Shown here: positions 1 through 64,000 of the stretch, piece by piece
Position numbering within the stretch: the stretch's first letter is position 1
How the letters are laid out: every line of letters begins with the position of its first letter
DNA from: Janibacter endophyticus
GTDB taxonomy: Bacteria > Actinomycetota > Actinomycetes > Actinomycetales > Dermatophilaceae
DNA: 64,000 bases
Reading direction: 5' to 3'
Assembly (NCBI RefSeq): GCF_016888335.1
Contig: NZ_JAFEJG010000004.1
Coordinates: 2,356,001-2,420,000, forward strand
Notes under the pieces: model-generated
Told to the model about the DNA's origin: nothing
The model's database searches: none
What the model saw: only the letters and a program-made list of their open reading frames with translations
Position numbers and translations under genes: made by a program

Positions 1-2
1 CC

Positions 3-800
3 CGGATCGTCGGCAACGGCTCGTGGGAGCTCTGGCACGCCGGCATCCCCTTCCTCCGGGTCGACAACGGGCAGCCCGGGATGCCGCGCGACCTCATGGA
101 CCCGGACACCTTCATCGACACCCTCAAGCGGGTCTTCCCGAGGGCCTCCGCCGATGACGCGCAGGCGATCTGGGGCATGGCCGAGGCGTGCACCCGCCAG
201 ATGCACGGGACGATGCTCGTCGTCCACCCGGACGCCGAGGCCGAGGGGCAGCGGCTGCTCCCCCAGGCGCACACGATCAGCCCGACCCGCCTGGGGCCGC
301 GTGCCTTCACGACCCTGACGAACATCGACGGCGCCGTCCTCGTCTCCCCCGACGGGCTGACCCACGCGGTCGGGGTCATCCTCGACGGCGAGGCCACCGG
401 CACCGGCGACTCCTCGCGCGGCGCCCGCTACAACTCCGCGATCCGCTACCTCGCCGGCAACGGCAAGGGCTCGATGGTCATCATCGTCAGCGAGGACGGC
501 AAGATCGACCTCCTGCCCAAGCTCATGCGCCGGGTCCGCCGCACGACGGTCCAGCGCGCCGTCGACCGGCTCGTCGCCTCGGCGGAGGACGGCGACTCCT
601 ACGAGAAGTTCGCCCGCCTCGACCGCACCTGCGAGCTGCTCGAGTTCTACCTCAACCAGGAGCAGTGCAACCTCGTCAACGACGCCCGGGAGGCCGTGGA
701 GCAGCGCCGCTGGGAGGAGGAGCGGGTGCGCCTGCAGGTCGTGCCCGTCCAGCCCCACCCGGCCATGGACGACAGCTACTTCATCGAGCCGGTCGCCTGA
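3..800 (+). CDS. DisA_N (diadenylate cyclase-like) domain protein, 5' partial
   Basis: The frame is open from base 3, so the true start lies left of the window. A DAC-like core is visible: DGAVLVSPDG at about visible residue 109 and SRGARYNSAIRYL about 30 residues later. These match the positions of the DGA and RHR motifs of DisA/CdaA-type enzymes, which make c-di-AMP from two ATP. The RHR triad reads RYN here, so synthesis is not assured and nucleotide sensing is possible. The C-terminal ~80 residues are charged and helical (EQRRWEEERVRL). The protein ends before an unrelated SDR gene with its own promoter. Domain call fairly firm; activity uncertain. Confidence 0.6.
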   Translation, partial: RIVGNGSWELWHAGIPFLRVDNGQPGMPRDLMDPDTFIDTLKRVFPRASADDAQAIWGMAEACTRQMHGTMLVVHPDAEAEGQRLLPQAHTISPTRLGPRAFTTLTNIDGAVLVSPDGLTHAVGVILDGEATGTGDSSRGARYNSAIRYLAGNGKGSMVIIVSEDGKIDLLPKLMRRVRRTTVQRAVDRLVASAEDGDSYEKFARLDRTCELLEFYLNQEQCNLVNDAREAVEQRRWEEERVRLQVVPVQPHPAMDDSYFIEPVA

Positions 801-852
801 CCCGCCCCGACGACGGGGTGCGGCGGCACCCCTTCGTCGTTACCGTCGGGTA

Positions 853-1761
853 ATGGCACACGCGACGAAGCACCCGGCCCCGTACGCCCCCAACCCCCGG
901 CACACCCCCGCGCTGCGGGACCGCCGGGTGCTCATCACCGGGGCGGCTCGTGGCATCGGCGCCGGCCTGGCCGACCTGCTCACCGCGCACGGGGCGCGGG
1001 TCGCCGTCGCCGGCCTGGAGCCGGACCTGCTCCGCGAGGTCGCGAGCCGCAACGACGCCCCGTGGCGCGAGTGCGACGTCTCCGACCCCGATGCCGTCGA
1101 CCGTGCGGTCGCCGAGCTCGTCGAGGAGCTCGGCGGGCTCGACGTCGTCGTCGCCAACGCCGGCATCGCCAAGCAGCTCCCGATCATCGGCGGCCAGCCC
1201 GGCGTCATGGAGGCCCACCTCGCCGTGAACACCCTCGGCGTCTTCTACACCCTGCGCGCCGCGGGACCGCACATCAGCCACCCCCGCGGGTACGCCCTCG
1301 CGACCGCCTCGCTCGCCGCCGCCGTCCAGCTGCCGCTGCTCGGTGCCTACTCGGCGAGCAAGGCCGCGGTCGAGGCGATCGGCAACACCTTCCGCCAGGA
1401 GGTCAGGCCGTCAGGCGCCAAGGTCGGCGTCGCGTACTACTCCGAGCTCGACACCGACATGACGAGCCGCGGCTTCGCCACCGAGGCCGGCACGCGCCTC
1501 ACCGGGGGCGGCACGGTGAGCGGGGTCGCGCCGGTGTCCTGCGCGATGAAGGCGCTCGAGCGTGGCATCGCCCGCCGCAGCCGCCGGATCGCCGCGCCCT
1601 TCTGGGTGCCGCCGATCGTCCCCGCCCGCGCGATCGCCCAGCGGGTCATCGAGCTCAAGCCGCTGCCGCATCTCGTCGAGTCCCTCGAGATCGCCCGTCG
1701 CGAGGTCGTCGAGTACACGACGCGCCAGCCCGACGACGCCCGCCACCTGGAGCAGCCGTGA
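853..1761 (+). CDS. SDR family oxidoreductase
   Basis: A 302-residue classical short-chain dehydrogenase/reductase. The Rossmann motif TGAARGIG lies near residue 29, followed by NAGI, a catalytic serine in the TASLAAA segment, and YSASK carrying the Tyr and Lys. NAD(P)-dependent oxidation or reduction of an unknown alcohol or ketone is expected. The ATG is preceded by TACCGT (841-846) and only 6 nt, so the mRNA is probably leaderless. The gene overlaps the next one by 4 bp (GTGA), suggesting a two-gene operon with the decarboxylase-like protein. Substrate cannot be inferred. Confidence 0.85.
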   Translation: MAHATKHPAPYAPNPRHTPALRDRRVLITGAARGIGAGLADLLTAHGARVAVAGLEPDLLREVASRNDAPWRECDVSDPDAVDRAVAELVEELGGLDVVVANAGIAKQLPIIGGQPGVMEAHLAVNTLGVFYTLRAAGPHISHPRGYALATASLAAAVQLPLLGAYSASKAAVEAIGNTFRQEVRPSGAKVGVAYYSELDTDMTSRGFATEAGTRLTGGGTVSGVAPVSCAMKALERGIARRSRRIAAPFWVPPIVPARAIAQRVIELKPLPHLVESLEIARREVVEYTTRQPDDARHLEQP

Positions 1762-2297
1762 CCGCCCGCATCGGTCCTGGCAGTGTCCGCGAGCTCGGGC
1801 CGCTGCGGTGGGGGTTCGCCCGCGCGGCCGGCCGGGTCACCGGGACCGAGCCGCCGGCGATCTTCACGACCCTCGGCCGGACGAAGGGGCTCTTCACCGG
1901 CTGGCTGCACTTCGCCGCTCGGCTCATGCCCTTCGGGTCGCTCGCCCGTCGCGAGTCCGAGATCGTCATCCTCACCGTCGCCCACGCCCGCCGGTGCACC
2001 TACGAGGAGGAGCACCACCGCCTCCTCGGCGGCCGAGCCGGGCTGACGACCGACGAGATCGAGGCGCTCCTCGGCGGCCCCGGGGTGAGCAGCTTCAGCC
2101 CGCGCGAGCTCGCGCTCCAGGAGGCCGCCCGCGCCCTCGTCGCGACGAAGGACCTCGACGACGTGCAGTGGGCGGCCCTGCGGGCGGTGACGAGCGAGCG
2201 GGAGGCGATCGAGCTGCTGCTGCTCGTCGGGCACTACGACATGCTCGCGACGACGCTCATGACGCTGCGGGTCGAGCCGGACCGCACGCGGCGGTAG
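1758..2297 (+). CDS. carboxymuconolactone decarboxylase (AhpD-like) family protein
   Basis: 179 residues from a GTG that overlaps the upstream SDR stop, implying translational coupling. The central segment RESEIVILTVAHARRCTYEEEHH resembles the conserved helix of CMD/AhpD proteins (E...C...H), with one Cys where AhpD peroxidases have CxxC. The second half (LALQEAARALVATKDL) matches the usual C-terminal helices of the family. Members include gamma-carboxymuconolactone decarboxylases and alkylhydroperoxidase-like proteins; the single Cys argues against a classical AhpD disulfide mechanism. Role probably linked to the SDR, but unknown. Confidence 0.75.
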   Translation: MTARIGPGSVRELGPLRWGFARAAGRVTGTEPPAIFTTLGRTKGLFTGWLHFAARLMPFGSLARRESEIVILTVAHARRCTYEEEHHRLLGGRAGLTTDEIEALLGGPGVSSFSPRELALQEAARALVATKDLDDVQWAALRAVTSEREAIELLLLVGHYDMLATTLMTLRVEPDRTRR

Positions 2298-2301
2298 CGC
2301 C

Positions 2302-2553
2302 TCAGTCCGGGATCGAGTCGAGGACGTGGCGGGGGACGTCCATCTGGACGTCCCGGCCGAGGCGCCGGTCGGAGGGCACGTCCATGGCGTCGCACACCGC
2401 GTCCCACACGTCGCGGGGTCGCTGCCCGGCGACGAGCGCCTCCTGCGCGGTCCGGTCACCGAGAGCGCCGAGCACCTGGTGCCGGGCGAGGGTGTGGGCG
2501 TACCCCGCACCGAACTCGCCCTCCATGAGGGCCCAGAACTGACTCATCCGCAT
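2302..2553 (-). CDS. DUF3046 family protein
   Basis: An 83-residue protein beginning MRMSQFWALMEGEFG, with the family's WDAVCDAMDVP segment in the second half. DUF3046 proteins are small actinobacterial proteins commonly found beside recA/recX and clgR; function unknown. The ATG is preceded on the minus strand by TAGACT (2566-2561) and 7 nt, so leaderless translation is likely and fixes the start. Here it is 7.7 kb from clgR, separated by opposite-strand lhr-nei2 and aguBA, and no recA is visible, so its usual context is broken. Its upstream promoter DNA is an 8-bp tandem repeat. Confidence 0.8.
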   Translation of the reverse strand: MRMSQFWALMEGEFGAGYAHTLARHQVLGALGDRTAQEALVAGQRPRDVWDAVCDAMDVPSDRRLGRDVQMDVPRHVLDSIPD

Positions 2554-2567
2554 CCGGCGCAGTCTAC

Positions 2568-2621
2568 GGACGTGCGGACGTGCGGACGTGCGGACGTGCG
2601 GACGTGCGGACGTGCGGACGT
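2568..2621. repeat. 8-bp tandem repeat (GGACGTGC x 6.75) in a divergent promoter
   Basis: The unit GGACGTGC is repeated 6.75 times without mismatch. It lies between the minus-strand -10 of the DUF3046 gene (2566-2561) and the plus-strand -10 of the nitrilase gene (2646-2651). The -35 position of the DUF3046 promoter falls inside the array and that of the nitrilase gene lies at its right edge. The array can gain or lose copies by slippage, and each change would move promoter elements by 8 bp. Confidence 0.9.
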
Positions 2622-2657
2622 GGCCGTGCTGTCGGCGTCCCTGGCTAGAGTGCGCGT

Positions 2658-3692
2658 GTGCGCCTCATCACAGCCGACGGCACCCCGCCCAGCCTCGCCC
2701 GCGTCCCCGCCCCCGACGGGCCTCCCGCGGCCGCGCCGCTGCGTGTCGCGCTCGTCCAGCACCGGTGGCGTGAGGACGCCGACGAGCTGGCTCGCGTGCT
2801 CGACGAGGCGGTCGGCCAGGCCGCGCAGGCCGGGGCCGAGATCGTCTTCCTCCCCGAGATCACCGTGCTGCGCTACCCCGCCGACGTGCTGCCCACCGAG
2901 CCTCCCGGGCCGGGCGCAGAGTCGCTCGAGGACGGCCCGACCGTCTCCCTCGCGCGCGCCGCCGCGACCCGGCACGGGGTCTTCGTCCACGCCTCGCTCT
3001 ACGAGCGCGCCGAGCGCCCCGACGGGGCCGACCCCAGCACCCCGCCCGACGGCCTCGGCTACAACACCGCCGTCGTCGTCAGCCCCGACGGCGAGGTCGT
3101 CGCCCGCACCCGCAAGACCCACATCCCTGTCACCGCGGGCTACCACGAGGACCGCTACTTCCGCGCCGGCCCCGCCGAGGACGCCTACCCGGTCCACGAC
3201 GTCGCGACCTCGGTCCCCCTTCGTCTGGGGCTGCCGACGTGCTGGGACGAGTGGTTCCCCGAGGTCGCCCGCGCGTACTCCATCGGGGGCGCGCAGGTGC
3301 TCTGCTACCCCACCGCCATCGGCTCCGAGCCCGACCACCCGGACTTCGACACCCAGCCGCTGTGGCAGCAGGTGATCGTCGGCAACGGCATCGCCAACGG
3401 GCTCTTCATGGTCGTGCCCAACCGCACCGGCGACGAGGGCGTCAACGACTTCTACGGCAGCAGCTTCATCTCCGACCCGTACGGCCGGGTGCTCGTCCAG
3501 GCCCCGCGCGACGAGGAGGCGGTGCTCGTCGCCGACCTCGATCTCGCCCAGCGCGAGGACTGGCTGGCGCTCTTCCCCTTCCTCTCGACGCGCCGACCGG
3601 ACAGCTACGGCATCCTCACCGAGCCGGTCCGGCCCGAGCACGTCCGGGTCGACCCGCACGCCGTGACCCACGGCACCGAGGTCGAGAGGTGA
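2658..3692 (+). CDS. aguB: N-carbamoylputrescine amidase (nitrilase superfamily)
   Basis: 344 residues. The nitrilase-fold catalytic triad is visible: Glu67 in FLPEIT, Lys near 154 in RKTHIP, and Cys195 in PTCWDEWFPE. The family hydrolyses N-carbamoylputrescine to putrescine, CO2 and ammonia, the last step of agmatine degradation. The assignment is supported by the overlapping agmatine deiminase gene downstream. The GTG start follows TAGAGT (2646-2651) by 6 nt, a leaderless arrangement, and gives a Pro-rich extension of about 27 residues before PLRVALVQH. An 8-bp tandem repeat lies just upstream and could affect expression. Confidence 0.88.
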   Translation: MRLITADGTPPSLARVPAPDGPPAAAPLRVALVQHRWREDADELARVLDEAVGQAAQAGAEIVFLPEITVLRYPADVLPTEPPGPGAESLEDGPTVSLARAAATRHGVFVHASLYERAERPDGADPSTPPDGLGYNTAVVVSPDGEVVARTRKTHIPVTAGYHEDRYFRAGPAEDAYPVHDVATSVPLRLGLPTCWDEWFPEVARAYSIGGAQVLCYPTAIGSEPDHPDFDTQPLWQQVIVGNGIANGLFMVVPNRTGDEGVNDFYGSSFISDPYGRVLVQAPRDEEAVLVADLDLAQREDWLALFPFLSTRRPDSYGILTEPVRPEHVRVDPHAVTHGTEVER

Positions 3693-4720
3693 CCAGCTGG
3701 CGGATGCCCGCCGAGTGGGAGCCGCACGAGCGCACATGGATGGCCTGGCCCAGCGCCGGCTACACGCTCGGCGAGACCGAGGCCGAGGCCGACGAGGCAC
3801 GGTCCACCTGGGCCGCCGTCGCCCGTGCCGTCGCCCGCTTCGAGCCCGTGACGATGGTCGTCACGAGCGCCGACGTGAGCATCGCCCGGCACCACCTCGG
3901 GACGGACTCGCCCTTCGACATCGACGTCGTCGTGGCGGCGCTCGACGACGCCTGGATGCGCGACATCGGACCGAGCTTCGTCACCGCCGACGGCCGGCTC
4001 GGCGGAGTCGACTGGGTCTTCAACGGCTGGGGCGCCCAGGAGTGGGCCAGCTGGGAGGCCGACGCAGCCGTCGCCGAGCTCGTGAGCGACGTCGCCGGTG
4101 CCGTCCACCTCCCGTCGTCGCTCGTCAACGAGGGCGGCGGCATCCACGTCGACGGGCAGGGCACCGTCCTGCTCACCGAGACCGTGCAGCTCGACCCGGG
4201 TCGCAACCCCCGGCTGACCAAGGCCGCCGTCGAGGCCGAGCTGGCCCGGACCATCGGGGCGACGCACGCCATCTGGCTGCCCCGTGGCCTGACACGCGAC
4301 TACGACGACTTCGGCACCCGCGGCCACGTCGACATCGTCGCCTGCTTCAGCGAGCCGGGCGTCGTCCTCCTCCACTGGCAGGACGACCCGGCGCACCCCG
4401 ATCACGAGGTGAGCCAGGAGGCCGAGGCCGTCCTCCGGTCCGCCACGGACGCGAAGGGGGATCCGCTGCACGTCGTGCGCGTGCCCGCGCCGGCGACCCT
4501 CACCGACGACGAGGGACCGGTGGACTGGAGCTACATCAACCACCTCGTGTGCAACGGCGGGGTCGTGGCCTGCACCTTCGACGACCCACGCGACGAGGAG
4601 GCGCTCGCCGTGCTGCGCAGCGCCTACCCCGGGCGCGCGATCGTCGGGGTCGACGCGCGCCCGCTCTACACGCGCGGCGGCGGGATCCACTGCATCACCC
4701 AGCAGCAGCCCGCGGTCTGA
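3689..4720 (+). CDS. aguA: agmatine deiminase
   Basis: 343 residues from a GTG overlapping the aguB stop (GTGA). It converts agmatine to N-carbamoylputrescine, which AguB then hydrolyses. Pentein-fold signatures are present: MPAEWEPHERTWMAWP at the N terminus, DDAWMRDIGPSF, NEGGGIHVDG, GHVDIVACF, and the C-terminal GGGIHCITQQQP with the nucleophilic Cys near residue 335. An alternative start is the ATG at 3704. The pair supports use of agmatine as a nitrogen or putrescine source; no arginine decarboxylase or agmatine transporter is in the window. Confidence 0.93.
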   Translation: MTSWRMPAEWEPHERTWMAWPSAGYTLGETEAEADEARSTWAAVARAVARFEPVTMVVTSADVSIARHHLGTDSPFDIDVVVAALDDAWMRDIGPSFVTADGRLGGVDWVFNGWGAQEWASWEADAAVAELVSDVAGAVHLPSSLVNEGGGIHVDGQGTVLLTETVQLDPGRNPRLTKAAVEAELARTIGATHAIWLPRGLTRDYDDFGTRGHVDIVACFSEPGVVLLHWQDDPAHPDHEVSQEAEAVLRSATDAKGDPLHVVRVPAPATLTDDEGPVDWSYINHLVCNGGVVACTFDDPRDEEALAVLRSAYPGRAIVGVDARPLYTRGGGIHCITQQQPAV

Positions 4721-4808
4721 GCAGGAGCCTTGGCTCGTGCGGGTCGTCGTGGCCTGTCGGGGCCTGCCGGCCCGCGTTGTCGGCCCGAGGTGAGACGCTG
4801 ACCCCGGC

Positions 4809-7800
4809 ATGAGCACCGACGACATCCTCGAGCGCTTCTCCCCGGCCACCCGCGCGTGGTTCCGGAGCAGCTTCGCGGCGCCCACCCAGGCCCAGCAGGG
4901 GGCCTGGTCGGCGATCAGCGGGGGCAGCCACGCCCTCGTCGTCGCGCCGACCGGCTCGGGCAAGACGCTCTCCGCCTTCTTGTGGGCCCTCGACCGGCTC
5001 GCCTCCACACCACCGCCCCAGGAGCGGCTCGCCCGCTGCCGGGTCCTCTACATCTCGCCGCTCAAGGCGCTGGCCGTCGACGTCGAGCGCAATCTGCGCG
5101 CCCCGCTCGTCGGCATCGGGCACGCCGCACGCCGTCTCGGGCAGGAGGCTCCGGAGGTCAGCGTCTCGGTGCGCTCCGGCGACACCCCCGCCAACGAGCG
5201 GAGGGCCTTCGCCCGCACGCCCACCGACATCCTCATCACCACGCCCGAGTCGCTCTTCCTCATGCTCACCTCGCAGGCCCGCGAGGCCCTCGTCGGGGTC
5301 GAGACGGTCGTGGTGGACGAGATCCACGCCCTCGCGGGCACCAAGCGCGGCGCCCACCTCGCCCTCTCGCTCGAGCGGCTCGATGCCCTGCTCCCGCAGC
5401 CGGCGCAGCGGATCGGGCTCTCGGCGACCGTCAGCCCGGTCGACGAGGTCTCCCGCTACCTCGCGGGCGGTCGACCGGTCGCGGTGGTCCAGCCTCCGTC
5501 GACGAAGGAGTGGGAGCTCGACGTCGTCGTCCCCGTCCCCGACCTCGGCGACCTCGGTCAGCCCACCGAGGACCTGTCCGGCGCGGCAGCCGGCGAGGTG
5601 GCCCGCACCTCGGTCTGGCCGCACGTCGAGGATCGGGTCGTCGACCTCGTGCTCGAGCGGCGCAGCACGCTCGTCTTCGTCAACTCGCGTCGCCTGGCCG
5701 AGCGACTCACGACGCGGCTCAACGAGATCTACCTCGAGCGCGTCGAGGACGCAGACACGGTGCTCGCCCGCGCCCACCACGGCTCCGTGAGCAAGGAGCA
5801 GCGCGACGAGATCGAGGAGGCGCTCAAGGCGGGACGGCTGCCCTGCGTCGTCGCGACGAGCAGCCTCGAGCTCGGCATCGACATGGGCGCGATCGACCTC
5901 GTCGTCCAGATCGAGTCGCCGCCCTCGGTCGCCTCCGGGCTGCAGCGCGTCGGTCGCGCCGGCCACCAGGTCGGGGCGGTGAGCCACGGCGTCGTCATGC
6001 CAAAGTTCCGCGGCGACCTCGTCCAGGCCACCGTCGTCGTCGAGCGCATGCGCCAGGGCGCCATCGAGTCCATCGCTGTCCCCGCCAACCCGCTCGACGT
6101 CCTCGCCCAGCAGGTCGTCGCGATGTGCGCCCTCGACGACTGGACCGTCACCGACCTGGCGACGCTCGTCCGGCGGGCCGCCCCCTTCGCCTCGATCCCC
6201 GACCCGGTGCTCCACGCCACGCTCGACATGCTCGCCGGCGCGTACCCCTCCGACGACTTCGCCGAGCTGAGGCCGCGGATCGTCTGGGACCGGATCGCCG
6301 GGACCCTCTCGGGCCGGCGCGGGGCCCAACGGCTCGCCGTGACGAGCGGCGGGACGATCCCCGACCGCGGGCTCTTCGGCGTCTTCCTCGCGACCGGCGA
6401 GGGACCCGGCCGTCGCGTCGGCGAGCTCGACGAGGAGATGGTCTACGAGTCCCGCGTCGGCGACGTCTTCACCCTCGGCACGTCGACCTGGCGGGTCGAG
6501 GACATCACCCACGACCGGGTGCTCGTCTCCCCCGCGCCCGGGCAGCCCGGCCGGCTGCCGTTCTGGCACGGCGACCAGCAGGGCCGGCCGGCCGAGCTCG
6601 GGGCTGCCCTCGGCGCGACCGTGCGCGAGCTCGGCGCGCTCGCTCCCGGCCCCGCCCGCGAGCGGCTCGCCGCTGCCGGGCTCGACGAGTGGGCGGCCGA
6701 CAACCTCCTCGGCTACCTCGCCGAGCAGCGCGAGGCGACCCGCCACCTGCCCGATGACCGGACGATCGTCGTCGAGCGCTTCCGCGACGAGATCGGCGAC
6801 TGGCGCGTCGCGGTCCTCTCCCCCTTCGGCGGGCAGGTGCACGCGCCGTGGGCGCTGGCGATCTCCGCCCGGATGCGCGAGCGCTTCGGGGTCGACGTGC
6901 AGGCGATGCACGGCGACGACGGGATCGTGCTGCGACTGCCCGACCTCGAGTTCGACGACGGCGCGGCGATCGAGGCGGAGCTCCTCGACCTCGTCCGCAT
7001 CGAGCCCGCCGAGGTCATGCCGCTCGTCACCGAGCAGGTCGGCGGGTCGGCCCTCTTCGCCTCCCGCTTCCGCGAGTGCGCAGCGCGGGCCCTGCTGCTG
7101 CCGCGCCGCCGTCCCGACCGCCGTCAGCCGTTGTGGCAGCAACGGCAGCGGTCCGCCGCCCTGCTCGAGGTGGCCAGCCAGTACCCGAGCTTCCCGATCG
7201 TCCTCGAGGCCGTCCGCGAGGTCCTCCAGGACGTCTACGACGTGCCCGGTCTCGTCCGGCTCATGGAGGGCATCGAGCGCCGCGAGGTGACCCTCGTCGC
7301 CGTCGAGAGCCCACGGCCCTCCCCCTTCGCCGCGTCGCTGATGTTCGGCTACGTCGCCCAGTTCCTCTACGAGGGCGACTCCCCGCTCGCCGAGCGTCGG
7401 GCCGCCGCCCTGACGCTCGACCCCGCGCTGCTCGCCGACCTCCTCGGCCGTGGCGAGCAGATCGCCCTGTCCGACCTGCTCGACGTCGAGCAGGTGCGCC
7501 GTACCGAGGCCGAGCTGCAGCGGCTCGCCGAGGGTCGCCAGGCCCGTGACGCCGAGGACGTCGCCGACCTGCTCCGGGTCCTCGGGCCGCTCGGCGTCGA
7601 CGACATCGTGGTGCGCTCGACCATGGACGAAGGGGGTGTGGCGGCGGCGCTCGCGACCCTCCAGGAGTCACGTCAGGTCATCCCGGTCCGCGTCGCCGGC
7701 ACCGACCGGTGGGCCGTCGTCGAGGACGCCGCCCGCCTGCGCGACGCCCTCGGCGTCTCGCTGCCCGTCGGCGTCCCTCAGGTCTTCCTCGAGCCGGTCG

Positions 7801-9329
7801 CCGACCCGCTCGGTGACCTCCTCGCCCGCTACGCCCGGACGCACACCCCCTTCGCCGCCTCGGACGCGGCGCAGTGGTGGGGCGTCGGCACCGCCGTCGC
7901 CCGCGACGGACTGCGCCGGCTCGTGCAGTCCGGTCGGGTCGTCGAGGGCGACCTGCGCCCGGCTGAGCTCGGCAGTGGCACCGGGGCGGACTTCTCCGAC
8001 GCCGAGGTCCTCCGGATGCTGCGGCGACGCTCGCTCGCCGCGCTGCGCCACGACGTCGAGCCGGTCGCGCCGGAGCAGCTGGGGACCTTCCTGCCCGGGT
8101 GGCAGGGCGTCGGCGGCACGATGCGCGGTGAGGACGGCCTCGTCCGGGTCGTCGAGCAGCTGGGCGGGGTCCGGCTGCCCGCGTCCGCCCTCGAGTCGCT
8201 CGTCCTGCCCGCGCGCGTCCGCGACTACACGCCCGCGATGCTCGACGGGCTCATCTCGACGGGCGAGGTGCTCTGGGCCGGCCACGGGTCGCTCCCGGGC
8301 GACGACGGCTGGGTGTCGCTGCACCTCGCGGACAGCGCACCGCTGACGCTGCCTGCGGCCGACCGTGAGGGCCTCACCGAGGAGCACGAGACAGTCCTCG
8401 AGGCCCTGACCGGCGGGGGCTCCTATCTCTTCCGTCAGCTGAGCGACCAGGTCGGGTCCACCGACGACGAGGGGCTCGCCGACCTGCTGTGGGAGCTCGC
8501 GTGGCGCGGGCTCGTCACCGGTGACACCGCCGTCCCGGTCCGCGGGCTGCTCGCCGGCGGGCGAGCGGCGCACCGGACCCAGCGACGCCAGGCCCCCCGC
8601 GCTCGGTACCGAGGGCGGCCGAGCCTGGGACGGGCGGCGCTGCCGAGCCGCACCGGCCCACCCCGGGTGGCCGGGCGGTGGTCACTGCTCCCCGAGGCCG
8701 AGACCGACGCGACCGTGCGGACCCACGCCTTCGCGGAAGGGCTCATCGACCGGCACGGGGTGCTCACCCGTGGGGCCGTCGCGGCGGAGGCGGTGCCCGG
8801 TGGCTTCGCCGCCATCCACCGCGTGCTCTCCGCGGCGGAGGAGGCCGGTCAGGTGCGGCGCGGCTACTTCGTCGAGTCGCTCGGGGCCTCGCAGTTCGCC
8901 GTCCCGGGTGCGGTCGATCAGGTCCGCTCGGCCAGCGGCGAGGGCCAGACCTGGGTCCTCGCGGCGACCGACCCGGCGAACCCGTACGGCGCCGCCCTCC
9001 CCTGGCCGCCGTCGGAGCGCGAGGGCAAGCACCAGCCGGGCCGCAAGGCCGGCGCGCTCGTCGTCCTCGTCGACGGTCGGCTCGTGCTCTACGTCGAGCG
9101 GGGTGGACGGACGCTCCTCTCGTGGTCGGAGAACCCGGACGTGCTCGCGCGCGCCGCCGCGGGCCTCGCCGACGCGGTGGCGAGAGGGGCGCTCGGACGG
9201 CTCACCGTCGAGCGGGCCGACGGGCAGCAGCTGCTCGGCAGCGACCACCCCCTCGCGGCGGCGCTGGAGACGGCCGGGTTCCACGCCACCCCCCGTGGTC
9301 TGCGCCTGCGCAGGACGACCCGTGCCTGA
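4809..9329 (+). CDS. lhr: Lhr-type large ATP-dependent helicase
   Basis: 1506 residues, the full length of mycobacterial-type Lhr. Walker A APTGSGKT is at residues 46-53, the Walker B/DEIH box near 168 (VVDEIHAL), motif III SATVSP near 205, and motif VI QRVGRAGHQ near 380. The rest is a winged-helix and large C-terminal region. Lhr is a 3'-5' superfamily 2 translocase that unwinds RNA:DNA hybrids and is linked to DNA repair. The C terminus overlaps the nei2 start by 8 bp, so helicase and glycosylase are co-translated, a pairing also known from mycobacteria. Confidence 0.93.
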   Translation: MSTDDILERFSPATRAWFRSSFAAPTQAQQGAWSAISGGSHALVVAPTGSGKTLSAFLWALDRLASTPPPQERLARCRVLYISPLKALAVDVERNLRAPLVGIGHAARRLGQEAPEVSVSVRSGDTPANERRAFARTPTDILITTPESLFLMLTSQAREALVGVETVVVDEIHALAGTKRGAHLALSLERLDALLPQPAQRIGLSATVSPVDEVSRYLAGGRPVAVVQPPSTKEWELDVVVPVPDLGDLGQPTEDLSGAAAGEVARTSVWPHVEDRVVDLVLERRSTLVFVNSRRLAERLTTRLNEIYLERVEDADTVLARAHHGSVSKEQRDEIEEALKAGRLPCVVATSSLELGIDMGAIDLVVQIESPPSVASGLQRVGRAGHQVGAVSHGVVMPKFRGDLVQATVVVERMRQGAIESIAVPANPLDVLAQQVVAMCALDDWTVTDLATLVRRAAPFASIPDPVLHATLDMLAGAYPSDDFAELRPRIVWDRIAGTLSGRRGAQRLAVTSGGTIPDRGLFGVFLATGEGPGRRVGELDEEMVYESRVGDVFTLGTSTWRVEDITHDRVLVSPAPGQPGRLPFWHGDQQGRPAELGAALGATVRELGALAPGPARERLAAAGLDEWAADNLLGYLAEQREATRHLPDDRTIVVERFRDEIGDWRVAVLSPFGGQVHAPWALAISARMRERFGVDVQAMHGDDGIVLRLPDLEFDDGAAIEAELLDLVRIEPAEVMPLVTEQVGGSALFASRFRECAARALLLPRRRPDRRQPLWQQRQRSAALLEVASQYPSFPIVLEAVREVLQDVYDVPGLVRLMEGIERREVTLVAVESPRPSPFAASLMFGYVAQFLYEGDSPLAERRAAALTLDPALLADLLGRGEQIALSDLLDVEQVRRTEAELQRLAEGRQARDAEDVADLLRVLGPLGVDDIVVRSTMDEGGVAAALATLQESRQVIPVRVAGTDRWAVVEDAARLRDALGVSLPVGVPQVFLEPVADPLGDLLARYARTHTPFAASDAAQWWGVGTAVARDGLRRLVQSGRVVEGDLRPAELGSGTGADFSDAEVLRMLRRRSLAALRHDVEPVAPEQLGTFLPGWQGVGGTMRGEDGLVRVVEQLGGVRLPASALESLVLPARVRDYTPAMLDGLISTGEVLWAGHGSLPGDDGWVSLHLADSAPLTLPAADREGLTEEHETVLEALTGGGSYLFRQLSDQVGSTDDEGLADLLWELAWRGLVTGDTAVPVRGLLAGGRAAHRTQRRQAPRARYRGRPSLGRAALPSRTGPPRVAGRWSLLPEAETDATVRTHAFAEGLIDRHGVLTRGAVAAEAVPGGFAAIHRVLSAAEEAGQVRRGYFVESLGASQFAVPGAVDQVRSASGEGQTWVLAATDPANPYGAALPWPPSEREGKHQPGRKAGALVVLVDGRLVLYVERGGRTLLSWSENPDVLARAAAGLADAVARGALGRLTVERADGQQLLGSDHPLAAALETAGFHATPRGLRLRRTTRA

Positions 9330-10200
9330 GGGAGACACCGTCCACCGGAGCGCGAGCCGCCTGCACGCGGCGCTCGCGGGGACGCCGCTGAGCCGGGTGG
9401 AGCTGCGGTGGGGCGAGCTCGACGGCGGTGGGCTGATCGGTGCCACGACGCTCGAGGTGGTCAGCCGCGGCAAGCACCTCCTGCACCGCGTCGAGGGCGG
9501 CTGGACGATCCACTCGCACCTGCGCATGGAGGGCCAGTGGCGCGTCGAGCGGGTCGCGGGTCCCGAGGAGCGCCGCTACCTCGCGAGCCGGCAGACCCGG
9601 GCTGCCCTTGCCGCCGGGGCGTGGGCTGCCTTCGGCCTGCGGCTCGGCATGCTCGACCTCGTCCGGACGAGCGACGAGGGCGCGCTGACCGGGCATCTCG
9701 GACCGGACATCCTCGACGAGGCCCTCGACGTCGAGAGCGTCGTCCAGGCGTTGCGCGCGTCGGGTCGTCCGGTCGCGGAGAGCCTGCTCGACCAGCGGCT
9801 CGTCGCAGGGATCGGGACGTTCTGGGCGAGCGAGGCCCTCTTCGTCGAGCGGGTGCACCCGTGGGCACGGACGGACGAGCTGGGACCGCAGGTCCTGGCC
9901 CGCTTGGTGCGCCGGTGCCACCTGCTCATGCGCCGTGCGACAGGCCACGCCGTCCAGTCGAGCACCGGCGTCTACCGGCACGGCGAGACGGCCTACGTCC
10001 ACGCCCGCTCGGGGCGGCCGTGCCGACGCTGCGGCGAGACGGTGCGGGTCGCGATGGCGGGGCCAGCGGGCCAGGAGCGCACGATCTTCTCCTGCCCCAC
10101 GTGCCAGGGAGGACTCGCGCCGACGGACGACGGACGCCCCCAGGCCCCGCTCGGCGCCCGCCGCCCCGCCCGCGGTCGAGGGAGCAGCCGGTCGAGGTAA
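9322..10200 (+). CDS. nei2: Fpg/Nei family DNA glycosylase (Nei2-like)
   Basis: 292 residues starting VPEGDTVHR, so after Met removal the catalytic Pro and Glu of the Fpg/Nei family are at positions 2 and 3. A conserved Lys occurs in SRGKHLLH, the helix-two-turn-helix region around VAGIGTFWASEALF, and the zinc finger as CRRCG...CPTCQ near 228-260. It excises oxidised bases and nicks the abasic site. The GTG start lies inside the end of lhr, indicating a repair operon. The last ~30 residues are a basic Arg/Pro/Ser-rich tail beyond the zinc finger. Confidence 0.9.
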   Translation: MPEGDTVHRSASRLHAALAGTPLSRVELRWGELDGGGLIGATTLEVVSRGKHLLHRVEGGWTIHSHLRMEGQWRVERVAGPEERRYLASRQTRAALAAGAWAAFGLRLGMLDLVRTSDEGALTGHLGPDILDEALDVESVVQALRASGRPVAESLLDQRLVAGIGTFWASEALFVERVHPWARTDELGPQVLARLVRRCHLLMRRATGHAVQSSTGVYRHGETAYVHARSGRPCRRCGETVRVAMAGPAGQERTIFSCPTCQGGLAPTDDGRPQAPLGARRPARGRGSSRSR

Positions 10201-10245
10201 CGGCGACCGGCGGGACGGTCGCAGATACCTCGAACCGACAGGGGC

Positions 10246-10542
10246 TCAGGCGGCGGAGGCGGAGACCCGGTCGGTCACGACCGGCAGGACGACCGGGGCG
10301 CTCGCGCTCTCGGCGACGGCCAGGCGGCCGGAGACCTCGGCGAGGACGCCGGACAGCGGCACCCCGAGAGCACCGCACACGGAGGCGAGCAGCTCGGAGC
10401 TCGCCTCCTTCTCCCCGCGCTCGATCTCGGAGAGATAGCCGAGGGAGATCGAGGCGGCTGAGGAGACCTGGCGCAGGGTGCGTCCCTGGGAGGTCCGGGC
10501 CTCGCGCAGGACCTCGCCCAGCTCTTCACGCAGCAGGGTCAT
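10246..10542 (-). CDS. clgR: XRE-family regulator ClgR
   Basis: 98 residues with a Cro/cI-type helix-turn-helix: [37 protein letters not shown] is split over helices 1-4 (about residues 12-48), followed by a short Ala-rich tail. ClgR activates clp protease genes and other stress genes in actinobacteria. It lies last in rimO-pgsA-cinA-clgR and its ATG overlaps the cinA stop (ATGA). The C-terminal alanines (SASAA) resemble a degron through which ClgR itself is turned over by ClpP in related genera; that part is inference. Confidence 0.9.
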
Positions 10543-11096
10543 GGCGTGCCCTCCTCTCCCTCGACGGCGTCCGGTGATGACGAGGCCTCCACCGTACCCC
10601 GATGGTCCGACGACGCCACCGAGGCGGCCATCTCGAGCGCCGTGCGGACCGTCGACTCCCGGACCTCGGCCCGGTCGCCGTCGATGAGGAGCCCCCGGAC
10701 CTCGCTCGTCGAGCGCATCACGCAGGCGACGTAGACGGTGCCGGCGGGGTGGCCCTCGCTCGGCCCCGGCCCGGCGACCCCGGTCGTGGCGACGGCGAGG
10801 TCGCAGCCCAGGACGTGCAGCGCCCCGCGTGCCATCGCGACCGCGACGTCGGCGTCCACCGTCCCGACGCGAGCGATGAGCGAGTCGTCGACGCCGAGCA
10901 CGTGGGTCTTGACCTCGGGCGCGTAGGCGACGACGCCCCCACGCAGCACGTCCGAGGCTCCTGGCACGCCGACGACCGCGGCCGTGAGCAGGCCACCGGT
11001 GAGCGACTCGGCGCAGCCCAGGGTCAGGCCGCCGGCACGGAGGACCTCGACGAGGCGCACCGCCGCCTGGTCGGGTCCATCCTCGACCGCGGTCAC
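10539..11096 (-). CDS. cinA: CinA C-terminal family protein (nicotinamide-nucleotide amidohydrolase, PncC type)
   Basis: 185 residues, the stand-alone CinA C-terminal (PncC) domain without the N-terminal MoCF-like domain. Conserved segments are [12 protein letters not shown] near residue 26 (with the catalytic Ser), the [11 protein letters not shown] loop, and [21 protein letters not shown]. PncC deamidates nicotinamide mononucleotide for NAD salvage. The GTG start is 5 nt after the pgsA stop; an upstream in-frame extension would run into pgsA and is rejected. The stop overlaps clgR. The last ~25 residues are acidic and look disordered. Confidence 0.85.
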
Positions 11097-11101
11097 GAGG
11101 G

Positions 11102-11743
11102 TCAGCCCTGCGCCTTGCGGGCCCGCTTCATCTCGGCCCGGTCGCTCGTCTCCCGCAGGGTCATCGCCTTGAGGACGTAGTCGACGGCCGTCGCGATGGT
11201 CACGATGACGGCCGCGGCGAGGACTATCCAGCCAAGGACCTCCCAGAGGCGGGCCAGGGGCAGCGTCCACAGCGGCGCCATGAGGATCATCAGGGCCTGC
11301 GCCTGGAGGAAGGTCTTGACCTTGCCGCCACGGCTCGCCGGCATCACGCCGTGCCGGATGACGAAGAAGCGCATGAGGGTGATCCCCAGCTCGCGGGCCA
11401 GGACGAGCACCGTGATCCACCACGGGACGACGTCGATGATCGACAGCGCGATGAAGCCCGCGCCGGTCAGTGCCTTGTCCGCGATCGGGTCGGCGACCTT
11501 GCCGAAGGTCGTGACGATCCCGCGCGAGCGCGCGAGATCCCCGTCGATCCGGTCGGTGACGATCGCGATCGTGAAGATCCCGAGGGCCCACCAGCGTGAG
11601 GTCGCGTCCTCACCCCCGTCCTGGAGCAGGAACCACACGAAGACGGGGACGAGGAGGATCCTCAGGACGGTCAGCGCGTTGGGCAGGTTCCACGGGCTGG
11701 GTTCGGGCTGCGGGATCTGCTCGACCACGGGCTGCTCGCTCAT
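11102..11743 (-). CDS. pgsA: CDP-diacylglycerol-glycerol-3-phosphate 3-phosphatidyltransferase
   Basis: 213-residue membrane enzyme. The CDP-alcohol phosphotransferase signature is intact as [12 protein letters not shown] followed by DPIADK near residues 63-88. The first step of phosphatidylglycerol/cardiolipin synthesis (CDP-DAG plus glycerol-3-phosphate) is expected. Several hydrophobic helices are visible ([43 protein letters not shown]). The ATG overlaps the rimO stop by 4 bp, so it is translated with rimO, cinA and clgR. Other CDP-alcohol transferases share the motif, but size and neighbours support pgsA. Confidence 0.9.
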
Positions 11744-13170
11744 CGGAGCACCCTCGCGACGAGGTCGATGCCCTCGGTCGACTCGACGACCGCGTCGAGC
11801 GCATCACCCACGGCGATCCCGTCGAGGTCCCCGACGAGGGTCGTCTCGCCGTCGACGTCCGGTCCCTGGTGGTCGGCGCGGCCGACGACGAGGAGGTCTC
11901 CCCCTTCGCCGTCCTCGATCTCCTCGACGAGCACGCGGACCCGCTGACCCACCCGGTCCTCGGCCCGTTGGGCCGCCAGCTCGTCGACGAGGGCACGGAT
12001 GCGCTCGACCCGCTCCTCGATGACGTCCGGGTCGACCTTGTCGGCCAGGCCCTCGCCCTCGGTGCCGTCCTCGTCGCTGTAGCCGAAGACGCCCACGACG
12101 TCGAGGCGCGCCTCGGTGAGGAAGCGCTCGAGCTCGGCCACGTCGTCCTCGGTCTCGCCGGGGAAGCCGACGATGACGTTGCTGCGGATGCCGGCCTCCG
12201 GCTGCCGCGCGCGCACGCCCGCGATGAGCCCGAGGAAGGCGTCCGTGGACCCGAAGCGGCGCATGCGCCGCAGCAGGCCGGGGCTCGAGTGCTGGAAGGA
12301 GATGTCGTACCAGGGCGTGACCTTGGGCGTGCTCGCCATCGCCTCGAGCAGCCCCGGGCGGATCTCCGCCGGCTGGAGGTAGGAGACGCGGACCCGCTCG
12401 ATGCCCTCGATGTCGGCCAGCTGCGGGAGCAAGGCCTGGAGGAGGTCGAGCTCGCCGAGGTCCTTGCCGTAGGACGTCGAGTTCTCCGAGACGAGGAAGA
12501 GCTCCTTGACGCCCTGCTCTGCGAGCCAGCGGGCCTCGGCGATGACGTCGGTGGGCCGCCGCGAGACGAAGGAGCCGCGGAAGGTCGGGATCGCGCAGAA
12601 GGCGCAGCGACGGTCGCAGCCGGAGGCGATCTTCAGCGGCGCCCAGGGTCGGTCGTCCAGGCGCGCCCGCGGCAGGTCACGCCCCTCCTCGGTCGCACCG
12701 TGCCCCGGCAGGGCGACGTCGGCGGCGGCTTCGGCGCGCTGGAGCGGCGCGAGCGGCAGGAGCGTGCGCCGGTCACCGGGGACGTGCGCCTCGGGCGGCT
12801 GGCCGTCGAGCACGGCCCGCAGGTGCGCCGACATGTCCCGGTAGGAGTCGAAGCCGAGCACGGCATCGGCCTCGGGCAGCTCGGCCGCGAGGTCCTTGCC
12901 GTAGCGCTCGGCGAGGCAGCCGACCGCGACGACGGCCTGCGTGCGGCCCTCCTCGCGCAGGTCGTTGGCCTCGAGGATCGCGTCGATCGAGTCCTTCTTG
13001 GCCTGCTCGATGAAGCCGCACGTGTTGACCACCGCGACGTCGGCGTCGGCCGCGTCGTCGACGAGGGTCCAGCCCTCGGCTGCGAGCCGGCCGGCGAGCT
13101 CCTCGGAGTCGACCTCGTTGCGGGTGCACCCGAGGGTGACGAGAGCGACGCTACGAGCAGGGGCCGACAT
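11740..13170 (-). CDS. rimO: ribosomal protein uS12 methylthiotransferase RimO
   Basis: 476 residues. The N-terminal UPF0004 domain begins [16 protein letters not shown] with its first Cys and includes NTCGF; the radical-SAM motif CDRRCAFC (CxxxCxxC) lies near residue 176; a TRAM domain forms the C terminus. RimO adds a methylthio group to an Asp of S12. The ATG at 13170 follows TAGAGT (13183-13178) by 7 nt, so it is preferred over the start 69 nt upstream. First gene of the rimO-pgsA-cinA-clgR operon. RimO is favoured over MiaB by the LVTLGC start and the pgsA context. Confidence 0.92.
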
Positions 13171-13204
13171 GCCCTCCACTCTAGGCGCCTCCGGACGCGG
13201 GGAA

Positions 13205-13909
13205 TCAGCGGCGGGCCTTGGCCACGGTGAGAGCGACAAGGCGGGAGATGACCATGGCGACGTACATGACGCCCGTGAGCTGCTCGATGATCGTCGCCGC
13301 CCGGGCGTGCGGCCGCACCGCCCCGACGTCGGAGAGCCCGACGCTCGTGAGGTTGGCGGCCGAGAAGAAGAGGAGCTCGAGGAAGCTGCGGCGGTCCCCT
13401 TCGCTGTGCCCGGTGAACGAGCCGGGCCAAGCGAACTGCATCGCGAGGTAGAGATAGGCGAAGCCGAACAGGAGGACGGTGAAGGCCGCCCCGACGGCGA
13501 AGAGCTCGTCGCTCGTCACCCAGTTGTCGGAGAACACGTACGTCACGAGCCCGAACGCCACGTAGAGGTAGAAGATCGACAGCCCGAGGTGCGCGATGAC
13601 CCCGATGACCTGGTGCTCCGGCTCGAGCACGCTCCACGCCTCGAGCACGACGGCAGGCACACCGATGAGCAGCGCGAGCCAGGTGAGTGCCCTCGTCGTC
13701 CGGGTGACGAAGGCAGCGACCGTCACCGCGAAGAAGGAGATGACGACGAAGACGAGCCGCCCCCACAGCTGTCCCTCGAGCCAGGGCAGCAACACGATGG
13801 CGAAGACCTGCATCCCGAGGAGGATCGCCGACGGCTGCTTGCGCAGCACCGCGAACCAGTAGTCCCGCCCGGACAGAGGGGGCTTGGGCGCATACCAGGC
13901 ATCGGACAT
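13205..13909 (-). CDS. ion channel-like membrane protein with unusual pore loop
   Basis: 234 residues with about six hydrophobic segments ([86 protein letters not shown] and a final helix). [20 protein letters not shown] (about residues 175-195) is positioned like the pore helix and selectivity filter of two-TM potassium channels, but TSVGLSD replaces TVGYGD. Ion selectivity may therefore differ. The ATG follows TACGCT by 7 nt (leaderless). It is divergent from the MauE-like gene, with only 32 bp between starts, and unrelated to flanking rimO. Confidence 0.65.
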
Positions 13910-13941
13910 GGGCGTCAGCGTAGAGCGCCTACCCTGGATCC
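13910..13941. promoter_or_regulatory. overlapping divergent leaderless promoters
   Basis: Only 32 bp separate the two start codons. The minus-strand -10 TACGCT (13922-13917) serves the channel gene and the plus-strand TACCCT (13930-13935) serves the MauE-like gene. Each lies 6-7 nt before its start codon. The -35 region of each promoter overlaps the coding start of the other gene, so the two are likely to interfere or be co-regulated. Confidence 0.7.
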
Positions 13942-14973
13942 GTGCTCGATGGACCTCTCCTGCTCCCGCCGATCCTGCTGGCCACCCTGCTGATCATCAG
14001 CGGCGTCGCCAAGCTCCGTGCCCCCGCGGAGGTGGCCAGCGCCTTCGCCCAGCTCCGGCTGCCCGCGGTGATCAGCGGACCGGCGGTCCGCCGGGTCTTC
14101 CCGTGGGCCGAGATCGTCCTCGCGGTCCTGCTCCTCGTCCTGCCTCGGCCTTGGTCCCTCGCGGTGGCGGTCGCTGCGGTCGCCCTGATGGTCGTGTACC
14201 TGGGGATCATCGTCCGGGCGCTCGGCTTCGGCTACCCGATCACCTGCGGCTGCTTCGGGCGCCTCGGGCTGGGCGAGGTGACGCAGCGGACCGCAGCACG
14301 CAACGGGCTGCTCGTCGGGCTGTCGCTGCTCGTCGTGTGGTCGGCGACGGCCGAGCGGTCGGTGCTCGCGCGGCTCGCCGACGCCGAGGCGACCACCTGG
14401 GCCTGGCTGGCGCTGCTCGCCCTCACGGTGGCGATCGTCGTGGTCACCTTCGGTGGCACGCAGGACACCCACGCCGCCGCGGCCCCGGCTGTTCCCCCTT
14501 CGCCCCAGGACGAGCTCGAGGACTACCTCCGTCAGCCCATCCCGTACGGACTGCTCGAGGGCCCGGACGGATCCCCGATGCCCTTGCACGAGCTGAGCCG
14601 CCAGTCTGCCTACCTGCTCGTCTTCGTCTCGCCGGGCTGCGGCGCGTGCATGCAGGTCATCCCCCAGATCAAGGCGTGGGACGAGGCGCTGCCCCCGGTG
14701 ACGGTCCGGGCTGTCGTCTCGATGCCTGTGGACCTGGCGGTCACGCACGCACCCGATCTCGAGGGCATCACGCTGCACGACCCGAACGGAGCCGTCGCCC
14801 GGACCTTCGGCGTGGGGAACCCGGGTGCCGTGCTCCTCGGCATGGACGGCCAGCTCGCCGGCGGGCCGGTCAGCGGCAGCGTCGCGGTCGAGCAGCTCGT
14901 CTCGGACATCCGCGCCGAGCTCGAGGAGGCCGGGGCCCTCGAGGAGCCCGTACCCTCACCGGCCGGTGAGTGA
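13942..14973 (+). CDS. MauE/DoxX-like membrane protein fused to a thioredoxin-like domain
   Basis: 343 residues. The first ~180 form a MauE-type membrane unit with five hydrophobic helices and the conserved PITCGCFG cysteines near residue 97. A linker (AAAAPAVPPSPQDE) leads to a thioredoxin-like domain with VSPGCGACMQV near 235 (CGAC active site). MauE proteins support disulfide formation or maturation, so a membrane thiol relay is likely. The GTG start follows TACCCT by 6 nt (leaderless). The 3' end overlaps convergent ftsK by 18 bp. The substrate is unknown. Confidence 0.75.
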   Translation: MLDGPLLLPPILLATLLIISGVAKLRAPAEVASAFAQLRLPAVISGPAVRRVFPWAEIVLAVLLLVLPRPWSLAVAVAAVALMVVYLGIIVRALGFGYPITCGCFGRLGLGEVTQRTAARNGLLVGLSLLVVWSATAERSVLARLADAEATTWAWLALLALTVAIVVVTFGGTQDTHAAAAPAVPPSPQDELEDYLRQPIPYGLLEGPDGSPMPLHELSRQSAYLLVFVSPGCGACMQVIPQIKAWDEALPPVTVRAVVSMPVDLAVTHAPDLEGITLHDPNGAVARTFGVGNPGAVLLGMDGQLAGGPVSGSVAVEQLVSDIRAELEEAGALEEPVPSPAGE

Positions 14974-17784
14974 CCAGGCGTCCTCGTCCTCGTCGTCGTC
15001 CACCGGGATGTCGGTGCCGATCGGGTCCTCCGCGTAGCGGTCGGACGAAGGGGTGCCGCCGGCTCCCCCTTCGCCGCCACCCTGGGTGATGACGGCCGTG
15101 TCGTCGTGCGCGAAGGGGGCGTCGCCCTCGTACTCCTCGAGGCCGTCGGTGGCGCCGTCCGCACCCGTGGTGTCGTCCGAGGCCTCGGGGACGTCCTCGC
15201 CCCGCATGAGCGCGAGGGTGGTCGGCAGGTCGTCGGGCTTGACGAGCACGTCGCGCGCCTTGGAGCCCTCGGAGGGGCCGACGACGCCGCGGGACTCGAG
15301 GAGGTCCATGAGCCGGCCGGCCTTGGCGAAGCCGACCCGCAGCTTGCGCTGGAGCATGGAGGTCGACCCGAACTGCGTCGTGACGACGAGCTCGGCCGCC
15401 TGGAGCAGCACGTCGAGGTCGTCGCCGATGTCGTCGTCGATCTGCTTCTTGGGCGCCTCGACGACGACGTCCTCGCGGTAGGTCGGCTTGAGCTGACCGG
15501 TGACGTGGGCGACGACCTCGTGGATCTCGGACTCCGTGACCCAGGCGCCCTGGACACGCATCGGCTTGTTCTTGCCCATGGGCAGGAAGAGCGCGTCACC
15601 CTGGCCGAGGAGCTTCTCGGCGCCGGGCTGGTCGAGGACGACGCGGCTGTCGGCGAGCGAGGACGTCGCGAAGGCCATGCGGCTCGGCACGTTGGCCTTG
15701 ATGAGGCCGGTGACGACGTCGACGGACGGGCGCTGGGTCGCGAGGACGAGGTGGATGCCGGCCGCGCGGGCGAGCTGGGTGATCCGGACGATCGAGTCCT
15801 CGACGTCGCGGGGGGCGACCATCATGAGGTCGGCGAGCTCGTCGACGATGACGAGGAGGTACGGGTAGGGCTGGATGGACCGCTCGCTGCCCGGGAGCGG
15901 CTGGACCTTGCCCGCCTTGACCGCCTTGTTGAAGTCGTCGACGTGCTTGTAGCCGAAGGCCGCGAGGTCGTCGTAGCGCATGTCCATCTCGCGCACGACC
16001 CACTGGAGCGCCTCGGCCGCCTTCTTGGCGTTGGTGATGATCGGCGTGATGAGGTGCGGGATGCCCTCGTAGGCGGTCAGCTCCACGCGCTTGGGGTCGA
16101 CGAGCACCATGCGCACCTCGTCGGGCGTGGAGCGCATGAGGATCGAGGTGATCATCGAGTTGACGAAGCTCGACTTGCCGGAGCCCGTCGCACCGGCGAC
16201 GAGGATGTGCGGCATCTTCGCGAGGTTGGCGATGACGTAGCCGCCCTCGACGTCCTTGCCGACACCCATGACCATCGGGTGCTCGTTGTTGCGCGCGACG
16301 TCGCTGCGGAGCACGTCGCCGAGGCAGACCATCTCCTTGTCGGCGTTCGGGATCTCGATGCCGATGGCGGACTTGCCCGGGATGGGGCTGAGGATGCGGA
16401 CGTCGGCCGAGGCGACGGCGTACGCGATGTTCTTGGACAGCGCGGTGACGCGCTCGACCTTGACGCCGGGGCCGAGCTCGACGACGTAGCGGGTGACGGT
16501 CGGCCCACGGTGGAAGCCGGTGACGTGCGCGTCGATGCCGAACTCGTCGAGGACCGTGGTCAGCGACTCCACGACCGCGTCGTTGGCCGCCGAGCGCTCC
16601 TTGTGCGGTGAGCCCTGCTTGAGGACCTGCGAGTCCGGGAGCGTGTAGGTGACGTCGCCGGCCAGGGCGAGCTGCTCGACACGTTGCGGCAGCTGCGTCG
16701 TCGGGGGCGCCTGGAGGGCAGCCTTCTCGTTGGCCGAGGGGACGAGCACTCCGGGCCGGGTGGCGCGCTTCTCGCCGGGGCGCGGGCCTCCGGCCGGCTT
16801 GGCGGTGTCCTCGGCTGCACCGGCCGGCTCAGGGGCGTCGCTCGCCTGGTCCTCGATGTCCTTGCCACGACGACGCCTGGGCTTCGCGGGGGCGATGATG
16901 GCGGCCTGGTCGTAGGCGGTGTCGCCGTCCCGCTCGTCGACGCCGTCCTCGAAGCGGCGGCGCCGGGCGTCCTTCACCGCGGCCCTCGCCGCGGGAGTCT
17001 CGTCGGCAGCGTCGGGGACGTGCCCGGTGAAGGCGGCGCGCAGGTACGCGGCCCGGGTCGGCAGCTCGTGGAAGGGGATGCCGGTGATGAGCAGGAGCGA
17101 GAAGAGCCCGAGCAGCACGAGGAGGATCCCGGCCGGCCAGACGGTCAGCCCCGTGACGAGCGGGTCGGAGGCGAGGAAGCCCGCGATGCCGCCCGCCTCG
17201 CGCATGGGTCCGGCGCCGGCGGGGGGCTGCGGGATGCCGTGGGCGATGTGGGTCAGGCCGCAGACCGAAAGGGCGAGCATGCCCAGGCCCAGACCGAGGC
17301 GCGCGCCTCCGGCGTCGTCGACGACACCGCGCAGGAGCCGCCAGGCGGCGAGGACGAGGACGATCGGCAGGGCGTAGGCGACCCGGCCGAAGGTGCCGGC
17401 GGCGACGGCGTGGACGACGTCGCCGACCATCCCGCCGAGACCCCACCACTCGACCGCGGCGACGACGACGGCGAGGGCGAGGAGGAGGAAGCCGAGCCCG
17501 TCACGACGGTGCTCCGGCTCGATCTGGCTGGCGCTGTGACCGACCTTGCGGACCCCGGCGCCGGTGGCGCCGGCGACCCCCATCCAGGTGGACCGCACGG
17601 CCTGCAGGGGCAGCGGCAGGCCGCCCCCCTTCGCCGCAGCCTTGCTCTTGCCGCGGGCGGGTGCCTTCTTCGCGGTGCTCCCGCTCCGCCCGGGGCCCTT
17701 GGCCGCGGAGGTGCGGGCGGGTCGCCCGGGGGCTCGGGTGGAGCCGCCGCGCGGGCGCGCGGAGGTGCCGTTACGTGTCGCCAT
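14956..17784 (-). CDS. ftsK: DNA translocase FtsK
   Basis: 942 residues. A basic Ala/Lys/Arg-rich N terminus precedes a 4-TM domain (about residues 95-250), a Pro/Ala-rich linker, the RecA-like motor with Walker A GATGSGKSS near 530 and Walker B LLVIVDELADLMM near 645, and a C-terminal winged-helix gamma domain (VTTQFGSTSMLQRKLRVGFAKAGRLMD). It pumps chromosome ends through the division septum and activates XerCD at dif. The ATG follows TAGCCT (17796-17791) by 6 nt (leaderless). The acidic tail after gamma (DDDEDEDAW) overlaps the convergent neighbour. Confidence 0.95.
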   Translation of the reverse strand: MATRNGTSARPRGGSTRAPGRPARTSAAKGPGRSGSTAKKAPARGKSKAAAKGGGLPLPLQAVRSTWMGVAGATGAGVRKVGHSASQIEPEHRRDGLGFLLLALAVVVAAVEWWGLGGMVGDVVHAVAAGTFGRVAYALPIVLVLAAWRLLRGVVDDAGGARLGLGLGMLALSVCGLTHIAHGIPQPPAGAGPMREAGGIAGFLASDPLVTGLTVWPAGILLVLLGLFSLLLITGIPFHELPTRAAYLRAAFTGHVPDAADETPAARAAVKDARRRRFEDGVDERDGDTAYDQAAIIAPAKPRRRRGKDIEDQASDAPEPAGAAEDTAKPAGGPRPGEKRATRPGVLVPSANEKAALQAPPTTQLPQRVEQLALAGDVTYTLPDSQVLKQGSPHKERSAANDAVVESLTTVLDEFGIDAHVTGFHRGPTVTRYVVELGPGVKVERVTALSKNIAYAVASADVRILSPIPGKSAIGIEIPNADKEMVCLGDVLRSDVARNNEHPMVMGVGKDVEGGYVIANLAKMPHILVAGATGSGKSSFVNSMITSILMRSTPDEVRMVLVDPKRVELTAYEGIPHLITPIITNAKKAAEALQWVVREMDMRYDDLAAFGYKHVDDFNKAVKAGKVQPLPGSERSIQPYPYLLVIVDELADLMMVAPRDVEDSIVRITQLARAAGIHLVLATQRPSVDVVTGLIKANVPSRMAFATSSLADSRVVLDQPGAEKLLGQGDALFLPMGKNKPMRVQGAWVTESEIHEVVAHVTGQLKPTYREDVVVEAPKKQIDDDIGDDLDVLLQAAELVVTTQFGSTSMLQRKLRVGFAKAGRLMDLLESRGVVGPSEGSKARDVLVKPDDLPTTLALMRGEDVPEASDDTTGADGATDGLEEYEGDAPFAHDDTAVITQGGGEGGAGGTPSSDRYAEDPIGTDIPVDDDEDEDAWSLTGR

Positions 17785-17902
17785 GCTCGCAGGCTAGGGG
17801 ATCGTCACCCCCTTCACACGCGTCACACGCGCACCACCGGGGCACTTTTTCGCCTGTGGAGAGGGGCGAAGGGGGCGTCCTCGACCTCGTTAGGGTGCCG
17901 TC

Positions 17903-18547
17903 GTGCACCTCGTCCTCGTCGCCGTCGTCGTCGCGGTCGCCGGCACGTGGTGGGCGCACCGCTGGCTCGCGGACGGCCGCTACCGGCGCCCGGACGAAGG
18001 GGGTCCGCTCCCCCGTCACGGCTGGCTCGTCGCCGTCGTCCCCTCCCTCGTCGTCGCCCTGGCCGGTGCCTCCCAGCACGAGCCGCTGGCGGCCGCGGCC
18101 GCGGCGATGCTGCTCGCACCGGTCGGGCTGACGCTCGGCGTGGTCGACACGGACGTCCACCGCCTGCCCAACGTCCTCACGCTCCCCGCCGTCCCGGGCG
18201 TGCTCGTCCTGCTGCTCGTCGCGGCCGCAACGAGCGGGCAGTGGGTCGACTTGCGCCGGGCCACCCTCGCGATGCTCGTCGTGGGCGGTGCCTTCGTCCT
18301 CGTGAGCCTCGTCCTCGGGTCGCGCGGCATCGGCATGGGCGACGCGAAGCTCATGCTCAGCCTCGCCCCGCTGCTCGGCTGGCACGGGTGGGGGGCTGTC
18401 CTCGTCGGGGTCTACGCCGCCTTCCTCCTCGGCGGCGTCGTCGCGCTGGCGCTGCTCGTCAGCCGCCGGGCAGGCCGCGGCAGCCGTCTGGCCTTCGGCC
18501 CCTACCTCGTGGCCGGCGCCGTGATCGCGCTGCTCTCCGGCGCCTGA
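17903..18547 (+). CDS. A24 family prepilin peptidase-like protein
   Basis: 214 residues, nearly all hydrophobic helices. The two catalytic aspartates of GXGD aspartyl peptidases are present: Asp in GVVDTDVHRLPN near residue 80 and GMGDAKL near 145. The N-terminal methyltransferase domain of classical PilD is absent, as in minimal TadV/ComC-like enzymes. It would cleave type IV or Tad prepilins at the membrane. The GTG start follows TAGGGT (17891-17896) by 6 nt. No pilin or secretion genes are in the window, so its substrates are elsewhere. Confidence 0.85.
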   Translation: MHLVLVAVVVAVAGTWWAHRWLADGRYRRPDEGGPLPRHGWLVAVVPSLVVALAGASQHEPLAAAAAAMLLAPVGLTLGVVDTDVHRLPNVLTLPAVPGVLVLLLVAAATSGQWVDLRRATLAMLVVGGAFVLVSLVLGSRGIGMGDAKLMLSLAPLLGWHGWGAVLVGVYAAFLLGGVVALALLVSRRAGRGSRLAFGPYLVAGAVIALLSGA

Positions 18548-18619
18548 GCCGGTCTCAGGATCCAAGACATCCTCGCCGCGGGGTCGACACGTCAGGACCC
18601 CGCGCTGCTAGTGTCCCGG

Positions 18620-18712
18620 CCTAGGTCATGAGTACCAGCGCCAAGCCCCGGCTCGCTGGTCGGCAACCCTCCTCCGCGGTGGGGTGCTCCGGGTGACGAC
18701 CTGGCCGGCGTG
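18620..18712 (+). ncRNA. SAM-IV riboswitch
   Basis: The RNA contains GGTCATGAGTACCAGCG, GGTCGGCAACCCTCC, CCGCGGTGGGGTGCTCCGGG and a closing GACGACCTGG, which match the conserved core of the actinobacterial SAM-IV class closely. A -10 candidate TAGTGT (18609-18614) places transcription start about where the aptamer begins. The ~64 nt between aptamer and GTG start can fold back, but I cannot tell transcriptional from translational control. High S-adenosylmethionine would be expected to switch the downstream gene off. Confidence 0.9.
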
Positions 18713-18775
18713 CGCACGCACCTCGGCAAGCGCGGACCCGTCGCAGTGCTGGGTCCACAGGACCAAGGAGCACAC

Positions 18776-20011
18776 GTGTCGACCATCGCGAGCACCACGA
18801 GCACCGTCCCCGCCCTCGTCTCGGCGGGCCTGACCTGCGAGACCCGCTCCGGCGAGGTCGTCGAGTACGTCAACCTCGACCACGGCGCCTCGACGAGCGC
18901 CTTCGTCGAGGTCAAGGCCGCCGTCGACGAGGCGACCCTGACGTACAGCTCGGTCCACCGGGGCAACGGCTACCTCTCCCGGCTCACGAGCGCCCGCTAC
19001 GAGGCCGCCCGCGAGATCGTCGCGCGCTTCGTCGGTGCCCGGGGCGAGGACCACGTCGTCTTCACCCGCAACACCACCGACTCCTTCAACCTCCTGGCCC
19101 GCGCCGTCCCGACCGACGCCTCGGTCTTCGTCTACGACTCGGACCACCACGCGACCTTCCTGCCCTGGCACGAGGGCCAGGTGCGCCGACTCGGCGTGCC
19201 GAGCTCGGTCGAGGACGCGCTCGCCCGGCTGCAGGCGGCCCTGCTCGCCGACGCGGCCGCGCACCGGCTCGTCGTGGTCACCGGCGCCTCGAACGTCACC
19301 GGCGAGTACTGGCCGGTCGCCGAGATCGTCGCCCTGGCCCGTCGCTTCGGTGCCCGCGTGGCGCTCGACGCCGCGCAGCTCGTCCAGCACCGGGCGCTCG
19401 ACATCGAGGCCGAAGGGGTCGACTACGTCGCCTTCTCCGGTCACAAGCTCTACGCCCCCTACGGGACCGGCGTCCTCGTCGGGCGGGGCGACTGGCTCGA
19501 CGCGGCCGACCCGTACCTGGCCGGTGGGGGCGCGACCCAGGCGGTGACGCCGGACGAGACCCTGTGGCAGTGCGGCCCGGCCCGGCACGAGGCCGGCTCC
19601 CCCAACGTGCTCGGCGCGGTGGCCCTCGGCGCGGCCTGCCAGGTGATCGAGCGGGAACGCGCGGCCATCGACGCGCTCGACGCGGAGCTGGGGCGGGGGC
19701 TGCTCAGCCGGCTCGACGCGATCCCCGGGGTGCGGACGCTGTCGATCTTCGGGCCCACCCACGAGCGCGCCCCGGTCGTGTCCTTCACCATCGACGGCTG
19801 GGCCGCCGAGGACGTCTCGCGGGTGCTGTCCGAGGACTACGGCATTGGGGTCCGGGACGGCAAGTTCTGCGCGCACATCCTCGTCGACGCCCTGCTCGAG
19901 CGCCGGGGCTCAGCCCACTCCTCGGCGGTCCGGGCCAGCCTGGGCCTGGCGAGCACGCCGGCCCACGTCGACCTGCTCGTCGCGGCGGTCCGCGAGCTCG
20001 CCGGCCGCTGA
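18776..20011 (+). CDS. class V aminotransferase / cysteine desulfurase-like PLP enzyme under SAM-IV control
   Basis: 411 residues from a GTG with AAGGAG 5 nt upstream; the longer frame from 18710 starts inside the riboswitch and is rejected. PLP fold-type I features: LDHGASTSAF near residue 33, TRNTTDSFN, the phosphate and Asp region RVALDAAQLVQH, and FSGHKLYAPYGTGVLVG with the PLP lysine near 222. It resembles cysteine desulfurases (SufS/IscS), which release sulfur from Cys, but no FeS genes flank it. SAM control suggests a role in methionine/cysteine sulfur flow, perhaps assimilation or recycling. Substrate unresolved. Confidence 0.75.
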   Translation: MSTIASTTSTVPALVSAGLTCETRSGEVVEYVNLDHGASTSAFVEVKAAVDEATLTYSSVHRGNGYLSRLTSARYEAAREIVARFVGARGEDHVVFTRNTTDSFNLLARAVPTDASVFVYDSDHHATFLPWHEGQVRRLGVPSSVEDALARLQAALLADAAAHRLVVVTGASNVTGEYWPVAEIVALARRFGARVALDAAQLVQHRALDIEAEGVDYVAFSGHKLYAPYGTGVLVGRGDWLDAADPYLAGGGATQAVTPDETLWQCGPARHEAGSPNVLGAVALGAACQVIERERAAIDALDAELGRGLLSRLDAIPGVRTLSIFGPTHERAPVVSFTIDGWAAEDVSRVLSEDYGIGVRDGKFCAHILVDALLERRGSAHSSAVRASLGLASTPAHVDLLVAAVRELAGR

Positions 20012-20021
20012 CCCCCGCGCG

Positions 20022-21710
20022 TCAGGCCTCGACGACCGTGGGGATGATCATCGGCCGGCGACGGATCTTGCCGCCCACCCAGCCGCCGATCGCCCGGCGG
20101 ATCACCTGCTGCAGCTGCTGGGGGTCGGTGACCCCCTTCGCCATGGCCTCGTCGAGGGCCGAGACGATCTTCGGCCGCACCTGGGCGAAGATCTCGTCGT
20201 CCTCGGCGAAGCCGCGGGCGGTGATCTCCGGGCCGACGATGACCTTGCCGGTCTGGGAGTCGACGACGACCATCACCGCGATGAAGCCCTCGTCGCGCAG
20301 GATGCGACGGTCCTTGAGCAGCTCCTCGGTCGCCTCGCCGACGCTCGAACCGTCGACGTAGACGTAGCCGCACGGGACGGCCCCGACGATCCGGGCCCGA
20401 CCGTCGACGAGGTCGACGACGACACCGTCCTCGGCGAGCGGCACGTGGTCGGGGTGCACGCCCGTCGCGATCGCGAGGTCGCGGTTGGCGACGAGGTGAC
20501 GCCACTCGCCGTGGACCGGCATGACGTTCTTGGGCTTGACGATGTTGTAGCAGTAGAGGAGCTCGCCGGCGCTCGCGTGGCCGGAGACATGGACCCGGTC
20601 GCTGCCGCCGCTGTGGATGACGTGCGCACCGAGCCGCATGAGCCCGTTGATGACCCGCCAGACGGACCCCTCGTTGCCGGGGATCGGCGAGGACAGCAGC
20701 ATGATCGTGTCGTCGACGCCGACGTCGATCCGGTGGTCCCGGTTGGCCATCCGCGCGAGCGCCGCCATCGGCTCGCCCTGGCTGCCGGTGCAGATGAGGA
20801 CGATCTTGTCGTCGGGCAGCTGCTCGAGCTTCTTGATGTCGACGACGACGCCGTCGGGGATGTGCAGGTGACCGAGGTCGGCGGCGATCCCCATGTTGCG
20901 GATCATCGAGCGGCCGACGAAGGCGACCTTGCGGCCGGCCTTCTCCGCCGCGTCGAGGACCTGCTGCACGCGGTGCATGTGCGACGAGAAGCAGGCCGCG
21001 ATGATCCGTCGCTCCGCGTGCCGGAAGACCTTGTCGATCGCGCTGGAGATGTCGCGCTCCGGCGGGGTGAAGCCCGGCACCGTCGCGTTCGTCGAGTCGG
21101 TGAGGAAGAGGTCGACCCCCTCCTCCCCCGCCCGGGCGAAGGCCCGCAGGTCGGTGATCCGGCCGTCGAGCGGCAGCTGGTCCATCTTGAAGTCGCCGGT
21201 GTGCAGCAGGTTGCCGCCGCCGGTGCGGATGTAGACGGCGAGCGCGTCGGGGATCGAGTGGTTGACGGCGATGAACTCGCAGTCGAACCGCCCGAAGACC
21301 TCGCGCATGCCCTCGGCGACCCCGAGGGTGTACGGCTTGATCCGGTGCTCCTTGAGCTTGGCCTCGACGAGCGCGAGGGTCAGCTGCGAGCCGACGAGCG
21401 GGAGGTCCGGCTTGAGGCGCAGGAGGTAGGGCACCGCGCCGATGTGGTCCTCGTGCCCGTGGGTGAGGATCACCGCCTGGATGTCGTCGAGCCGGTCCTC
21501 GATGTACTCGAAGTCCGGGAGGATGAGGTCGACGCCGGGCTGGTGGTCGTCGGGGAAGAGGACGCCGCAGTCGACGATGAGCAGCTGGCCCTCGTGCTCG
21601 ATGACCGTCATGTTGCGGCCGATCTCGCCGAGCCCGCCGAGCGGGACGACGCGGACCGCCCCCTTCGCCAGGGGCTTGGGGTAGTCGAGGTCGGGGTGCG
21701 GGTGGCTCAT
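20022..21710 (-). CDS. rnj: ribonuclease J
   Basis: 562 residues. The metallo-beta-lactamase motif THGHEDHIGAVPY is near residue 80, followed by HTGDFKMDQ, the beta-CASP region (GRSMIRNM, CTGSQGEPMAAL) and HVSGHAS...MPVHGEWRHL. A C-terminal domain follows. RNase J has 5'-3' exo- and endonuclease activity in RNA maturation and turnover. Its ATG overlaps the dapA stop by 4 bp, the common actinobacterial dapA-rnj operon; ftsK, often next in this order, is instead 2.2 kb away with the SAM-IV gene between. Confidence 0.95.
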   Translation of the reverse strand: MSHPHPDLDYPKPLAKGAVRVVPLGGLGEIGRNMTVIEHEGQLLIVDCGVLFPDDHQPGVDLILPDFEYIEDRLDDIQAVILTHGHEDHIGAVPYLLRLKPDLPLVGSQLTLALVEAKLKEHRIKPYTLGVAEGMREVFGRFDCEFIAVNHSIPDALAVYIRTGGGNLLHTGDFKMDQLPLDGRITDLRAFARAGEEGVDLFLTDSTNATVPGFTPPERDISSAIDKVFRHAERRIIAACFSSHMHRVQQVLDAAEKAGRKVAFVGRSMIRNMGIAADLGHLHIPDGVVVDIKKLEQLPDDKIVLICTGSQGEPMAALARMANRDHRIDVGVDDTIMLLSSPIPGNEGSVWRVINGLMRLGAHVIHSGGSDRVHVSGHASAGELLYCYNIVKPKNVMPVHGEWRHLVANRDLAIATGVHPDHVPLAEDGVVVDLVDGRARIVGAVPCGYVYVDGSSVGEATEELLKDRRILRDEGFIAVMVVVDSQTGKVIVGPEITARGFAEDDEIFAQVRPKIVSALDEAMAKGVTDPQQLQQVIRRAIGGWVGGKIRRRPMIIPTVVEA

Positions 21711-22609
21711 GCGGTGACCCCCGACGCGGCCAGACCCCGACGCAGGATCTCGAGATGCTCCTCGGGCCCCTCGACGAGCGGCAGCCGCACGGTCGCGTGC
21801 TCGATGACGCCGAGCTCGACGAGCGCGGCCTTGGCCATGATCGCTCCCTGCGAGGTCAACATGATCGCGTCGACGACGGGGATGAGGGAGTCCTGGATCT
21901 CACGGGCGCGCGCCAGGTCGCCGGCGTCGACGGCCGCGATGAGCTCGGCGTGCCGGCGACCGGTGACGTGACCGACGACGGAGACGACGCCGACGGCACC
22001 GAGTGCGAGCAGCGGCAGGTTGAGCGCGTCCTCCCCGGAGTACCAGAGGTAGTCGGTCGCTGCCATGACGCGGATGGATGCCGCCAGGTCCCCCTTCGCG
22101 TCCTTGACGGCCTGGATCTGGGGGTGGCCGGCGAGCTCGACGAGGGTCTCGGTGGCGAAGGGGATGCCGGTGCGGCCGGGGATGTCGTAGAGCATGATCG
22201 GCAGCTCGGTCGAGTCCGCGACGGCCCGGCAGTGAGCGATCAGGCCCGCCTGGGTCGGCTTGTTGTAGTACGGCGAGACGAGGAGCAGCGCGCTCGCCCC
22301 GACCGCGGTGGCTCGCTCGGTCATCTCGAGGCTGTGCGCCGTCGAGTTCGACCCGACGCCGGCGACGACGGCGACTCGGTCGCCGACCTCCTCGGCGACG
22401 AGGCGGACCGCCTCGATGCTCTCGTCGTCGGTGAGGGTGGCCGACTCGCCCGTCGTGCCGTTGACGACGATCCCGTCATGACCGGTGTCGGCGAGGTGAC
22501 GCGCCAGGGCGCGCACCCCCCCTTCGTCCATCGCGCCGTCGGGTGTCATCGGCGTGGCCATGGCGGTGAGGACCCGCCCGAAGGGGGTCCAGGAGGGGGT
22601 GTCAGGCAT
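21707..22609 (-). CDS. dapA: 4-hydroxy-tetrahydrodipicolinate synthase
   Basis: 300 residues. DapA family features: [11 protein letters not shown] at the start, [14 protein letters not shown] near residue 49, [15 protein letters not shown] with the catalytic Tyr, YDIPGRTGI, and the Schiff-base lysine in [10 protein letters not shown] near 172. It condenses pyruvate with aspartate semialdehyde for lysine and peptidoglycan. The ATG follows TAGTCT (22621-22616) by 6 nt on the minus strand, so the dapA-rnj mRNA is probably leaderless. dapB lies about 8 kb away on the other strand. Confidence 0.95.
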
Positions 22610-22680
22610 ATGGGCAGACTAGCCCCCGGGGCTGGATGGACCCGACGTGGCACGGAGTGCGGACAGGTAGATTCGCGGCC

Positions 22681-23486
<806 letters not shown>

Positions 23487-23490
<4 letters not shown>

Positions 23491-24449
23491 GCGAGCGTCC
23501 CGTCGCCGACGACCTGCGGGGGCGCGTCCCGCTCGTCGCCGCGTCGTACGCCGTCATCACGCGCGGCGCGGGCGAGGCGACCGAGGCGCTGCTCCAGCTG
23601 CGGCGGGGGACCTCCTTCATGGACGGGTGGTGGGCGTGCGGCGCCGCCGGGCACGTCGAGGACGCGGCGAGCGCGTCCAGCGCCCTGGCCCAGGAGGTCC
23701 GGGAGGAGCTCGGTGTCGAGGTCGTCGCCGCGTCCCCCCTGACCACGGTCCACCGCGGCTGCCTCGTCGGGCGGATCGAGCAGCGCGCCGACTTCTTCTT
23801 CCACGTCACCGAGCTGTCGGGTGAGCCGAGCATCGCCGAGCCGGACAAGGCCGCCGACCTGCGGTGGTGGCCGCTCGCCGGGCTGCCGGAGCGGGTGGTC
23901 CCCCACGAGCGGGCGGTCCTCGAGGCGCTGGCGACCGAGCTGGGCGGTGGGCAGCGGGTACCCGCGGTGATCGAGCACGGCTTCGCCCAGAGCCTCACCC
24001 TCGTCGCCGCCATCGGCGCGAACCGGGCGATCGGCGCCGACGGCGGCATGCCCTGGCACCTGCCCGAGGACCTGCGCCACTTCAAGGAGGTGACGATGGG
24101 CGGGGTGATGGTCATGGGCCGCCGGACGTGGGACTCCATCGGGCGGGCCCTGCCGGGTCGCCGCACCATCGTCGTCACCTCGGACCTCAGCTGGTCGGCG
24201 CAGGGGGCCGAGGTCGCCCACTCCCTCCCCGAGGCGCTGCTCGTCGCCGGCGACCGGGAGGTCTTCGTCGTCGGGGGCGGGGAGATCTACCGGCAGACGA
24301 TCGCGGTGGCGTCCCGGCTCGAGATCACGCACGTCGACGTCGCGCCGGAGGCCGAGGTCTTCTTCCCGGAGATCGACCCGGCCGTGTGGGTCGAGTCGGC
24401 CCGGAGCCCGGGCGCGGGCCTGGCGTTCGTCACCTACGGCCGTCGGTAA
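23487..24449 (+). CDS. folA: Nudix domain-dihydrofolate reductase fusion
   Basis: 320 residues in one uninterrupted frame. Residues ~1-150 are a Nudix domain ([35 protein letters not shown]); the Nudix box keeps the metal-binding EVREE but has Ala for the first Glu and Gln for the Arg. Residues ~169-320 are [49 protein letters not shown] recycles the dihydrofolate from ThyA. The Nudix half could hydrolyse dihydroneopterin triphosphate or a damaged nucleotide; this is inference. A plain folA would start at the DHFR domain, but no separate start or gap is seen. Confidence 0.9.
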
Positions 24450-24457
24450 GCAATGAT

Positions 24458-24509
24458 CTTCACTTCTCAGCAGTGAAGGTATGCTCTTCATATGACGACA
24501 GTGAAGAGC
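24458..24509. promoter_or_regulatory. satD promoter with two nested inverted repeats (probable autoregulatory operator)
   Basis: CTTCACT (24458-24464) and AGTGAAG (24472-24478) form a perfect inverted repeat with a 7-nt spacer. GCTCTTCA (24483-24490) and TGAAGAGC (24502-24509) form a second. The -10 TATGCT (24480-24485) lies between them, 6 nt before the ATG at 24492, so the second repeat spans the transcription and translation start. The layout fits repression by a dimeric protein, and the encoded protein has a helix-turn-helix. Confidence 0.7.
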
Positions 24510-25133
24510 CAGACTTCAGCCTCCCTCATCGGGGACGTCATCAGCTCGCGTCACTCCCCCGACCGCGCCCTGCTCCACCGTGAGCTCACCGAGGCCCTGG
24601 CCGCGGTCAACGAGGCGACCGACCCCGACCAGCCCCTGCGGATCACCGTCGGCGACGAGTTCCAGGGCGCCTACCCCACCGTGGGCGCGGCCATCGCGGC
24701 GGCCCTCGCCGTGCGGCTCGCGCTCCCACCGACCGTCGACGCCCGCTTCGGCATCGGCTGGGGCGAGGTGACGGCGCTCGACGCCACGACGCAGGACGGG
24801 CCCGGCTGGTGGGCCGCCCGCGAGGCGATCGTCGCCGTCAAGGAGGAGCAGTCGCGCGCCGCGACCTCCTCGGCCCGCACCCTCTACCGGCGGGCGGGTG
24901 ACGACGGACCCGACCCGCTCGCGATCAACGCCGCCCTGCGCTGTCGGGACCAGATGATGGGATCTCTGGATGACCGCTCCTCCCGCATCCTGCGCGCCCT
25001 CATGACCGGCTCGACCCAGGCCGCCGTCGCCGAGGCCGAGGGGATCACCCCGTCGGCCGTCTCGCAGCGGGTCCGCGCCGACGGGCTGGCCGTCGTCATC
25101 GCCGCCCACGACGACCTCAGCGCGATCGCATGA
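24492..25133 (+). CDS. SatD-like protein with C-terminal helix-turn-helix
   Basis: 213 residues. The N terminus SASLIGDVISSR, the core ITVGDEFQGAYPTVGAA and FGIGWGEVTALD match the SatD family, named from a streptococcal acid-tolerance locus; molecular role unknown. The C terminus (RILRALMTGSTQAAVAEAEGITPSAVSQRVR) is a clear sigma-70 region-4-like HTH, so DNA binding is likely. The ATG follows TATGCT by 6 nt (leaderless) within paired inverted repeats, suggesting self-regulation. The stop overlaps the next membrane gene by 4 bp. Confidence 0.7.
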   Translation: MTTVKSQTSASLIGDVISSRHSPDRALLHRELTEALAAVNEATDPDQPLRITVGDEFQGAYPTVGAAIAAALAVRLALPPTVDARFGIGWGEVTALDATTQDGPGWWAAREAIVAVKEEQSRAATSSARTLYRRAGDDGPDPLAINAALRCRDQMMGSLDDRSSRILRALMTGSTQAAVAEAEGITPSAVSQRVRADGLAVVIAAHDDLSAIA

Positions 25134-25963
25134 GCGGGCTGGCCCTGCTCCTCGTCGGGATCGGCCTGGCCGACCTCGCCCGCAGCGTGCTCACGCGCGA
25201 CCCCGTCCCCCCGGGGGCGAAGGGGGCGGCCCGCGCCCTGCTGCGCCGGGGACGGGTCGTCCCCGTGACGGTCGGCGTCCTCGGAGTGCTCGCCGCCGCC
25301 GTCGTCGCCGGGCTGCTCACCACCGCGGCGAGCGCCGGTCTCGTCGCCCTCGCGGCGGTCTGCGTGCTCACCTGGGTCGTCCTCGCCGACCGCGCCCTGC
25401 ACGCACGCAGCGCAGGTCACCTCGTCGCCCTGTGCTGCCTCGTCGTCGCGATCGGCGCGCAGCTGCTCCTCTCCGGGTGGGCTGCGCCGGCGGGCGGCCT
25501 GCTCGCCGACTGGCTCGCCTGGGCGCGACTCCCCTGGGACCCGGCCCCCTCCGCCGACCGACTGCTCCTGCTCGCCGGTCTCGTGCTCGTCCAGCTGAGC
25601 ACGGGCAACGTCGTCGTCCGGCTCGTGCTCACGAGCATCGGCGCGATGAAGCCCGAGCGTCCGACGGCCGCAGACGAGCCCGGCCCCCAGCCCTCGGACG
25701 AGCTCAAGGGAGGACGCCTGCTCGGTCCGCTCGAGCGGGTCTTCATCCTCGGCCTCGGCCTCGCCGGCCAGGTGACCGCGGCCGGCATGGTCATCGCGGC
25801 CAAGGGCCTCATCCGCTGGCCGGAGCTCAAGGCGAAGTCCGAGGAGCAGCACACCGACGGGCGACGCACGAGCGGCATCGACGCGGTGACGGAGTACTTC
25901 CTCGTCGGCAGCTTCGTCAGCTGGCTCGTCGCACTCGTCGCCCTCGTCGCCGGTCGCGCCTAG
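25130..25963 (+). CDS. SatD-associated multi-spanning membrane protein
   Basis: 277 residues with about seven hydrophobic segments and an ATGA overlap with the SatD-like gene. The C-terminal part (LERVFILGLGLAGQVTAAGMVIAAKGLIRW ... EYFLVGSFVSWLVALVALV) resembles the last helices of DUF3307-type membrane proteins that accompany SatD in Firmicutes; I judge this from memory of the pattern, not a search. The N-terminal helices are less familiar. Co-translation suggests that a cytoplasmic regulator and a membrane partner work together. Confidence 0.55.
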   Translation: MSGLALLLVGIGLADLARSVLTRDPVPPGAKGAARALLRRGRVVPVTVGVLGVLAAAVVAGLLTTAASAGLVALAAVCVLTWVVLADRALHARSAGHLVALCCLVVAIGAQLLLSGWAAPAGGLLADWLAWARLPWDPAPSADRLLLLAGLVLVQLSTGNVVVRLVLTSIGAMKPERPTAADEPGPQPSDELKGGRLLGPLERVFILGLGLAGQVTAAGMVIAAKGLIRWPELKAKSEEQHTDGRRTSGIDAVTEYFLVGSFVSWLVALVALVAGRA

Positions 25964-25969
25964 CGGGCG

Positions 25970-26938
25970 TCAGACCTCGAGCCAGGCGACGGCGGGCTCG
26001 ACGAGGCTGCCCAGCCAGACCCGGCCGTCGTGCTCTCGCACCCCGGTCGCCATGTGCCAGTCCGTGGCGTCGCCCTCGAGATCGTGCCTCAGCGCCCCCT
26101 GGCCGTCGTACGCCTGCACCCGGACCGTGCGCTGCGGGGCCGGCTTGAGCGCGTCCGGCAGCCGCAGCGCCAGAGCCCGCACCCGCTGGGACGCCCGGGT
26201 CTGGAGCAGGCCGAGCACCGGGTCGGGAGGCGAGGCGATCGTCACCCAGACCAGCCCGTCGCTGCCTCGAGCGATGTTGTCCGGGTAGCCGGGCAGGTCG
26301 TCGACGAGCAGATCGGCAGACGACAGGGTGGCCTCCATCCCTTCGCTGCCGACGGGCTGATCCCCGGAGGGGCGACCGCCGGCCAGCCCGACCCGCCGCA
26401 CCCGACGCAACGCCGTCTCGGCGACGTAGACGGCCGAGCCGTCGGCGGCGAGCGCCACGCCGTTGGCGAAGGCGAGCCCGTCGAGGACGGTCTCGACCCG
26501 GCCGCCGGGGTCCCTGCGGAAGAGACGGCCAGAGCGGGTGTGCTCGATGAGGTCGGACTTCCACTCACGGACGCCCCATCGGCGTGAGCTGTCGCTGAAC
26601 CAGATGGTCCCGTCCTCGGCGACCGCCGCGTTGTTTGTGAAGCGCAGCCGCTCCCCGTCGACCTCGGTGACGAGCTCCTCGAGCGCGCCGTCCTCGGTCG
26701 AGACGGCCAGCAGCCCCCGCTCCGCGTCGCACACGAGCAGCCGGCCGTCGGGCAGCCACTCCAGCCCCAGGGGCCGACCCCCGGTGCGGGCCACCCTGCG
26801 GGTCGACCCGCCGGCGGGGTCGAGCGCGTGGATCGCACCGTCCGCGGTCCCCGTCCACACCGTGCCGTCGTCCCCGACGAGCACGTCCTCGGCCCCGGGC
26901 CCGGGTACCCCGACGATGGTGATCTGATGGTTGCTCAT
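25970..26938 (-). CDS. SMP-30/gluconolactonase-like beta-propeller protein
   Basis: 322 residues with repeated blades such as [59 protein letters not shown] and LPGYPDNIARGSDGLVWV. The FTNNAAVAEDGTIWFSDSS and GYPDNI segments are typical of strictosidine synthase-like/SMP-30 proteins, which are calcium-dependent lactonases or esterases. No signal peptide is seen. The ATG follows TAGGGT (26950-26945) by 6 nt (leaderless). Transcribed alone; the flavin reductase gene upstream on the same strand ends 25 bp before. Substrate unknown. Confidence 0.7.
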   Translation of the reverse strand: MSNHQITIVGVPGPGAEDVLVGDDGTVWTGTADGAIHALDPAGGSTRRVARTGGRPLGLEWLPDGRLLVCDAERGLLAVSTEDGALEELVTEVDGERLRFTNNAAVAEDGTIWFSDSSRRWGVREWKSDLIEHTRSGRLFRRDPGGRVETVLDGLAFANGVALAADGSAVYVAETALRRVRRVGLAGGRPSGDQPVGSEGMEATLSSADLLVDDLPGYPDNIARGSDGLVWVTIASPPDPVLGLLQTRASQRVRALALRLPDALKPAPQRTVRVQAYDGQGALRHDLEGDATDWHMATGVREHDGRVWLGSLVEPAVAWLEV

Positions 26939-26963
26939 GTCGCCACCCTAGAGGTGACGACCC

Positions 26964-27746
26964 TCACATCGGCTCGTCCGAGAAGAAGACCTCGGTGTGG
27001 ACGTGGTCGGCGTCGGCCCCGCGGGTCAGCAGCCAGTCGCGGGTGCCACGGACCAGACCGTCGGGCCCGCACAGCCACCAGTCGTCGGCATCGTCGGCGG
27101 CCAGGTCGGCGAGGGCGGCCGCATCGAGGCGACCCATGACACGCTCTCCCTGCGGCGCCGCACGGCTCCACACCGGCACGACCTCGAGCCGCCCCGGGTG
27201 CTCCTCTCCCCGCCGGCGCAACGCCTCGAGCCCGAGGGCGGTGTCCGGGCCACGGTGGCTGAGGACGACCCGGACGTGGGCGTCCGGGTCGGCGTGGAGG
27301 ACGTGCCCGACGACCGCGAGAACCGGGGTGATGCCCGACCCCCCGGCGACAGCCACGTGCCGGCCACCCGGCCCGTCGACCCGGTCGCACCGGAAGTCAC
27401 CCATCGGCGGCAGGACCTCCAGGCTCTCCCCCGTCGCCACGCCGTGGACCAGCCACGGCGACATCCGGCCACCAGGCACCTCGCTCGCGGCGACCGTCAG
27501 GGCGCCGGCGGCGCGGGCCTCGTGCGGCGGGACGGTGATCGAGTAGGACTGCGCGACCCGCTGGCCGTCCACGACCGCGCGGAGGGTCAGGTACTGGCCG
27601 GCGTCGTAACGCAGGAAGTCCGCGGCCAGGCCGTCCGGGACATCGAGGGTGATCTCGGCGGACCCCGGCACGGGGTGGCTGACCGCTCGCACCGTCAGTC
27701 GGTGCCAGCGTGGGTGAGGCGCGGAGGACGAGGTGAGCAGGGACAT
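26964..27746 (-). CDS. FAD-dependent ferredoxin reductase-like oxidoreductase
   Basis: 260 residues with an N-terminal FAD-binding barrel (RYDAGQYLTLRA, AQSYSIT in the RxYS position) and an NAD(P)-binding domain (AVAGGSGITPVLAVVGHVL near residue 135, DDWWLCGPDGLV near 222). This is the reductase module of PaaE/Hmp-type electron carriers, but the C-terminal 2Fe-2S ferredoxin domain of PaaE is missing: the protein stops at HTEVFFSDEPM. It must hand electrons to a separate acceptor. The divergent crotonase gene starts 41 bp away, so joint regulation is possible. Confidence 0.75.
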   Translation of the reverse strand: MSLLTSSSAPHPRWHRLTVRAVSHPVPGSAEITLDVPDGLAADFLRYDAGQYLTLRAVVDGQRVAQSYSITVPPHEARAAGALTVAASEVPGGRMSPWLVHGVATGESLEVLPPMGDFRCDRVDGPGGRHVAVAGGSGITPVLAVVGHVLHADPDAHVRVVLSHRGPDTALGLEALRRRGEEHPGRLEVVPVWSRAAPQGERVMGRLDAAALADLAADDADDWWLCGPDGLVRGTRDWLLTRGADADHVHTEVFFSDEPM

Positions 27747-27787
27747 GGTCCCGTCAGCGTCCCACAGGCGGCACCTATGCTGACCGG

Positions 27788-28513
27788 GTGCCGATCCGCA
27801 GCGAATCCCACGACGCCGTCCACGTCCTGACCATCGAGCGCCCGGAGCGGCGCAACGCGCTCAACCTCGAGCATCTCGAGGCCCTCGACGCCGCCGTCCG
27901 CGCCGCCGTCGACTCCGGCGCGCGCGCGCTGGTCCTCACCGGTGCGGCCGGGCACTTCTGCGCCGGCGCCGACCTCACCGAGCTCGAGGACATCAGCTTC
28001 ACCGAGCGGCTCGCCGAGGTGCTGCAGCACCTCGCCACGCTGCCGATCACGACGATCGCCGCGATCTCCGGCTCGTGCATGGGCCTGGGCATGCAGCTCG
28101 CGGTCGCGTGCGACGTACGGGTCGTCGCCCACGACGCCCGCTTCGCCGTGCCCGTCGCCAAGCTCGGCCTCATGGTCGACGCCTGGACGCTCGACCGGGT
28201 CGCCCGCTTCTGGGGCGAGGGCGCCGCGCGGCAGATGATCCTCACCGCCGCCGTCCTCGACGCGGAGGACTCGTGGCGCCTCGGCTTCGCGCAGCGCCGC
28301 GGCGACCTCGACGACGCCGTCGTCCTCGCGACCTCCGCCACCCGACTCGCCCCGCTGAGCCAGTCCGGCTCCAAGGTCGGCCTCGACGCCCGCACCGCCG
28401 AGGACCACGCCCACTACCGGGAGGCCTTCGCCACCGCCTGGGCGAGCGAGGACCTGGCCGAGGGGCAGCGCGCCTTCCGTGAGCGGCGCACCCCGACCTT
28501 CCGGGGCGTGTGA
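27788..28513 (+). CDS. enoyl-CoA hydratase/isomerase (crotonase) family protein
   Basis: 241 residues. The crotonase fold is clear: IERPERRNALN, oxyanion-hole segments GHFCAGADL near residue 55 and GSCMGLGMQLAVACDVRV near 96. The two glutamates that drive hydration in the rat enzyme (Glu144 and Glu164) align by eye with Val (FAVPVAKLG) and Gln (AARQMILT), so a different crotonase reaction is likely. The GTG start follows TATGCT (27776-27781) by 6 nt (leaderless). It is first in an operon with GNAT, azlC and azlD (TGATG and 4-bp overlaps). Confidence 0.8.
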   Translation: MPIRSESHDAVHVLTIERPERRNALNLEHLEALDAAVRAAVDSGARALVLTGAAGHFCAGADLTELEDISFTERLAEVLQHLATLPITTIAAISGSCMGLGMQLAVACDVRVVAHDARFAVPVAKLGLMVDAWTLDRVARFWGEGAARQMILTAAVLDAEDSWRLGFAQRRGDLDDAVVLATSATRLAPLSQSGSKVGLDARTAEDHAHYREAFATAWASEDLAEGQRAFRERRTPTFRGV

Positions 28514-29064
28514 TGACCACCCCGACCCCCGACGCCGGCGTCCGCCTCGCCGGGCCCAACGACCTGCCCGCCCTCGGGGTCGTCCAGGCGCTCGTCTGGC
28601 AGGAGGCCTACGACGGGGTCGTCCCGCCGGAGGTCCACGCGACCTTCGACCCGCAGTCCTTCACCGCCGCGTGGCGGGTCGCGCTGGCCGACCCGCCCGA
28701 CGGGGTGCACCGGCTGCTCGTCGCGACGGCCGGCCCGCAGGTCGTCGGCTTCGCCGCCCTCGGGCCGAGCCAGGACCCGGACACCGGCCAGGCGACCGGC
28801 GAGCTCACGGCGATCGGGGTGCACCCTCAAGCCCGTCGGCAGGGCCACGGCTCGCGCCTGCTCAACGCCGTGGTCGACCTGCTCCGCGAGGCGGGCGCGG
28901 ACGGGCTGTCCGCCTGGGTGCTCGTGCCGCACGAGGAGACGCGCGCCTTCCTCGTCGGCGCCGGGCTGGGACCGGACGGTGCCTACCGCGACCGGGTGGT
29001 CTCCCCCGAGGGCGCGACCGCGCGGGAGGTCCGGCTCGTCGCGGCCATCGGCGAGGAACGGTGA
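28513..29064 (+). CDS. GNAT family N-acetyltransferase
   Basis: 183 residues. The GNAT acetyl-CoA-binding motif A is visible as ELTAIGVHPQARRQGHGSRLLNAVVDLL (Q/RxxGxG/A form, about residues 97-125), followed by the motif B region GADGLSAWVLVPHEETRAFL and a short C-terminal strand. It transfers an acetyl group to an amine on an unknown substrate. ATG within TGATG at the crotonase stop; stop overlaps the azlC GTG. The family is broad, so nothing specific can be said from context. Confidence 0.85.
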   Translation: MTTPTPDAGVRLAGPNDLPALGVVQALVWQEAYDGVVPPEVHATFDPQSFTAAWRVALADPPDGVHRLLVATAGPQVVGFAALGPSQDPDTGQATGELTAIGVHPQARRQGHGSRLLNAVVDLLREAGADGLSAWVLVPHEETRAFLVGAGLGPDGAYRDRVVSPEGATAREVRLVAAIGEER

Positions 29065-29783
29065 CGACGGCCGCTCCCGAGGTCTCGCAGGCCAAGCGGC
29101 AGGCGCTCTCCGTCGGGCTGGCGACCGGTGCCTACGGCGTGAGCTTCGGCGCCCTGTCGGTCGCTGCGGGCTTTGACGTCCTCCAGACCCAGGCGCTCTC
29201 CGCGCTGCTCTTCACCGGCGGGTCGCAGTTCGCCATCGTCAGCGTCATCGGCGCGGGCGGCAACCCCGTCGCGGCCGTCGCGACCTCGACGATGCTCGGC
29301 GTCCGCAACGGGCTGTACGCGCTCGAGACCTCCCGGGTGCTGGGCGTGCGCGGGCTGCGCCGGCTCGCAGCGGCGCACGTGACGATCGACGAGTCGACCG
29401 CGGTCGGCCTCGCGCAGGCGACCCCCGAGGCGCGGCGCGTCGGGTTCTGGTGGACCGGGCTGGCCGTCTTCGCGTTCTGGAACCTCATGACCCTCGCCGG
29501 CGCGCTGCTCGGCAACGCCCTCGGCGACCCGCGGACGTGGGGTCTCGACGCGGCCGCCGCGGCAGCCTTCGTCGGGCTGCTGTGGCCCCGGCTGCGCTCC
29601 GGCCTCTCCGTGGCCACGGCCGCGGTGGCCGCGCTCATCGCGCTGCTGGTGTACTCGTGGACCCCGGCTGGTGTGCCCGTGCTCCTCGCAGCGCTCGCTG
29701 CGCTCGTCATCGGGCTCGCGCGGCCGGGCGAGCCGGAGCCGCCCGAGCCCGGCCACCTCGACGGCGAGGACCCGACGCCATGA
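29061..29783 (+). CDS. azlC: AzlC family branched-chain amino acid exporter subunit
   Basis: 240 residues from a GTG overlapping the GNAT stop. AzlC features: GLATGAYGVSFGALSVAAGF near residue 20, LSALLFTGGSQFAIVSVIGAGG, and HVTIDESTAVGLA. About seven hydrophobic helices, then a Pro/Glu-rich tail. Together with the small AzlD it exports branched-chain amino acids or analogues. The neighbouring crotonase could indicate branched-chain acyl-CoA metabolism, but this is weak inference. Confidence 0.9.
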   Translation: MTTAAPEVSQAKRQALSVGLATGAYGVSFGALSVAAGFDVLQTQALSALLFTGGSQFAIVSVIGAGGNPVAAVATSTMLGVRNGLYALETSRVLGVRGLRRLAAAHVTIDESTAVGLAQATPEARRVGFWWTGLAVFAFWNLMTLAGALLGNALGDPRTWGLDAAAAAAFVGLLWPRLRSGLSVATAAVAALIALLVYSWTPAGVPVLLAALAALVIGLARPGEPEPPEPGHLDGEDPTP

Positions 29784-30091
29784 CGCTGTGGTTCACGGTC
29801 CTGCTCGCGGCCGCCCTCGCCTTCGCCCTCAAGCTCGCCGGCTACCTCGTGCCGGCCTCGACGGTCGAGGGTCCGCGGCGCTCGCGGGTCATCAGCCTGC
29901 TCCCCGTGGCCCTGCTGGCCGGCCTCCTGCTCACCCAGACCGTCGGCGGCGACGCCGGCCTCACCGTCGATGCTCGAGTGCCGGCCGTCGCGGTGGCCGT
30001 AGCGCTCTTCGCGCTCCGCGTGAACTTCCTGGTCGTCGTCCTCGTGGCCGCGGCCGTCGCAGCGGGGCTCCGGGCCCTGGGCTGGGGGTGA
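29780..30091 (+). CDS. azlD: AzlD family transporter subunit
   Basis: 103 residues, four hydrophobic helices, typical size of AzlD. ATG overlaps the azlC stop (ATGA). It is the partner of AzlC in branched-chain amino acid export (LIV-E type). The operon ends here: a strong hairpin begins 8 nt after the stop. Confidence 0.88.
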   Translation: MTLWFTVLLAAALAFALKLAGYLVPASTVEGPRRSRVISLLPVALLAGLLLTQTVGGDAGLTVDARVPAVAVAVALFALRVNFLVVVLVAAAVAAGLRALGWG

Positions 30092-30098
30092 CCCGCAC

Positions 30099-30136
30099 GA
30101 CGAAGGCCCCCGACCATCTGGTCGGGGGCCTTCGTC
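30099..30136 (+). terminator. intrinsic terminator after azlD
   Basis: A perfect 16-bp stem: GACGAAGGCCCCCGAC (30099-30114), loop CATCTG, and its complement (30121-30136). No long T run follows, as is common in GC-rich actinobacteria. The stem is symmetrical and may also stop transcription from the minus-strand small gene that ends at 30177. Confidence 0.85.
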
Positions 30137-30176
30137 ATCTGCTGCCGTACGCAGCCGAGTCGTGCGCGTGAGTCGG

Positions 30177-30320
30177 TCAGGCGGCGCGACGGGCGGGACG
30201 CGCGGCCGTGTCGGACCAGCGTGCCTCCATGCGGTGGCGGCCCTGAGCGTCCGTGACCCGGACCCAGGTGCACCTCAGCCGCGGCGTCGGGCGCTGCGTG
30301 GTGATGGTTGAAACGGTCAT
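30177..30320 (-). CDS. 47-residue basic protein of unknown function
   Basis: The frame encodes MTVSTITTQRPTPRLRCT, then WVRVTDAQGRHRMEARW and an Arg/Ala-rich end. A perfect AGGAGGT lies 6 nt before the ATG, and a promoter with TTCACC, 18 nt and TAAGAT (30354-30349) lies further upstream, beside a direct repeat of GTTCACCTTC. These signals make it a real gene despite its length. Arg content suggests nucleic-acid or membrane-surface binding. Unlike most genes nearby it has a full leader and strong ribosome binding site, suggesting high expression. I do not recognise the family. Confidence 0.7.
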   Translation of the reverse strand: MTVSTITTQRPTPRLRCTWVRVTDAQGRHRMEARWSDTAARPARRAA

Positions 30321-30447
30321 CTGGACACCTCCTGTTTACCTTGCATTCATCTTAGCACGAAGGTGAACGGAAGGTGAACGACCGCCACGGCGGCGGTACC
30401 CGACGAGCCGGCGGGCTCCCCCCTTCGCCCTCGGTAGGGTGGCCGCC

Positions 30448-31188
30448 ATGACGACGAAGGTGGCGGTCATCGGGGCCGCGGGACGCATGGGATCGACGGT
30501 CTGCGCTGCGGTGGAGGGCGCTGACGACATGGAGCTCGTGGGCCGCTTCGACGACGGGGACGACCTCGGCGACCTGGGCGGCGCCGACGTCGTCGTCGAG
30601 TTCTCGGTGCCGAGCGCGAGCGCCGCCAACGTCGCGCACTGCGTCGAGAGCGGCATCCACGTCGTCGTCGGGACGACCGGCTGGGGCGAGGCGGCGCTCG
30701 AGACGCTTCGGGAGCAGGTCTCCGCGCAGGACGGCGTCGGTGTTCTCATCGCCCCGAACTTCGCGATCGGCGCGATCCTCATGATGTCCTTCGCCCGCCA
30801 GGCGGCCCGCTTCTACGAGTCGGTCGAGGTCATCGAGCTGCACCACCCCGACAAGGTCGACGCACCGAGCGGCACCGCCGCCCGGACCGCCGACCTCATC
30901 GGCGCGGCCCGCGAGGAGGCCGGCCTCGGCCCGGTCCCGGACGCGACGACCGACGACCCGGACGGTGCGCGCGGCGCCCTCGTGCACGGAGTGCCGGTGC
31001 ACGCCGTGCGGCTGCGTGGGCTCGTCGCGCACCAGGAGGTGCTCCTCGGCGGCGAGGGCGAGATGCTCACCCTGCGGCACGACTCCTTCGACCGCGTGTC
31101 CTTCATGCCCGGGGTGCTCCAGGGCGTCCGCCACGTCGCCGAGCACCCCGGTGTCACCGTCGGCCTCGAGCACTACCTCGGCCTCTGA
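30448..31188 (+). CDS. dapB: 4-hydroxy-tetrahydrodipicolinate reductase
   Basis: 246 residues. NAD(P)-binding GAAGRMGSTV near residue 9, VVEFSVPSA, GTTGW, APNFAIGA, and the catalytic ELHHPDKVDAPSGTA near 133 are all present; VLLGGEGEMLTLRHDSFDR matches the C-terminal family block. It reduces the DapA product toward lysine and diaminopimelate. The ATG at 30448 follows TAGGGT (30435-30440) by 7 nt, so the GTG at 30439 inside the promoter is rejected. A strong hairpin follows the gene. Confidence 0.95.
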   Translation: MTTKVAVIGAAGRMGSTVCAAVEGADDMELVGRFDDGDDLGDLGGADVVVEFSVPSASAANVAHCVESGIHVVVGTTGWGEAALETLREQVSAQDGVGVLIAPNFAIGAILMMSFARQAARFYESVEVIELHHPDKVDAPSGTAARTADLIGAAREEAGLGPVPDATTDDPDGARGALVHGVPVHAVRLRGLVAHQEVLLGGEGEMLTLRHDSFDRVSFMPGVLQGVRHVAEHPGVTVGLEHYLGL

Positions 31189-31205
31189 GAGACCGACGGG
31201 GATGA

Positions 31206-31247
31206 CGAAGGGGTGGGTGCCGGCGGTTGCCGGCACCCACCCCTTCG
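31206..31247. terminator. bidirectional terminator between dapB and pnp
   Basis: A perfect 19-bp stem with a GGTT loop. The left arm starts CGAAGGGGTGGGTGCCGGC (31206-31224) and the right arm is its complement (31229-31247). It lies between the convergent dapB stop and pnp stop. Both stem ends carry the over-represented word CGAAGGGG/CCCCTTCG. Confidence 0.85.
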
Positions 31248-31263
31248 CGGGTTGATCAGCTGA

Positions 31264-33756
31264 TCAGCTGGCGTCCTCGGAGGATGCCGGAGCGCCCTCG
31301 GGCTGCGCGGCGACCAGGGCGTCGGACTCGGCGTTGTCCGAGCCCTGCTCGACCGACTCGCCGTCACCGCGGCCACGGCCGCCACGACGGCGGCGTCGGC
31401 CACCCTCGCGGTCGCCGTCACGGCCACCCTCACGGTCGCCGTCGCGGTCGCGGCGCTCACGGCGCTCGCCACCGTCACGGTCGCCGCGCTCACGACGCTC
31501 GCCACCGTCACGGTCGCCGCCACCGGAGGCGTCGGCCGCGGCCTGCTGCTCCTCGGTGAGGACCGCAGCCAGGCTCAGCTTGCCGCGCGGGTCGATCTCC
31601 TTGAGCTCGACCTGGACCGTCTGGCCCACGCCGAGGACGTCCTCGACGGCGTCGATCCGCTTGCCGCCGACGAGCTTGCGCACCTCGGAGATATGCAGCA
31701 GACCGTCCTTGCCGGGCAGGAGCGAGATGAACGCGCCGAAGGTCGTCGTCTTGACGACGGTCCCGAGGAAGCGCTCACCGATCTCCGGCATCTGCGGGTT
31801 GGCGATCGAGTTGATCGCGTTGCGTGCCGCCTCCGCGGACGGGCCGTCCACCGCACCGATGAAGACGGTGCCGTCGTCCTCGATGCTGATGTCCGCGCCG
31901 GTGTCGTCCTGGATCTGGTTGATCATCTTGCCCTTCGGGCCGATGACCTCACCGATCTTGTCGACGGGGACCTGGACCGTGATGATCCGCGGCGCAGTGG
32001 GTGCCATCTCGTCCGGGGCGTCGATGGCCTCGTTCATCACGTCGAGGATGTGCAGACGCGCGTCGCGAGCCTGGGTCAGCGCGCCGGCCAGGACCGAGGC
32101 GGGGATGCCGTCGAGCTTGGTGTCGAGCTGGATCGCGGTGATGAACTCCTTGGTGCCGGCGACCTTGAAGTCCATGTCACCGAAGGCGTCCTCCGCACCG
32201 AGGATGTCGGTGAGGGCCGCGTAGCGGGTCTCCCCGTCGACCTCGTCGGAGACCAGGCCCATCGCGATGCCCGCGACGGCGGCGCGCAGCGGCACACCCG
32301 CGTTGAGCAGCGAGAGGGTCGAGGCGCAGACCGAGCCCATGGACGTCGAGCCGTTGGAGCTGAGCGCCTCGGACACCTGACGGATCGCGTAGGGGAACTC
32401 CTCGCGGGGCGGGAGCACCGGCATGAGCGCCCGCTCGGCGAGCGCACCGTGGCCGATCTCGCGACGCTTCGGCGAGCCGACCCGGCCGGTCTCACCGGTC
32501 GAGTACGGCGGGAAGTTGTAGTTGTGCATGTAGCGCTTCTTGCTCACCGGGCTCAGCGAGTCGATCTGCTGCTCCATCTTGAGCATGTTGAGCGTGGTGA
32601 CACCCAGGATCTGGGTCTCGCCGCGCTCGAAGATCGCGGAGCCGTGCACGCGCGGCAGGACCTCGACCTCGGCGCCGAGCGCGCGGATGTCGGCGAGGCC
32701 ACGACCGTCCATGCGGATCTTGTCGCGCAGGATGCGCTCGCGGACGAGCTGCTTCTGCACCGAGCGGAAGGCGGCGGAGAGCTCCTTCTCACGACCGGCG
32801 AAGGTCGCGCCCTCGGCACCGGCGAGCTTCTCGACGAGACGCGCCTTGATGTCGTCGAGGGTGCCCTCGCGCTCGGCCTTGCCGGCGATGGTCAGGGCCT
32901 TGGCGGTCTCCTCGGAGACCTCGGCCTCGACGGCGGCGTAGGCGTCGTCCTGGTAGTCCAGGAAGCGCGGGAACTCCTCGACCGGCTTGGCGGCCTTGGC
33001 GGCCAGGTCGGCCTGGGCCTCGCAGAGGACCTTGATGAACTTCTTCGACGCCTCGAGACCCTCGGCGACGACCTCCTCCGTGGGAGCGGTCTTGCCCTGG
33101 TTCTTCACGAGGTCCCAGGTGGACTCGGTGGACTCGGCCTCGACCATCATCACGGCCACATCAGACCCGCCGTCACCGTCGACCATCCTCCCGGCGACGA
33201 CCATGTCGAAGGTCGAGCGCTCGGCGTCCGAGAAGTTCGGGAAGGCGACCCACTGGCCATCGATGAGCGAGACGCGCACGCCGCCGATCGGGCCGGAGAA
33301 GGGCAGACCGGAGATCTGCGTGGACAGCGACGCCGCGTTGATCGCGAGGACGTCGTACTGGTGGTCGGGGTGGATCGACAGGACCGTGATGACGACCTGG
33401 ACCTCGTTGCGCAGGCCCTTGACGAAGGACGGGCGCAGTGGCCGGTCGATGAGCCGGCAGGTGAGGATCGCGTCGGTGCCGGGACGGCCCTCGCGACGGA
33501 AGAAGCTGCCGGGGATGCGACCCGCGGCGTACATGCGCTCCTCGACGTCCACCGTCAGCGGGAAGAAGTCGAAGTGGTCCTTGGGGTGCTTGCCGGCCGT
33601 CGTGGTCGACAGCAGCATGGTCTCGCCGTCGAGGTACGCGGCGACTGCGCCACCGGCCTGCTTGGCCAGGCGGCCCGTCTCGAACCGGACGGTGCGGGTG
33701 CCGTAGGAGCCGTTGTCGATGACGGCTTCGGCGAACTGGATCTCGGGACCCTCCAT
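31264..33756 (-). CDS. pnp: polyribonucleotide nucleotidyltransferase (PNPase)
   Basis: 830 residues. Two RNase PH domains (e.g. [29 protein letters not shown], and [16 protein letters not shown]-like [15 protein letters not shown] near 555), a KH domain ([25 protein letters not shown]) and an S1 domain ([28 protein letters not shown]). It degrades RNA phosphorolytically and can add tails. AAAGGAGGG lies just upstream of the ATG at 33756, so the start 21 nt further up is rejected. The last ~85 residues are an Arg/Asp/Gly repeat tail (RDGGERRE type), probably disordered and RNA-binding. Confidence 0.96.
31400..31525. repeat. degenerate repeats encoding the PNPase Arg/Asp/Gly tail
   Basis: The DNA here repeats blocks such as CACCGTCACGGTCGCC and GCGGCGCTCACGGCG with small changes. 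On the minus strand it encodes RDGGERRE and DREGGRDG-like repeats at the PNPase C terminus. Such arrays vary in length between related strains. Confidence 0.75.
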
Positions 33757-33862
33757 CGGGCCCTCCTTTTCTCTCATCTGGCCGGGTGCATCGTCGTTGT
33801 GCCCCGGTTGTCCTTCTCTTCAGTTGTTCTGCGAAGGGGGGCGTGCCCCCTGGATACGCGAA

Positions 33863-33889
33863 GAGCGGCCCCCGTGGCGGGAACCGCTC
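33863..33889 (-). terminator. terminator after rpsO
   Basis: On the minus strand GAGCGG and CCGCTC close a hairpin reinforced by a TCCCG/CGGGG inner helix, just after the rpsO stop. It separates rpsO from pnp; some read-through is possible because the pnp promoter in this 145-bp gap is not obvious. Confidence 0.65.
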
Positions 33890-33901
33890 AGCACGTACGT
33901 C

Positions 33902-34171
33902 TTATCGACGGAGACCGAGGCGCTTGATCAGCGACCGGTAGCGCTCGATGTCCGTGGTCTCGAGGTAGCGCAGCAGACGACGGCGGCGGCCGACGAGCAG
34001 CAGCAGGCCACGACGGCTGTGGTGGTCGTGCTTGTGCTCACGGGCGTGCTCGGTGAGGTCCTTGATGCGCTGGGTCAGCAGCGCGACCTGCACCTCGGGG
34101 GAGCCGGTGTCACCGTCGCCGGTGCCGTACTCGGCCATGATCTGCTTCTTCACGTCAGCGGTCAGCGGCAT
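33902..34171 (-). CDS. rpsO: 30S ribosomal protein S15 (uS15)
   Basis: 89 residues, the family length. Diagnostic segments: [17 protein letters not shown] near residue 20, [25 protein letters not shown] near 45, and the C-terminal [12 protein letters not shown]. It binds 16S rRNA early in small-subunit assembly. A -10 TAGCCT (34278-34273) gives a leader of about 95 nt, in which AAGGAG stands 13-14 nt before the ATG. In many bacteria S15 represses its own mRNA through the leader; nothing here proves it. Upstream of pnp in the usual rpsO-pnp order. Confidence 0.97.
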
Positions 34172-34339
34172 GCTGGTGTCACTGCTCCTTCTCTTGGGCG
34201 TCTGCGCGGCGCGCCCGGGCTGGTCCACCGGGGCTCTCTGGATCCGCGGCCGATTCTCACGGCAACCCCACAAGGCTAGCAGCGGGACCGGGCCCTCCCT
34301 AATCGTCGGGCTGCGGCGGGACGAAGGGGTGGGCTTGGG

Positions 34340-35176
34340 TCAGCGGCGCGTGCGCGCGCTGCGTCGCTGCTTGGCCGCCTCGACCCGGACGCCGAGGTCC
34401 ATGGTGCGGGGGTTGATGCGGTTGGCCCGGTACATCACCTGGGCGAACCACCCGACGACGACGACCGCCTTGCCGGCAGCGAGGCCCTCGACCGCCTTCT
34501 CGGCCACCTGGCGTGGGGTCATCAGCCTGCCCTGGAACCCCTTCGCCGTCTTGCGGAAGTCGCCCGGACGCACCGACGCGCTCGGGTCGACGACCTCGTC
34601 GAGGAGCTTGGTGTCGGTGTAGCCGGGGCAGAGCGCCGTGACGGTGATCCTGCGGCCGGCGGCCTCGGCGCGCAGGGCGCGGGAGAAGCCGACGACGGCC
34701 CACTTCGAGGTCGTGTAGGGCGTCATCCACGGGGCGGGCATGAGCCCGGCGAGGGAGGCGGTGTTGAGGATGTAGCCGCCGTCGGGCTGGGTGAGCATCT
34801 GGTCGTAGGCGGCGCGCGCGCCGTTGACGACACCCCGGACGTTGACGCCGAGCGCGTGCTCCCAGTGCGCATCGGTGGTCTCCTCGAAAGGACCGGAGAA
34901 GAGCACCCCGGCGTTGTTGACCATGACGTCGAGCCGCCCGTGCTCGGCGACCGTCGCGCGGACGAGCTCACGGACCGCTTCGGGGTCGCTGACGTCCACG
35001 GTCGCCGCGCTCGCGCTGCCGAGCGTGGTGGCCGCTTCCTCCGCGGCCGCGCCGTCGATGTCGGCGACCACGACGTGGCTGCCGCGTTCGACGAGCTGAC
35101 GGGCGATCTCGAGGCCGATGCCCGCCCCTCCGCCGGTGACGATGCCGACCCTGGGCTCGAAGCTCTTGCGCGACAT
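34340..35176 (-). CDS. SDR family oxidoreductase
   Basis: 278 residues. Classical SDR: VTGGGAGIGLEIARQL near residue 13, VVADIDG (an Asp at the end of strand 2 suggests NAD preference), VNNAGVL, a serine in NTASLAG, YTTSKWAV with the Tyr and Lys near 155, and LCPGYTDTKL. The tail (VGWFAQVMYRANRINPRTMD) is partly hydrophobic and may touch the membrane. The ATG follows TAGCAT by 7 nt on the minus strand (leaderless). Transcribed alone; substrate unknown. Confidence 0.88.
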   Translation of the reverse strand: MSRKSFEPRVGIVTGGGAGIGLEIARQLVERGSHVVVADIDGAAAEEAATTLGSASAATVDVSDPEAVRELVRATVAEHGRLDVMVNNAGVLFSGPFEETTDAHWEHALGVNVRGVVNGARAAYDQMLTQPDGGYILNTASLAGLMPAPWMTPYTTSKWAVVGFSRALRAEAAGRRITVTALCPGYTDTKLLDEVVDPSASVRPGDFRKTAKGFQGRLMTPRQVAEKAVEGLAAGKAVVVVGWFAQVMYRANRINPRTMDLGVRVEAAKQRRSARTRR

Positions 35177-35304
35177 GGACCGAATGCTACCCGCGAGTCA
35201 CAACCAGCGGCACCCCTTCGTCTGCTCCGTACGGGCCGACCTCATAGGGTGAGGGGAACGCTCCCGCGCGCCGGCCGGGGGCCAGCCAGACCCTGGGAGA
35301 GGCC

Positions 35305-36120
35305 ATGACCGCAGGACCCATCGTCGTCGGGATCGACGGCTCCGAGAACTCCAGCCGTGCCGTGGACTGGGCGCAGAGCTGGGCCACCGCGCTCGGCCGT
35401 CAGGTGATGCTCGTCAGCGCCGTCCCCGCTCCCCCGGGCCGGCGCCCGGACGCCCCGGGTCTCGACGAGAGGGCCCGCTCGGTCCTCGAGGCAGAGCTGT
35501 CCCGCGCCGGCGTCGGCGTCACCGGCGAGGCCTACGTCCGTCATCCCGTCACCGCGCTCGTCGAGGTGAGCCAGGACGCGGCCGCGGTCGTCGTCGGCAC
35601 GAAGGGCACCGGCGGCTGGCGCGGCGGGGTCACCGGCAGCGTCTCCGGCAACGTCGCGGCCGCGTCGCACGCCCCCACCGTCGTCATCCCCGCCGAGGCT
35701 CGGGGCGACTACGACCCCGACGGTCCTCTCGTCGTCGGTTTCGACGGGTCCGAGGCCGCGATGGGAGCGGCTCGTCAGGCCGTCGCCGCGGCGACGGTCG
35801 AGGGCCGCGCGGTCCGGCTCGTCCAGGCCGACACCGGCAAGAGCTCCCCGGAGGAGCCGCTCGCCGACCTCCTCGCCGACCTCCGGGCCGAGCAGCCCGG
35901 TGTGGAGCTCGAGCTGATCACTGCGGAGGGCGACGCCGTGGAGGTGCTCACCGAGCACTCCGACGACGCGGCCTTCGTCATCGTCGCGAGCAACGGCCAC
36001 CGTGGCGTCCCGGGATTCCTTCTCGGGTCGACCGCGCGCGGCCTCATCCAGTCCTCGAAGGCACCGGTCATCGTCCTCACCCAGCTCAGCGAGCGCACCT
36101 GGCCGACCCTGGCCCGCTGA
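35305..36120 (+). CDS. tandem universal stress protein
   Basis: 271 residues made of two Usp domains. Each starts with a nucleotide-binding strand (IVVGIDGSENSSRAV and LVVGFDGSEAAMGAA) and ends with a Gly-rich ATP loop: VVVGTKGTGGWRGGVTGSVSGN in domain 1, VIVASNGHRGVPGFLLGSTARG in domain 2. Such tandem proteins are common in dormant or hypoxic actinobacteria. Unlike its neighbours it has a leader of ~48 nt: TAGGGT at 35245-35250 and GGGAGAGG just before the ATG. A terminator follows. Confidence 0.92.
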   Translation: MTAGPIVVGIDGSENSSRAVDWAQSWATALGRQVMLVSAVPAPPGRRPDAPGLDERARSVLEAELSRAGVGVTGEAYVRHPVTALVEVSQDAAAVVVGTKGTGGWRGGVTGSVSGNVAAASHAPTVVIPAEARGDYDPDGPLVVGFDGSEAAMGAARQAVAAATVEGRAVRLVQADTGKSSPEEPLADLLADLRAEQPGVELELITAEGDAVEVLTEHSDDAAFVIVASNGHRGVPGFLLGSTARGLIQSSKAPVIVLTQLSERTWPTLAR

Positions 36121-36128
36121 CCCACGCG

Positions 36129-36174
36129 CGACGAGGGGGGCGCCACCAAAGATCCGGTGGCGCCCCCCTCGTCG
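36129..36174. terminator. bidirectional terminator between usp and lpd
   Basis: A perfect 19-bp stem: CGACGAGGGGGGCGCCACC (36129-36147), 8-nt loop, complement at 36156-36174. It lies between the convergent stops of the stress protein and lpd genes and can serve both. Confidence 0.88.
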
Positions 36175-36179
36175 TGACG

Positions 36180-37577
36180 TCAGAAGTTGATCATGTGCCC
36201 CGCGATGCCCTCGACGGCCTCCTTGACGGCCTCGGAGAGCGTCGGGTGGGCGAAGACGTTGCGGGCGACCTCGTCCGCGGTGAGGTCCCACTTCTGCGCG
36301 AGGGTGAGGACCGGGAGGAGCTCGGTGACGTCCGGCCCGATCATGTGCGCACCGAGGATCTCGTTGTGCTCGGCGTCGGCGACGACCTTGACGAAGCCGA
36401 CCGAGTCCCCCAGTCCGACGGCCTTGCCGTTCGCGGCGAAGGGGAAGGTCGCCGTCTTGACGTCGTAGCCCTTCTCCTTGGCCTGCTCCTCGGAGTAGCC
36501 GAAGGAGCCGATCTGCGGGTGGCAGTAGGTGGCCCGCGGGACGAAGTCGTAGTCGAGCGGCATCGTCTCGGCACCGGCGATCGTCTCGGCGGCGACGACG
36601 CCCTGGGCCTCGGCGAGGTGGGCGAGCATGAGCTTGGCGGTGCAGTCGCCGACGGCGTAGACACCGTCGACGTTGGTCCGCATGAACTCGTCGATCTCGA
36701 TGGCGCCGCGCTCGGTGAGCTTGACCCCGACAGCATCCAGGCCGTAGCCCTCGGTGCGCGGGGCGAAGCCGATCGCGGAGAGCAGCTTGTCGGCCTCGAG
36801 GACCTGGCTCTCTCCCCCCTTCGCCGGGGTGACGGTGACCTTGACGCCCGAGCCGGTGTCCTCGACGGACTCGACCTTGGTGCCGAGCATGACCTTGACG
36901 CCGAGCTTCTTGTAGTGCTTCGCGAGCTCCTTGGAGACGTCTGCGTCCTCGGTGGGGACCATCCGGTCGAGGAACTCGACGATCGTCACGTCGACGCCGA
37001 AGTTCTTCATGACGTAGGCGAACTCCACGCCGATGGCACCCGAGCCGGCGATGATGATCGAGCCGGGGAGCTCCTCGTCGAGGATCTGCTCCTCGTAGGT
37101 CACGACGTTCTTGCTCACCTCGACGCCGGGGAGCATCCGGGTCACGGCGCCCGCCGCGATGATGAGGTTGTCGAAGGTGATCGACTTCACCTCGCCGTCG
37201 TTCAGCTCGACGTCCATCGAGGTCGGCGAGGTGAGCGTGCCCCACCCGTCGATCTCGGTGATCTTGTTCTTCTTCATGAGGAAGTGGACGCCCTTGACGA
37301 TCCCGTCGCTCACCTGGCGGGAGCGCTTGTGGGTCGGCGGGTAGGACATCGTCACGTCGCCCTCGATGCCGTACTTCTTCTTGTCGTGGGTCAGCAGGTG
37401 CGCCAGCTCGGCGTTCTTGATGAGCGCCTTGGACGGGATGCACCCGACGTTGAGGCAGACACCGCCCCAGTACTTCTTCTCGACGACGGCGACCTTCTTG
37501 CCGAGCTGCGAGGCTCGGATCGCCGCGACGTAACCACCAGGACCAGCACCAAGGACAACGACGTCGAAGTCAGACAT
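36180..37577 (-). CDS. lpd: dihydrolipoyl dehydrogenase
   Basis: 465 residues. FAD-binding [13 protein letters not shown] at the N terminus, redox-active disulfide [13 protein letters not shown] near residues 38-50, NAD-binding [13 protein letters not shown] near 185, and the C-terminal [11 protein letters not shown] with the catalytic His-Glu pair. It is the E3 subunit of 2-oxoacid dehydrogenase complexes, reoxidising lipoamide with NAD. The ATG follows TAGGCT (37589-37584) by 6 nt (leaderless). No E1/E2 genes are beside it, as is usual for the shared actinobacterial Lpd. Confidence 0.96.
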
Positions 37578-37627
37578 GCCGTCAGCCTATCCGCCCCGGG
37601 TGGTCCCGACCACGCTGGGCCGAGGTC

Positions 37628-39598
37628 TCAGAGCCGGGCCAGGACCTCGTGGATCGAGCGGGCGATCCCGGCCGCCGTGCTGCCGCCGGTGCCGCCCTGA
37701 CCGACGACGACGGCGACGGCGTAGCGGGGCCTCTCGGCCGGGGCATAGCTGACGAACCAGGCGGTGTCCTGCCTGCCGAAGACCTCTGCCGTCCCCGTCT
37801 TGCCGGCGACCGGCCAGGCCTCGAGGTCGAAGCCCCGGAAGGCGCCCGCGGCGGTGCCCTCGGTGACGACGTCCTCGAGGGCGGTGCGGAGGTAGCGGTT
37901 GACCGTCGGGTCGAGGCGCACGGTGCGCGGTGCCGCCGTCGGCAGGTCCGCCCGCTCCCCCGTGACGCTCTGCGTGGCGGTCGCCAGGCGCGGCGGCCGC
38001 ACCGTGCCGTCCCCGGCGATCGCTGCGTACACCTGGGCCATCTGCAGCGGCGTGACGAGGGTGTCGCCCTGCCCGATCGAGAGGTTGACCGAGTCCCCGG
38101 GGCGGAACTGGTAGCCGCTCTCGCAGCTCTCCTTCGCCACCGCGGTGAGGTAGGCGGCCCGAGAGCGGTTCGTCTCCTCCGGGAACCCGGTCCGGGCGCG
38201 GCGGCAGGACTCGCCCTTCGTCGCCTCCCAGAAGTCGCGCTTCCAGGCACGACCCGGCAGCCGGCCCGACCCCTCGCCGGGCAGGTCCACGCCGGTCGGC
38301 TCACCGAGCCCCATGTCCGTCGCGGTGCGCAGGATGGGGTCCTTGGCGTCGTCGCCGTCGAGCCCGCCCGCGGTGCGCCAGATGCGCTCGGCGGCGGTGT
38401 AGAAGACCGTGTCGCACGAGACCGACATCGCCCGTCGCCAGCTGATCGTGCCGTAGGCGCGCGACTCGAAGTTGCGGAAGGTCCGGTCGCCGATCCGCAC
38501 GCTCGACGCGCACTCGACGGGCTCGTCGAGCTCGTCCGGGCCGATCGCGGCGGGCAGCGAGACGACCTTGAAGGTCGAGGCCGGCGGGTAGAGCCCGGCG
38601 ATGACCCGGTCGGTGAGCGGGGACGACTCCGGGGCCCTGGTCAGGCGGTCGTAGTCGTCCTGGCTGATGCCGCCGGTCCAGACCGACGGGTCGTAGGTCG
38701 GCACGCTGGCGCTCGCGAGGATGCCGCCGTCGCGGAGGTCGACGACGACCGCGGCGGCCTCGTCGGCCGGCAGTCCCCGGGAGCGCGCCTGGGCGGTCCC
38801 CCGGGCGAGCGCCGCCTGGGTCCGTCGCTGCACCGTGGCGTCGAGCGTCGTGACGAGGTCGTCGCCGGGCACCGGGTCCACCGTGCGCACCGTCTCGGTG
38901 ACGACCCCGCGGGCGTCGACGCGCACCTCGTTGCGGCCCGCCTCGCCGCGCAGGACGACGTCGTACTCGAGCTCGAGACCGGCCCGGCCGACGAGGTCGC
39001 CGTCGTGGACCCGGCCGTCGGAGGAGGCGACGGTCTCGGCGTCGGCCGGGGTGAGGTAGCCGATGGTCTGGGGTGCGAAGGCCTCGTCACGGTCGCGGCG
39101 CACGGCGCTCCGGACGACCTCGACGCCCGGGTACCGCTCGGCCCGCTCCCCCAGCCCGAGGGCCAGGCGAGGGCTCACCCCTTCGGCCACGGTGACCGGG
39201 ACGTAGGCGGATCCTGACCAGCAGCGCGGCGGCGGGGCCGCGTCCGGCGCGCCGCAGAGGGTGAGCCGGTCGGCCAGGGCGTCGGGGGTCGTCCCGAGGG
39301 TCTCGGCGAGGGCGCGAAGGGAGGACCGCCCCCCGTCGTCGAGGTCGGCGAGGACCCCCCGGTCGACGGTGACGTCGAGGCGGACGGCGTTGTCGGCCAA
39401 GGGAATCCCGTTGCGGTCGAGGATGCGACCGCGGGGCGCGGGGACGTGGACGACCTGCTCGGCCGTCACCGGTGCGGCGGTGACCGCCGCGGCGTCGGTG
39501 AGCTGCATCTGGCCGAGGCGGCCGACGAGGCCGGAGAAGAGCACGGCGAGGACCGCGAAGACGGCGAGCAGGCGCACGTGCGGGTCGGGCCGTCTCAT
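37628..39598 (-). CDS. mrdA: penicillin-binding protein 2 (elongation transpeptidase)
   Basis: 656 residues. A short basic start and one TM helix (LLAVFAVLAVLFSGLVGRL) anchor it. The dimerisation domain (APRGRILDRNGIPLADN) is followed by the transpeptidase with SxxK as PASTFK near 340, the SxN-position motif SCD near 398 and KTG in AGKTGTAEV near 610. It cross-links peptidoglycan in the MreB-directed elongation complex. The ATG overlaps the mreD stop (ATGA); the longer upstream frame lies inside mreD and is rejected. rodA, often next, is absent here. Confidence 0.93.
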   Translation of the reverse strand: MRRPDPHVRLLAVFAVLAVLFSGLVGRLGQMQLTDAAAVTAAPVTAEQVVHVPAPRGRILDRNGIPLADNAVRLDVTVDRGVLADLDDGGRSSLRALAETLGTTPDALADRLTLCGAPDAAPPPRCWSGSAYVPVTVAEGVSPRLALGLGERAERYPGVEVVRSAVRRDRDEAFAPQTIGYLTPADAETVASSDGRVHDGDLVGRAGLELEYDVVLRGEAGRNEVRVDARGVVTETVRTVDPVPGDDLVTTLDATVQRRTQAALARGTAQARSRGLPADEAAAVVVDLRDGGILASASVPTYDPSVWTGGISQDDYDRLTRAPESSPLTDRVIAGLYPPASTFKVVSLPAAIGPDELDEPVECASSVRIGDRTFRNFESRAYGTISWRRAMSVSCDTVFYTAAERIWRTAGGLDGDDAKDPILRTATDMGLGEPTGVDLPGEGSGRLPGRAWKRDFWEATKGESCRRARTGFPEETNRSRAAYLTAVAKESCESGYQFRPGDSVNLSIGQGDTLVTPLQMAQVYAAIAGDGTVRPPRLATATQSVTGERADLPTAAPRTVRLDPTVNRYLRTALEDVVTEGTAAGAFRGFDLEAWPVAGKTGTAEVFGRQDTAWFVSYAPAERPRYAVAVVVGQGGTGGSTAAGIARSIHEVLARL

Positions 39599-40098
39599 CG
39601 TGCTCTCCGGGCGGCGAGCCGTCGGTCGACGACGAGGAGCGCGGGGACGAGGAGGGCGGCGAGCAGGGCCGTGACGAGGAGCTGGCCGGCCAGGCCCGCC
39701 CAGGCGACCGGTGCCCCGGAGGTCAGCGCGCGCAGGACCGGGACGGCGCTGACCACCGCCCAACCGGCCGCCGCGACGGCACCCGGCCACCAGAGCGGCC
39801 AGCCCGCGACCCGCGTGGCCCGGCCCGCGAGGTAGCCCGCGGCGGCGTGCGTGAGGGCGGCCACCCCGAGGAGCTCACCGCCGGGCGGGACGAGGTCGCC
39901 GAACCAGCCCCCGACCACCCCGGCGACCGCGCCCTCGAGCGGGCCGGCGGCCAGACCCACGGCCACCACGACGACGAGCACGAGAGCGGACGCGGCGCCG
40001 AGGCCCCGGGCCGAGACGAGCGCTGCGGCGAGGGCCGCGGCGAGGAGCAGCAGGGCGCGCCACAGCCACACCCGCCGGCGGCTGGGGGCCGGCCTCAT
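39595..40098 (-). CDS. mreD: rod shape-determining protein MreD
   Basis: 167 residues, almost wholly hydrophobic with five predicted helices, in mreC-mreD-mrdA with 4-bp overlaps at both ends. Little sequence is conserved in MreD; the GWFGDLVPPGGELLGVAALTHAAAGYLAG segment is split across helices in the manner of the family. It bridges MreC and the wall-synthesis machinery. Identification leans on position. Confidence 0.85.
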   Translation of the reverse strand: MRPAPSRRRVWLWRALLLLAAALAAALVSARGLGAASALVLVVVVAVGLAAGPLEGAVAGVVGGWFGDLVPPGGELLGVAALTHAAAGYLAGRATRVAGWPLWWPGAVAAAGWAVVSAVPVLRALTSGAPVAWAGLAGQLLVTALLAALLVPALLVVDRRLAARRAR

Positions 40099-40859
40099 CG
40101 GCCCTCGTCGGTGATGACGCCGACGACGTCGACCCTCGAGAGGTCGGCGAAGGGGCGGACTGCGGCGGTCTGGGTCAGCCGGCCGGGCTGGTCGGCGACG
40201 GTCGTCACCTCACCGACGGGCAGCCCGGCGGGGTACGGGACCCCGTCGGCGCTCCCGAGGGTGCGCACGACGTCGCCGGGACGCAGACGTCCCTCCTGGA
40301 CCGCGGAGACGGCCAGCTCGCCAGGGCCCTGCTCCACGGTCGGGTCGCTGCCGGTCAGCTCGCCGAGCACGCCGGGGCCGGCCCCGACCCGCACTCCGAC
40401 CCTCGTGCCGGCCGCCCCGAGCAGCTCGACGTCGGTGGTCCAGGAGGACACGGCGACGACCCGGCCGACGAGGCCGTCCGGGCCGACGACGGCGCGGTCG
40501 GGGCGGACCCCGTCGCGGGAGCCGACGTCGAGGGTGACCCGCACGCTGCCGCGGGCATCCCGTGCACCGACGGCGACGACCCGGGCGGGCACGACCGTCA
40601 GCTCGTGCTCGTCGGCCAGGGCGTCGAGACGGGACTCCTGGTCGGCGGCGGACCGCTCGTCCTCGAGCTCGGCGACGCGCAGGCGCAGCCGCGTGAGCTC
40701 GGCGTCGCGGGGGTCGCCGTCGGTCGGCGAGGCGGCGCGCAGGAGCGGACCGACGACGGCGCTGCCCGCCGACCGGACCGGCCCGGTCGGACCGCCCGCG
40801 AGGTCGGCGAGCAGGACGAGGACGGTGACCACGAGCAGCGCGGCAAGGATGCGGCGCAC
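40095..40859 (-). CDS. mreC: rod shape-determining protein MreC
   Basis: 254 residues. An N-terminal TM helix (ILAALLVVTVLVLLADLAG), a short coiled coil (LTRLRLRVAELEDERSAADQESRLDAL, about residues 55-82) and a periplasmic beta domain (ARVVAVGARDARGSVRVTLDVGSRDGVRPDRAVVGPDGLVGRVV) match MreC. It scaffolds penicillin-binding proteins for side-wall growth. Starts at 40859, 4 bp after the mreB stop; ATG overlap with mreD downstream. Confidence 0.93.
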   Translation of the reverse strand: MRRILAALLVVTVLVLLADLAGGPTGPVRSAGSAVVGPLLRAASPTDGDPRDAELTRLRLRVAELEDERSAADQESRLDALADEHELTVVPARVVAVGARDARGSVRVTLDVGSRDGVRPDRAVVGPDGLVGRVVAVSSWTTDVELLGAAGTRVGVRVGAGPGVLGELTGSDPTVEQGPGELAVSAVQEGRLRPGDVVRTLGSADGVPYPAGLPVGEVTTVADQPGRLTQTAAVRPFADLSRVDVVGVITDEGR

Positions 40860-40863
40860 GGTC

Positions 40864-41892
40864 CTAGAACCGCCGTCCGTCGACGATCACGGGCTCGAGC
40901 GTCGCGAAGTCGTCGACGCAGCGTCCGGCACCACGGATGACGGCGCGCAGCGGGTCCTCCGCGACGCGCACCGGCACGCCGAGCTCGTGCTCGAGACGGG
41001 CGTCGATGCCGCGCAGCAGCGCCCCGCCGCCGGTGAGGACGACCCCCCGACGCAGCACGTCACCGGCCAGCTCCGGCGGCGCGGCGTCGAGCAGGTCACG
41101 CACGAGGTCGACGACGGCACGCACCGGGACGTCGAGGGCACGACGCACCTCGTCCGAGGAGATCTCCACCGTCCGCGGCAGCCCGGAGACGAGGTCTCGT
41201 CCCCGGACCCGCGCGCGGCGGGTCTCGGCGAGGGGGTAGGCCGACCCGGCCTCGATCTTGATGTGCTCGGCCGACTGCTCCCCGAGGAGCAGCGAGTACT
41301 GGCGCTGGACGTGGGTGCTGATCGCCTCGTCCATCGAGGCACCGCCGACTCGGGTCGAGCGGGAGGCGACGACCCCGCCGAGGGCGAGAATCGCCGCGTC
41401 GGTGGAGCCCCCGCCGATGTCGACGACCGTCGAGGCCTCCATGTCGGTGAGCGGCAGCCCCGCGCCGACCGCGGCGACGACCGGCTCCTCGACGACGTAG
41501 ACCTGCCGGGCGCCGACACGCATCGCGACGTCCTCGACGGCCCGGCGCTCCAACGGCGAGACCGTGCTCGGGACGCAGACGACGACGCGGGGACGCAGCA
41601 CCGAGGAGACGCCGACGCTGTCGGTGAAGACGCGCAGCATCCGCTCGGCGACGTCGGGGTCGTAGACGACACCGTCACGCAGCGGGCGCACGGCGCGCAT
41701 CGAGCCGGGCGTGCGCCCGAGCATCTCCTTGGCGGTGCGGCCCGCGGCTATGACGTCCCCGGTGCTCGCGTCGACCGCGACGACGCTCGGCTCGTCGAGG
41801 ACGACGCCTCTGCCCTGCCGATGGATCAGGGTGTTGGCCGTGCCGAGGTCGAGGGCGAGGTCTCGGCCGGGCAGCCAGCGACGCGACGACAA
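40864..41892 (-). CDS. mreB: actin-like protein MreB
   Basis: 342 residues from a TTG start. Phosphate-1 DLALDLGTANTLIH near residue 11, VCVPSTVSPLERRAVEDVA, phosphate-2 VVDIGGGSTDAAIL near 160, and the adenosine loop LTGGGALLRGID near 290. It polymerises under the membrane and organises elongation. The start is uncertain because TTG is the only in-frame initiation codon close to DLGTANT. Transcribed with mreC, mreD and mrdA; ndk lies 20 bp upstream in the same direction. Confidence 0.93.
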   Translation of the reverse strand: MSSRRWLPGRDLALDLGTANTLIHRQGRGVVLDEPSVVAVDASTGDVIAAGRTAKEMLGRTPGSMRAVRPLRDGVVYDPDVAERMLRVFTDSVGVSSVLRPRVVVCVPSTVSPLERRAVEDVAMRVGARQVYVVEEPVVAAVGAGLPLTDMEASTVVDIGGGSTDAAILALGGVVASRSTRVGGASMDEAISTHVQRQYSLLLGEQSAEHIKIEAGSAYPLAETRRARVRGRDLVSGLPRTVEISSDEVRRALDVPVRAVVDLVRDLLDAAPPELAGDVLRRGVVLTGGGALLRGIDARLEHELGVPVRVAEDPLRAVIRGAGRCVDDFATLEPVIVDGRRF

Positions 41893-41912
41893 CGGGACGG
41901 TGGTGGTGCGGC

Positions 41913-42341
41913 TCAGGAACCGAGCTCGGGGAACCAGATCGCGATCTCACGGGCCGCGGACTCCGGCGAGTCCGAGCCGTGGACGATGTTCTCCTGCACG
42001 GCCCGGCCCCAGTCGCGACCCAGGTCGCCACGGATCGTGCCGGGCGGCGCCTCGGTCGGGTTGGTCGCGCCCGCGAGCGAGCGGAATCCCTTGATGCAGT
42101 CCTGTCCCTCGACGACGACGGCGGTCACCGGACCGGAGGACATGAACTCCACGAGCGGCTCGTAGAAGGGCTTGCCCGCGTGCTCCGCGTAGTGGGCCGC
42201 GAGCTGCTCACGGGTCGGGGTGAGGACCGACAGACCGGCCAGGGTGTACCCCTTCGCCTCGATCCGGCGGAGGACCTCACCGGTGAGGCCACGGCGGTAG
42301 CCGTCGGGCTTGACGAGGACGAGGGAACGTTCGATGGTCAC
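41913..42341 (-). CDS. ndk: nucleoside diphosphate kinase
   Basis: 142 residues. LVLVKPDGYRRGL near residue 8 and the phosphohistidine in ENIVHGSDSPESA near 118 identify it. It passes the terminal phosphate of ATP to other nucleoside diphosphates. The GTG start follows TAGGCT (42353-42348) by 6 nt (leaderless). The order folC, DUF4233, ndk is common in actinobacteria; here an MFS exporter and a CDF gene lie between folC and DUF4233. Confidence 0.96.
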   Translation of the reverse strand: MTIERSLVLVKPDGYRRGLTGEVLRRIEAKGYTLAGLSVLTPTREQLAAHYAEHAGKPFYEPLVEFMSSGPVTAVVVEGQDCIKGFRSLAGATNPTEAPPGTIRGDLGRDWGRAVQENIVHGSDSPESAAREIAIWFPELGS

Positions 42342-42354
42342 GGCGCCAGCCTAG

Positions 42355-42741
42355 TCATCCCTGGGCCCGGGCCGCCTCGGCCCCGTCGACCTGCCGGCCG
42401 ACCCGCAGGCAGAGCAGCCACAGGCCGGTGAAGATCGTGCCGACGAGGAACATCATCGGCACGAGGAGGCCGGAGAGCAGCGTCGCGACCTGCACCGCCC
42501 AGCCGATGATCACGCCACCGGGACGACGGACCAGGCCCGCCGCGACGACGCTCGCGATGGAGAGCAGGCACATGACGACGAAGGGGGTGGCCGAGGAGTC
42601 GTTGCCGGCCATCCCGCGGGCCACGAGGGCACCGAAGAAGATGACGAGCGCCTGGCCCGCGAGGACGGTGGCGAGCATGCGCCACGTGAAGCGGCCCGAC
42701 GCGATCGCGCCGGGCCGCCGGGATCCGTCAGGGGTGCTCAT
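42355..42741 (-). CDS. DUF4233 family membrane protein
   Basis: 128 residues with four hydrophobic segments (MLATVLAGQALVIFFGALVA, TPFVVMCLLSIASVVAAGL, GVIIGWAVQVATLLSGLLV, PMMFLVGTIFTGLWLLCL). Matches DUF4233, small actinobacterial membrane proteins between folC and ndk with no assigned function. TACCCT (42755-42750) stands 8 nt before the ATG, so it may have its own promoter. It ends 13 bp before the ndk GTG, inside whose promoter its stop lies. Confidence 0.85.
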   Translation of the reverse strand: MSTPDGSRRPGAIASGRFTWRMLATVLAGQALVIFFGALVARGMAGNDSSATPFVVMCLLSIASVVAAGLVRRPGGVIIGWAVQVATLLSGLLVPMMFLVGTIFTGLWLLCLRVGRQVDGAEAARAQG

Positions 42742-42766
42742 GACGGACCAGGGTATTTCACCGCTC

Positions 42767-44425
42767 TCAGTGCATCGGGACGTGCACCTGGGCCGCGGCG
42801 TCGTCACCCTCGAGGAGGTGGCTGACCTCCCGCCTGCGCGGCAGGAGGAGGGAGACGAGGAAGGTGAGCAGGCAGAGCCCGCCGGCGATCCAGTAGGTGC
42901 TCGCGAAGGCCTCACCCATCTGCTGACGGACAGCGTCGAGGAGCACCATGGGCGCCTGCGTCGGGTCGGTGACCGACGCGAGGACCCTGCCGACCTCCGG
43001 GAAGCGGCCGAGGAGCTCCTGGAGCATGCCCGGGTCCTGGACGCCCTCCGCGGCCTGGTCGTACCCCTGCGCCTGGCCGATGAGCGGACGGCTGTTGAAC
43101 GCGTTGACGAGGACCACCGAGATGACCGCAACGCCGAAGGAGCTCGCGACCTGCTGGACGATGTTGAGCGTCGTCGAGCCGCGGGCGACCTGGTGCGCCG
43201 TGAGGGTCTTCAGCGCCGAGGTCATGAGCGGCATCATCGTCATGCCCATGCCGAGCCCCATGACGAAGAGGACGGGGATGAGGTAGCCCCAGTAGCTCGT
43301 CTCGTGGGTGATCTGGGTCAGGGCGAACATGCCGCCGGTGATGATCGCCAGGCCGATCGGGACGATGCGCCCGACGGGGTACTTGTCGGCGAGGTACCCG
43401 GCGAGCGGCATCGTCACCATCGCGCCGAGACCCTGCGGGGCCAGCAGCAGACCCGCGGTCAGGGTGTCCTCGCCGCGGACCTGCTGCAGGTAGGTCGGGA
43501 CGAGCAGGAGGCCACCGAAGAAGGCGCCGCCGAAGAGGAACATCGTCAGCGAGGCGATCGTGAAGTTGCGGTTGCCGAAGAGACGCAGGTCGATGAGCGG
43601 GTGCTCCGGGCGGAAGGACCACCACGCGAAGATCGCCATGAGGATCAGCCCGATGGTGCCCGGGACGATGACCTTGGTGGCGAAGAAGGTCTGCTCCTCG
43701 GCGATCGAGGAGACGCCGTAGAGGAAGAGCGCGAGACCGGGCGACATGAGGAGCAGGCCGATGACGTCGAGCGACTCGGAGGGCTCGGTGCGGTCCTGGG
43801 GCAGGACGACCCAGGCGTAGGCCAGCCCGATGATGCCGATCGGCAGGTTGATGAGGAAGATCCAGCTCCAGCTCGGGCGACCGAGCCAGTGGGCGTTGTC
43901 GATGAGCCAGCCGCCGAGGATCGGGCCGCCGATGGGGCCGAGGAGCATCGGGATGCCGAGGATCGCCATGAGGCGGCCCATCCGCTCCGGGCCGGCCGCC
44001 CGGGTCATGATCGTCATGCCGAGCGGCATGAGCATGCCGCCGCCGAGGCCCTGGACGACGCGGAAGGCGATGAGCGCCTCGATGCTTGAGGCGAAGGCGC
44101 AGAGCACCGAGCCGAGGACGAAGAGGGTGATCGCCGTGAGGTAGAGGCGCTTCGTGCCGAAGCGGTCGGCGGCCCAGCCGGTCAGCGGGATGACGGTCGC
44201 GAGCGCGAGCGTGTAGGCCGTGACGGTCCACGCGACGGTGGAGTAGGCCAGCGGCGGCTGGCCGGCGGGCGCGAGGTCGGTCTGGAAGTGCGGGAGCGCG
44301 ACGTTGACGACGGTGATGTCGAGGATCGACATGATCGCGCCGAGGACGACGACGCCGGCGATCTTGAGGACCGCGGCATCGATCTTCTCCGGCTCGGTCA
44401 CCGGAGCAGCGGTGGCTGAGGACAT
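42767..44425 (-). CDS. DHA2-type MFS drug exporter (EmrB/QacA family)
   Basis: 552 residues with 14 hydrophobic segments. Family marks: LDITVVNVALPHFQTDL in TM1, motif A-like GWAADRFGTKRLYL near residue 88, ALIAFRVVQGLGGGMLMPLG, and FLINLPIGIIGL (the motif after TM6). It exports drugs or metabolites using the proton gradient. The ATG at 44425 has GGAG 10 nt upstream. No TetR-type regulator is adjacent. A short tail (REVSHLLEGDDAAAQVHVPMH) is cytoplasmic. Confidence 0.9.
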   Translation of the reverse strand: MSSATAAPVTEPEKIDAAVLKIAGVVVLGAIMSILDITVVNVALPHFQTDLAPAGQPPLAYSTVAWTVTAYTLALATVIPLTGWAADRFGTKRLYLTAITLFVLGSVLCAFASSIEALIAFRVVQGLGGGMLMPLGMTIMTRAAGPERMGRLMAILGIPMLLGPIGGPILGGWLIDNAHWLGRPSWSWIFLINLPIGIIGLAYAWVVLPQDRTEPSESLDVIGLLLMSPGLALFLYGVSSIAEEQTFFATKVIVPGTIGLILMAIFAWWSFRPEHPLIDLRLFGNRNFTIASLTMFLFGGAFFGGLLLVPTYLQQVRGEDTLTAGLLLAPQGLGAMVTMPLAGYLADKYPVGRIVPIGLAIITGGMFALTQITHETSYWGYLIPVLFVMGLGMGMTMMPLMTSALKTLTAHQVARGSTTLNIVQQVASSFGVAVISVVLVNAFNSRPLIGQAQGYDQAAEGVQDPGMLQELLGRFPEVGRVLASVTDPTQAPMVLLDAVRQQMGEAFASTYWIAGGLCLLTFLVSLLLPRRREVSHLLEGDDAAAQVHVPMH

Positions 44426-44603
44426 GCGGGTAGGACTCCGTCTGCGAAGGGGTGCGCACGTCGGGTGCGGCGGCGCGGGGAGGGTTCGCCCGCGACGATG
44501 CGGTGCGGGACCGAGAACGTGCAGAGACTGCACGGACAGCCCGCCAAGGGTACTGCCGGGGGTAGGTGCCACCAAACCACCGGCGAGTGACTACCTTCAC
44601 CCC

Positions 44604-45254
44604 ATGGCCGAGTCGTCGCAGCCCTCCTCCGTCGCAGACCTGTCGCCCCTGGTGAGCCGCCTGCGGCGGGTCGTCCTGATCGTCGCGGCGCTGAACTTCG
44701 CCTACTTCTGGGTCGAGGGCTCGGTGGCCCTGCTCGTCGGCTCCGTGAGCCTCGCGGCGGACAGCGTGGACTTCCTCGAGGACGCCGCGATCAACGTGCT
44801 GATCTTCCTCGCCTTCGGCTGGTCGCTGGCGGCCCGCTCGCGCGTCGGCAAGCTCATGGTGCTCGTGCTGCTCGTCCCGGCGGCGGCCGCGGCATGGCAG
44901 GCCTACGAGAAGCTGACGAGCGACTCCCCCGAGGCACCGGCGGTCACGCCGCTCATCCTCGTCTCGCTCGGCGCGGTCGCAGTCAACGGCCTGAGCGCCT
45001 GGCTGCTCGCCCGGCACCGCTCGCACGGCGGCAGCCTGTCGAAGGCAGCCTTCCTCTCCGCCCGCAACGACGTCATGGTCAACCTCGCGATCATCGCCAT
45101 GGGACTGCTGACGCTCGTCACCGACTCGGCGTGGCCCGACATCGTCCTCGGGCTCGGCATCATCCTCATCGCGCTGCACTCGGCCCGCGAGGTGTGGGAG
45201 GCCTCCGAGGAGGAGCGGCTCGCGAGCAAGGCCCTAGCCGGCGACATCGACTGA
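44604..45254 (+). CDS. cation diffusion facilitator-like transporter
   Basis: 216 residues, six hydrophobic segments. The CDF metal site in TM2 appears as SLAADSVDFLEDA near residue 50 and in TM5 as SARNDVMVNLA near 150, both Asp-rich, so a divalent metal such as Zn or Co is plausible. The cytoplasmic C-terminal domain of larger CDF proteins is missing. The ATG follows TACCTT (44592-44597) by 6 nt (leaderless). Convergent with folC, 5 bp away. Confidence 0.8.
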   Translation: MAESSQPSSVADLSPLVSRLRRVVLIVAALNFAYFWVEGSVALLVGSVSLAADSVDFLEDAAINVLIFLAFGWSLAARSRVGKLMVLVLLVPAAAAAWQAYEKLTSDSPEAPAVTPLILVSLGAVAVNGLSAWLLARHRSHGGSLSKAAFLSARNDVMVNLAIIAMGLLTLVTDSAWPDIVLGLGIILIALHSAREVWEASEEERLASKALAGDID

Positions 45255-45259
45255 CCTCG

Positions 45260-46690
45260 TCAGATCTGCTGGGTGTCCACAGACGGCACCGCGCTCCGGG
45301 CGTCCTCGGCCTCGCCGTGGCCGAGCAGCATCCGCACCTCGGCGGCCGTGATGACGGACCCGGTGGCGAGGACGCCACCGGCCACGCCCCCTTCGTCGGC
45401 CAGCTCGGCGGCCTGGTCGAGGGCGTCCGGGAGGCTGTCGACGACGCTGACCCGGTGGCTGCCGAAGACCTCCTCGGCGATCTCGCCGAGCTGACGGGTC
45501 GACATCGCGCGCGGGCTCGTCGTCCGGCTGATGACGACGTGGTCGAGGACCGGCTCGAGGGCCTCGAGGATCTCCTGGGCGTCCTTGTCCTTGAGCACGC
45601 CGACGACGCCGACGAGCCGGACGAAGGTGAAGGAGTCGGCGAGCGCGGCCGCGAGCGCCCGTGCGCCGTGCGGGTTGTGGGCGGCGTCGACGATGACCGT
45701 GGGGCTGCGTCGCACGATCTCGAGACGGCCGGGCGAGGTGACCTCGGCGAGCGCGACGCGGAGCACGTCGTCGTCGAGCCGCTGCTCACCGCCCCCGACG
45801 AAGGCCTCGACCGCGGCGACCGCGAGCAGGGCGTTGTGGGCCTGGTGCTCGCCGTGGAGGACGAGCACCAGGTCGTCGTGGTCCCCGGCCAGGGAGCGAA
45901 GGGAGATCTGCTGACCGCCGACGGCGATGTCGCGGGCGGTGACACCCAGCTCGGCGTCGTCGAAGACGATCCGGGCCCCGGCCTCCTCGGCGCGCTCTCG
46001 GAGGATCTGCGCGACCTCGTCGTCCTGGGCCGCCGAGACGGCGATGGCGTCGGGCTTGATGATCCCGGACTTCTCGTAGGCGATGTCGAGGACCGAGTCG
46101 CCGAGGAAGTGCTGGTGGTCGAGGTCGATCGGGGTGATGACGGCGACCGGGGCGTCGATGACGTTCGTCGCGTCCCATGCGCCGCCCATGCCGACCTCGA
46201 TGATCGCGACATCGACGGGGGCCGCGGCGAAGGCCGCGTAGGCGACGGCGACGACGACCTCGAAGTAGGTCATCCGCGGCCCGCCCTCTTCGACCGAGCG
46301 GGCGTCGACCGCCTCGACGAAGGGGATGACGTCGCGGTAGGCGTCGAGGAAGTCCTCGCGGGAGATCAGCTCGCCGCCGATGCTGATCCGCTCGCGGATG
46401 TCGTGGAGGTGGGGGCTGGTGAAGCGGCCGGTCGTGAGGCCCATCTCGCGCAGGATCCGCTCGATGATCCGGGCGGTGCTCGTCTTGCCGTTCGTCCCGG
46501 TGACGTGGATCGCGGGGAAGCTGCGCTGCGGCTCGCCGAGCAGGTCCATCACAGCGGCGATGCGCTCGAGGCTGGGCTGGAGGTCGTGCTCGGGGGCGCG
46601 GGCGAGGATCGCCTCCTCGGCGAGACGCATCTCCTTGCGGAGCTCGAGCTGACGGGCGGCCTCGCGCTGGGCGGCATCGGGGGCAGGCAT
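45260..46690 (-). CDS. folC: bifunctional folylpolyglutamate/dihydrofolate synthase
   Basis: 476 residues. ATP loop VTGTNGKTSTARII near residue 63, FTSPHLHDIRERI, GMGGAWDATNV, ITPIDLDHQHFLG and the C-terminal VDAAHNPHGARAL. It adds Glu to dihydropteroate and folates, completing the folate pathway served by thyA/folA elsewhere in the window. The ATG at 46690 follows a GACAAT -10-like element by 7 nt; the in-frame start 63 nt upstream is less likely. In many relatives valS precedes folC; here valS is 13 kb away. Confidence 0.94.
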   Translation of the reverse strand: MPAPDAAQREAARQLELRKEMRLAEEAILARAPEHDLQPSLERIAAVMDLLGEPQRSFPAIHVTGTNGKTSTARIIERILREMGLTTGRFTSPHLHDIRERISIGGELISREDFLDAYRDVIPFVEAVDARSVEEGGPRMTYFEVVVAVAYAAFAAAPVDVAIIEVGMGGAWDATNVIDAPVAVITPIDLDHQHFLGDSVLDIAYEKSGIIKPDAIAVSAAQDDEVAQILRERAEEAGARIVFDDAELGVTARDIAVGGQQISLRSLAGDHDDLVLVLHGEHQAHNALLAVAAVEAFVGGGEQRLDDDVLRVALAEVTSPGRLEIVRRSPTVIVDAAHNPHGARALAAALADSFTFVRLVGVVGVLKDKDAQEILEALEPVLDHVVISRTTSPRAMSTRQLGEIAEEVFGSHRVSVVDSLPDALDQAAELADEGGVAGGVLATGSVITAAEVRMLLGHGEAEDARSAVPSVDTQQI

Positions 46691-46767
46691 GACAGCGATT
46701 GTCTCAGCCCCCGCGCTGCGCGGCTCCCGGCCGTCCCGACGAGGCGAGCTCATCCCCCTTCGCCCTC

Positions 46768-46797
46768 TTGACAGGTGACCAAATGGTCACCTAACGT
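46768..46797 (+). promoter_or_regulatory. arsR-type promoter with operator filling the spacer
   Basis: TTGACA (46768-46773) and TAACGT (46792-46797) are separated by exactly 18 nt, and those 18 nt are the near-perfect palindrome GGTGACCAAATGGTCACC. The ATG follows the -10 by 6 nt. A dimeric ArsR-type repressor bound there would block RNA polymerase directly, so autoregulation of this regulator pair is very likely. Confidence 0.88.
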
Positions 46798-46803
46798 CGA
46801 GGC

Positions 46804-47136
46804 ATGGCCGATGACGACCTCGTGTTCAAGGCGCTGGCGGACCCTGTCCGCCGGCTCCTGCTGGACGCGCTCTTCGAGCGGGACGGGCAGACCCAGTCCG
46901 AGCTCGAAGGGGTCGTGACGGCCGAGGTGGAGATGACGAGGTTCGGGGTGGCCAAGCACCTCCGGCTGCTCGAGGAAGCGGGCCTCGTCGTCATCCGCAA
47001 GGAGGGACGGAGCAAGCACCACTTCCTCAATGCCGTCCCGATCAGGGCGATCCACGACCGGTGGATCGGCAAGTACACGGCAGCCCGCGCCGCGGCGCTG
47101 CTCGACCTCAAGCGAGCACTGGAGGACGAGACATGA
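46804..47136 (+). CDS. ArsR family transcriptional regulator
   Basis: 110 residues with the winged-helix of ArsR repressors: FKALADPVRRLLLDALF at residues 8-24, the recognition helix around MTRFGVAKHLRLLEEAGLVV, and the wing GRSKHHFLN. No ELCVCDL-type metal site is seen, so it probably does not sense metals. It is co-translated (4-bp overlap) with an AHSA1/SRPBCC protein, a very common pair in actinobacteria. It likely binds the palindrome in its own promoter. Confidence 0.92.
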   Translation: MADDDLVFKALADPVRRLLLDALFERDGQTQSELEGVVTAEVEMTRFGVAKHLRLLEEAGLVVIRKEGRSKHHFLNAVPIRAIHDRWIGKYTAARAAALLDLKRALEDET

Positions 47137-47630
47137 CCACCACCCAGATCCACCGCATCTTCATCAAGGCCTCCCCCGAGAAGGTGTGGGCCGCCATCAC
47201 CACCCCCGAGATGTCCCGGCTGTACGGCTACCTGAGCCCCGTCGAGTACGACCTCCGCCCTGGCGGTCGATACCTCTCCCGGGCCTCCGAGGAGATGCAG
47301 CAGCTCGGCATGCCGGAGGTCGTCGTCACCGGCGAGGTCCTCGAGGCCGACCCGCCGCGCCGGCTGGTCCAGACCTGGGACCCGGTCTGGATCAAGGACG
47401 AGGAGCCCGGCACCCTCACCTGGGATATCGAGGAGACCGCGGACGGCGCGACCCGGCTCACCCTGACCCACGCGGGCCTGGGCGCGGAGACCGCGGCGCA
47501 GGTCGGCGGCAACGACGACCCGATGGCCCCGGGGGGCGGCGGCTGGCCGTGGATCCTCAGCGGGCTGAAGACGCTGCTCGAGACGGGTGAGCCGATGGAG
47601 ACCGACACGGGGAGCGGCTTCACCGCCTGA
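47133..47630 (+). CDS. SRPBCC (AHSA1) domain protein
   Basis: 165 residues, START/Bet v1-like fold: IHRIFIKASPEKVWAAITTPEMSRLYG at the start, DLRPGGRYLS, VVVTGEVLEADPPRRLVQTWDP and TRLTLTHAGL. Such proteins bind hydrophobic ligands in a deep cavity. As partner of the ArsR-type regulator it may bind the inducing compound or act on it; this is inference. ATG overlaps the arsR stop. A large palindrome follows, convergent with lrgB. Confidence 0.88.
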   Translation: MTTTQIHRIFIKASPEKVWAAITTPEMSRLYGYLSPVEYDLRPGGRYLSRASEEMQQLGMPEVVVTGEVLEADPPRRLVQTWDPVWIKDEEPGTLTWDIEETADGATRLTLTHAGLGAETAAQVGGNDDPMAPGGGGWPWILSGLKTLLETGEPMETDTGSGFTA

Positions 47631-47642
47631 CCCGCTATCAGA

Positions 47643-47718
47643 TCCGAACTTGCCTAGGTTTGTTCCGTCCGCTCACGAACGTTCGTGAGCGGACGGAACA
47701 CACTGAAGGAAGTTCGGA
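47643..47718. terminator. nested inverted repeat with a perfect 40-bp palindrome
   Basis: TGTTCCGTCCGCTCACGAAC (47661-47680) is followed at once by its exact complement (47681-47700), with no loop. Outer arms TCCGAACTT (47643-47651) and AAGTTCGGA (47710-47718) extend the symmetry. It lies between convergent genes and can act as a two-way terminator, but a loopless 40-bp palindrome is unusual for a terminator and could be a protein-binding or cruciform site. Confidence 0.7.
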
Positions 47719-47719
47719 G

Positions 47720-48424
47720 CTACAGGAGGGCGACGACGAAGGGGGCGAGGAGGCTCGTCGCGATCGCGGTCAGTCCCATCGACAGCCCGGCGAAAGCCCC
47801 TTCGGTGAGGTCGTCGTGCAGCGAGCGTGAGGTGCCGATGCCGTGGGAGACGGCGCCCATCGCCAGCCCCCGGGTCCGCCGGTCGGTCACCCCGAGCCGG
47901 TCGAGCAGCGGCGGCCCCGCGACCGCGCCCAGTATCCCGGAGACGATGGTGAAGACGGCGACCATCGAGGGAACCCCACCGAGCGAGTCGACGACGGCGA
48001 TCGCCACCGGCGTCGTCGCCGACTTCGGGGCGATGGTCAGCTCCAGCGACTCGCTGCCCCCGAGCCAACGGACGAGGAGCATGCCCGACCCGATCGAGAC
48101 GAGCGCCCCTACCGGCAGCGCGACGAGGATCGGGCGGAGCATCTCGCGCAGGTGATGGGCCTGCTGGTGCAGGGGCACCGCGAGCGCGACGGTCGCCGGA
48201 CCGAGGAGTGCGTGGATGATGCTCCCGCCCGCCCAGTACGTCTCGTAGTCGACGCCGACGAGAAGGAGCAGCACGACGACCGCACCCGCGGCCACGAGCA
48301 CCGGCTGGGCCAGCGGGTGCCCGCCGGTCCGCTCACGCAGCCTCACCCCGCCCTGATAAGCGAGCAGGGTGACGACGATCCAGGTCAGCGGCGACTCCCG
48401 GAGGTAGTCGAGAGTCTCCGTCAC
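47720..48424 (-). CDS. lrgB: LrgB family protein
   Basis: 234 residues, about seven hydrophobic helices. Family blocks: LLGPATVALAVPLHQQ near residue 75, SLELTIAPKSATTPVAIAV near 130 and RGLAMGAVSHGIGTSRSL near 185. LrgB/CidB proteins work with LrgA/CidA in control of murein hydrolysis, and relatives transport glycolate or pyruvate. GTG start overlapping the lrgA stop. Confidence 0.9.
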   Translation of the reverse strand: MTETLDYLRESPLTWIVVTLLAYQGGVRLRERTGGHPLAQPVLVAAGAVVVLLLLVGVDYETYWAGGSIIHALLGPATVALAVPLHQQAHHLREMLRPILVALPVGALVSIGSGMLLVRWLGGSESLELTIAPKSATTPVAIAVVDSLGGVPSMVAVFTIVSGILGAVAGPPLLDRLGVTDRRTRGLAMGAVSHGIGTSRSLHDDLTEGAFAGLSMGLTAIATSLLAPFVVALL

Positions 48425-48819
48425 GGCAGCTCCCCCGATCCCTCGCCTACCGCGCGGCGACGGCGCAGCAGGAGCGCAGACAGCCCGACGACGGTGAGCA
48501 GCCCGGCCGCCCACGACCCGACGAGACCGCCGGCGATGGGCAGCCACGCCTCACGGATCGTCGCGGCGTGGACCATGATCCCCACCGACACCGGGACGAA
48601 GAGCAGCTGCATGTGCCGCAGCAGCCCACCCGCGACTCGAAGCGTGCCCGCCATCGGCCCGCCGTCGGCGTCCTCCCCTTTCCCGGCCCGCCGCACGGTG
48701 AGCACGCCGAAGAGCAGCACCATCCCGACGACCGGCCCGGGGACGGGGATGCCGAGGGACCGCACGACGACCTCGCCGACCAGCTGGCACCCGAGGACCC
48801 AGAGCGCCCCCGTGATCAT
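48421..48819 (-). CDS. lrgA: LrgA/CidA family holin-like protein
   Basis: 132 residues, four hydrophobic segments, with GIPVPGPVVGMVLLF near residue 23 and LLRHMQLLFVPVSVGIMVH near 66, both typical of the CidA/LrgA family. Predicted to form oligomeric holin-like pores with LrgB. It starts only 7 nt after the ileS stop and may share the ileS T-box transcript, an unusual combination. The lytSR regulators found with lrgAB in Firmicutes are absent. Confidence 0.9.
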   Translation of the reverse strand: MITGALWVLGCQLVGEVVVRSLGIPVPGPVVGMVLLFGVLTVRRAGKGEDADGGPMAGTLRVAGGLLRHMQLLFVPVSVGIMVHAATIREAWLPIAGGLVGSWAAGLLTVVGLSALLLRRRRAVGEGSGELP

Positions 48820-48826
48820 CGAGAGG

Positions 48827-51800
48827 TCACTGGCGGACGACCTTGATCCTCACGGTCTCGCCGTCGGACAGGCCGGCCGTCACGACCCCTTCGCCCTCGG
48901 GCAGCGCGTCGAGCTGCGGCGCAGACCCGAACTGGACCGCCAGCGTCTCCTCGACGATGAGCGCCTGGTGGGCGACCGTCGCCTCCCAGAGCCGCTGGCT
49001 GCCGGTAATCGTCAGGCTGATCCGGTCGGAGACCGCCAGACCGGCGGCCTTGCGGGCGTCCTGGACGGCGCGGATGACGTCGCGGGCCAGGCCCTCGGCG
49101 GCGAGCTCGTCGGTCACCTCGGTGTCGAGGACCACGAAGCCGCCGACCCCGCCGGGCAGCATCGCGGTGGCCCGCGTGCCGCTGCCGTCGTCGGCCGCGA
49201 CCGACTCGAGGGTGTACTCCCCCTCGACGAGCTCGAGCCCGCCGGCGGTCACGGTGCCGTCCTCGGCCACCGACCAGTCGCCCGACTTGCTGCCCTTGAT
49301 CGCGAGCTGCACGTCGCGGCCGAGGCGCGGCCCGGCGGCGCGCGCGTTGACCGTGAGCCTCTGGCTCACGCCGAAGTCGGCCGCCCGGGGGTCGTCGAGG
49401 TCGAGCAGGCTCACCTGCCGCACGTTGACCTCGTCGGCCACGATCGTGGCGAAGGGGGCGAGTGCGGCGGCTCCCGGGACGACGACGGTGAGGTCGCGCA
49501 GCGGGAGACGGTTGCGCAGCTTGTTGGCCTTGCGCAGGGAGGACGCGGTCGAGCAGACCTGGCGCGCGGTGTCCATGGCCACGACGAGGTCGTGGTCGGC
49601 GGGCAGGTCGGCGACGTCCGGCCAGTCGGTGAGGTGCACCGAGCGGCCGCCGGTCAGCCCGCGCCAGATCTCCTCGGTCGTCAGCGGCAGGAGCGGCGCG
49701 GCGACGCGGCAGAGCACCTCGAGCACCGTGTAGAGGGTGTCGAAGGCGGCCTCGGCGTCCGCCGTCTCCTCGCCCGTCGCCCAGAAGCGCTCGCGCGACC
49801 GGCGGATGTACCAGTTCGTCAGCACGTCGGTGAAGCCGCGCACCGAGTCGCACGCACCGGCGATGTCGTAGCGGTCCATCCGGCCCTCGACGTCCTCGAC
49901 GAGCTCGCGGAGCTTGGCGAGGAGGTAGCGGTCGAGCGGGTCGGTGGAGGCCGTGGACCACTGCGCCTCGTAGCCGGCGCCGTCGCGCATCGCGTTGGCG
50001 TAGAGGCTGAAGAAGTACCAGCTGCTCCACAGCGGGATGAGCACCTGGCGGACGCCCTCGCGGATGCCCTCCTCGGTGACGACGAGGTTGCCGCCGCGCA
50101 GGATCGGGCTGGACATGAGGAACCAGCGCATCGCGTCGGCGCCGTCGCGGTCGAAGACCTCGGAGACGTCCGGGTAGTTGCGCAGCGACTTGCTCATCTT
50201 CTGGCCGTCGTTGCCGAGGACGATGCCGTGGCTGATGCAGCTCGAGAAGGCGGGCCGGTCGAAGAGCGCGGTCGCGAGGATGTGCAGCGTGTAGAACCAG
50301 CCGCGGGTCTGCCCGATGTACTCGACGATGAAGTCGCCCGGGAAGTGGTGCTCGAACCAGTCGGCGTTCTCGAAGGGGTAGTGGACCTGGGCGTAGGACA
50401 TCGACCCGGAGTCGAACCACACGTCGAGGACGTCCTCGACGCGGCGCATCGTCGAGCGTCCCGTGGGGTCGTCGGGGTTGGGCCGGGTGAGGTCGTCGAC
50501 CCATGGGCGGTGCAGGTCCGGCTCGCCGGCCCCGTTGAGGGGCAGCCGCCCGAAGTCGCGCTCGATCTCCTCGAAGGAGCCGTAGACGTCGATCCGCGGG
50601 TAGGCGGGGTCGTCGGACTTCCACACCGGCACCGGGGAGCCCCAGAAGCGGTTGCGGGTGATCGACCAGTCGCGGGCGTTCTCCAGCCACTTGCCGAACT
50701 GCCCGTGCTTGACGTGCTCGGGCACCCAGGTGATCTGCTCGTTGTTCGCGAGCAGCTTGTCCTTGATCGCCGTGACCTCGACGAACCAGGACTCGACGCC
50801 CTTGTAGATGAGCGGCTGACGGCAGCGCCAGCAGTGCGGGTAGGAGTGCTCGTACGTCTCGCGGCGCAGCAGGATCGTGCCGGGCGTGACGGCGTCGGTG
50901 GCCTCGCCGCGGGTCGTCGCCTTGAGCGCGTCGATGATCGGGCCGTTGGCGTCGAAGACGAGCATGCCCTCGTAGTCGGCGACCGGCGCGGTGAAGCGCC
51001 CGTCCTTGCCGACAGGCATGACGGCGGCGATGCCCTCGCGGTCGGTGACCTCCTTGTCGACCTCACCGAAGGCGCCGGCCGTGTGGACCATGCCGGAGCC
51101 GTCGGTGGTCGTCACGGCCTCGTCGGCGGCGACGACGCGGAAGGCGCCCTCGTGGCCGAGGTAGTAGGACATCGGCGGGGTGTAGGTGCGGCCGACGAGG
51201 TCGCGGCCCTGGTAGCGCCCGACGACGGTCGGCTCGTCGCCGAGCTCGCGGGCATAGGCGGCGAGCCGTGCCTCGGCGAGGACGTAGCGGGCGGTCTCGC
51301 CCTCGACGCCGGGCACCGGGGCCTCGACGACGACGTAGTCGATGTCGCGGCCGACCATGACGGCGAGGTGGCTGGGGAGGGTCCACGGTGTGGTCGTCCA
51401 GACGAGCAGGCGGGCGCCGTCGAGGACGGGGTCGGTGCCGGTGTCGTCCATCGTCAGGCCGACGGTGACCGAGGGGTCCTGGCGCTGCTGGTAGACCTCG
51501 TCGTCCATCCGCAGCTCATGGTTGGACAGCGGGGTCTCGTCCTGCCAGCAGTACGGCAGCACGCGGAAGCCCTCGTAGACCAGACCCTTGTCGTACATCT
51601 CGCGGAAGGCCCAGATGACCGACTCCATGAAGCCGGGGTTCATCGTCCGGTAGTCGTTGTCGAAGTCGACCCAGCGGGCCTGGCGGGTGACGTAGTCGCG
51701 CCACTCCCCCGTGTACCTCATGACCGACTCGCGGCACGCGTCGTTGAACTTCTCGATGCCGAGCTCGCGGATCTCGTCGGTCGTCCTCAGCCCGAGCTGG

Positions 51801-52153
51801 CGCATCGCCTCGAGCTCGGCGGGCAGCCCGTGGGTGTCCCAGCCGAAGCGGCGCTCGACGCGCTTGCCGCGCATCGTCTGGTAGCGGGGGACGACGTCCT
51901 TGACGTATCCGGTGAGCAGGTGGCCGTAGTGCGGCAGCCCGTTGGCGAAGGGGGGACCGTCGTAGAAGACGAACTCGCCCTCCCCGTCGGCGCCAGGGTC
52001 GCGGGCCTCGACGGAGGCGCGGAAGGTGTCGTCCTGCTCCCAGTAGCCGAGGATGCCCTCCTCGATGGCGGGGAAGGACGGGGTCGCGGGGACGCCGAGG
52101 GCGGCACCGGGGTGCGCGGCGGCGGTCGAGGCGGTGACCTTGGGGTACGTCAT
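48827..52153 (-). CDS. ileS: isoleucyl-tRNA synthetase
   Basis: 1108 residues, the long actinobacterial form. HIGH motif as [13 protein letters not shown] near residue 64, KMSKS as [10 protein letters not shown] near 655, an editing CP1 domain between them, and a helical anticodon-binding C terminus. It charges tRNA-Ile. The ATG at 52153 (MTYPKVT) has GGAG 8 nt upstream; the longer frame would start inside the T-box. A T-box leader lies upstream, so uncharged tRNA-Ile should raise expression. Confidence 0.96.
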
Positions 52154-52159
52154 CGGGGT

Positions 52160-52401
52160 GGCTCCAGCGGGTGGTCGTCGGTCGTGCTGCCGAGGACGAC
52201 ACCACCGGGGATCCCGGCGGCACCGCGGTACCACCTCGCTTGCCGCTCCCTCCGGCGGAGGGGACGACCGCTCTGGTCACGGCTGTGACGGGCCCACCCG
52301 TCCGGGTCTACTGCGGGCCGTCCCGTACCCGTCGAGGGGTCGAAGGGGGTGTGGCCCGGTTCTTCCGGAGGCTCGCCGCTGATGACGGCTCAGACGCCTG
52401 T
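52160..52401 (-). ncRNA. ileS T-box riboswitch
   Basis: On the minus strand the T-box sequence GGTGGTACCGCGG lies at 52235-52223; its UGGU bulge pairs with the tRNA ACCA end. A -10 TACACT (52413-52408) places the RNA start near 52401. A candidate AUC specifier (Ile) is at 52383-52381 in the first stem region. No terminator T run follows, and the GGAG before ileS can be occluded, so the actinobacterial translational (class II) type is likely. Confidence 0.88.
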
Positions 52402-52407
52402 AGGACC

Positions 52408-52439
52408 AGTGTAGGGGCATCGCCGGGCGGGGCTAGACT
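52408..52439. promoter_or_regulatory. back-to-back promoters for the ileS T-box and the cobalamin riboswitch
   Basis: The minus-strand -10 TACACT (52413-52408) and the plus-strand -10 TAGACT (52434-52439) are 20 bp apart. Each -35 region falls within or beyond the other promoter, so RNA polymerase cannot easily occupy both at once. A CGAAGGGG word lies 60 bp away at 52341. Confidence 0.65.
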
Positions 52440-52444
52440 GGCAC

Positions 52445-52585
52445 CGTCGTCGCGCGAGCGGCGGCACTGCCACGCCCAGGGGAAGCCGGTGAGACTCCGG
52501 CGCTGACCCGCAACCGTGAGCCCGAGGCCTCCCCAAGGAGGCAGGGCGAGCCGGAGCACCTGACGTGAGCGAGGCTCCACACCAC
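52445..52585 (+). ncRNA. cobalamin riboswitch
   Basis: The conserved core AAGCCGGTGAGACTCCGG (52483-52500), then GCTGACCCGCAACCGTGAG (52502-52520), and the 3' B12 box AGCCGGAGCACCTGACG (52549-52565) are all present in order. Transcription probably starts just upstream at TAGACT. About 80 nt separate the aptamer from the ATG at 52665, and no obvious terminator is seen, so translational control is likely. Adenosyl- or other cobalamin would shut the operon off. Confidence 0.95.
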
Positions 52586-52664
52586 CCGTCGCGGACCGCG
52601 GGTCGAGCCCAGACGCGATGAGCGCCCGGGCGTGGCACCAGTCCCAGCCCAGAGAGGCGCTCTC

Positions 52665-53930
52665 ATGCGTACCACCCCCATCGCCACGGCCGTCAGCGCG
52701 ACCGCGCTCGCGCTCGCCCCCGTCGCCCTGGCCACCCCGGCCCTGGCGAGCACCCCCGAGACCACCCCGGCACACTCCGCCGCCTACCTCGCCACCCAGC
52801 TCGCCGCCACCGACGGCGTGCTGCAGGTCGAGGCCGGCGGGCAGACCTACGACGACTGGGGGGTGACGATCGACGCCGTCCTCGCGATCCAGTCGACGCG
52901 CACCGCCGACACCCAGGCCGCCGCCTCCGCTCAGCGGGTGCTCGACAACGCCGGGTCCTACACGGGCTCGGGCTACGGCGACCTCTACGCCGGCTCGACC
53001 GGCAAGCTGCTCGTGCTCACCGCCTCCCGCGGGCTCCCGACGACGGTCGGCGGCACCGACTACCTCGCCGGGCTCCAGGGCCTGGAGCAGGAGAACGGGC
53101 ACTTCGCCGACCAGAGCGCCTACGGCGACTACTCGAACTCGCTGAGCCAGTCCTTCGCCCTCATCGGCCTCAAGCGCAACGGCGTCAACCCCTCGACCGC
53201 GTCCGTCGGGTTCCTCCTCGAGCAGCAGTGCGCCGACGGCGGCTTCTCGCTCGAGTACAAGGACGGCTGCATCTCCGACCCCGACGCGACCTCGGTCGCC
53301 GTCCAGGCGCTCACGGCTGTCGGCGGGCAGGACGCCGCGATCGGCAGGGCCGCCGACTACCTCGTGACGCAGCAGGGAGCGCACGGCGGGGTCAACGGTG
53401 GCACGACGACCGAGGGCCCGAACGCGAACAGCACCGGACTCGCCGCCGTCGCGCTGCGCCTCGCCGGGCGCACCGACGCGCTGGCCTCGGCCCGCGGCTA
53501 CCTCGCGAGCGTGACCTTCGGCTGCGAGCACACGCACCTCGCCGCCGGGATCGCCTACGACGTCTCGTCCTTCGAGTCTGCCGCGACGGACGCCCCGGCC
53601 AGCGACCACGTCAACCGGACGACGGCGCAGGCCCTCATCGGTCTCACCGACGTCTCCTACGTCGACGTGTCCGCCGCCGGCGCCAGCGGTGCGGCCGTCG
53701 CGCTCGAGTGCGACGACGCGCCGACGCCGACGCCGACGACCTCGGACGACGACAGCACCCCCACCGCCACCCCGACGGCGACCACCGAGCCGAAGATCCC
53801 CGCCGAGGTCCGCACCGACTCCTACCAGGGCCCCCCCGCCACGCTGGTCGCCGGGCTCGTCGCGCTCGGCGCGCTCCTCGGTGGCGGCCTGCTCGTCGCC
53901 GTGCGCCGCGAGGGTGGCGCGCACCGGTGA
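52665..53930 (+). CDS. secreted, membrane-anchored alpha/alpha-toroid protein (candidate B12-capture half)
   Basis: 421 residues. Signal peptide to about residue 29 (ALALAPVALATPALAS). Residues 40-330 show toroid repeats of the prenyltransferase/terpene cyclase-like type: AAYLATQLAATDGVL, VGFLLEQQCADGGFSLEY, YLVTQQGAHGGVNGG, ALRLAGRTDALASARGYLAS. Intrinsic factor and transcobalamin have this fold as their N-terminal domain. A Thr/Pro-rich stalk (PTPTPTTSDDDSTPTATP) leads to a C-terminal TM helix and RR end, so it is displayed on the cell surface. First gene after the cobalamin riboswitch; GTGA overlap with the next. B12 binding is inferred. Confidence 0.85.
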   Translation: MRTTPIATAVSATALALAPVALATPALASTPETTPAHSAAYLATQLAATDGVLQVEAGGQTYDDWGVTIDAVLAIQSTRTADTQAAASAQRVLDNAGSYTGSGYGDLYAGSTGKLLVLTASRGLPTTVGGTDYLAGLQGLEQENGHFADQSAYGDYSNSLSQSFALIGLKRNGVNPSTASVGFLLEQQCADGGFSLEYKDGCISDPDATSVAVQALTAVGGQDAAIGRAADYLVTQQGAHGGVNGGTTTEGPNANSTGLAAVALRLAGRTDALASARGYLASVTFGCEHTHLAAGIAYDVSSFESAATDAPASDHVNRTTAQALIGLTDVSYVDVSAAGASGAAVALECDDAPTPTPTTSDDDSTPTATPTATTEPKIPAEVRTDSYQGPPATLVAGLVALGALLGGGLLVAVRREGGAHR

Positions 53931-54820
53931 CCTCCCTGCGCCACCGGAGCGTCCGGCTCGCCGCGGCGACCGTCGTCCTCGCCGGGGCCGCCGTCGCGGC
54001 CCCGGCGACGGCGCACGCCGCCGCCTGCCCCTCGACCTCCGCCGGCGTCACCGTCGTCGTCGGCGGCGCCGTGCGGTGTGCACCCGGCAGCCCGGGGAGC
54101 GCCGGTGCGGCGCTCGACGCGGCCGGCTTCTCCGTCACGCGGGTCCAGCGGTTCCCGGCGGCGATCTGCCGGATCGACGGCGCGCCCGCCAACGACCCGT
54201 GCGTCATGATGCCGCCGGCGAACGCGTACTGGTCGGTGTGGTCGGCCTCGCGCGGCGGGTCGTGGAGCTACAGCTCGACGGGGGCCTACTCCCTCGGTGC
54301 GGCACCGGGCTCGGTCGTCGGCTTCGCCTTCGGGGCGGGCTCTCCCCCGGCGGTCGCCCCTCCCGCGGCACCGGCACCACCGCCTCCCCCACCGCCGTCC
54401 ACCACCCAGGCCCCCCGTCCGACCGCCACGGCGTCGCCGCGGCCGACGGCCACGGCCCGCCCGGGCGCCCCGGCCCCGTCGTCCACGGCGGCCGGGCCCG
54501 GGTCCACCCGCACCAGCGCAGCGGCCACCCCTACGTCCAGCGCGCCGGCGTCCTCCTCGTCGGCGGGGTCGTCGACCTCGACGAAGGGGTCGACCACGCG
54601 GTCGCCCTCGACGTCCAGCTCGTCGTCCGGGACGTCCTCGTCGACCTCGGCAGCGGCTGGGCCGACCTCCGCCGGGACCCCGAGCGCCGCCTCCCGGGGC
54701 GGGTCGGCGACGCCGGACGAGGGCCGCAACGCGGTCGCACCGGCCCTCGCCGGGGCCGGCGTGCTCGCGGCGCTCGCGGGTGCCGGCGTGCTCGTCGCGC
54801 GCCGTCGCCGGCTCGACTGA
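53927..54820 (+). CDS. secreted DUF4430 (transcobalamin C-terminal-like) protein, membrane-anchored
   Basis: 297 residues. Signal peptide ends near AAPATAHAA (about residue 32). Residues 35-140 form the DUF4430 domain: SAGAALDAAGFSVTRVQRF, CRIDGAPANDPC, PPANAYWSVWSA, SWSYSSTGA, APGSVVGFAFG. This is the beta domain that covers cobalamin in intrinsic factor and transcobalamin. A long Pro then Ser/Thr stalk (140-265) and a TM helix with RRRR hold it at the surface. It is translated with the toroid protein, so the two probably form one binding site. Confidence 0.88.
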   Translation: MTSLRHRSVRLAAATVVLAGAAVAAPATAHAAACPSTSAGVTVVVGGAVRCAPGSPGSAGAALDAAGFSVTRVQRFPAAICRIDGAPANDPCVMMPPANAYWSVWSASRGGSWSYSSTGAYSLGAAPGSVVGFAFGAGSPPAVAPPAAPAPPPPPPPSTTQAPRPTATASPRPTATARPGAPAPSSTAAGPGSTRTSAAATPTSSAPASSSSAGSSTSTKGSTTRSPSTSSSSSGTSSSTSAAAGPTSAGTPSAASRGGSATPDEGRNAVAPALAGAGVLAALAGAGVLVARRRRLD

Positions 54821-54831
54821 CCCTGCGCGCC

Positions 54832-55929
54832 ATGCCGTCGCCCTCGGTCGCCCGCGCCCTCCACCCGGGGGCGTGGTGGCTGTGGGCGATCGGCATGGCG
54901 GCGGCGGTGTCGATGACGACGAACCCGCTGCTGCTGCTCATCGCGGTCGCCGTGCTCACCCTCGTCGTCGTCAGCCGCCGGACCAGCACCCCGTGGGCGC
55001 GGGCCTTCCGGCTCTACGGGTGGCTCGGTGTCTTCATCGTCGTGCTGCGGCTCGTGCTGCACGTCCTCGTCGGGCTCAAGTGGGGCGAGCACACGCTCGT
55101 GGCCCTGCCGACCGTCACCCTGCCGTCGTGGGCGTCGGGGATCGACGTGCTCGGCACGGTGCGGCTCGAGGGACTGCTCGCGGCGGGCTTCGAGGGCCTG
55201 CGGCTCGCGACGATGATCCTGTGCATCGGCGCGGCCAACGCCCTGGCCAACCCCAAGCGGCTGCTCGCCGCGCTACCCGGAGCGCTCCACGAGATCGGCG
55301 CCGCCGTCGTCGTCGCGATCACCGTCGCGCCGCAGCTCGCCGAGTCGGTGCAGCGGGTGGTTCGGGCGAGGCGGCTGCGCGGCGACGGGGTCGGCGGGCT
55401 CAAGGCCTTCCGACGGGTCGCGATGCCGGTGCTGCAGGACACCCTCGACCGCTCCCTCATGCTCGCCTCGGCCATGGACTCTCGGGGCTACGGCCGGCGG
55501 GCCGACGCGACCCCTGGGCAGCGGGCGCTCACGTCCACGCTGACCCTCGTCGGGCTCATGGCGACGAGCGTCGGGCTCTACGGCCTGCTCGACACCACTG
55601 CGCCCCGCTGGCTCGGGGTCCCGCTGCTCGTGGGCGGCCTCGGGCTCGGTGCCGTCGGCATCGTCGTGGGCAGCCGGACCGTGCGCCGGACGGTCTACCG
55701 CCCCGACCCGTGGCGGGCCCCTGAGCTCCTCACGATCGTGTGCGGCGTCGTCGCCGCGGCCGCCCTCGTCGCCACCGCGCGCACCAGCCCGGACGGGCTG
55801 AGCATGCCGCTCCAGCCGCTCGGCCCCCCGCCGCTGCCGCTGATGGCGACCCTCGGACTGCTCGTCGGAGCCCTGCCCGCCGTCCTCACCCCTGAGCCCC
55901 CGACCCACCGCGAGCGAGCTGCCCGATGA
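54832..55929 (+). CDS. ecfT: ECF transporter T component (CbiQ/EcfT family)
   Basis: 365 residues, larger than typical EcfT because of three extra C-terminal helices. N-terminal helices (LLLLIAVAVLTLVVV), then the coupling helices with RARRLRGDG near residue 178 and SAMDSRGYGRRAD near 212, the two Arg motifs that contact the ATPases. It links the S component to the ATPase in energy-coupling-factor importers. Starts 11 bp after the DUF4430 gene; overlaps ecfA by 4 bp. Confidence 0.9.
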   Translation: MPSPSVARALHPGAWWLWAIGMAAAVSMTTNPLLLLIAVAVLTLVVVSRRTSTPWARAFRLYGWLGVFIVVLRLVLHVLVGLKWGEHTLVALPTVTLPSWASGIDVLGTVRLEGLLAAGFEGLRLATMILCIGAANALANPKRLLAALPGALHEIGAAVVVAITVAPQLAESVQRVVRARRLRGDGVGGLKAFRRVAMPVLQDTLDRSLMLASAMDSRGYGRRADATPGQRALTSTLTLVGLMATSVGLYGLLDTTAPRWLGVPLLVGGLGLGAVGIVVGSRTVRRTVYRPDPWRAPELLTIVCGVVAAAALVATARTSPDGLSMPLQPLGPPPLPLMATLGLLVGALPAVLTPEPPTHRERAAR

Positions 55930-57566
55930 TCCTCTTCGACCACGTGAGCGTCACCTACGACGGAGCGCCCGAGCCGACGCTGCGGGACGTCTCCTTCGAG
56001 GTCGACGAGGGCGAGCTCGTCCTCGTCGTCGGCCGCACCGGCTCGGGCAAGTCCACGCTGCTCGGCGCGATCAACGGCACCGTCCCCCACTTCACCGGCG
56101 GCACCCTCGCCGGCCGGGTCACCGTCGCCGGGCGCGACACCCGCGACCACCGTCCCCGAGACCTCGCCGACGTCGTCGGCGTCGTCGGGCAGGACCCGCT
56201 CGCCGGCTTCGTCACCGACACCGTCGAGACCGAGCTCGCCTACGGCATGGAGCAGCTCGCCCTGCCGGCCGCCACGATGCGCAAGCGGGTCGAGGAGACC
56301 CTCGACGTCCTCGGCATCGCCGACCTGCGCGACGCGCCGCTGCGCGACCTCTCCGGCGGGCAGCAGCAGCGCGTCGCGATCGGCTCGGTCCTCACCATCC
56401 ACCCTCGCGTGCTCGTCCTCGACGAGCCGACCTCCGCCCTCGACCCCACGGGTGCCGAGGAGGTCCTCGCCGCGATCACCCGGCTCGTCCACGACCTCGC
56501 GACGACGGTCGTCATCGCCGAGCACCGCATCGAGCGGGTCGTCCAGTACGCCGACTCGGTCATCCACGTCGCGGACGACCGTGCGGCCCACGGGGACCCG
56601 GCGACGCTCATGGCAGACGCCACCGTCGCTCCCCCGGTCGTCGAGCTCGGCCGGCTCGCCGGCTGGACCCCGCTCCCGCTCTCGGTGCGCGACGCCCGCC
56701 GCCGGGCGGCCCCCCTTCGCTCCGCCCTCGCCGAGGTGAGCCCGAAGGCCCCCGAGGTCACCCCTTCGTCCGGGTCGCCGGCGCTCGACGCCCGAGGGGT
56801 CGTCGTCCGCTACGGACGGCTCGTCGCGGTCAAGGGCGTCGACCTCACCCTCGAGCCGGGCACGGTCACCGCGCTCATGGGACGGAACGGGTGCGGCAAG
56901 TCGTCGTTGCTGTGGGCGCTCCAGGGCTCCGGGGCCCGGGCCGAAGGGGTGGTCCGCGTCGCGCGGTCCGGCGCGGCGGGCGAGCCGGACCCGGCGTCGT
57001 TGCCCGCCGCCGAGCGACGCGCCCTCGTCGGGATGGTCCCGCAGACCGCGAGCGACCTGCTCTACCTTGACACCGTCGACGCCGAGTGCGCCCAGGCCGA
57101 CGCGGAGTCCGGCTCCCCCGCCGGGACGTGCGCGGCCCTCCTCGAGCGCCTCGCACCCGGCATCCCCGGCGACCGGCACCCGCGCGACCTCTCCGAGGGG
57201 CAGCGGCTCTCGCTCGTCCTCGCGATCCAGCTCACGGCGCAGCCGCCCGTCATCCTGCTCGACGAGCCGACCCGCGGGCTCGACTACACCGCCAAGGCCG
57301 CGCTGCGTGACATCGTCCACGACCTCGCCGCCCAGGGACGGACCGTGCTGCTGTCGACGCACGACGTGGAGTTCGTCGCCGAGACCGCCGCCCGGGTCGT
57401 CGTCATGGCCGAGGGCGAGGTCGTCGCGGACGGTCCGACCGCGGACGTCGTCGTCTCGTCCCCCGCCTTCGCGCCGCAGGTCGCGAAGATCATGGCGCCG
57501 CAGCGCTGGCTCACGGTCGACGAGGTGCGGGATGCCCTGCGCGGCAACGGGATCGGGCTGCCGTGA
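55926..57566 (+). CDS. ecfA: ECF transporter double ATPase (EcfA1-EcfA2 fusion)
   Basis: 546 residues with two ABC ATPase domains in one chain. Domain 1: Walker A GRTGSGKS near residue 36, signature LSGGQQQR near 142, Walker B VLVLDEPTSALD. Domain 2 (from about 285): Walker A GRNGCGKSS near 319, signature LSEGQRLS near 422, Walker B VILLDEPTRGLD. It powers vitamin import with EcfT and the S component. The signature Gly-Gly of domain 2 reads EG, a common asymmetry. Its stop overlaps the S-component gene. Confidence 0.93.
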   Translation: MILFDHVSVTYDGAPEPTLRDVSFEVDEGELVLVVGRTGSGKSTLLGAINGTVPHFTGGTLAGRVTVAGRDTRDHRPRDLADVVGVVGQDPLAGFVTDTVETELAYGMEQLALPAATMRKRVEETLDVLGIADLRDAPLRDLSGGQQQRVAIGSVLTIHPRVLVLDEPTSALDPTGAEEVLAAITRLVHDLATTVVIAEHRIERVVQYADSVIHVADDRAAHGDPATLMADATVAPPVVELGRLAGWTPLPLSVRDARRRAAPLRSALAEVSPKAPEVTPSSGSPALDARGVVVRYGRLVAVKGVDLTLEPGTVTALMGRNGCGKSSLLWALQGSGARAEGVVRVARSGAAGEPDPASLPAAERRALVGMVPQTASDLLYLDTVDAECAQADAESGSPAGTCAALLERLAPGIPGDRHPRDLSEGQRLSLVLAIQLTAQPPVILLDEPTRGLDYTAKAALRDIVHDLAAQGRTVLLSTHDVEFVAETAARVVVMAEGEVVADGPTADVVVSSPAFAPQVAKIMAPQRWLTVDEVRDALRGNGIGLP

Positions 57567-58372
57567 TGAGCCGCGCCCAGGCCATCCGGCTGCGGCCCCG
57601 CTCGGCCGCGGCGATCGCGCTCACCTCGGTCGTCGGCGTGCTCGCCTTCGGCTGGCCGCTCATCGTCTCGCCCGACGCCGCCGTCGCCCACAACGGTGAC
57701 GCACCGCTGATCTTCGCCCTGCTGCTGCCGCTCGTCCTCGGGGTCGTGCTCGCCGAGGTCTCCGAGGGTGGCCTCGACGTCAAGGCCGTGGCGATGCTCG
57801 GCGTCCTCTCCGCCGTCGGGGCGGTGCTCCGGCCGATGGGCGCCGGGGCGGGCGGGCTGGAGACGGTGTTCTTCATGCTCGTGCTCGCGGGCCGGGTCTT
57901 CGGGCCCGGCTTCGGCTTCGTCCTCGGCATCACGACGCTCTTCGCGTCGGCGCTGCTCACCGCCGGGGTCGGGCCGTGGCTGCCCTTCCAGATGCTCGGG
58001 GCGGCCTGGGTCGGCCTCGGCGCCGGGCTGCTGCCCCGGGCGCAGGGGCGGGCCGAGGTGGCGATGCTCGCGGCCTACGGCGCGGTGTCGGCGCTGCTCT
58101 ACGGGGTGGCGCTGAACTTCTCCTTCTGGCCCTTCACGATCCAGGGCGAGGGGTCGATCGCCTTCGTCCCCGGCGCGCCCGTGCTCGAGAACCTCCAGCG
58201 CTTCATGGTCTTCTCCGTGTCGACGTCCTTCGGCTGGGACATCGGCCGGGCGCTGACCAACGTCGTGCTCATCGGCCTCACCGGCCGGGCCGTGCTCGGC
58301 GCGCTGCGCCGGGCCTCGCGCAAGGCGGCCTTCGACGCGCCGGTCCGCTTCGAGGAGCGCGTGCCGCGCTGA
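57566..58372 (+). CDS. ECF transporter substrate-binding (S) component
   Basis: 268 residues, six or more hydrophobic helices: ALTSVVGVLAFGWPLIV, LIFALLLPLVLGVVLAEV, AVAMLGVLSAVGAVLRPMGAG, ETVFFMLVLAGRVFGPGFGFVLG, LPFQMLGAAWVGLGAGLLP and others. The GRVFGPGFGFVLGITTLFASALLTAGVGPW segment, spanning two helices, is typical of EcfS proteins that accompany CbiQ-like T components. Regulation by cobalamin and the B12-binding-like partners make a corrinoid the likely substrate. The GTG at 57563 is an alternative start. A CbrA/CbrT-like role is inference. Confidence 0.82.
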   Translation: MSRAQAIRLRPRSAAAIALTSVVGVLAFGWPLIVSPDAAVAHNGDAPLIFALLLPLVLGVVLAEVSEGGLDVKAVAMLGVLSAVGAVLRPMGAGAGGLETVFFMLVLAGRVFGPGFGFVLGITTLFASALLTAGVGPWLPFQMLGAAWVGLGAGLLPRAQGRAEVAMLAAYGAVSALLYGVALNFSFWPFTIQGEGSIAFVPGAPVLENLQRFMVFSVSTSFGWDIGRALTNVVLIGLTGRAVLGALRRASRKAAFDAPVRFEERVPR

Positions 58373-58400
58373 GCCGCAGGTGCTCTGGCAGGATCGAGTC

Positions 58401-58937
58401 ATGCCTACCGATGTGGAGCCGCAGGGTGCCTGGCTGAGCCGGGCCGAGCTCGACGACGTGCGCGGCCGGGTGCCGATGCTCTACGTCGTCGCCGTCCCCG
58501 TGCGGGTCGACGGCACCGGCGAGGTGAACTCTGTGGGCCTGCTCCTGCGGGCCTCGGACACCGGGCACATGGAGCGCGAGCTCGTCGCCGGCCGGGTGAT
58601 GTACCACGAGCGGATCCGGGACGCCCTCGTCCGCCACCTCGAGAAGGACCTCGGCCCGATGGCCCTGCCCGCCGTCCCCTCGAGCCCGCAGCCGCTCACC
58701 GTGGCCGAGTTCTTCCCAACCCCCGGCGTGACCCCCTTCCACGACCCGCGCCAGCACGCGGTCGCGATGGTCTACGTCGTGCCGGTGACCGGTGACTGCG
58801 CGCCCCAGCGGGACGCGCTCGACCTCGCCTGGCTCACCCCAGAGGAGGCGGCCGACCCCGACCACCTCGCCGACATGTCTGGCGGGCACGGCGTCCTGCT
58901 CCGGCAGGCCCTCGCCCACCTCGGCTGCGCCGTCTGA
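58401..58937 (+). CDS. DUF4916 (Nudix-like) family protein
   Basis: 178 residues. WLSRAELDDVRGRVPMLYVVAVPVRV at the start and GLLLRASDTGHMERELVAGRVMYHERIRDALVRHLEKDLGP in the middle match DUF4916. These proteins have a Nudix-like fold, but the Nudix box here is degenerate (no REUXEE), so hydrolase activity is doubtful. It stands alone after the ECF operon, with a weak -10 (CAGGAT) 6 nt before the ATG. A repeat cluster follows the stop directly. Confidence 0.78.
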   Translation: MPTDVEPQGAWLSRAELDDVRGRVPMLYVVAVPVRVDGTGEVNSVGLLLRASDTGHMERELVAGRVMYHERIRDALVRHLEKDLGPMALPAVPSSPQPLTVAEFFPTPGVTPFHDPRQHAVAMVYVVPVTGDCAPQRDALDLAWLTPEEAADPDHLADMSGGHGVLLRQALAHLGCAV

Positions 58938-59022
58938 CCTTTATCGGGTTATCCGAGAATGTGACTCGAACCCGGGAACCGTTGTCGGGTTCGAGTTCCT
59001 TTATCGGGTTATCCGATAAAGG
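58938..59022. repeat. direct and inverted repeat cluster between convergent genes
   Basis: CCTTTATCGGGTTATCCGA occurs twice (58938-58956 and 58998-59016), 60 bp apart. Between them ACTCGAACCCG (58964-58974) and CGGGTTCGAGT (58986-58996) form an 11-bp stem. The second copy extends into a 10-bp hairpin ending at 59022. The cluster is AT-richer than its surroundings and fills the whole gap between two stops. Confidence 0.88.
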
Positions 59023-59024
59023 AA

Positions 59025-59798
59025 CTACCCCGTGAACTCGTCGCGCTTGCGGGTCATGTCCTTGAGGTCCTTCGCGTAGGCCTCCTCGTACGTCGGGGCG
59101 GTGCCGCCGAGACGGGCCGGGAGGAAGCGGAGGTCCTCGCCCTCGAGCGTCGGGTAAGCGGCGATCGTCTCGTCGAGGAGACGCTTCATCACCGCCCGGA
59201 GCTCCTCGGTCTTCGCCGTGATGTCGTCGTCCGGGCCGACGTGGATCGGCTCGCCGATCGTCACGTGGATCGGGGTCTTGGTCCGGCCGATGTTCTTCGG
59301 CACGTCCTTGGTCCAGATCCGGTGCGCGCCCCAGACGATCGTCGGCAGGATCGGCACGCCGGCCTCCTGCGCCATCCGGGCGGCCCCCTTCTTCAGCTCC
59401 TTGATCTCGAAGCTGCGCGACATCGTCGCCTCGGGGTAGACCCCGACGATCTCGCCGTCCTTGAGCGCCTGGACGGCGAGCCGGTAGGACTCCGCGCCCG
59501 CGTGCCGGTCGACGGGGATGTGCTTGCAGCCCCGCATGATCGGGCCGGTCTTGGAGTTGCTCCAGATCGACTTCTTCGCCATGAAGCGCACCCAGCGGTG
59601 CTTGCGCCGCGCCGCCATCCCGGCGAAGAGGAAGTCGGGGTAGGCGGTGTGGTTGACCGCTATGATGGCCCCGCCCCAGCGGGGCACGTGGTGCCGTCCC
59701 GTGAAGGTGAACTTGTAGCCCATGCCGAAGAATGCGGGACGTGCGACGGCCACGATCGCACGGTAGGTCGGCTCGAGCTCGAAGCGGGACTGAGTCAT
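59025..59798 (-). CDS. 1-acyl-sn-glycerol-3-phosphate acyltransferase (PlsC-like)
   Basis: 257 residues. Block I HX4D as AVNHTAYPDFLF near residue 50, then block II-III CKHIPVDRHAGAESYR and VGVYPEATMSRSFEIK, where the usual EGTRS reads EATMS. These enzymes acylate lysophosphatidic acid or related acceptors at the membrane. The ATG at 59798 lies divergent from valS, 80 bp away. The C-terminal 60 residues (FLPARLGGTAPTYEEAYAKDLKDM) are charged and family-typical for actinobacterial members. Confidence 0.88.
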   Translation of the reverse strand: MTQSRFELEPTYRAIVAVARPAFFGMGYKFTFTGRHHVPRWGGAIIAVNHTAYPDFLFAGMAARRKHRWVRFMAKKSIWSNSKTGPIMRGCKHIPVDRHAGAESYRLAVQALKDGEIVGVYPEATMSRSFEIKELKKGAARMAQEAGVPILPTIVWGAHRIWTKDVPKNIGRTKTPIHVTIGEPIHVGPDDDITAKTEELRAVMKRLLDETIAAYPTLEGEDLRFLPARLGGTAPTYEEAYAKDLKDMTRKRDEFTG

Positions 59799-59878
59799 GG
59801 CGCCACCCTAGTCGCGCGGCCGTCCCAGAGAGGGCGGCGATTCGGCACGCGCACAGGTGTGATGGGAAGATCAGGCCC

Positions 59879-62527
59879 ATGACCCACGCCCCCCTCACCC
59901 CTTCGTCGATCCCCGATCGCCCGTCCCTCGACGGGCTCGAGGAGAAGTGGGGGCCGGTATGGGAGGAGCAGGGCACCTACGCCTTCGACCGGGAGCGCGC
60001 GCTGAGCCAGCCGCGGGAGCGCACCTACGCGATCGACACCCCTCCGCCCACCGCGTCGGGCTCGCTGCACGTCGGTCACGTCTTCTCGTACACGCACACC
60101 GACTGCATCGCCCGGTACAAGCGGATGCAGGGGCTCGAGGTCTTCTACCCCATGGGCTGGGACGACAACGGTCTGCCGACCGAGCGCCGGGTGCAGAACT
60201 ACTACGGCGTCCGCGGTGACGCCACGCTCCCCTACGCCGAGGGCTTCGTGCCGCCGCAGGAGGGGGCCGAGGGCAAGAGCGTCAAGGCGGCCGACCAGCA
60301 GCCGATCAGCCGGCAGAACTTCATCGAGCTGTGCGACGTGCTCACGGTCAAGGACGAGGAGTCCTTCGAGGCGCTCTGGCGTCGCCTGGGTCTCTCGGTG
60401 GACTGGAGCATCTCCTACCGGACCATCGACGACCGCTCGCGGGCCACCGCCCAGATGGCCTTCCTGCGCAACCTCGCCCGCGGCGAGGCCTACTCGGTCG
60501 AGGCGCCCGGGCTGTGGGACGTCACCTTCCAGACGGCCGTCGCCCAGGCCGAGCTCGAGGCGCGCGACTACCCGGGCGCCTACCACCGCGTCGCCTTCCA
60601 CCGCGTGGGCGAAGGGGACGGGGCCGGCGAGCCGGTCTACATCGAGACCACCCGCCCCGAGCTGCTCCCCGCCTGCGTGGCCCTCGTCGCGCACCCGGAC
60701 GACGAGCGGTACCAGCCGCTCTTCGGCCAGAGCGTCACCTCCCCGCTCTTCGGCGTCGAGATCCCCGTCGTCGCGCACGCCGCCGCCGAGATGGACAAGG
60801 GCGCCGGCATCGCCATGTGCTGCACCTTCGGCGACCTCACCGACGTCATCTGGTGGCGCGAGCTGCAGCTGCCCACCCGCTCGGTGATCACCCGCAACGG
60901 CCGCATCCAGGGCGAGACCCCGGCGTGGATCACTAGCGAGCAGGGCCAGGCCGTCTACGCCGAGATGGCGACCAAGACGACCCACTCGGCACGCATCGCG
61001 GTCGTCGACGCCCTCCGGAAGTCCGGCGACCTCGACGGCGAGCCCCAGCAGACCCAGCGCAAGGCCAACTTCTTCGAGAAGGGCGACAAGCCCCTCGAGA
61101 TCGTCACCTCGCGCCAGTGGTACATCACCAACGGGGGCCGCGACCGCGACCTCAACGAGGCGCTCCTGGCCCGCGGCCGCGAGCTCGACTTCCACCCCTC
61201 CTTCATGCGCACCCGCTACGAGAACTGGGTGGGCGGCCTCAACGGCGACTGGCTCATCAGCCGGCAGCGCTTCTTCGGTGTGCCGATCCCGGTCTGGTAC
61301 CCCGTGGACGTCGATGGCGAGCCGGACCACGACCACCCGATCGTGCCGTCCGAGGAGCAGCTGCCGGTCGACCCGGCGGCCCAGGTGCCTGCCGGCTACG
61401 AGGAGTCGCAGCGCGGCGTGCCCGGCGGCTTCGTCGGGGACCCCGACGTCATGGACACCTGGGCGACCTCCTCGCTCAGCCCGCAGATCGCCGGCGGCTG
61501 GCTCGAGGCCGAGCGTGAGGGCGACGACCTCTTCGCCCATGTCTTCCCCATGGACCTGCGCCCCCAGGGCCAGGACATCATCCGGACCTGGCTCTTCGCG
61601 ACCGTCGTACGTGCCCACCTCGAGCACGACTCGCTGCCGTGGACCGACGCGGGCATCTCTGGGTGGATCCTCGACCCGGACCGCAAGAAGATGAGCAAGT
61701 CCAAGGGCAACGCCGAGACCCCCGAGGGGATGGTCAAGGACCACGGCGCCGACGGCGTCCGCTACTGGGCGGCCTCGGCCAGGCTCGGCACCGACGCGGC
61801 CTTCGACACCGGCCAGATGAAGGTCGGCCGCCGCCTGGCGATCAAGCTGCTCAACGCGAGCAAGTTCGCCCTCGGCTTCGGCGAGCCCGACCTCGAGGGC
61901 CGGCATGGGCTGGCCTCGGTCGTCACCGAGCCGCTCGACCGAGCCATGCTGGCGGCGCTCAGCCAGGTGGTCACGGAGGCGACCGCCGCCTTCGAGGGCT
62001 ACGACCACGCGCGTGCGCTCGAGGTCACCGAGAGCTTCTTCTGGGACTTCTGCGACGACTACATCGAGCTCGTCAAGGACCGGGCGCACGGCGGCGACGC
62101 CTCTGCCCGGGCCGCGCTGCGCCTGGCCCTGTCGACCCTGCTGCGGCTGCTCGCCCCCTTCGTCCCCTACGCGACCGAGGAGGTCTGGTCGTGGTGGCAG
62201 CAGGGCTCGGTGCACCGTGCCACCTGGCCGTCCTCGGAGGAGCTCGCGCTCGCCGAGCCCGGTGACCCCAAGGTGCTCACCGCCGTCGGCCAGGCTCTCG
62301 GCCAGGTCCGCAAGGCCAAGTCGGACGCCAAGGTCGGCATGCGCTCAGAGATCACCGCGGCCACGCTCGTGGCCCCGGTCGCGACCGCCGAGCTGGTCCG
62401 ACAGGGCGAGGCCGACCTGCGCGCCGCCGGTCGTCTCACCGGGTCGTTCGGCTACGCCGAGGGCGCGGGCGTGGAGCTGCGCGACGTCGAGCTCGTCCCC
62501 TTCGTCAAGCCGGCGAAGCAGGTCTGA
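59879..62527 (+). CDS. valS: valyl-tRNA synthetase
   Basis: 882 residues. HIGH as TASGSLHVGHVFSYTHTD near residue 58, KMSKS as KKMSKSKGN near 603, and the class I editing domain between. The form with WDDNGLPTERRVQNYYGVRG after HIGH is typical of the actinobacterial ValS type. It charges tRNA-Val. It lacks the long C-terminal coiled coil of E. coli ValS. An imperfect -10 GAAGAT lies 7 nt before the ATG. The start at 59732 lies in the plsC region and is rejected. Confidence 0.95.
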   Translation: MTHAPLTPSSIPDRPSLDGLEEKWGPVWEEQGTYAFDRERALSQPRERTYAIDTPPPTASGSLHVGHVFSYTHTDCIARYKRMQGLEVFYPMGWDDNGLPTERRVQNYYGVRGDATLPYAEGFVPPQEGAEGKSVKAADQQPISRQNFIELCDVLTVKDEESFEALWRRLGLSVDWSISYRTIDDRSRATAQMAFLRNLARGEAYSVEAPGLWDVTFQTAVAQAELEARDYPGAYHRVAFHRVGEGDGAGEPVYIETTRPELLPACVALVAHPDDERYQPLFGQSVTSPLFGVEIPVVAHAAAEMDKGAGIAMCCTFGDLTDVIWWRELQLPTRSVITRNGRIQGETPAWITSEQGQAVYAEMATKTTHSARIAVVDALRKSGDLDGEPQQTQRKANFFEKGDKPLEIVTSRQWYITNGGRDRDLNEALLARGRELDFHPSFMRTRYENWVGGLNGDWLISRQRFFGVPIPVWYPVDVDGEPDHDHPIVPSEEQLPVDPAAQVPAGYEESQRGVPGGFVGDPDVMDTWATSSLSPQIAGGWLEAEREGDDLFAHVFPMDLRPQGQDIIRTWLFATVVRAHLEHDSLPWTDAGISGWILDPDRKKMSKSKGNAETPEGMVKDHGADGVRYWAASARLGTDAAFDTGQMKVGRRLAIKLLNASKFALGFGEPDLEGRHGLASVVTEPLDRAMLAALSQVVTEATAAFEGYDHARALEVTESFFWDFCDDYIELVKDRAHGGDASARAALRLALSTLLRLLAPFVPYATEEVWSWWQQGSVHRATWPSSEELALAEPGDPKVLTAVGQALGQVRKAKSDAKVGMRSEITAATLVAPVATAELVRQGEADLRAAGRLTGSFGYAEGAGVELRDVELVPFVKPAKQV

Positions 62528-62533
62528 GGCGAG

Positions 62534-63199
62534 GTGGCGATCCAGCCCGAGCAGCCGGGGGTGACCCGCGCTCGCGTCACCATCGGGTTCACCCTCCTGC
62601 TCGGCATGGCGGTCACGGCCTGGGCACTGCGGATCGAGCCCGGTAACCCGATCTTCTACTGGGGCACGCTGGCGATGGCCGCAACGTGGGTCTGCGGGGC
62701 GGTCACGGCCGGTGCGGTGGACCGGTCCCTCCTCGGTCCGGACGAAGGGGTGACCCGCCCGGTCCGTCAGGGGCTGGCCCTGGGTGGCCTTCTGCTCGGG
62801 CTCTTCGTCGCCGGCGCCTTCGTCATCGCGGGCATCCCCGTGCTCGCCCGACCCGTCGAGGGGCTGCTCGCGCACGCCGAGGCCGGCTGGCTGCCGCTGG
62901 TCGTGCTCGTCACCGCGGTCAACGGCATCGCCGAAGAGGTCTTCTACCGTGGGGCCCTCTTCGAGGTGGCGGGTCGCCACGCCGTGCTCGTCACGACCGC
63001 CATCTACGCGACCGTGACCGTCGTGGGCGGGGTGCCTCTGCTCGTGCTCGCCGGGCTGCTGCTGGGCCTGGCGACCGGTGTGCAGCGGCGGGTCACCGGC
63101 GGCATCGTCGCCCCGGTCGTCACGCATCTCGTGTGGTCGCTCGGGATGCTGCTCCTGCTCCCCTCGACGCTCGATCTCGCGCAGCGGCTCTGGGGCTGA
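62534..63199 (+). CDS. CPBP family intramembrane glutamic endopeptidase
   Basis: 221 residues, about six hydrophobic helices. The CPBP (Abi) motif EExxxR is present as NGIAEEVFYRGALFE near residue 135, and a second conserved His in PVVTHLVWSLGM near 197. Members process prenylated or other membrane proteins, and some protect against bacteriocins. GTG start 7 nt after the valS stop, likely on the same transcript. Substrate unknown. Confidence 0.85.
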   Translation: MAIQPEQPGVTRARVTIGFTLLLGMAVTAWALRIEPGNPIFYWGTLAMAATWVCGAVTAGAVDRSLLGPDEGVTRPVRQGLALGGLLLGLFVAGAFVIAGIPVLARPVEGLLAHAEAGWLPLVVLVTAVNGIAEEVFYRGALFEVAGRHAVLVTTAIYATVTVVGGVPLLVLAGLLLGLATGVQRRVTGGIVAPVVTHLVWSLGMLLLLPSTLDLAQRLWG

Positions 63200-63202
63200 C
63201 GG

Positions 63203-63925
63203 CTACCGGCTGCGCTGCAGAGCCTCGGGCGTCGGCTCGGTGCTGAGCCGCGGCAGGTGGAGCGCCTCGAGCGCGCCACCCGCGCGCGCCCTGGCTCGTC
63301 GGTGCCCGGTGGGCTGGACGAGCAGCCACGGCTGCTGCCAGCCGGACAGTGCCAGGCGACCCTCGACGAAGGCATCCCGCTCGGCGACCCGGACCGTGCC
63401 CCTGCCGGGGTCGTAGATGTCGAGCACCCGAGCGCCGTCGCCGGGCAGGACGAGCGTGACGTGCCGCGGCAGCGACGCGTTGCCGACGTAGAGCAGGGCG
63501 GGCTCCCCGTGGACGACATGCTCGACGAGCCGGTCGTAGGCGGCCAGGCGGGCGTCCCGACCGAGGTGGCGCACCACCACGCACTCATAGCGGGTCCCCA
63601 GTGCAGAGGCACCGCCCTCGAGCTCGGCCTTCGCACCCCACGGCGGGGTCCCGAGCGCCCTCGGCCACGGCGGACGGATGCCGGACCGGCCGACGCTCAC
63701 CCCGTTCGTGCGCCGGTGGACCGTCCGCTCGTAGCTGGCGAAGCGCTCCGCCGGGCTCCCCCCTTCGGCCCCGAGGACCGGGTGCCCCGCGCCGTCCAGC
63801 ACCCACCGGGCGAAGGGCGGGTCGACAAGCATCCGGGCCACCGTGAGGCAGGCGGCCCCGCAGGTCACCGCGCTCTGCTGGAGCGGCGCGGGCGCTCCGG
63901 CGACGAGACGGAAGGGTGGGCTCAC
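63203..63925 (-). CDS. putative papain-like (C39-like) cysteine peptidase
   Basis: 240 residues from a GTG. LQQSAVTCGAACLTVARML near residue 15 has the Gln and Cys arrangement of C39 and related papain-like peptidases; the expected His occurs in LPRHVTLVL near 155 and an Asp in LDIYDPGRG near 169, giving a possible Gln-Cys-His-Asp site. No signal peptide or TM helix is seen. It is not attached to an ABC transporter as bacteriocin C39 peptidases are. Convergent with the CPBP gene. Function unknown. Confidence 0.55.
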   Translation of the reverse strand: MSPPFRLVAGAPAPLQQSAVTCGAACLTVARMLVDPPFARWVLDGAGHPVLGAEGGSPAERFASYERTVHRRTNGVSVGRSGIRPPWPRALGTPPWGAKAELEGGASALGTRYECVVVRHLGRDARLAAYDRLVEHVVHGEPALLYVGNASLPRHVTLVLPGDGARVLDIYDPGRGTVRVAERDAFVEGRLALSGWQQPWLLVQPTGHRRARARAGGALEALHLPRLSTEPTPEALQRSR

Positions 63926-63964
63926 GGCCCCTATCCAACCCTCACCGTCGGCGTCGCGCCAGGG

Positions 63965-64000
63965 TCAGAGGAGGACGCCCGGGTTGAGGATGCCGAAGGG
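63965..64000 (-). CDS. C-terminal end of an FAD-linked oxidase, partial
   Basis: Reading leftward from the window edge the minus strand encodes PFGILNPGVLL followed by a stop at 63967-63965. FDPxGILNPG is the usual C terminus of FAD-linked (glycolate/lactate) oxidases. Only 11 residues are inside the window, so the family call rests on this signature alone. Confidence 0.5.
   Translation of the reverse strand, partial: PFGILNPGVLL

Follow-up and report, generated by a model that had tools for sequence, protein, structure and literature searches.

The operon

The window analysed here is a stretch of 64,000 nucleotides from Janibacter endophyticus. On its plus strand, positions 52479-58372 carry a cobalamin riboswitch followed by five tightly packed genes in the order toroid, beta-grasp, EcfT, EcfA and S-component-like protein, where three neighbouring pairs overlap by 4 bases and the fourth is separated by 11 bases. 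The aptamer core of the riboswitch (52479..52561) clears the gathering threshold of RF00174 (34.5 versus 31.5 bits, E 4.6e-05); all five genes are on the same strand. An earlier note on this DNA, made from the sequence alone, had described a cobalamin riboswitch with five overlapping or closely spaced genes, and this is what the region contains.

The first gene (52665..53930) encodes a protein of 421 amino acids with a signal-peptide-like N-terminus, an alpha/alpha toroid, a stalk that by eye is rich in Thr and Pro, and a C-terminal transmembrane anchor; its hydropathy peaks lie at residues 6 and 395. The second gene (53927..54820) starts with GTG, and its 297-residue product combines a signal-peptide-like N-terminus and a transcobalamin-type beta domain with a long low-complexity stalk and a C-terminal transmembrane anchor with RRRR. 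Here the hydropathy peaks are at residues 11 and 273, and a weak match to GVDTG_CTERM (19.7 bits) stays below the cut-off of 29. Both proteins begin hydrophobic and have a second hydrophobic stretch, with a basic tail, at the C-terminus; they are predicted to be secreted and membrane-anchored, as had been proposed.

The next two genes encode components of an ECF transporter. EcfT (54832..55929, CbiQ family) matches PF02361 with 42.6 bits (E 7.1e-11, cut-off 25), and EcfA (55926..57566) carries the ATPase pair as two ATP-binding domains in one chain of 546 amino acids, seen as two stretches of PF00005 (ABC_tran, E 2.3e-48); its scores against TIGR04521 and TIGR04520 (263.5 and 261.7 bits) are below the cut-offs of these models. 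The fifth gene (57563..58372) encodes an S-component-like membrane protein that remains 2 bits under the PF12822 cut-off (28.7 versus 30.7), so that of the proposed importer EcfT and the ATPase pair are clear and the S component is a candidate. PF12822 is found at E <= 0.01 in 15 of 19 aligned S proteins including the one from the window (best 6.3e-12). The S protein also has weak folate- and riboflavin-type matches and no CbiM match, and a PDB sequence search of solved chains with the S profile gave no match at E under 0.46. Matches to the S protein were present in 62 other genomes, eight of them outside the loci examined.

Folds of the two surface proteins

The toroid domain (52755..53723) was modelled with AlphaFold2 from an alignment including 88 of the 101 toroids from named loci (pLDDT 96.6, pTM 0.94). 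The model is an alpha/alpha toroid as in the intrinsic factor/transcobalamin family and matches rat transcobalamin (8ixt 27..326, Z 20.8) and intrinsic factor (3kq4 31..299, Z 20.7), which bears out the toroid domain suggested for the first protein. Terpene cyclases score above the B12 carriers, with Z up to 24.8. The window toroid alone reaches Pfam Prenyltrans with E 0.0037, below the cut-off, and the profile of the toroid family matches squalene-hopene cyclase with 2e-30. The catalytic motif of class II terpene cyclases is DxDD; it is absent from the window toroid, which has SDPDAT there, and among 89 aligned toroids a single one has Asp as the motif's fourth residue. Motifs conserved among the toroids are GDYSN, SDPDAT, NSTG and TAQ.

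For the beta-grasp domain (54011..54370), 86 of the 97 beta domains from named loci were included in the alignment for folding, and the model (pLDDT 90.7, pTM 0.85) contains strands at 12-17 and 20-25, a helix at 31-37, hairpin strands at 42-44 and 52-55, and strands at 74-80, 86-88 and 101-107. It thus has the beta-grasp fold of the C-terminal domain in the intrinsic factor/transcobalamin family, including the extra hairpin that follows the helix. Its 15 best solved matches are 14 B12-carrier entries (transcobalamin, haptocorrin and intrinsic factor) and the bacterial 3u7z, with Z 7.8-9.0; the next fold follows at 5.2. The top values were obtained with 5no0 and 5np4 (310..408, Z 9.0), and intrinsic factor 3kq4 was matched at 309..417 with Z 7.9. 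These values come from a second aligner applied to 168 chains ranked beforehand by Foldseek. Since Foldseek itself gave a best E-value of 0.13 and none under 0.001, the fold assignment rests on the second aligner and on top rows that belong to one family. Identity between the aligned beta domains and the mammalian carriers is 11-19%, and nothing useful came from searching PDB sequences with the proteins one by one or with the beta profile.

The second protein had been assigned a DUF4430 domain. This holds for the likeness in fold and in profile-profile comparison, where hhalign links the beta family to DUF4430 with P 1.2e-4 and a probability of 55% (control with the toroid: P 0.45). It fails for HMMER, with which PF14478 (DUF4430) matched none of 33 family members at E <= 1 and nothing in the window's own genome, and DUF4430 was therefore rejected as a sequence label for the beta protein. 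The DUF4430 alignment A4 included 27 of 30 loci; alignment A1 leaves out the cut locus L038 and 18 permuted loci.

The two models cover complementary parts of a mammalian carrier: in 3kq4 the beta match begins at 309 where the toroid match has ended at 299, and in 8ixt the beta model covers 329..427, following the toroid. Both domains also occur in one chain in nature. L201:2906-4474 is a single gene behind a riboswitch match, encoding an exported toroid-beta fusion of 522 residues in the mammalian domain order; this is the only chain found with the toroid first, the window having two genes. Fusions in the opposite order, beta-toroid, were found in L131, L139, L151 and L185.

Link to cobalamin riboswitches

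The leaders of 22 operons, the window's own among them, share 33 invariant columns in an alignment. A purpose-built riboswitch model, R1, was run on the 51 loci whose EcfT match is intact and found a match on the strand of the operon in 46; 25 of these 46 played no part in building it. A set of 79 loci was selected on toroid sequence alone; of its 112 toroid frames, 99 have an R1 match upstream, where roughly 0.04 would be expected by chance (from 251 RF00174 matches in 351.6 Mb). An R1 match thus precedes most of these genes, in line with the co-occurrence expected from the earlier note. The contrary outcome it had considered, that the genes follow other vitamin riboswitches just as often, was not seen: a scan of the 51 loci with all of Rfam at Rfam's own thresholds gave 21 RF00174, 2 AdoCbl-II and 2 tRNA matches and no non-cobalamin riboswitch family. 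At these thresholds just 23 of the 51 loci have a riboswitch.

Ordinary DUF4430 genes, compared in 30 loci, are mostly without a link to B12. Rfam found a riboswitch in none of the 20 loci scanned with it, and R1, run on all 30, matched in three, each time upstream and on the strand of the gene (L112 strongly with 42 bits, L106 and L101 weakly).

Distribution among relatives

Each of the 51 loci in which the EcfT match is intact keeps the beta protein, whereas only 23 have the toroid; the constant core is thus the beta protein together with the importer, with the toroid as an optional second jaw. The toroid gene is missing beside 27 of 50 testable importer loci, and in 26 of the 27 genomes concerned no full-length toroid of the window's family is present anywhere. 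Hence, an obligate two-chain clamp cannot be the mechanism of the whole family. Looking from the toroid, a beta domain lies within 1.5 kb on the same strand for 86 of 112 frames. Nine of the 79 toroid loci have no beta gene beside the toroid (some loci stop at contig ends), and in eight of these a riboswitch match precedes the toroid. The beta module is circularly permuted in 18 of 50 loci, and in two further genomes the toroid is circularly permuted as well. Among 198 genomes drawn from the phylum Actinomycetota, 38 have the beta domain.

The host genome itself contains an aerobic-type B12 biosynthesis cluster and, behind another riboswitch, a separate gene for a CbiM cobalt transporter (164 bits). 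In the window's family the importer is present in 25 of 28 genomes without cobN and in 25 of 43 with it (p 0.007, kinship ignored), although a genome that lacks cobN may still make B12.

A probable corrinoid scavenging system

With the gene order, the riboswitch, the folds, the conservation and the natural fusions as observed, we consider it probable, at roughly 70%, that the operon is a scavenging system for corrinoids (vitamin B12-type compounds) in which a two-chain clamp feeds an ECF importer; the ligand, the clamp, the hand-over to the S component and the direction of transport are what we infer. Scarcity of B12 would lead the riboswitch to permit expression of the operon, and the toroid and beta-grasp proteins would be exported and stay outside the membrane on flexible stalks, fastened by their C-terminal anchors. 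The ECF transporter would have the beta-grasp protein as its invariable partner outside the cell, and in the window's clade the toroid may add the second half of a transcobalamin-like pocket. Gripped by one chain on each side, a single corrinoid might then be handed on to the S component, with import driven by ATP hydrolysis at EcfA. The two-chain counterpart of intrinsic factor proposed earlier is supported by both folds, the complementary coverage, the natural fusion and the riboswitch matches, and weakened by the importer loci that have no toroid.

The strongest competitor, though unlikely, is a beta-grasp protein that serves as corrinoid receptor by itself, with the toroid as an accessory, for example a separate capture protein or a second site, so that the two never share one ligand. 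The constancy of the beta protein at EcfT loci that often have no toroid, the toroid-less genomes and the toroids that follow a riboswitch match with no adjoining beta gene all speak for it. It is opposed by the fusions in both orders and the frequent adjacency of the two domains, and mammalian carriers hold the ligand between their domains, according to the accessible text of PMC1796856.

Far less probable is that the operon, under B12 control, imports no corrinoid but, for example, cobalt, a lower-ligand base or some different cofactor. A host that makes B12 could need a precursor, and the matches of the S protein are generic; but the beta domain resembles dedicated B12 carriers above all, and the importer is most frequent in genomes lacking cobN. 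Since cobalt is served by a CbiM gene of its own behind another riboswitch and the S protein has no CbiM match, we rate this possibility slightly lower still.

A reading of the toroid as a secreted terpene-cyclase-type enzyme, unrelated to B12 binding, is scarcely credible and was rejected on motif, export and genomic context: cyclases are its closest relatives in fold and profile and its nearest NCBI model, the SCO2321 family, bears a locus-tag name only, but the fourth Asp is almost always missing and the protein is a single toroid, exported, with stalk and anchor, behind a B12 riboswitch.

Several observations count against a corrinoid clamp: the frequent absence of the toroid, the better fold match to cyclases, the failure of PF14478, B12 synthesis by the host, the weak Foldseek E-value, the modest riboswitch count at Rfam thresholds, DUF4430 genes that are mostly not B12-linked, an S protein without sequence match to a solved S component and a cobN association uncorrected for kinship.

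Comparison with known systems

The general idea has been known since 2007 for other phyla: Burroughs et al. 2007 (PMC1796856), in its accessible part, describes a toroid and a transcobalamin-type domain beside CbiO/CbiQ and proposes B12 scavenging. In that text the clade (transcobalamin-like SLBB) belongs to low-GC Gram-positives, planctomycetes and euryarchaea, and its bacteria usually lack B12 synthesis. The clade resembles the window in its secreted or surface proteins, its toroid-beta fusions in either order and its CbiO-like and CbiQ-like operon genes. It differs in that its toroid and beta domains are not described there as two genes, riboswitches do not occur in the accessible text, and the Janibacter host does have B12 synthesis. 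In the openly accessible literature we found no paper on the actinobacterial toroid/beta/ECF operon, and none on the two-chain form, its riboswitch link or the circular permutations; since most subscription papers were outside the search, priority for the two-chain form cannot be claimed.

ECF-CbrT of Lactobacillus delbrueckii likewise imports B12 by EcfT, ATPases and an S component; in the available part of PMC5997447 the membrane S component of ECF importers is the substrate-binding protein and no extracellular binding proteins are described for ECF-CbrT. There the ECF module is shared between S components, whereas the window has one dedicated gene run. BtuG of Bacteroides, too, is a B12 receptor displayed at the surface, with its gene next to those for B12 transport, but as far as PMC6143338 is accessible it is a beta-propeller lipoprotein partnering outer-membrane BtuB, and thus of a different fold. 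Two NCBIfam models without function touch the family: SCO2321_fam (NF053823) matches the window toroid at 84 bits, far below its equivalog cut-off of 300, and SCO2322_fam (NF040672) gives about 173 bits (cut-off 85) with the permuted beta protein in three of three tested and no match with the window beta protein.

If the surface proteins bind corrinoids, this would be an ECF importer with dedicated extracellular receptors of the human B12-carrier fold. The 2007 prediction is now directly testable with two small soluble domains, and binding studies could use the operon as a naturally split form of intrinsic factor. It also suggests a function for two NCBI families with locus-tag names only and a testable model of how such actinobacteria capture vitamin B12.

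A close likeness is to mammalian intrinsic factor, transcobalamin and haptocorrin, which have the same two folds over complementary parts of the chain and, in the L201 homologue, a counterpart fused in the same order. Unlike them, the window encodes two separately anchored chains, putatively corrinoid-binding, in a bacterial operon with its own importer. We see an even chance that Actinomycetota have a large family of B12 receptors, nameless so far, whose two modules are those of intrinsic factor and have been freely shuffled (as two chains, fusions in either order, duplicated, beta alone or circularly permuted), in nearly all cases together with a B12 riboswitch and mostly with a dedicated ECF importer. 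The single chain of mammals would then represent just one fixed arrangement drawn from a bacterial set of modules.

Operon layout and riboswitch association

The operon is headed by a cobalamin riboswitch (RF00174, 52479-52561, + strand, 34.5 bits), and 103 bases further on begins a run of five genes on the same strand, which encode a toroid protein (52665-53930), a beta-grasp protein (53927-54820), EcfT (54832-55929, PF02361 match), a double-ATPase EcfA (55926-57566) and an S-component-like protein (57563-58372) scoring slightly under the PF12822 cut-off. Three of the junctions are 4-base overlaps and an 11-base gap lies ahead of EcfT, so that the riboswitch and the run of close or overlapping genes described in the earlier note were both confirmed. 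The same applies to the description of the first two proteins as secreted and membrane-anchored, since both have a hydrophobic N-terminus and a C-terminal hydrophobic segment followed by basic residues; inspection by eye added Pro/Thr/Ser-rich stalks in both and ileS-like and valS-like genes flanking the operon. The window also contains a SAM-IV riboswitch (18624-18738, + strand, 111 bits).

In relatives, the association is with cobalamin riboswitches. Other vitamin riboswitches had been considered as an equally frequent companion, but scanning loci L031-L081 (n=51) with every Rfam family at gathering yielded 21 RF00174, 2 AdoCbl-II and 2 tRNA matches, while all remaining families went unmatched; a riboswitch was thus present in 23 of the 51 loci and absent at that threshold in 28. 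With R1, our model built from 22 leaders (the window and 21 loci) with a short calibration, 46 of 51 EcfT-bearing loci had a match on the operon strand, 25 of the 46 outside the model-building set; those lacking one were L038 (contig end), L039 and L079-L081. In the latter three, a single frame of some 1000 codons spans the EcfT, ATPase and S matches and follows a beta-grasp gene of 185-190 amino acids.

Scanning with a toroid alignment and keeping the best 80 of 230 resulted in 79 named loci, some in genomes shared with the S-protein-based set, from Janibacter, Phycicoccus, Dietzia, Marmoricola, Saccharothrix, Amycolatopsis, Micromonospora, Embleya and Streptomyces, among others. In these best-scoring loci, 99 of 112 toroid-bearing frames had a same-strand R1 match in the 900 bases preceding the domain, compared with about 0.04 pairs expected from the genome-wide RF00174 density (251 in 351.6 Mb, 45 of the toroid-locus genomes, rounded sizes). 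A beta domain lay within 1.5 kb of 86 of the 112 frames, and EcfT was found downstream in 64 of the 79 loci. Three Amycolatopsis loci (L148:6522-6872, L149:2261-2612, L182:6510-6860) carry paired B12 riboswitch matches on opposite strands, about 85 bases apart, between two divergent toroid genes.

Two halves of a probable cobalamin carrier

AlphaFold2 models, computed from alignments of 87 (beta) and 89 (toroid) natural sequences, were confident, with pLDDT values of 90.7 and 96.6, respectively. The alpha/alpha-toroid assignment of the first protein is borne out by its model, for which terpene cyclases score highest (Z up to 24.8) and which also matches rat transcobalamin (20.8) and intrinsic factor (20.7). 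The assignment of the second protein to DUF4430 stands for the fold but not for the sequence: PF14478 matched 0 of 33 family members, whereas 14 of the 15 best solved entries for the model (Z 7.8-9.0) are transcobalamin, haptocorrin or intrinsic factor structures. The remaining one, 3u7z from Ruminococcus gnavus, we take to be a DUF4430 protein; the next entry is a MoaD relative (Z 5.2), and the best Foldseek E was only 0.13. A profile-profile comparison of the beta family with 27 true DUF4430 domains gave P 1.2e-4 (probability 55%, 69 columns in the right order), and the toroid, used as control, P 0.45. Because the toroid and beta models cover complementary residues of intrinsic factor 3kq4 (31-299 and 309-417) and of 8ixt (27-326 and 329-427), the adjoining genes, as modelled, each correspond to one half of a single mammalian chain.

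The beta fold alone does not imply B12, since among DUF4430 loci from other classes of the phylum an Rfam scan (plus and minus 1.5 kb) found a riboswitch in 0 of 20, and R1 in 3 of all 30, each upstream on the strand of the gene. Two of these matches are weak (L106, 22.6 bits; L101, 21.4 bits). The strong one (42 bits, L112:2904-3102, - strand) is separated by about 1.2 kb from the ordinary DUF4430 gene downstream of it. Some DUF4430 members may be linked to B12. Three more genes above the Pfam cut-off, in G155, G283 and G220 of the genomes searched for controls, either form part of toroid/beta/ECF-type gene runs (L203, L202) or immediately follow a B12 riboswitch match (L208:6598-7287, - strand), the last with no toroid or ECF match in the 12 kb fetched.

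The beta protein as constant partner

S protein matches occurred in 63 of 117 genomes, counting the window's own. From 54 of the 62 others we fetched 55 upstream regions, 51 of which (50 genomes) had an EcfT match. All 51 contained a beta homologue, found with a profile started from the window's beta domain; this profile matched 38 of 198 genomes drawn evenly across the phylum. The toroid was present in 23 of the 51 (24 frames), and with L038 set aside as cut by a contig end, 27 of 50 operons had no toroid gene. Thus, the beta protein is the constant partner of the importer. In the 27 genomes with toroid-less operons, two of them less than 90% complete, a toroid search recovered a single full-length copy, away from the operon, in G029, and marginal, incomplete matches in two other genomes.

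Fusions and circular permutation

In G027, a single uninterrupted 522-codon frame (L201:2906-4474) contains the toroid and then the beta domain, the mammalian order, 104 bases behind a riboswitch match (2669-2801); by eye it has a signal-peptide-like start and no C-terminal anchor. L052 contains the same fusion frame, and the reverse order is found in L131, L139, L151 and L185. Tandem toroid matches within one frame occur in L148:3729-6650 and L185:10280-13213, the latter preceded by a beta domain within that frame.

In all 18 loci of one toroid-less type (L060-L069, L071-L078), the beta domain of the anchored protein ahead of EcfT has its halves exchanged: the C-half profile matches first (E 1e-8 to 3e-12) and the N-half second (E 1e-4 to 0.04 in 17 loci, 0.62 in L073). 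Single N-half matches are weak, and it is the constancy of the order, against the usual order in 32 of 32 complete canonical loci, that argues for a permutation. Three of three permuted proteins tested matched NCBIfam SCO2322_fam above its cut-off. In two more genomes of the window's class (genus g83), the toroid is also permuted (L204:5428-6825, L205:4706-6199), with profile positions 122-305 (121-310) ahead of 2-123 (2-111). The neighbouring beta gene likewise shows the exchanged order, but with an N-half match short of significance (E 1.7 and 0.96); the riboswitch matches at these loci are weak (23.8 and 26.9 bits).

Proposed salvage in a probable B12-making host

The genome contains three further riboswitch matches, two of them above cut-off: one ahead of cobN, one about 60 bases ahead of a CbiM gene (PF01891, 164 bits) and a sub-threshold one ahead of a ChlI/D-type cobaltochelatase gene. 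Around the latter lies a cluster with CobA, CobO, cobaltochelatase, CbiE/T, CobI/J, CobH and CobN, because of which the host should make B12. Cobalt, judged from the CbiM gene, has its own riboswitch-led transporter here, and the operon would be a salvage route. In 71 genomes of the window's family, the importer was present in 25 of 28 without cobN versus 25 of 43 with it; with kinship ignored throughout, the Fisher p was 0.007, 0.0018 with two decayed copies scored absent, and 0.024 after dropping six genomes less than 90% complete. In the sister Janibacter G002, which has cobN, the riboswitch of a relic operon runs straight into S-gene remains (L070:6951-7600).

Scarce B12 would open expression of the operon, and the toroid and beta chains would close on one corrinoid; the beta protein would work together with the S component, which would receive the corrinoid for import by the ECF motor. 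The most conserved toroid stretches (GDYSN, SDPDAT, N-NSTG, ATAQ) may line the predicted pocket. Cobalt or another ligand as the imported substrate is very improbable, and slightly more so given the CbiM gene by which cobalt is already served.

Comparison with known systems

The kind of system discussed here was proposed in 2007 (PMC1796856). The open literature searched, with most subscription papers outside its scope, yielded nothing on the two-chain arrangement in actinobacteria, on its connection with the riboswitch, or on beta-only and permuted versions. Circular permutation is given for the E1 UFD domain, and for no transcobalamin-type domain, in the accessible portion of a beta-grasp review (PMC1949818). 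Fusions in both orders are common to our actinobacterial loci and to the proteins from other phyla described by Burroughs et al. (PMC1796856).
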